NCBI GenBank assembly: GCA_002430125.1 | Contig: DJBQ01000137.1 | Span: 4,251 to 20,183, forward strand | Direction of reading: 5' to 3' | Length of the DNA stretch: 15,933 bases | Source: Rhodobacterales bacterium UBA5972 | Lineage (GTDB): Bacteria; Pseudomonadota; Alphaproteobacteria; Rhodobacterales; Rhodobacteraceae | Shown here: piece by piece, positions 1 through 15,933 of the stretch | Layout: each line of letters begins with the position of its first letter | How positions within the stretch are numbered: position 1 is the first letter of the stretch | Translations under genes and position numbers: made by a program | The notes under the pieces: model-generated | What the model was told of the DNA's origin: nothing | What the model saw: only the letters and a program-made list of their open reading frames with translations | Database searches by the model: none

Positions 1-2
1 AT

Positions 3-1187
3 GAAGACCCGCGCGCCGATCGCTCGCCCACCGATTTCTATCAGCTTGACCTTGAAATGTCGTTTGTCACCCAACAGGACGTGTTTGACACGATCCAGCC
101 GGTGATCGGCGGGATATTCGAGGAGTTTGGTGGCGGCAAAAAGGTTGACCAGACATGGGAACAGATTTCGTTCGCGGATTCGGCCCTGTGGTATGGCACC
201 GACAAGCCGGATTTGCGCAACCCGATCAAGATGCAGGTGGTGTCGGATCATTTTGCCGGATCAGGCTTTGCGATTTTCGCCAAACTGCTGGAGCAGGAGG
301 GCACCCAGATCCGCGCCATTCCCGCGCCTAAGGGTGGGTCGCGCAAGTTTTGCGACCGGATGAACGCCTTTGCCCAGAAGGAAGGTCTGCCGGGGATGGG
401 GTATATTTTTTGGCGTGAAAAGACCGCCGACAGCGTTGCGCAGGAATTGGGCATTCCGGTCAAAGAGGCGCAGGCCAGGCTTATATCTGGCGAGGTTGCG
501 GGGGGCATGGAAGCCGCCGGGCCTTTGGCCAAAAACATCGGCCCGGAACGGACCGAGGCGATCCGCGTGCAGCTTGGCCTTGATGTCGGTGATGCGGCGT
601 TCTTTCTTGGCGGGCGGGCTGAGGCGTTTGAAAAGGTCGCGGGCCGGGCGCGCACAGTGATTGGCGAGGAGCTTGGTCTGACCGATACCGACCGGTTTGC
701 TTTCGCGTGGATCGTCGATTTCCCGATGTATGAAAAGCACGAGGAAACCGGCAAGATTGATTTCTCCCACAATCCGTTTTCGATGCCGCAAGGCGGGCTT
801 GAAGCCTTGTCGGATGATCCGCTTTCTGTGCTTGGTTATCAGTATGATCTGGCCTGTAACGGTTATGAACTGGTGTCGGGTGCAATCCGTAATCACAAGC
901 TTGAGATCATGATCAAGGCGTTCGAGTTGGCCGGCTATGACGAGGCTGAAGTGCGCAAGCGGTTTGGCGGTATGGTCAATGCGTTTCAGTATGGCGCGCC
1001 ACCGCACGGCGGCTGTGCGGCGGGGATCGACCGGATCGTGATGCTGCTGGCGGATACCGCCAATATCCGCGAGGTTATCATGTTCCCGATGAACCAGCGG
1101 GCCGAGGATCTGATGATGAACGCGCCAAGTGACGCGCAAAACGAACAGCTGCGCGAATTGGGTCTGCGGGTGTTGCCGCAGGGGTGA
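3..1187 (+). CDS. aspS: Aspartyl-tRNA synthetase, C-terminal part (5' end outside window)
   Basis: Class II aminoacyl-tRNA synthetase that charges tRNA-Asp (in many alphaproteobacteria probably also tRNA-Asn) in the cytosol. The frame is open from position 3, upstream of the first ATG at 57, and the residues before that ATG ([18 protein letters not shown]) are normal AspRS sequence, so the gene runs off the left edge. About 394 residues remain of a usual length near 590. The missing part holds the anticodon-binding OB fold and class II motif 1. The bacterial GAD insertion domain occupies roughly nt 230-690. HNPFSMP follows at about 768, and class II motif 3 with the ATP-binding arginine (GGCAAGIDR) is at 1008-1034, followed by the [12 protein letters not shown] tail. 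The stop is TGA at 1185-1187. No frameshift is visible. Whether it is discriminating or non-discriminating cannot be told from this part. Confidence 0.96.
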
Positions 1188-1208
1188 CAAACCCCAAAAC
1201 GATGCGCG

Positions 1209-1227
1209 AAATGATCGGAGATCATTT
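1209..1227. repeat. Perfect 8-bp hairpin with GATC arms
   Basis: AAATGATC (1209-1216), loop GGA, GATCATTT (1220-1227). It lies 21 nt after the aspS stop and is followed by TTCAGG, not a long T run, so it is at best a weak intrinsic terminator. It shares the core TGATC-N3-GATCA with the next hairpin. Confidence 0.7.
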
Positions 1228-1247
1228 TCAGGCCGGGGCGCTCCCGC

Positions 1248-1274
1248 GGGGAAGTGATCTGCGATCAATTCCCC
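1248..1274. repeat. 12-bp hairpin with one mismatch, GATC arms
   Basis: Left arm 1248-1259 (GGGGAAGTGATC), loop TGC, right arm 1263-1274 (GATCAATTCCCC). Eleven of twelve positions pair; G1254/A1268 do not. It lies 43 bp (centre to centre) downstream of the first hairpin and shares TGATC-N3-GATCA. There is no T tract after it (TTGGGCC). It may stabilise the 3' end of the aspS mRNA, act as a Rho-assisted terminator or be part of an interspersed repeat. Confidence 0.65.
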
Positions 1275-1310
1275 TTGGGCCTGGCCGCCGCTGGCGCGTC
1301 GGAACTTTCT

Positions 1311-1332
1311 GGCCTCCGGCGGGGATATTTGG
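1311..1332 (+). repeat. Possible interspersed intergenic motif of Rhodobacteraceae
   Basis: GGCCTCCGGCGGGGATATTT at 1311-1330 resembles a short intergenic motif I recall seeing many times in Roseobacter-group genomes, often just after genes. Only one copy is visible in this window, so the repeat call rests on memory. The remainder of the aspS-sulP spacer (1333-1460) shows no gene. It has a TTGACG at 1402-1407 that could be a -35 box for the downstream gene, but no convincing -10 box. Confidence 0.35.
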
Positions 1333-1460
1333 ACCTCTGAGAAACTGGTGTTTGGAAAACATACAGTCTGCGTGGAGCGGTCAGTAATTTGGCGATTGAA
1401 ATTGACGCGACCGGACAATCTTGAAACAAAGGTTTTGCCGGGTTGAATTCTGGCCCGGTC

Positions 1461-1466
1461 AAGGAG
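1461..1466 (+). promoter_or_regulatory. Ribosome binding site fixing the SulP start
   Basis: AAGGAG, six nucleotides before the ATG at 1473. This favours the ATG over an upstream in-frame TTG at 1443, which has no such site and would place this Shine-Dalgarno inside the coding sequence. Confidence 0.75.
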
Positions 1467-1472
1467 CCTGAA

Positions 1473-3122
1473 ATGGCGTCGTCTTTGCGCATGAAAATCC
1501 GGCAGGTTTGGCCGCTGGGGTTTACACCAAAACTCGTAACCGTGTTGTCCGAAGGCTATGCAGTCGCGCAGTTTCGTTCGGATCTTCTGGCGGGCTTGAC
1601 GGTTGCGGTGGTTGCTTTACCGCTGTCCATGGCAATCGCGATTGCCTGTGGGGTATCGCCTGATCGCGGTTTGATCACCGCAATCATTGGTGGATTTCTG
1701 GTTTCCCTTTTGGGCGGCAGCCGGTTTCAGATTGGTGGACCTGCTGGCGCATTTATCGTTCTGGTTGGCGCCACGGTGATCCGGCACGGCGTGGATGGGC
1801 TGGTTCTGGCCACCTTACTTTCCGGGATTTTCCTGACGGTTGCAGGCGGCTTGCGGTTGGGAACTTTTGTCAAATACATTCCTTATCCGGTGACCATCGG
1901 GTTTACGGCGGGCATCGGCCTCATCATTCTGGCCAGTCAGATAACGCCCTTTCTGGGGTTAAGCCCACCCACGGCCGAGCCCGGTCCTTTACTTGAAAAA
2001 CTAACCTTTCTGTTGCCGCTGATCGGCGGTTTCAACCCGGTTAGCGCCGCGGTTGCGTTCGCGGTTGTGTTGGCAATATATGCCTTACGCCGGTTGCGGC
2101 CCGACCTTCCGGGCATGTTGATCGCCATTTCCGGGGCGGCATTTGTCACCTACCTGTTTGATCTGAAAATCGCGACCGTCGCGTCGCAATTTGGAGAGCT
2201 TGCCCGCGGTCTGCCAATGCCGCGGTTGCCTGATCTTTCCACCGAAAAGGTAATCGCTGTTTTACCGGATGCATTGGGCTTCACGCTGCTTGGCGCGATT
2301 GAAAGCCTTTTGTCGGCCGTTGTTGCGGACAGTATGACCGGGCGCAGGCACCGGTCCAACATGGAATTGGTTGCGCAGGGAATTGCCAATATCGGGGTGT
2401 CGTTTTTCGGCGGATTTTGCGTCACCGGCACGATCGCCCGGACCGCCACGAACGTGCGGGCCGGGGCGCATGGGCCGGTTGCGGGAATGTTGCATTCCGT
2501 TGCGTTGCTTTTCGTGTTGATGCTGCTTGCCCCTTTGGCCGGGGCCATTCCGTTGGCCGCTTTGGCCGGGGTACTGGTAATGATCGCCTGGCATATGATC
2601 GACTTCAGGGCGATTGCCGGTTTTCTGCGCAGCAACCGCCCTGAAGCAGCCGTTCTGTTGACAACGCTGTTGCTGACCGTTTTTCGCGACCTTATCGAGG
2701 CGATTGTTATTGGTGTGGCGCTTGGGTCGTTTATCTTTACCCGGCGCATGTCACAGCTGACATCGGTGCACCATCATGACGTCGAAGTGCCGTTTGGTGA
2801 TGGGGTTATCACTGATCCGAACACTGCTGTCATCCGCATCAGTGGCGCGTTTTTCTTTGGTTCGGCGCCGATTGCTGACAGTGTTCTTGACCGGATCGCA
2901 GCCAAGCCAACGCGCTTGGTTCTGGATCTGAGCGAGGTTCAGTTGTTGGATACGACCGGAGCGAACAGCTTGTTGAATGCGATCCGACAGGCGCGCAAGC
3001 AAGGTATTGCGGTGCGCCTTTGCGGCTTGGATGCACCACAAAAAGCCATGCTGACGAACATCGGTATGACGTCTGACGATGCAAATGTTGCCTCGTCGCT
3101 TGCGGTGGCGCTGCAAGATTGA
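1473..3122 (+). CDS. SulP-family anion transporter with STAS domain
   Basis: Inner-membrane anion permease or symporter of the SLC26A/SulP family, with 549 residues from the ATG at 1473. The N-terminal two thirds is a run of hydrophobic segments opening with the family signature around residues 35-100 (FRSDLLAGLTVAVVALPLSM, then GGSRFQIGGPAGAF). The conserved ESLLSAVVADSMTG is at about 277-290 and GTIARTATNVRAG at about 319-331. A cytoplasmic STAS domain fills about 450-545, with LDLSEVQLLDTTGAN at 484-498. Members carry sulfate, bicarbonate, dicarboxylates or other anions, and the sequence alone does not decide which. No carbonic anhydrase or sulfur-assimilation gene is adjacent, so context does not help. 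It is convergent with the CoA ligase gene. The 72-nt gap between them has only a weak 5-bp hairpin (3154-3169) and no clear terminator. Confidence 0.93.
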   Translation: MASSLRMKIRQVWPLGFTPKLVTVLSEGYAVAQFRSDLLAGLTVAVVALPLSMAIAIACGVSPDRGLITAIIGGFLVSLLGGSRFQIGGPAGAFIVLVGATVIRHGVDGLVLATLLSGIFLTVAGGLRLGTFVKYIPYPVTIGFTAGIGLIILASQITPFLGLSPPTAEPGPLLEKLTFLLPLIGGFNPVSAAVAFAVVLAIYALRRLRPDLPGMLIAISGAAFVTYLFDLKIATVASQFGELARGLPMPRLPDLSTEKVIAVLPDALGFTLLGAIESLLSAVVADSMTGRRHRSNMELVAQGIANIGVSFFGGFCVTGTIARTATNVRAGAHGPVAGMLHSVALLFVLMLLAPLAGAIPLAALAGVLVMIAWHMIDFRAIAGFLRSNRPEAAVLLTTLLLTVFRDLIEAIVIGVALGSFIFTRRMSQLTSVHHHDVEVPFGDGVITDPNTAVIRISGAFFFGSAPIADSVLDRIAAKPTRLVLDLSEVQLLDTTGANSLLNAIRQARKQGIAVRLCGLDAPQKAMLTNIGMTSDDANVASSLAVALQD

Positions 3123-3194
3123 AGCGCATTAAGGCGTTTTGCATTTGTTTTGAAGCGTTTTACGACGCTCGATTGAGATAAAACACAAAACGTT

Positions 3195-4709
3195 CTAGTC
3201 AGGTGCCGCCGCCACCAATTTGCGCACTTCCGAAGCCAAGACCTTGCCCATTGTGTTGCGCGGCAGCGCCGGAAGAAATACCACGTCTTTGGGGTGCTTG
3301 AACCGCGCAATTTTGTCGGTGAATGCAGCCAGAATCGTGGCGCGGTCTGGTCCGTTTTTGGTGATGACAACCGCCGCGACCGGCACTTCGCCCCATTTGG
3401 GATGTGCGCGCCCGACGACAGCGCATTCCCTGATGCCGGGGATCCGGCCCAACACGCGTTCAAGTTCGGCAGGATAGATGTTTTCGCCGCCCGAGATGAT
3501 GACGTGTTTCACCCGGTCGGCAAACCAGTAAAGGCCGTTTTCGTCCTGAACCGCGACATCGCCTGTGCGAAACCAACCGTCCACCAACGCGGCCTCTGTT
3601 GCCTCAGGATTGTTCCAGTAATGGCTGAAATTGTTTGGGCCTTTGACCCAGATTTCGCCGGGCTCACCCAATGGCGCTTCGGTGGCATCTGCAAGCATCA
3701 GTTTCACTTGCGTATGCGCCCCGCAGCGACCGATTGAACCTTGGGTTGACCGGGCTTCATGGGCTTTTTGATAGGTGGCGATGGGGCCGGTTTCGGTGGC
3801 GCCATAAACCTGCACCATCGGGATACCGCGTTTATGATTGGCCTCGATAATCTCGACCGGAACATCAGTAGAACCGGTGTTGAACAGACGCAGGGTTGGC
3901 AGTTTCAAGTCCCCCCAATCCGGGTGAAACATCAGCGCTTTCATCACGGTTGGCACGCAAACGGTTGTGGTAATGCCTTGATATTCCAGCGCCCGGATCG
4001 TTTCATCGGCATCAAAAGCCGGATGCAGGGTCATCGTGCCGCCGATGAAAAAGCAGGGCATCATCTGGATGTTGATCCCGCCGACGTGAAACAGCGGCAG
4101 CATGTTCAGAATGTGATCTGCCGGGGTAAAATCATGCGCGTGAACGCTGATGATCGCGTTCCACAGGATCGATTCTTGTGTCAGCACCGCCCCCTTAGGG
4201 CGGCCCGTTGTGCCAGAGGTATAGACGATGAACATCGGGTCAGACAGGTCTGCATCGGTCGCCACTGCCAAGCCCTGAGATTTATCGATCAAGGCGTCCA
4301 GTCGGTCACTGGTGTTAACGGCAAGTGTCGCCAACCCGACCAGCGCCGCTGGCACCTGATCCAGAAAATTGTCATCGTGAAACAGGACTTTGGCACCGCT
4401 GTCGCCAAGGATATAGTTCAGTTCGGCCGGAACCAGCCGCCAATTCAGTGGCACAATGATCAGCCCCAAACGGGCGCAGGCAAAGAACAGCGCCACTTCG
4501 GTATCGCAGTTCTTGCCATAATAGGCCACACGATCACCGGGCTTCAGACCAAGCGAGTGTTGGAGGGCCACGGCCACTTGTTCGACCCAATCTGAAAAGG
4601 CACGATAGGTCCAGGTATGGCCTTCAAAATGAACCGCCGGATGATTGGGCTGGTGGGTGGCATGCGCCTTTAGCCAGCTGTCGATGCTCTGGGTTTTCGC
4701 GCCCATCAT
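3195..4709 (-). CDS. Acyl-CoA ligase (class I adenylate-forming)
   Basis: Activates a carboxylic acid through an acyl-adenylate and transfers it to CoA. Its 504 residues carry all the family motifs: phosphate-binding loop YTSGTTGRPKG at 163-173, aromatic/ATE motif YGATETG at 302-308, GWFRTGD at 378-384 with the ribose-binding Asp, hinge region DRVKHVIISGGENIYP at 398-413, and catalytic lysine K489 in PRNTMGKVL. It is the last gene of the four-gene minus-strand operon. Its ATG overlaps the stop of the ACAD-fold gene (4706-4709), implying translational coupling; a second ATG one codon later is also possible. Overall it resembles the medium/long-chain fatty-acyl, malonyl or aryl-CoA ligase group. 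The substrate is unassigned. From context it may activate a carboxylic intermediate made by the upstream dioxygenase and hydrolase. Confidence 0.9.
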   Translation of the reverse strand: MMGAKTQSIDSWLKAHATHQPNHPAVHFEGHTWTYRAFSDWVEQVAVALQHSLGLKPGDRVAYYGKNCDTEVALFFACARLGLIIVPLNWRLVPAELNYILGDSGAKVLFHDDNFLDQVPAALVGLATLAVNTSDRLDALIDKSQGLAVATDADLSDPMFIVYTSGTTGRPKGAVLTQESILWNAIISVHAHDFTPADHILNMLPLFHVGGINIQMMPCFFIGGTMTLHPAFDADETIRALEYQGITTTVCVPTVMKALMFHPDWGDLKLPTLRLFNTGSTDVPVEIIEANHKRGIPMVQVYGATETGPIATYQKAHEARSTQGSIGRCGAHTQVKLMLADATEAPLGEPGEIWVKGPNNFSHYWNNPEATEAALVDGWFRTGDVAVQDENGLYWFADRVKHVIISGGENIYPAELERVLGRIPGIRECAVVGRAHPKWGEVPVAAVVITKNGPDRATILAAFTDKIARFKHPKDVVFLPALPRNTMGKVLASEVRKLVAAAPD

Positions 4710-5956
4710 TCGTCGCGCTCGCCGCTTTCGTAAAGCGTGCCCTTGCCCAACATATCAAGGCATAATTCGCTGGTCCAAGGCAGCATTAGCGCGCCACAGC
4801 GGCTGTCGCGATAGATGCGCTCCAGATGCAAGCTGCGCAACATTGACTGCCCGCCACAAGTGCGGATTGCCAGTTGCGCGATCTCGTTGGAATTCTCCAT
4901 CACAGTATATTGCGCCGCCCATGCGCGCAGCAGGCTGTCGCGGGTCGGGTTGGGGCCAGCCTCGGTAATTGCCTGAAACCACAGGGATTTGGTCTGCTCC
5001 AGCATGATCCGCATTTGCGCCACCGCGATTTGTTTGGTTGGGTACATCCGGCGCTTGACTGGCGGTGTACCGGGCATTTCACCGCGCAGATATTTAACGG
5101 TGAAATCATAGGCGGCCTGCGCCAGCCCCATATAGGCAGGCGTCAGGGTCATGAACATGTGCGGCCAGCGTTTGGCGGCTTGAAAGTAAATGCCAGATGG
5201 CATCAGCTTGGCGTCACTTGGCACAAACACGTCTTTGAAAATCAGGTTGCGCGAAACCGTGCCGCGCATGCCCAGCGGATCCCAGTCGCCCTCGACAGTC
5301 ACGCCGTCGCTGTTGGCCGGAACGGCGATATACATGGTGTTGGCGCGGTCGGGGTCTTCGTCTTTCGACGAAATCTCGGTGCACAGCGCGCCGTAATAAT
5401 TCGCGTGACCAGACAGCGAGGCAAATATTTTCTTGCCGTTGATCAGCCAGCCGCCATCAACCTTCAGGGCCGTCGTGCCAAATGCCTTGGACCCGGCAGC
5501 AGCCGCCCCGCCTTCGGAAAACGGCTGTGCGTAAATAGCGCCATCGTCCAAAATGCGACGATAGTGGTGTTCGCGGGTTTTGTTATGTTCAGCGCGCATC
5601 GCGTCAGGCATATCAAACGTATCCAGCAGAAAGCCTGACCACAGGCAGGAGCAGACATGCATGTTGAAGGTCAGCGCGGTCGACCCGCAATACCGGCCGA
5701 TTTCGGCTGCCGTCAGCATATAGGTTTTGAAATCAGCGCCATGGCCGCCATATTCTTTTGGAATGGCGATACCCATCATGCCGCTGTCAAAGAAATCCTT
5801 GTAGTTTTCTGTCGGAAAGCTGGCTTCGCGGTCATATTTTGCAGCCCGTGGCGCGAACTTTTCCTGCCCCAGTTTGCGCGCCAAAGAGGACAGTTCGGCT
5901 TGCTGTTCCGTCAGGCCCCATGTGGCGGGATCAAAAATCGGTGCATCTTGGGTCAT
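4706..5956 (-). CDS. Acyl-CoA-dehydrogenase-fold flavoprotein lacking the catalytic Glu; dehydrogenase or flavin monooxygenase
   Basis: 416 residues with the three-part ACAD architecture: N-terminal helices (about 15-140), a middle beta domain (about 141-250, including INGKKIFAS at 172-180 and GMRGTVSRNLIFKDVFVP at 229-246) and a C-terminal helical domain. It departs from true dehydrogenases at key sites. The usual TEPxAGSD is replaced by SEGGAAAAGSK (147-157). At the C-terminal active site, where MCAD-type enzymes have YEGTSEIQ, this protein reads LPWTSELC (392-399), so the catalytic base is Pro393. The alternative IVD-type position aligns by eye with Met, not Glu. Loss of the base is typical of ACAD-fold flavin monooxygenases (the HpaH/HsaA/DszC type), which need a separate flavin reductase, and one is encoded in the divergent unit. 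Four-nt overlaps join it to both operon neighbours. A dehydrogenase with a relocated base remains possible. Confidence 0.85.
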   Translation of the reverse strand: MTQDAPIFDPATWGLTEQQAELSSLARKLGQEKFAPRAAKYDREASFPTENYKDFFDSGMMGIAIPKEYGGHGADFKTYMLTAAEIGRYCGSTALTFNMHVCSCLWSGFLLDTFDMPDAMRAEHNKTREHHYRRILDDGAIYAQPFSEGGAAAAGSKAFGTTALKVDGGWLINGKKIFASLSGHANYYGALCTEISSKDEDPDRANTMYIAVPANSDGVTVEGDWDPLGMRGTVSRNLIFKDVFVPSDAKLMPSGIYFQAAKRWPHMFMTLTPAYMGLAQAAYDFTVKYLRGEMPGTPPVKRRMYPTKQIAVAQMRIMLEQTKSLWFQAITEAGPNPTRDSLLRAWAAQYTVMENSNEIAQLAIRTCGGQSMLRSLHLERIYRDSRCGALMLPWTSELCLDMLGKGTLYESGERDE

Positions 5957-6735
5957 GAGTGTCTCCGGTAAAATTCGGTCAGGATGGCGTTGGTTTGTGC
6001 ACCTGCTTCAAGGTTGATCAGATGACCCGCACCGAGGATATTGTGATACTCGGAGCGCGGGATTTTTTCAGCCATGCGAGCCATTGTTTTGGCGGGGGCA
6101 TTCTGGTCGTGTTCGCCTGAGATCAGGCAAACTGGAATGGTCAGTCCCGCAATATCATCGCGACGGTTAAAGGTCGTCAAACAGCGGATAATGTCGCGGT
6201 AAGTGGCCTCGGGAACGGCGGCCATCGTGGCTTGGGCCGCCTTGATTGTGGCAGGTGACGCAATCGGGCCGGTGATTTCAGCGACAAAGGTCTCGGCCAG
6301 TTCCGCAAGGGATTTTCCGGCATCAAGCGGTTTCAAGCGTGCCGCGACGAACTGGTCACGGAAGCTGTCGTCGCGGCCACCAAAAGCCGGGGTGGTGCCA
6401 ATCAGGGCCAGCGAGGCGACGTATTCGGGGTATGTGCAGGCCATTTCCAACGCCAGCATACCGCCGATGGATTGGCCACACAGATGCGCTTTGGCAAGAC
6501 CCAGCGCATCCAAAAAACCCTTTAGCGCATCAGCCAGCGCCGGGAATGTCGGTGGGGTCAACGCGGTTGAGCCACCATAACCCGGCATGTTCCAAGCGAT
6601 CACCCGATTGCTGTCAGACAGCCCGTCAAGCTGCGGCTGAAAACTGGTGGTGTCGCCGCCGATCCCGTGCAGACAGATGATCGGCACGCCGCCCGCGCCG
6701 CTGTCGTCATAGGTTATTCCTGCCGCTAGTTTCAC
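5953..6735 (-). CDS. Alpha/beta hydrolase, candidate ring-cleavage-product hydrolase/deformylase
   Basis: 260-residue soluble alpha/beta-hydrolase-fold enzyme. Visible are the oxyanion strand motif HGIGG (23-27), nucleophile elbow GQSIGG with Ser89 (87-92), acid Asp210 in SGEHDQNAP and His238 in GAGHLINLE, so the triad is complete. The start is GTG at 6733-6735, overlapping the NicX-like stop as GTGA, and its own stop overlaps the next ATG as ATGA. In the nicotinate pathway the gene following the 2,5-dihydroxypyridine dioxygenase step encodes NicD, an alpha/beta hydrolase that deformylates N-formylmaleamate. Position and size fit that role here. By eye, however, the sequence is a generic member of the fold and could equally be an esterase or a 3-oxoadipate-enol-lactonase-like hydrolase. 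Confidence 0.85.
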   Translation of the reverse strand: MKLAAGITYDDSGAGGVPIICLHGIGGDTTSFQPQLDGLSDSNRVIAWNMPGYGGSTALTPPTFPALADALKGFLDALGLAKAHLCGQSIGGMLALEMACTYPEYVASLALIGTTPAFGGRDDSFRDQFVAARLKPLDAGKSLAELAETFVAEITGPIASPATIKAAQATMAAVPEATYRDIIRCLTTFNRRDDIAGLTIPVCLISGEHDQNAPAKTMARMAEKIPRSEYHNILGAGHLINLEAGAQTNAILTEFYRRHS

Positions 6736-7769
6736 GCGGTTAAAACCCCGTCTTTGACAACACAGGTTTCATCGACCGTGATAGTGGTGCCCATCATCGG
6801 CAAATCGAAATGGCCTTGGGTGAAGCGACCCGCGAATTCATTAGCCCCGGTTGAGTAAAGGAAATTTCCGGCAACGGCGCGCAGTTCGGTCGCGTTCATA
6901 TCGCGCTGGTCATACATGGTTAACGCCTCGTACCGCGCGGCTTTGTGCAGGCCCCAACCGACATGGCTGGTGGCATAAGCCTCGCGATCACCGAATGCTT
7001 CAAGGTAATTGCGCATCAAACGCGCATCAGTACCCCGGCCTTCGATCTTGGTGACGTAATCGCCTTCCAGCGTGAAAATCACCTCGTCGTCAAAGTATTT
7101 CTTGAAGGTCAGGTTCATATCGCCGGGTTGAAACACCAACCGCCCGTTGACGCTGCCCGAGCGTGGAAACGATACGATGATGCCGCCGGGCCAATGCGCC
7201 AGCGTACCGGGTTTATCCGTCCAGCCCCAGATGCCAACTGTGTTGTTGCCGGTCATGTCCACAGTCAAATCCGTGCCTGCATCGCTGGTTACTGTCATCG
7301 CAGTGGATTTGCGACACAACCGCGCTGCGGCCAGCGTGCGGTCCTTCAAATCCTCGTCCGGCATGGCACGTTCCAGCATATCGGGATGCTCGTTGCTGAT
7401 GTTCATAATCCGCGCACCACCCTTCAGGATGGTCTGGGTTTGCGGTGAATGCATCAAACCTTCCAGGGTCAGATCGACGATGAAATCAACCGATGCCAGC
7501 GCCGCAACCGCCTTTTCCTGACCATTCAACGCGACGCAAGTGCCGGTCGAGCGCAGGATTGCAGGCGAGGTATTGCGCGGTGTTGGAACCTTCAGGTGGT
7601 AAAATGGCACGCCGATGCGCGACAGCGCCAGTTCCGCCAGATGCACGTTCAGATCACGGCTTTGGGTTTCCGAAAGGATGATCGCGGTTTGGCTGGCATC
7701 CACCTTGCACGCCCGAAACGTGGTTTCAAAAGCGTCGATCCACTTGGCTTCGATCCGGTCATTCAACAT
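6732..7769 (-). CDS. NicX-like (2,5-dihydroxypyridine 5,6-dioxygenase family) Fe(II) dioxygenase
   Basis: 345-residue member of the family named after NicX, the enzyme that opens the ring of 2,5-dihydroxypyridine to N-formylmaleamate; homologs are often mislabelled M29 leucyl aminopeptidase. Similarity to my recollection of Pseudomonas putida NicX runs through the protein: LMHSPQTQTILKGGARI (105-121), HWPGG (192-196), the GDMNLTFKKYF region (217-226), SHVGWGLH (268-275) and GHFDLP (319-324). The iron ligands reported for NicX (His265, His318, Asp320) correspond to His269, His320 and Asp322, so all three are kept. His107 and His192 match other conserved histidines. It is the first gene of the operon, with an AGGGGGG-type ribosome site just before the ATG. 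It probably cleaves a hydroxylated pyridine or related heteroaromatic; the exact substrate is unproven. Confidence 0.85.
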   Translation of the reverse strand: MLNDRIEAKWIDAFETTFRACKVDASQTAIILSETQSRDLNVHLAELALSRIGVPFYHLKVPTPRNTSPAILRSTGTCVALNGQEKAVAALASVDFIVDLTLEGLMHSPQTQTILKGGARIMNISNEHPDMLERAMPDEDLKDRTLAAARLCRKSTAMTVTSDAGTDLTVDMTGNNTVGIWGWTDKPGTLAHWPGGIIVSFPRSGSVNGRLVFQPGDMNLTFKKYFDDEVIFTLEGDYVTKIEGRGTDARLMRNYLEAFGDREAYATSHVGWGLHKAARYEALTMYDQRDMNATELRAVAGNFLYSTGANEFAGRFTQGHFDLPMMGTTITVDETCVVKDGVLTA

Positions 7770-7820
7770 CAGAACCCCCCTGTCAGAATCGCCCGCATGA
7801 CAGAATGTCGCGGTTTCTAC

Positions 7821-7849
7821 TTGTTAAATAGATTACTTTGGAATATATT
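7821..7849 (+). promoter_or_regulatory. Sigma70-like promoter for the reductase-MarR unit
   Basis: TTGTTA (7821-7826) and TATATT (7844-7849) are separated by exactly 17 nt. Transcription would start near 7856, leaving a short leader before the GTG at 7883. The -10 box lies at the centre of the palindrome below, so a bound repressor would block it. A matching promoter for the minus-strand operon must lie in the same 113-nt gap but is less clear. Confidence 0.55.
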
Positions 7850-7866
7850 CAAAGTAATATCTTAAC
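7823..7866. promoter_or_regulatory. Long inverted repeat, probable MarR operator
   Basis: Perfect 9-bp arms ATTACTTTG (7832-7840) and CAAAGTAAT (7850-7858) flank the self-complementary GAATATATTC (7841-7850). The symmetry extends outward with GTTAA (7823-7827) and TTAAC (7862-7866), at slightly unequal spacing. It is strikingly AT-rich against a GC-rich background and sits between divergent transcription units, one of which encodes a MarR-type protein. MarR proteins typically bind AT-rich palindromes of about this kind and repress both directions. Confidence 0.65.
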
Positions 7867-7870
7867 ATCG

Positions 7871-7876
7871 AAAGGA
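7871..7876 (+). promoter_or_regulatory. Ribosome binding site fixing a GTG start
   Basis: AAAGGA, six nucleotides before GTG at 7883. It argues against the upstream in-frame TTG at 7838, which lies inside the operator palindrome, upstream of the predicted transcription start. Confidence 0.6.
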
Positions 7877-7882
7877 AACGGC

Positions 7883-8365
7883 GTGGACGAAAAATCAATG
7901 GCCTTACGCCGAGCTTTCGGAAAATTCGCTACCGGTGTAGCGGTAGCCACATCGACAGACCCAAGCGGGGCGCCAATCGGGTTGACGATTAACTCGTTCA
8001 GCTCGGTCTCGCTGGACCCGCCATTGGTGCTGTGGTCGCTGGTGACAAAGTCGCCCAATCTGGATGTGTTCCGCAATTCCAGCCATTTCGCGATCAACAT
8101 GCTGGCAAGCAACCAGCGCGAGATCAGCGACACGTTCGCGCGCCCTGCTGAAGACCGTTTCGCCAGTGTGGACTGGCATCGGGGTATCGCGAATTTGCCG
8201 GTGATCAAAGGCACAATCGCCACGTTTGAATGCCGCCGAACCATGACAATCGAGGCCGGTGATCACGTTGTTTTCTTCGGCGCGGTTGAAGAATGCGAGC
8301 AATGTGACCTGGAACCCCTGCTGTTCTTTTCCGGCAAATACGGCACGGCGCATGTCCCCGGCTGA
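7883..8365 (+). CDS. Flavin reductase (HpaC-like, flavin-reductase-like domain)
   Basis: 160-residue NAD(P)H:flavin oxidoreductase that supplies reduced FMN or FAD to a separate oxygenase. It shows the family signature GLTINSFSSVSLDPP (33-47), the NML turn (72-74) and GDHVVFFGAVE (126-136), whose GDH motif is shared by HpaC, ActVB and similar reductases. The GTG start is chosen because of its AAAGGA site; ATG at 7898 is the alternative. No classical flavin monooxygenase gene is adjacent. The best candidate partner is the ACAD-fold protein in the divergent operon. The 3' end overlaps the MarR gene by 14 nt in another frame, so the two are co-transcribed and probably translationally coupled. 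Expression is probably controlled by the palindrome just upstream. Confidence 0.88.
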   Translation: MDEKSMALRRAFGKFATGVAVATSTDPSGAPIGLTINSFSSVSLDPPLVLWSLVTKSPNLDVFRNSSHFAINMLASNQREISDTFARPAEDRFASVDWHRGIANLPVIKGTIATFECRRTMTIEAGDHVVFFGAVEECEQCDLEPLLFFSGKYGTAHVPG

Positions 8366-8798
8366 CAGCGAAAACTTTACCGACGAATATCTGCTGTATC
8401 TGCTGGCCCATGCCAGTGCAGCGGCCAGCGACGCGTTTCACGCTGAAATGCAAGCCGAAGGTATTTCGGTGACGACGTGGAGGATACTCGGGTCGCTATA
8501 CCCAAATGTCCGGCTGAATGTGGGGGCATTGGCGCGCAAAAGCCTGATGAAGCAGCCAACCCTGACACGCACGCTTGACCGGCTGTGCAAACAAGGGATC
8601 GTCGCGCGCCATCACAGCGACGACGACCGCCGTGGCGTATTGGTCGACTTGACCGATAAGGGCCGCGACATGGCCCGCGACAAGATCGAAAAAGCACGGG
8701 CGCATGAGACGGCGATTTTGCAGGATTATTCCGACGCTGATATTGCTGATCTGAAACAGCGACTGCGGACTTTGTTGGCGCGCGCCCGGCAAAACTAA
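8352..8798 (+). CDS. MarR-family transcriptional regulator
   Basis: 148-residue dimeric winged-helix regulator, with helical dimerisation segments at both ends. The DNA-binding part spans about 40-105: TTWRILGSL (41-49), LNVGALARKSLMKQPTLTRTLDRL (55-78) with the recognition helix at about 66-81, and the wing with DDDRRG at 90-95. The ATG at 8352 gives the expected family length; a longer reading from 8259 would lie wholly inside the reductase gene and adds unrelated residues. It overlaps the reductase by 14 nt and has no strong ribosome site of its own. MarR proteins commonly control divergent aromatic-catabolism operons and respond to a pathway substrate or CoA thioester, and NicR of the nicotinate pathway belongs to this family. 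It probably binds the palindrome at 7823-7866 and controls both units, including itself. Confidence 0.9.
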   Translation: MSPADSENFTDEYLLYLLAHASAAASDAFHAEMQAEGISVTTWRILGSLYPNVRLNVGALARKSLMKQPTLTRTLDRLCKQGIVARHHSDDDRRGVLVDLTDKGRDMARDKIEKARAHETAILQDYSDADIADLKQRLRTLLARARQN

Positions 8799-8825
8799 AC
8801 TGCTATTTGGCGCCGCAATATCCGC

Positions 8826-10046
8826 TCAGCCCAAGGCCACCGTCATCCCGTTGATCCCGCGCACCCCTGTCAGCCCGCGCAGGGTTGGCACTGGCCCGAT
8901 CAACCGCGCGTTTGGGGCAAGCTCGGCCAGAACCGACAGGGTTTCCTCTATCTCGACCCGCGCCAAAGCCTCGCCCAGACAGCGATGTCCGCCGCCGCCA
9001 AAAGCCGGATGCAGGGCCGGGTGATCCTTACGGGTGATGTTAAAACGGTCCGGATCAGCATAGATCGCCGGATCACGCAACGCGGCAATCATCGACATGA
9101 ACAAAACCGATCCGGTGGGGATGCGAACCCCCGCCAGCATAAAATCCTGCGCGGCAATCCGCGACAGGCTGCCAACGACGGGGTCGTATCGCAAACCTTC
9201 AGCCGTCACATCGGCCTTCAGGGCATCAGGGTCGGCTTTGAACATTTCCCATTGGTCTTGATGGTCCAGCAACCTCGCAAAGGTCGTGGCGATGGAACTA
9301 CGGGTGGTGTCGGACCCCGCCAAAATAAGGCCAACGATTTGCACCCTCACTTCGGTCGGATCAAGCGCGCTGTCTGCCACCCGCGCCAGATAGGCGGAAA
9401 GGAAATCCTGTTGCGGCGATTTCGCCCGGTCGGCCAACACACCAGCAACATAGGTGTTAAGGCGTGCCAAATCTGCCTCGGCCTCAAGCAAAATCCCTCG
9501 TGAACGGCTGGCAAGCACGCGGATCGAGGAATAGACAAGCGTGGTGAAATGCGGGATATCGCGCTCGGGCACGCCCAGAATTCCGGCAATTATCCGTGCC
9601 GGCATCGGGCCAGCGACATCAGCCAGAAAATCAACCTCGCCGCCACCGAGCAAGGGTTTGATGATCGCCGTTGCTGCCGCCCGAATATCCGCGCGCATCG
9701 CTTTGACAATCGGAAACGCAAAAGCGCGGGCCAGAGGCGCACGGCGGTTGCGATGCACCGTTCCGTTGGAAAACAGCATGACATTGGCAAAGAAATCGCG
9801 GATCGCCCCGGCACCGATCCCCAGCAGATCAATGCCTTCGGTTTCAAGCTGCCGCGTCAGGTCATCGGACAACATATCCAGCATATGTTGATGGGAAAAT
9901 GTGTGAACGCCGAAATAACCGTCGCGCACCAATGGGCCAAGGCGCATCACCTGTTTCATATAGGCGTGATCGTCGATCGCCTTGTCGCGCGGCGGATAAA
10001 CCGGCAGGTCTTTGACTTGAAGTGTCTGGCTGTCAGTTTTGGTCAT
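8826..10046 (-). CDS. Cytochrome P450
   Basis: 406-residue soluble bacterial class I-type P450 monooxygenase that needs external ferredoxin and reductase, neither of which is in the window. The heme loop FGGGGHRCLG is at 349-358 with ligand Cys356, the I-helix oxygen-activation motif AGSDTT at 243-248, the ExxR pair at Glu283/Arg286, and a C-helix HRNRRAPLARAF at 98-109. There is no membrane anchor. The start is ATG with GAGG at 10053-10056. It lies 58 nt downstream of the ATC-hydrolase-family gene on the same strand, so the two may be co-transcribed. Its stop is 27 nt from the convergent MarR stop. The family and substrate are not recognised; hydroxylation of a small terpenoid, fatty acid or aromatic is possible. 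Confidence 0.95.
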   Translation of the reverse strand: MTKTDSQTLQVKDLPVYPPRDKAIDDHAYMKQVMRLGPLVRDGYFGVHTFSHQHMLDMLSDDLTRQLETEGIDLLGIGAGAIRDFFANVMLFSNGTVHRNRRAPLARAFAFPIVKAMRADIRAAATAIIKPLLGGGEVDFLADVAGPMPARIIAGILGVPERDIPHFTTLVYSSIRVLASRSRGILLEAEADLARLNTYVAGVLADRAKSPQQDFLSAYLARVADSALDPTEVRVQIVGLILAGSDTTRSSIATTFARLLDHQDQWEMFKADPDALKADVTAEGLRYDPVVGSLSRIAAQDFMLAGVRIPTGSVLFMSMIAALRDPAIYADPDRFNITRKDHPALHPAFGGGGHRCLGEALARVEIEETLSVLAELAPNARLIGPVPTLRGLTGVRGINGMTVALG

Positions 10047-10104
10047 TGGATCCCTCTGGCGGAACTATATGCCCAACCGTCGCGATATCCAGCCTGACCG
10101 CACG

Positions 10105-10596
10105 TCAGTCTTGACCGGAAAAGTCATAGCGGAAGGTGCAGCAGGCTGCCCCGCCCATGATCGTCTGGTCGCGGGTCAGTTTGGCCTTTGGGTTAAAGCC
10201 TTCGACCATCGCATAGTCCCGGTTGCACGACAGAACCGCGCCCAGATCAGCAACGCCCAGCGCACGGTACATTTCCGCGTATCGGCAGCGATTGACATTG
10301 AAATCAAGCTTGGTGTCCGAATTCGCCAGCACCTCGATTTCCAGCGCTCCGCCTTGGGTCCAGAAGGCCAGAGTTTCCAGAAATGCGTCGGTGCCATTGC
10401 CGTATTCCGCCGCCAGCGACGCGCCTTGGTCGCGCGCAAGGCCGATGATGACATCGCGCACCGTGTTGACGACCGCCTCCCGGCCAAATTCCTTGCCCAA
10501 GGCGTCGATCACCGGCGCCAAAATCCGCGCCTCGGTTTCGCGTCGGGTTAGAACGCCGATGGTCTGGGTTATGGTGTCTGGCAGGTCTGTGGTCAT
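10105..10596 (-). CDS. L-2-amino-thiazoline-4-carboxylic acid hydrolase family protein
   Basis: 163-residue protein that I recognise as the ATC-hydrolase family (PF14196). Its signature sits in the second half: [16 protein letters not shown] (99-114), LSCNRD (122-127) and [17 protein letters not shown] (141-157), with Cys104, Cys124, Cys152 and Cys153. The founding activity opens the ring of 2-amino-thiazoline-4-carboxylate on the route to cysteine. Most homologs are uncharacterised, so a hydrolase role on another heterocycle or a binding role is possible. The start is ATG with GGAGG at 10602-10606, five nucleotides upstream. It precedes the P450 gene and follows the pseudouridine synthase gene by 39 nt, all on the same strand. 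Confidence 0.8.
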
Positions 10597-10635
10597 TGCG
10601 GCCTCCGTTGTTTCGGTCAGCCTAACCGCAAGAGA

Positions 10636-11316
10636 TCAGAACGGGCAAGGGCAGTCATATTGGCGACGCACCCCGTCAAGATCGTGAAATGCCAGTGTTT
10701 CGGCATGCAGATGCAACCGCGAGGCGGCGGCAAGGGCGGCCTCGTGGGCGTAAAACGCATCGCCCAGAATAGGATGCCCCATGGACAGCATGTGCACCCG
10801 CAACTGGTGGCTGCGGCCGGTCTTGGGAAACAGTCGAACCCGTGTGCGCCCTTCGCTGCGCCCGATCACCTGCCAGCGCGTGACCGACGGTTTGCCGGTT
10901 TCATGGCAAATCTTGTGCAAGGGCCGGTTTGGCCAATCGATGACAATCGGCAAATCAATCTCGCCTTCCTCGCCAGCAACGTCGCCCCAGACATCGGCGA
11001 TATAGGTTTTCTCGACCAACCGCTTTTCAAACTGCAAATTTATGTGCCGCTGAATGGACGGTTTGCGGGCAAACACCATGACGCCCGATGTATCGCGATC
11101 AAGACGATGCACCAGCAACGCGCCGGGATAGGCGGCTTTCACGCGTGTCTCAAGGCAATCAGCCAGATGTTCACCCTTGCCGGGCACCGACAAAAGCCCA
11201 GAAGGCTTATTCACAACCAACAGCTTGAGATTGCGAAAAATTACCTCAAGTGGCCCGTCGGGAGGGCTGTAATCAACCAAAACATGCGCGCGCACGTCGT
11301 CTTCATCGTTTTTCAA
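10636..11316 (-). CDS. RluA-family pseudouridine synthase
   Basis: 226-residue enzyme that isomerises uridine to pseudouridine in rRNA and/or tRNA. The catalytic loop HRLDRDTSG is at 70-78 with nucleophile Asp73. The flanking VVNKPSGLLSVPG (34-46), TGRSHQLRVHMLSMGHPILGD-like segment near 166-186 and the C-terminal LHLHAETLAF (196-205) are typical. There is no S4 domain, and together with the short length this fits the RluA/TruC-like branch (RluA itself modifies 23S U746 and tRNA U32), but the target is not certain. The start is TTG (11314-11316), supported by AGGA seven nucleotides upstream; no in-frame ATG lies near the N-terminus. Confidence 0.88.
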   Translation of the reverse strand: MKNDEDDVRAHVLVDYSPPDGPLEVIFRNLKLLVVNKPSGLLSVPGKGEHLADCLETRVKAAYPGALLVHRLDRDTSGVMVFARKPSIQRHINLQFEKRLVEKTYIADVWGDVAGEEGEIDLPIVIDWPNRPLHKICHETGKPSVTRWQVIGRSEGRTRVRLFPKTGRSHQLRVHMLSMGHPILGDAFYAHEAALAAASRLHLHAETLAFHDLDGVRRQYDCPCPF

Positions 11317-11323
11317 ATATTCA

Positions 11324-11327
11324 TCCT
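11324..11327 (-). promoter_or_regulatory. Ribosome binding site for the TTG start of the pseudouridine synthase
   Basis: AGGA on the minus strand, seven nucleotides before TTG at 11314-11316. It lies directly beside the 8-bp hairpin at 11331-11349, which could modulate access to it. Confidence 0.5.
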
Positions 11328-11330
11328 ATA

Positions 11331-11349
11331 TCGCAGGCTTGGCCTGCGA
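11331..11349. repeat. Perfect 8-bp GC-rich hairpin
   Basis: TCGCAGGC (11331-11338), loop TTG, GCCTGCGA (11342-11349). It is just upstream of the pseudouridine synthase ribosome site on the minus strand. No T tract follows on that strand, so it is not a textbook terminator. It may be leader structure or a palindromic repeat. Confidence 0.6.
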
Positions 11350-11354
11350 CCCTT

Positions 11355-11374
11355 CAGTTTTGTTTTCAAAACTG
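11355..11374. repeat. Perfect 7-bp hairpin
   Basis: CAGTTTT (11355-11361), 6-nt loop, AAAACTG (11368-11374). It is the second of three dyads in the 108-nt gap between two minus-strand genes. Confidence 0.5.
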
Positions 11375-11386
11375 CCCGGCCCAACT

Positions 11387-11408
11387 AAGGCGACCAAAGG
11401 TCGGCCTT
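11387..11408. repeat. Bulged hairpin downstream of the FAD/GcvT gene
   Basis: AAGGCGACC (11387-11395), loop AAA, GGTCGGCCTT (11399-11408), pairing over 9 bp with one bulged G. It is 16 nt beyond the stop of the minus-strand FAD/GcvT gene, so it may protect or end that mRNA. There is no U tract. Confidence 0.45.
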
Positions 11409-11424
11409 GGACGGGAGAGCTCCG

Positions 11425-13866
11425 TTAAACTTTCACCCGTTCGGCCTTTGGGTCGTATAACGGTGCCAGCGACGCTGTGGTTTTGACCCTGACGCCGGAC
11501 ACGTCAATCTCGTAACTTGACGCCAGCACATCCGCCACGCTTTCGCCCTTGCACGGCACATAGCCCATTCCGATGGCGCCGCCAAGGTGGTGACCGTATG
11601 CGCCCGACGAAAGATAGCTGACAATCTCGCCATCCCGGATCAGCGGTTCGTTGTGGTACAAAAGCGGTTCGGGGTCTTGCAGCAGAAACTGCACGAAACG
11701 TTTATCCAGCCCCGTCTCACGCTTATCCAAAACCGCCTGCCTGCCGATGAAATCCGGCTTGTCGGTTTTCACCGCAAAGCCCAGACCGGCCTCGAGCACA
11801 TGATCTTCACAGGTAATGTCATGGCCAAAATGCCGGAATGCTTTTTCAGCGCGGCAACTATCCATCATATGCATGCCGCACAGTTTCAAACCCATATCGG
11901 CACCGGCTTCAAACAGCGTTTCAAAAACGTGCCCGGCCATGTCGGCTGAGATGTAAATCTCCCAGCCAAGCTCGCCGACATATGACACCCGGTGCACTCG
12001 GGCTAATCCCATGCCGATTTCAATGTTTTGCGCGGTGCCAAACGGATTGGCCGCGTTGGAGAAATCGTTCGGGCTGACTTTTTGCATCAAGGCGCGTGCA
12101 TTTGGCCCCATCACTGCCAGCACTCCCTCGCCTGCTGTCACATCGGTAATGACCACACGCCGTTCGCCAAGATGGCGTTGCATCCATGTTTGATCCGCCA
12201 GACGGGTCGCGGCCGGTGTTACCACCAGATATTCGCGTTCGCTTAATCTTGTGACGGTGACATCCGCCTCGATCCCGCCGCGGGAATTGAGGAACTGGGT
12301 ATAGACGATCTTGCCCGCAGGCACCGACATGTCCGCACCGCAAATGTAATTCAGAAACACCTCGGCATCCGGGCCTTCAACGCGCAGTTTGCCAAACGAC
12401 GACATATCGTACATGCCGACATTCGTTCGGACCGCATTATGTTCGGCGGCGGAATTTTCAAACCAGTTCTGGCGTTTCCAGCTATAACGATATTCGCGTT
12501 CCTGACCCGGATTGGCGAACCAATTGGCGCGCTCCCAGCCCATGATCTCGCCCATCACAGCCCCTCGATCCAGCAAGTGCTGGTGGAACGGTGTGCGCCT
12601 TACGCCGCGCGCCGTGGCCTTTTGGCGGTACGGGAAATGGTCGGCGTAGAGCAGGCCCAGTGTTTCTTTGGACCGTTCAAACAGATAGGTCTTGTTGCCC
12701 TGAAACGGTTGATTGCGTGCCACATCGACATCGCCCAGATCAAACGGCCGTTGGCCATCGTCCATCCACTGCGCCAAGGCCATACCGGCCCCACCAGCCG
12801 ACTGAATGCCGATCGAGTTAAACCCGGCGGCCACCCAGAAATTATCCACCTCAAGCGACTGACCAAGGTTATAGGCATCATCCGGTGTAAAACTTTCCGG
12901 CCCGTTGAAAAACGTGTGAATGCCTGCTGTCGCCAGCATCGGCAGGCGGTTGACGGCACGCTCTAAGATCGGCTCGAAGTGGTCGAAATCTTCGGGCAAC
13001 TGGTCGAATTCAAAATCCGCCGGAATACCGTTCATGCCCCAGGGCTTAGAAACAGGCTCGAACGCGCCAAGCAGATATTTGCCTGCGTCTTCTTTGTAAT
13101 AGGCGCATTCATCCGGCACCCGCAGCACCGGCATTTGGGTCAAGCCCGGGATCGGCTCGGTCACGATATAGAAGTGTTCGCAGGCATGCAGCGGCACATT
13201 CACACCGGCCAACTTGCCAACCGCATGGCCCCACATACCGCCGCAATTGATCACATGATCCGCCTCGATAAAGCCAGTCTCGCCGTCACTTTCCCATGTC
13301 ACGCCTTTGGCGGTGCGGTCTTGGACCGTCACGCCGGTGACAAGCACCCGTTCGGCCACCACGGCCCCGCGATTACGCGCACCTTTGGCCAAGGCCAGCG
13401 CAATATTCGCCGGATCGCCCTGCCCGTCTGTTGGCAGCCAAACGCCAGCCTTTACCCCGTCGATATTCAGGTGTGCATACTTCTCTTTGACTTCGGCTGG
13501 CGACATTTCCTCGACCGGAACCCCAAAAGCCCGCGCCATAGCGGCCGAGCGGAACAATTCCTCGCGCCGTTCATTCGTCAGCGCAACGGAAACCGACCCG
13601 ACGGTGCGCGTACCTGTGGCCACACCGGTTTCGGCCTCTAGCCCGCGGTAAAGATCGGCGGAATATTTCGCCAGTTTGGTCATGTTGGCGCTGGCCCGTA
13701 ATTGCCCGATCAACCCAGCGGCGTGCCAAGTCGTGCCGCTGGTCAATTGCTTACGCTCCAGCAGAACCACGTCTTTCCAACCGAGTTTGGTCAGGTGATA
13801 GGCCACCGAGCAGCCAATGACGCCACCACCGATTATGACTGCACGTGCTTTGGAAGGAAGAGACAT
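11425..13866 (-). CDS. FAD-dependent oxidoreductase/GcvT fusion, dimethylglycine- or sarcosine-dehydrogenase-like
   Basis: 813-residue two-part enzyme. The N-terminal DAO-type FAD domain has GGGVIG (13-18), the ribose-binding acidic end LLER (Glu37) and TTWHAAG (45-51), whose His48 corresponds to the histidine carrying covalent FAD in dimethylglycine dehydrogenase. WVAAGFNSIGIQSAGGAG (344-361) closes this domain. From about 425 to the end is a GcvT/aminomethyltransferase domain: LNSRGGIEADVTVTRL (526-541) with the likely folate-site Asp535, GELGWEIYI (631-639) and GMHMMDSCRAEKAFRHFG (664-681). Known members oxidise N-methyl groups of dimethylglycine or sarcosine and pass the C1 unit to tetrahydrofolate. 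It is the last of three minus-strand genes, 14 nt after the MDR gene, with GGGAA before its ATG. A methyltransferase of the betaine-homocysteine type in the same unit supports dimethylglycine, though other N-methyl amines remain possible. Confidence 0.9.
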   Translation of the reverse strand: MSLPSKARAVIIGGGVIGCSVAYHLTKLGWKDVVLLERKQLTSGTTWHAAGLIGQLRASANMTKLAKYSADLYRGLEAETGVATGTRTVGSVSVALTNERREELFRSAAMARAFGVPVEEMSPAEVKEKYAHLNIDGVKAGVWLPTDGQGDPANIALALAKGARNRGAVVAERVLVTGVTVQDRTAKGVTWESDGETGFIEADHVINCGGMWGHAVGKLAGVNVPLHACEHFYIVTEPIPGLTQMPVLRVPDECAYYKEDAGKYLLGAFEPVSKPWGMNGIPADFEFDQLPEDFDHFEPILERAVNRLPMLATAGIHTFFNGPESFTPDDAYNLGQSLEVDNFWVAAGFNSIGIQSAGGAGMALAQWMDDGQRPFDLGDVDVARNQPFQGNKTYLFERSKETLGLLYADHFPYRQKATARGVRRTPFHQHLLDRGAVMGEIMGWERANWFANPGQEREYRYSWKRQNWFENSAAEHNAVRTNVGMYDMSSFGKLRVEGPDAEVFLNYICGADMSVPAGKIVYTQFLNSRGGIEADVTVTRLSEREYLVVTPAATRLADQTWMQRHLGERRVVITDVTAGEGVLAVMGPNARALMQKVSPNDFSNAANPFGTAQNIEIGMGLARVHRVSYVGELGWEIYISADMAGHVFETLFEAGADMGLKLCGMHMMDSCRAEKAFRHFGHDITCEDHVLEAGLGFAVKTDKPDFIGRQAVLDKRETGLDKRFVQFLLQDPEPLLYHNEPLIRDGEIVSYLSSGAYGHHLGGAIGMGYVPCKGESVADVLASSYEIDVSGVRVKTTASLAPLYDPKAERVKV

Positions 13867-13880
13867 TCAGAAATTCCCAA

Positions 13881-14942
13881 TCAAGGTATGAGGACAAGTT
13901 TTCCAGGATAGCGCTTCGAGACGAATTCCGCCTGCGCCACAGCGATATCCCGCAACGGATAAGTTTTTGAGACCAGCGGGCGCAGACTGCCTGCGTTAAT
14001 CAGATCGACCAGCGCGCCGAACACCTCTCGTGACTGATAGGTACAACCAAATATCGAAAGGTCATTCAGGTAAATCGTGCGCAGATCCGCCGTAACAATC
14101 GGCCCGCCTATCGCACCTGCGACCGCGTAGCATCCACCGGGTTTCAAGGCATCAATCAGCGCGCCCCAACCGTCGCCACCGACAAGGTCGATGACAACTG
14201 AATAGCCCTGCACGTCCGGTTTATCGGTTCGACCGATCACATCGTCGGCACCTGCTTCGCGAACACTCTCGGCCTTGGCTGCTGAACTGACGCCCGTCAC
14301 CACAGCGCCTTTAAGTTTAGCGATCATCACCGCAGCCATCCCAACCCCGCCAGACGCTCCGGTCACCAGAACTCTGTCACCCGCCACAACACCCGCCCGC
14401 ATCAGCAATCCCATCGCCGTACCAAAAGCACATGGCATGGCACCAATTTCGATGTCGGACAAAGGCGAAGCGCTCACGTCGAACAACTGATCCGCTGGCA
14501 CGACGCAATATTCGGCAAATGCCCCGTCATATTCGGAACCGATCACGTTGATCTTGACCGGTTCATCTGTCGTCGGAACCGGTTGACAACAGGCGCAAAT
14601 CACGCGGCTGCCAATGCGGATATCACTGACACCTTCGCCAAGCGCGACCACTTCGCCGCACATGTCACCACCCTGAATAAGCGGAAACTGCAACGCCCCG
14701 GCCCAGCCGCCATTTTCGACGTTTTCCCCTGCCTTAACAGCCTCGGTCGGCCCGGACACTTGTTTAGAATACCACCCGATCCGTGTGTTGATATCGGTGT
14801 TGTTCACCCCGGCTGCCAGGACGCGCATCAGCGCCTCGCCTGGCCCGGGGACCGGCATCGGAATCGCCTGATTCCAAACCAGCATCTCTGGACCGCCATG
14901 TCCGACCAGCTGCACACCCATCATGGTTTCAAAAATACTCAT
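13881..14942 (-). CDS. Zinc-independent MDR oxidoreductase (quinone-oxidoreductase-like)
   Basis: 353-residue medium-chain dehydrogenase/reductase. The GroES-like N-terminal half holds GVNNTDIN (45-52) where zinc alcohol dehydrogenases carry a catalytic Cys, and GGDMCGEVV (91-99) where they carry GHE, so the catalytic zinc site is absent. The Rossmann motif VTGASGGVG (193-201), followed by SSAAKAESVREAGADDVI, is typical of NAD(P)H quinone-oxidoreductase relatives. A Cys-rich CACC (116-119) and an insert at about 60-85 are unusual. The start follows the methyltransferase stop by 6 nt with no obvious ribosome site, so coupling is likely; Met7 or Met8 are possible alternative starts. Its job in this operon is unknown; reduction of an enone, quinone or aldehyde is a family-based guess. 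Confidence 0.85.
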   Translation of the reverse strand: MSIFETMMGVQLVGHGGPEMLVWNQAIPMPVPGPGEALMRVLAAGVNNTDINTRIGWYSKQVSGPTEAVKAGENVENGGWAGALQFPLIQGGDMCGEVVALGEGVSDIRIGSRVICACCQPVPTTDEPVKINVIGSEYDGAFAEYCVVPADQLFDVSASPLSDIEIGAMPCAFGTAMGLLMRAGVVAGDRVLVTGASGGVGMAAVMIAKLKGAVVTGVSSAAKAESVREAGADDVIGRTDKPDVQGYSVVIDLVGGDGWGALIDALKPGGCYAVAGAIGGPIVTADLRTIYLNDLSIFGCTYQSREVFGALVDLINAGSLRPLVSKTYPLRDIAVAQAEFVSKRYPGKLVLIP

Positions 14943-14948
14943 TTTCGC

Positions 14949-15845
14949 TCAAGCAATTTCAAACCCTGAACGACCAAGCCGCCGGGCAATTTCAGCGATA
15001 TGCGCAGGGCCGGTTTCACAGCAACCGCCGATGATTGTCGCCCCCATGCCAACCCAGCGCAGGGCGAAATCGGCATAGATTGTCGGGCTGAGATCAGTTC
15101 GGGCCTCAAGCGCATCAACCGTTGGCGCATCTTTCAGGAAACTGTCGGAAATCCCGGTAAAGCCGTTGGCATATGCCCCGAAAGGCAGGCCAAAACCGCG
15201 CACGATTTCAAGGGCCGCTTCCATGGCTTCGGGGACCGAGCAATTGACCAGTATTGCCTCGGGGCGGAATTCCTGCACCACGGCCAACAATGCGCCAACG
15301 CCTTCGCCCGAGCGCAGTTTGCTACCGTCGTCATCGGATACAGTTACCGCCAGCCAGACTGGGCGGCCGCTGTCAGCACACCCAGCGAGGGCAGCGCGGG
15401 CATGGCCAACCGAGGCTACGGTTTCGCAAATGATCAGATCGACATGCGGGGCCAGCATTTCTGCAACTTCGGCAAACAACAAGCGTGCCTTGTCAAATTC
15501 CGGTGTCAGGTCCGGACGGTATGACGCGCCAAGCGGGCCAATCGACCCGGCAATACGGCCAGAGCGATGCGCGTCTTTTGCAGCCCGGGCTTCAGTAAGG
15601 GCGGCTGTCATCAGCGCCGCGAACTGGCCTTCCATACCGTGTTTGGCCAGCCGGTCGCGGTGAATGGCATAGGTGTTGGTCGTGGCGATTGTGGCGCCCG
15701 CGCCAAAGTAATCGCGGTGCACCGCCTCGACTATGCCGGGGTGGTCGATCATTGCTTGTGTTGACCAAAGCGGCGTTGGCCGGTCGCCCGAGCGTTTGAC
15801 AATTTCTTGCCCCATGCCGCCGTCAAGTAAAGTGATCTTGCTCAT
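14949..15845 (-). CDS. Homocysteine S-methyltransferase family protein (betaine-homocysteine methyltransferase-like)
   Basis: 298-residue zinc-dependent methyltransferase with a TIM-barrel fold. LLDGGMGQE at 6-14 starts the barrel, ATTNTYA is at 54-60 and SIGPLG at 101-106, and the three zinc-binding cysteines are present: Cys202 in VNCS and Cys275/Cys276 in GGCCETGP. Family members move a methyl group from glycine betaine, S-methylmethionine or related donors to homocysteine, making methionine. It is the first gene of a three-gene unit ending in a dimethylglycine-dehydrogenase-like enzyme. Since dimethylglycine is the by-product of betaine-dependent transfer, betaine is the most economical donor here. 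The ribosome site AAGGGA is at 15853-15858. The promoter must lie beyond or within the inverted repeat upstream. Confidence 0.87.
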   Translation of the reverse strand: MSKITLLDGGMGQEIVKRSGDRPTPLWSTQAMIDHPGIVEAVHRDYFGAGATIATTNTYAIHRDRLAKHGMEGQFAALMTAALTEARAAKDAHRSGRIAGSIGPLGASYRPDLTPEFDKARLLFAEVAEMLAPHVDLIICETVASVGHARAALAGCADSGRPVWLAVTVSDDDGSKLRSGEGVGALLAVVQEFRPEAILVNCSVPEAMEAALEIVRGFGLPFGAYANGFTGISDSFLKDAPTVDALEARTDLSPTIYADFALRWVGMGATIIGGCCETGPAHIAEIARRLGRSGFEIA

Positions 15846-15862
15846 CGTATTTTCCCTTTTTT

Positions 15863-15928
15863 GTCCCGGACTTGCTCCGGGACCTCATACAGAACTTCAA
15901 CCAAGAGGTCCCGGAGCAAGTCCGGGAC
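15863..15928. repeat. 24-nt perfect inverted repeat of two palindromic REP-like units
   Basis: Arms at 15863-15886 and 15905-15928 are exact reverse complements over 24 nt, separated by 18 nt. Each arm is itself a hairpin: GTCCCGGA-CTTGC-TCCGGGAC on the left, and its complement with loop GCAAG on the right. This is the paired layout of a REP/BIME-type element. Similar GTCCCGGA...TCCGGGAC units are, from memory, frequent between genes of alphaproteobacteria. It lies immediately upstream of the methyltransferase gene. Confidence 0.85.
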
Positions 15929-15933
15929 TGCGT

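Follow-up and report, generated by a model that had tools for sequence, protein, structure and literature searches.

A NicX-like dioxygenase operon as a possible aerobic route for indolic acids in Rhodobacteraceae

Which ring does a NicX-like dioxygenase open when its gene is followed by those of an alpha/beta hydrolase, an ACAD-fold flavoprotein and a CoA ligase? Such a run lies in a 15,933-nt stretch of contig DJBQ01000137.1 from Rhodobacterales bacterium UBA5972 (here, the window). The original prediction had proposed a fully coupled operon for cleaving a heteroaromatic ring, the first two products fitting ring opening and deformylation of 2,5-dihydroxypyridine. The coupling was confirmed, as all four reading frames are on the minus strand and overlap by GTGA, ATGA and ATGA. 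We also count into the unit a divergent flavin reductase gene and a MarR gene, both absent from that prediction, which gives the following layout:

3195..4709, minus strand: AMP-forming acyl-CoA ligase, 504 aa (Pfam and NCBIfam)
4706..5956, minus strand: ACAD-fold flavoprotein, 416 aa (Pfam and NCBIfam)
5953..6735, minus strand: alpha/beta hydrolase, 260 aa, GTG start (Pfam and NCBIfam)
6732..7769, minus strand: NicX-family Fe(II) dioxygenase-like protein, 345 aa (sequence and fold comparison with NicX)
7832..7858, no strand: perfect 9-bp inverted repeat, arms 9 nt apart, candidate MarR operator
7883..8365, plus strand: flavin reductase, GTG start preceded by AAAGGA (by eye)
8352..8798, plus strand: MarR regulator of the IadR (indole-3-acetate-binding) kind by similarity, overlapping the flavin reductase gene

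No Rfam family matched the window at gathering thresholds. The P450 and ATC hydrolase genes at 8826-10596 were rejected as members of the unit, since no homologue occurred at 35% identity in the 111 related loci introduced below. P450s of about 25% identity adjoin the module in two of these loci (L103 and L148).

The dioxygenase, its partner genes and their conservation

The first protein of the run had no match in the Pfam and NCBIfam copies used, but grouped with NicX both by sequence and by fold comparison, so that the predicted family membership was borne out. In the comparison of its model with the PDB, matches ranking below the M29 aminopeptidases and crocagin proteins reached the N-terminal part only; for entry 5GJ7, no paper naming it was found in the literature searched. 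The iron site is intact, as predicted: all four NicX ligands (His265, Ser302, His318 and Asp320) are present, and so are His105 and His189. Other positions differ from NicX (PDB 7cn3), with Ile180 in place of Glu177, Phe in place of Glu308 and Met in place of Leu104. All 64 clade sequences have Val, Ile, Gly, Asn or Thr at position 177 and none has Glu or Gln, whereas a Rhodococcus enzyme of the hpo-type locus has Gln there.

The ACAD fold of the third protein was likewise supported, but its flavin chemistry is more likely that of a monooxygenase than that of a dehydrogenase, because a flavin reductase goes with it and a proline occupies the usual site of the catalytic glutamate. This residue, Pro393, is invariant in 31 sequences and, as read by eye from the alignment to 1jqi, stands at the MCAD/SCAD position that we take to be the site of the acyl-CoA dehydrogenase catalytic Glu. 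On its own, the ACAD fold suits dehydrogenases equally well or better, which counts against a monooxygenase step; the fold together with a flavin reductase gene nearby fits a group D two-component flavin monooxygenase. We propose that the flavin reductase serves as the reductase partner of this oxygenase, and that the alpha/beta hydrolase strips an N-acyl group after ring opening.

To follow the module in relatives, we compiled 111 loci longer than 6 kb that hold a NicX-like gene and scored gene presence by fixed identity thresholds. The NicX-like gene was accompanied by an ACAD-like gene in 106, the hydrolase in 104 and the CoA ligase in 95 of them. The association of the four genes is not due to chance, but the loci are not independent, because most are from Bradyrhizobium. 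The same gene order was not retained there: hydrolase, ACAD-like and ligase genes lie together and the NicX-like gene is separate. The flavin reductase reached the threshold in 73 of the 111 loci and is about 7 kb distant in Bradyrhizobium. Three glutamine-synthetase-type loci (L082, L167 and L168) have a gentisate/5-aminosalicylate-type dioxygenase instead.

An indolic-acid reading of the locus

The best matches of the window MarR are the indole-3-acetate (IAA) sensors 3CDH and 7KFO/7KKI (6.5e-28 to 1e-24), with the next match at 2e-10. It keeps the Ser, His and Arg that hold the IAA carboxylate, as do 17 of the 20 other MarRs of the module but none of four from outside the module. Of seven IAA-contact positions, it shares six with 3CDH and differs from MarR_73 at two. 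Judged by sequence and contact residues, the protein is a putative IadR-type, IAA-binding MarR. As long as no acid is bound, it may repress both divergent arms through the palindrome that they share. In L016 of Bradyrhizobium, a MarR domain and the flavin reductase form one fused protein. Counting against an IAA reading are the differing contact positions and the lack of a MarR beside the module in most Bradyrhizobium loci.

Together with the regulator, the neighbours in relatives suggest indolic acids and anthranilate. Next to the module, Bradyrhizobium, L154/L156, L169 and L164 carry genes either of the kynurenine pathway or of the bifunctional salicylyl-CoA 5-hydroxylase family, whose members we take to be 2-aminobenzoyl-CoA monooxygenase/reductases. 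The window's own genome carries such a bifunctional monooxygenase/reductase on another contig (NF006101; C143:12191-14467; 1271 bits, cut-off 1078), and none of 14 control genomes exceeded the cut-off. Among family genomes, the monooxygenase was above cut-off in 5 of 10 with the ACAD-like gene and in 6 of 29 without it, a difference that is not significant (p 0.11); at least four hosts would hence need another fate for the product. A thiolase was found beside the module in L147 only (111 loci, one query).

Taken together, we consider it an evenly balanced proposition that the genes specify an inducible, aerobic breakdown of a carboxylic acid of the indole type, with IAA or a near analogue as the likeliest substrate. 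In this reading, the pyrrole part is opened with O2 and the product feeds anthranilate/2-aminobenzoyl-CoA metabolism. We infer the following order of steps. The ACAD-fold oxygenase, supplied by the divergent flavin reductase, would hydroxylate the indole ring, in the way that IacA hydroxylates IAA at C2. With O2, the NicX-like Fe(II) enzyme would then split the hydroxyindole between C2 and C3. The nitrogen would still bear an N-acyl group (formyl or carbamoyl), which the alpha/beta hydrolase would take off. The resulting 2-aminobenzoyl-alkanoate may be activated by the CoA ligase and thiolysed to 2-aminobenzoyl-CoA, which would enter the monooxygenase/reductase route whose genes lie at another place in the genome. 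A second CoA ligase within the 2-aminobenzoyl-CoA operon of the same genome speaks against this scheme; it also weakens the idea, which we abandoned, that the window ligase is a plain anthranilate-CoA ligase.

If this pathway exists, some members of a family that carries the annotation peptidase M29 or 2,5-dihydroxypyridine dioxygenase cleave rings of the indole type, and a non-haem, NicX-type way of opening the indole ring is added. Marine Rhodobacteraceae would join the known range of auxin-destroying bacteria, and Bradyrhizobium would possess a second auxin route.

Alternative substrates

Indole itself would bring the module nearest to known NicX chemistry and give every gene a role: an ACAD-type oxygenase would form indoxyl, C2-C3 cleavage by the NicX-like enzyme would yield N-formylanthranilate, the hydrolase would act as a formamidase and the ligase would produce anthraniloyl-CoA. 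Indoxyl shares the N-CH=C(OH) pattern with 2,5-dihydroxypyridine, and anthranilate genes are linked to the module. According to the consulted part of a review (PMC6221969), some of the known enzymes that oxidise indole are ACAD-like, and an indole degrader depends on a 2-aminobenzoyl-CoA gene cluster to use anthranilate. However, indole lacks the carboxylate for which the MarR pocket retains its binding residues, and TRAP transporter genes at 7 of the 111 loci suit an acid substrate and thereby support an acid over indole. The second ligase beside the 2-aminobenzoyl-CoA genes, seen in the own genome and in L156, also argues against indole, and we regard indole as an unlikely substrate.

Similarly improbable is a different substrate that derives from tryptophan or has a benzo-fused ring, such as kynurenate or, within the lower pathway, a derivative of anthranilate, with the IadR-like MarR sensing an unrelated aromatic acid. 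Tryptophan dioxygenase, arylformamidase and kynureninase share loci with the NicX-like gene in L036, L028 and L164, and the dioxygenase found instead in the glutamine-synthetase-type loci would also fit. Yet no more than 3 of the 111 loci have linked kynurenine genes, which account for neither the NicX-like nor the ACAD-like enzyme, and the regulator's pocket agrees with that of 3CDH at six of seven IAA-contact positions.

A pyridine pathway via 2,5-dihydroxypyridine or one of its substituted analogues, in which CoA or flavin steps stand in for maleamate amidase and maleate isomerase, was dropped as leading reading on residue, neighbour and regulator grounds, and we now hold it to be very unlikely. 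The retained NicX fold, iron ligands and both histidines speak for it, as do the Gln at 177 in the Rhodococcus enzyme and, in one locus (L104), a molybdenum hydroxylase operon adjoining the ligase. Against it, the Glu that contacts N and O of the substrate ring is lost across the clade, and nicC, nicD, nicE and nicF, of which nicF and nicE had been named as genes to look for nearby, were found in none of the 111 loci at 40% identity. In the 77% complete own genome, NicC gave no match at E 1e-10 and NicE a weak one. The hydrolase falls outside the NicD group, and its similarity to NicD is local only, which disfavours the predicted NicD-like deformylation. The pyridine pathway also leaves the IAA-type MarR and the anthranilate linkage without explanation. 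The original prediction was right that maleamate amidase and maleate isomerase are missing beside the operon, and its conclusion from this, a different substrate or lower pathway, is supported. We also considered N-methylated pyridines (homarine, trigonelline), since a substituent on the nitrogen would account for the loss of Glu177, but rejected them, as they misfit the anthranilate linkage and the literature searched gave no link.

Comparison with known systems

We tentatively suggest, with somewhat less than even confidence, that a third type of locus for the aerobic degradation of auxin (indolic acids) is spread over marine and soil Proteobacteria. An ACAD-fold monooxygenase would act first in it, a NicX-family dioxygenase recruited to a new role would then open the indole ring, and a CoA ligase would channel the product to 2-aminobenzoyl-CoA; in L016 of Bradyrhizobium, the fused MarR domain would be the auxin sensor. 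No report of a NicX-type indole or auxin pathway was found in the literature searched, which comprised few subscription papers and no preprints. As possible iac loci, we rejected H78, which is a Ti-plasmid locus carrying genes for LLM oxidoreductase and peroxidase-related proteins, and H100, which carries no annotation.

With NicX of Pseudomonas putida KT2440 (2,5-dihydroxypyridine 5,6-dioxygenase), the window protein shares the fold and the four iron ligands, but it lacks Glu177 and the nic neighbour genes. For the two-component monooxygenase of the p-hydroxyphenylacetate 3-hydroxylase C1/C2 type, the window oxygenase reached no more than 45.6 bits with the C2 model, whose cut-off is 650; flavin reductase and MarR, the pair fused in L016, each matched parts of the C1 reductase model below cut-off. 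Of the 2-aminobenzoyl-CoA (anthranilate) pathway, the genes for monooxygenase/reductase and hydratase are linked to the module in several lineages, and the own genome has them at another place; the pathway differs in having its own CoA ligase there and in L156, and the NicX-like, hydrolase and ACAD-fold genes are no part of it.

The iad loci (Variovorax paradoxus CL14, Bradyrhizobium; IadR/MarR_73; R. pomeroyi 3CDH) have the same kind of MarR with the carboxylate contacts kept. In the consulted part of PMC9613470, Bradyrhizobium already degrades IAA via iad to anthranilate, which is the end point proposed here too; this existing route counts against the present one. The iad locus is defined by the Rieske oxygenase iadDE, whereas a Pfam scan of ten window proteins found neither iadDE nor iacCD Rieske genes adjacent to the module. 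For iac, the locus of IacA and IacG, the consulted part of PMC7225977 describes IacA as an ACAD-fold oxygenase with a flavin reductase and 2-hydroxy-IAA as its product, a pair analogous to the first step proposed here. From there, iac continues with IacE and Rieske genes to catechol, whereas the present locus would continue with the NicX-like enzyme and the CoA ligase.

Composition and spread of the module

The original prediction of a four-gene unit held for the operon (NicX-like enzyme, alpha/beta hydrolase, ACAD-fold flavoprotein and CoA ligase) and was incomplete as to its extent, since a divergent flavin reductase gene and a MarR gene make more than four genes. The following features adjoin the operon:

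7832-7858, between the two arms, perfect 9-bp inverted repeat with a 9-nt spacer
7883-8365, divergent from the operon, flavin reductase gene
8352-8798, divergent from the operon, MarR gene, overlapping the flavin reductase gene
8826-10596, minus strand, cytochrome P450 gene, then ATC-hydrolase-family gene, next to the MarR gene

An equally good repeat arose in 17 of 3000 shuffles of the intergenic stretch. We compared the repeat in eight loci from related genomes (L002, L004, L006, L007, L101-L103 and L099). It was near-identical in L002 and L004 and looser, at the same length, in L006 and L007; L101-L103 held other imperfect repeats only, and in L099 nothing reached the threshold used.

A one-genome-per-species scan yielded 179 relatives; we kept the 80 best loci, mostly from Bradyrhizobium. 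Gene content was counted at fixed identity thresholds in 111 loci longer than 6 kb with a NicX-like gene at 40% identity, some of which end inside the cluster. The ACAD-fold gene was present in 106, the hydrolase in 104, the CoA ligase in 95, the flavin reductase in 73, a MarR of the window's kind in 20 and a TRAP gene in 7. The P450/ATC-hydrolase pair was not conserved in these loci at 35% identity; L103 and L148 carry other P450s (about 25% identity) by the module. In whole-genome searches, each including the own genome, the ACAD-fold protein occurred in 9/394 genomes of the family (E 1e-150), 23/385 of the class and 18/398 of the phylum (both 1e-110). The NicX-like gene was not found in 5 of 26 stretches around ACAD-fold matches (L149, L150, L155, L161, L170), one of them a 7.5-kb contig. 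L104 has a three-subunit molybdenum hydroxylase-like operon (4340-7922) immediately following the module CoA ligase. A lone ACAD-fold homologue (57%; L087, 9989-11236) lies among mobile elements on a conjugative plasmid in a Dolichospermum metagenome assembly.

Active site of the NicX-like enzyme

According to PMC7910607, Glu177 of NicX forms hydrogen bonds to both the ring N and the O of its substrate, His189 forms one to the O, and the double mutant E177A/H189A is inactive. The window enzyme keeps Cys76, His105, His189, Arg293 and the four iron ligands (NicX numbering), while Glu177 is replaced by Ile, Glu308 by Phe and Leu104 by Met. All of the best 120 homologues listed have an intact iron site; at position 177, 98 of them carry Val and 22 Ile. 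In a wider set, this position is Val or Ile in 52 of 58 module sequences (Gly in four, Asn in two) and Thr in all six sequences of a second group; reference enzymes of nic-, ndp- or hpo-type loci have Glu in 12 of 13 cases and Gln in one (Rhodococcus). Gln also occurs in L206 and L210, where NicX-family genes lie beside an HpaB-type hydroxylase and which may mark a further substrate group. L206 additionally carries a pyridoxine 4-oxidase annotation.

The second group (L082, L083, L088, L167-L169) combines a glutamine-synthetase-family gene with NicX-like, ACAD-fold and hydrolase genes and lacks a module-type CoA ligase above threshold. L082, L167 and L168 further encode a gentisate/5-aminosalicylate-type dioxygenase, an FAH-family hydrolase, a nitrilase-family protein and an APC permease, and their counterpart of the module hydrolase bears an additional N-terminal domain. 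In a midpoint-rooted tree, module and second group form one clade of 64 sequences apart from the references, with a support of 0.92, against 0.53 for the 58 module sequences by themselves.

With Glu177 replaced across the clade and nicC, nicD, nicE and nicF in none of the 111 loci at 40% identity, ring opening of 2,5-dihydroxypyridine, as originally predicted, is not upheld; judged by its sequence, the window protein is not a plain 2,5-dihydroxypyridine enzyme. The predicted NicD-like deformylation is not supported either: the match of the hydrolase to Pantoea NicD is confined to a local stretch of 70 residues (35.7%, E 5e-7), and that to Azospirillum NicD is at 20.7%. The nicF/nicE count bears out the predicted lack of maleamate amidase and maleate isomerase beside the operon. 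At E 1e-10, NicC-like proteins occur in 8/9 module-bearing genomes, the own genome having none, and NicE-like proteins in 7/9, including the own genome with a single weak match (57.6 bits) and genome G271 with a protein of 61% identity.

Regulator and anthranilate-type neighbours

The four PDB sequences closest to the window MarR are 3CDH (Ruegeria pomeroyi, 6.5e-28), 7KKI, 7KFO and the mutant 7KRH; 3e6m follows at 2e-10. 3CDH reportedly showed the tightest binding of indole-3-acetate (IAA) among those tested, at 0.237 uM. In 7KFO, which shows the Variovorax sensor MarR_73 (IadR) with IAA bound, the carboxylate is contacted by Ser28, His32 and Arg46 and the ring by Tyr15, Ala18, Trp45, Arg46 and Val65 (PMC9613470). 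At these seven places the window MarR has Tyr, Tyr, Ser, His, Trp, Arg and Lys, identical to 3CDH except for the last. Of 20 other module MarRs, counted without the window copy and L114 (a repeat of L151), 17 retain the Ser/His/Arg triad, whereas none of 4 MarRs drawn from related records beyond the module has it. Those that deviate within the module are L147, L165 and L166; L165 and L166 further show Asn at NicX position 177 and no ligase at the threshold used for the 111 loci. L146 lacks the ligase, yet keeps the triad. In L016, flavin reductase and MarR are fused in one 325-residue ORF (7818-8795) with the triad kept.

L154 (1316 bits) and L169 (1269 bits) encode members of the bifunctional salicylyl-CoA 5-hydroxylase family (NCBIfam, cut-off 1078), which we take to be 2-aminobenzoyl-CoA monooxygenase/reductase. 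Matches of at least 40% identity occur in 50/111 loci, mostly Bradyrhizobium loci where the locus end cuts the match; that of L151 is the reductase half only. Tryptophan 2,3-dioxygenase, arylformamidase and kynureninase occur in 3/111 loci, all above cut-off in L036 and L164, the dioxygenase of L028 being identified by similarity only. L147 encodes a divergent 371-residue tryptophan-2,3-dioxygenase-like protein (15497-16612; 172.7 versus a cut-off of 390.7 bits). Its gene adjoins TRAP, hydratase and thiolase genes.

The own genome carries the monooxygenase/reductase outside the window, in a gene row (L177) on contig C143, whose kynureninase-like and tryptophan-dioxygenase-like genes were assigned by similarity only:

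4527 onward, Rid-like, tryptophan-dioxygenase-like and kynureninase-like genes
to 14467, second CoA ligase, ACAD, hydratase, short-chain dehydrogenase and 2-aminobenzoyl-CoA monooxygenase/reductase

After removal of 11 same-genus repeats, 36 of the 47 genomes with an ACAD-fold match remained, and we set these against 36 listed genomes lacking one. The monooxygenase was above cut-off in 27/36 versus 9/36 (p = 4.5e-5), in sets that differ in taxonomy; within the own family the counts were 5/10 versus 6/29 (p = 0.11) and outside it 22/26 versus 3/7 (p = 0.04). This co-occurrence modestly backs a link between module and monooxygenase, and physical linkage is the stronger argument.

Candidate pathway and known systems

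Together, the IadR-type sensor, the ACAD-fold monooxygenase and a NicX-like enzyme in which the pyridine-binding Glu is replaced fit indolic-acid catabolism, as do the hydrolase, the ligase and the anthranilate funnel. For IAA, hydroxylation at C2 would be followed by cleavage of the C2-C3 bond, loss of the N-acyl carbon, activation of 2-aminobenzoylacetate with CoA and thiolysis to 2-aminobenzoyl-CoA. This route is one coherent possibility, and each of its five steps is a proposal. According to a figure legend in PMC11630574, a 1961 report led from IAA via 2-formaminobenzoylacetate to anthranilate. The nearest rival has indole as the substrate, degraded via indoxyl and N-formylanthranilate (PMC6221969), the latter featuring in a Providencia study (PMC9871250). 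Within the indolic-acid reading, Bradyrhizobium already converts IAA to anthranilate through iad (PMC9613470), so that its module may act on a different indolic acid.

Our literature searches brought up no description of a NicX-type indole or auxin route. According to PMC9613470, it is iacCD/iadDE-type genes that define the known aerobic auxin loci, whereas no Rieske protein was among the ten window proteins scanned. The locus is probably a new variant of aerobic indolic-acid catabolism, outside the nic, iac and iad systems.
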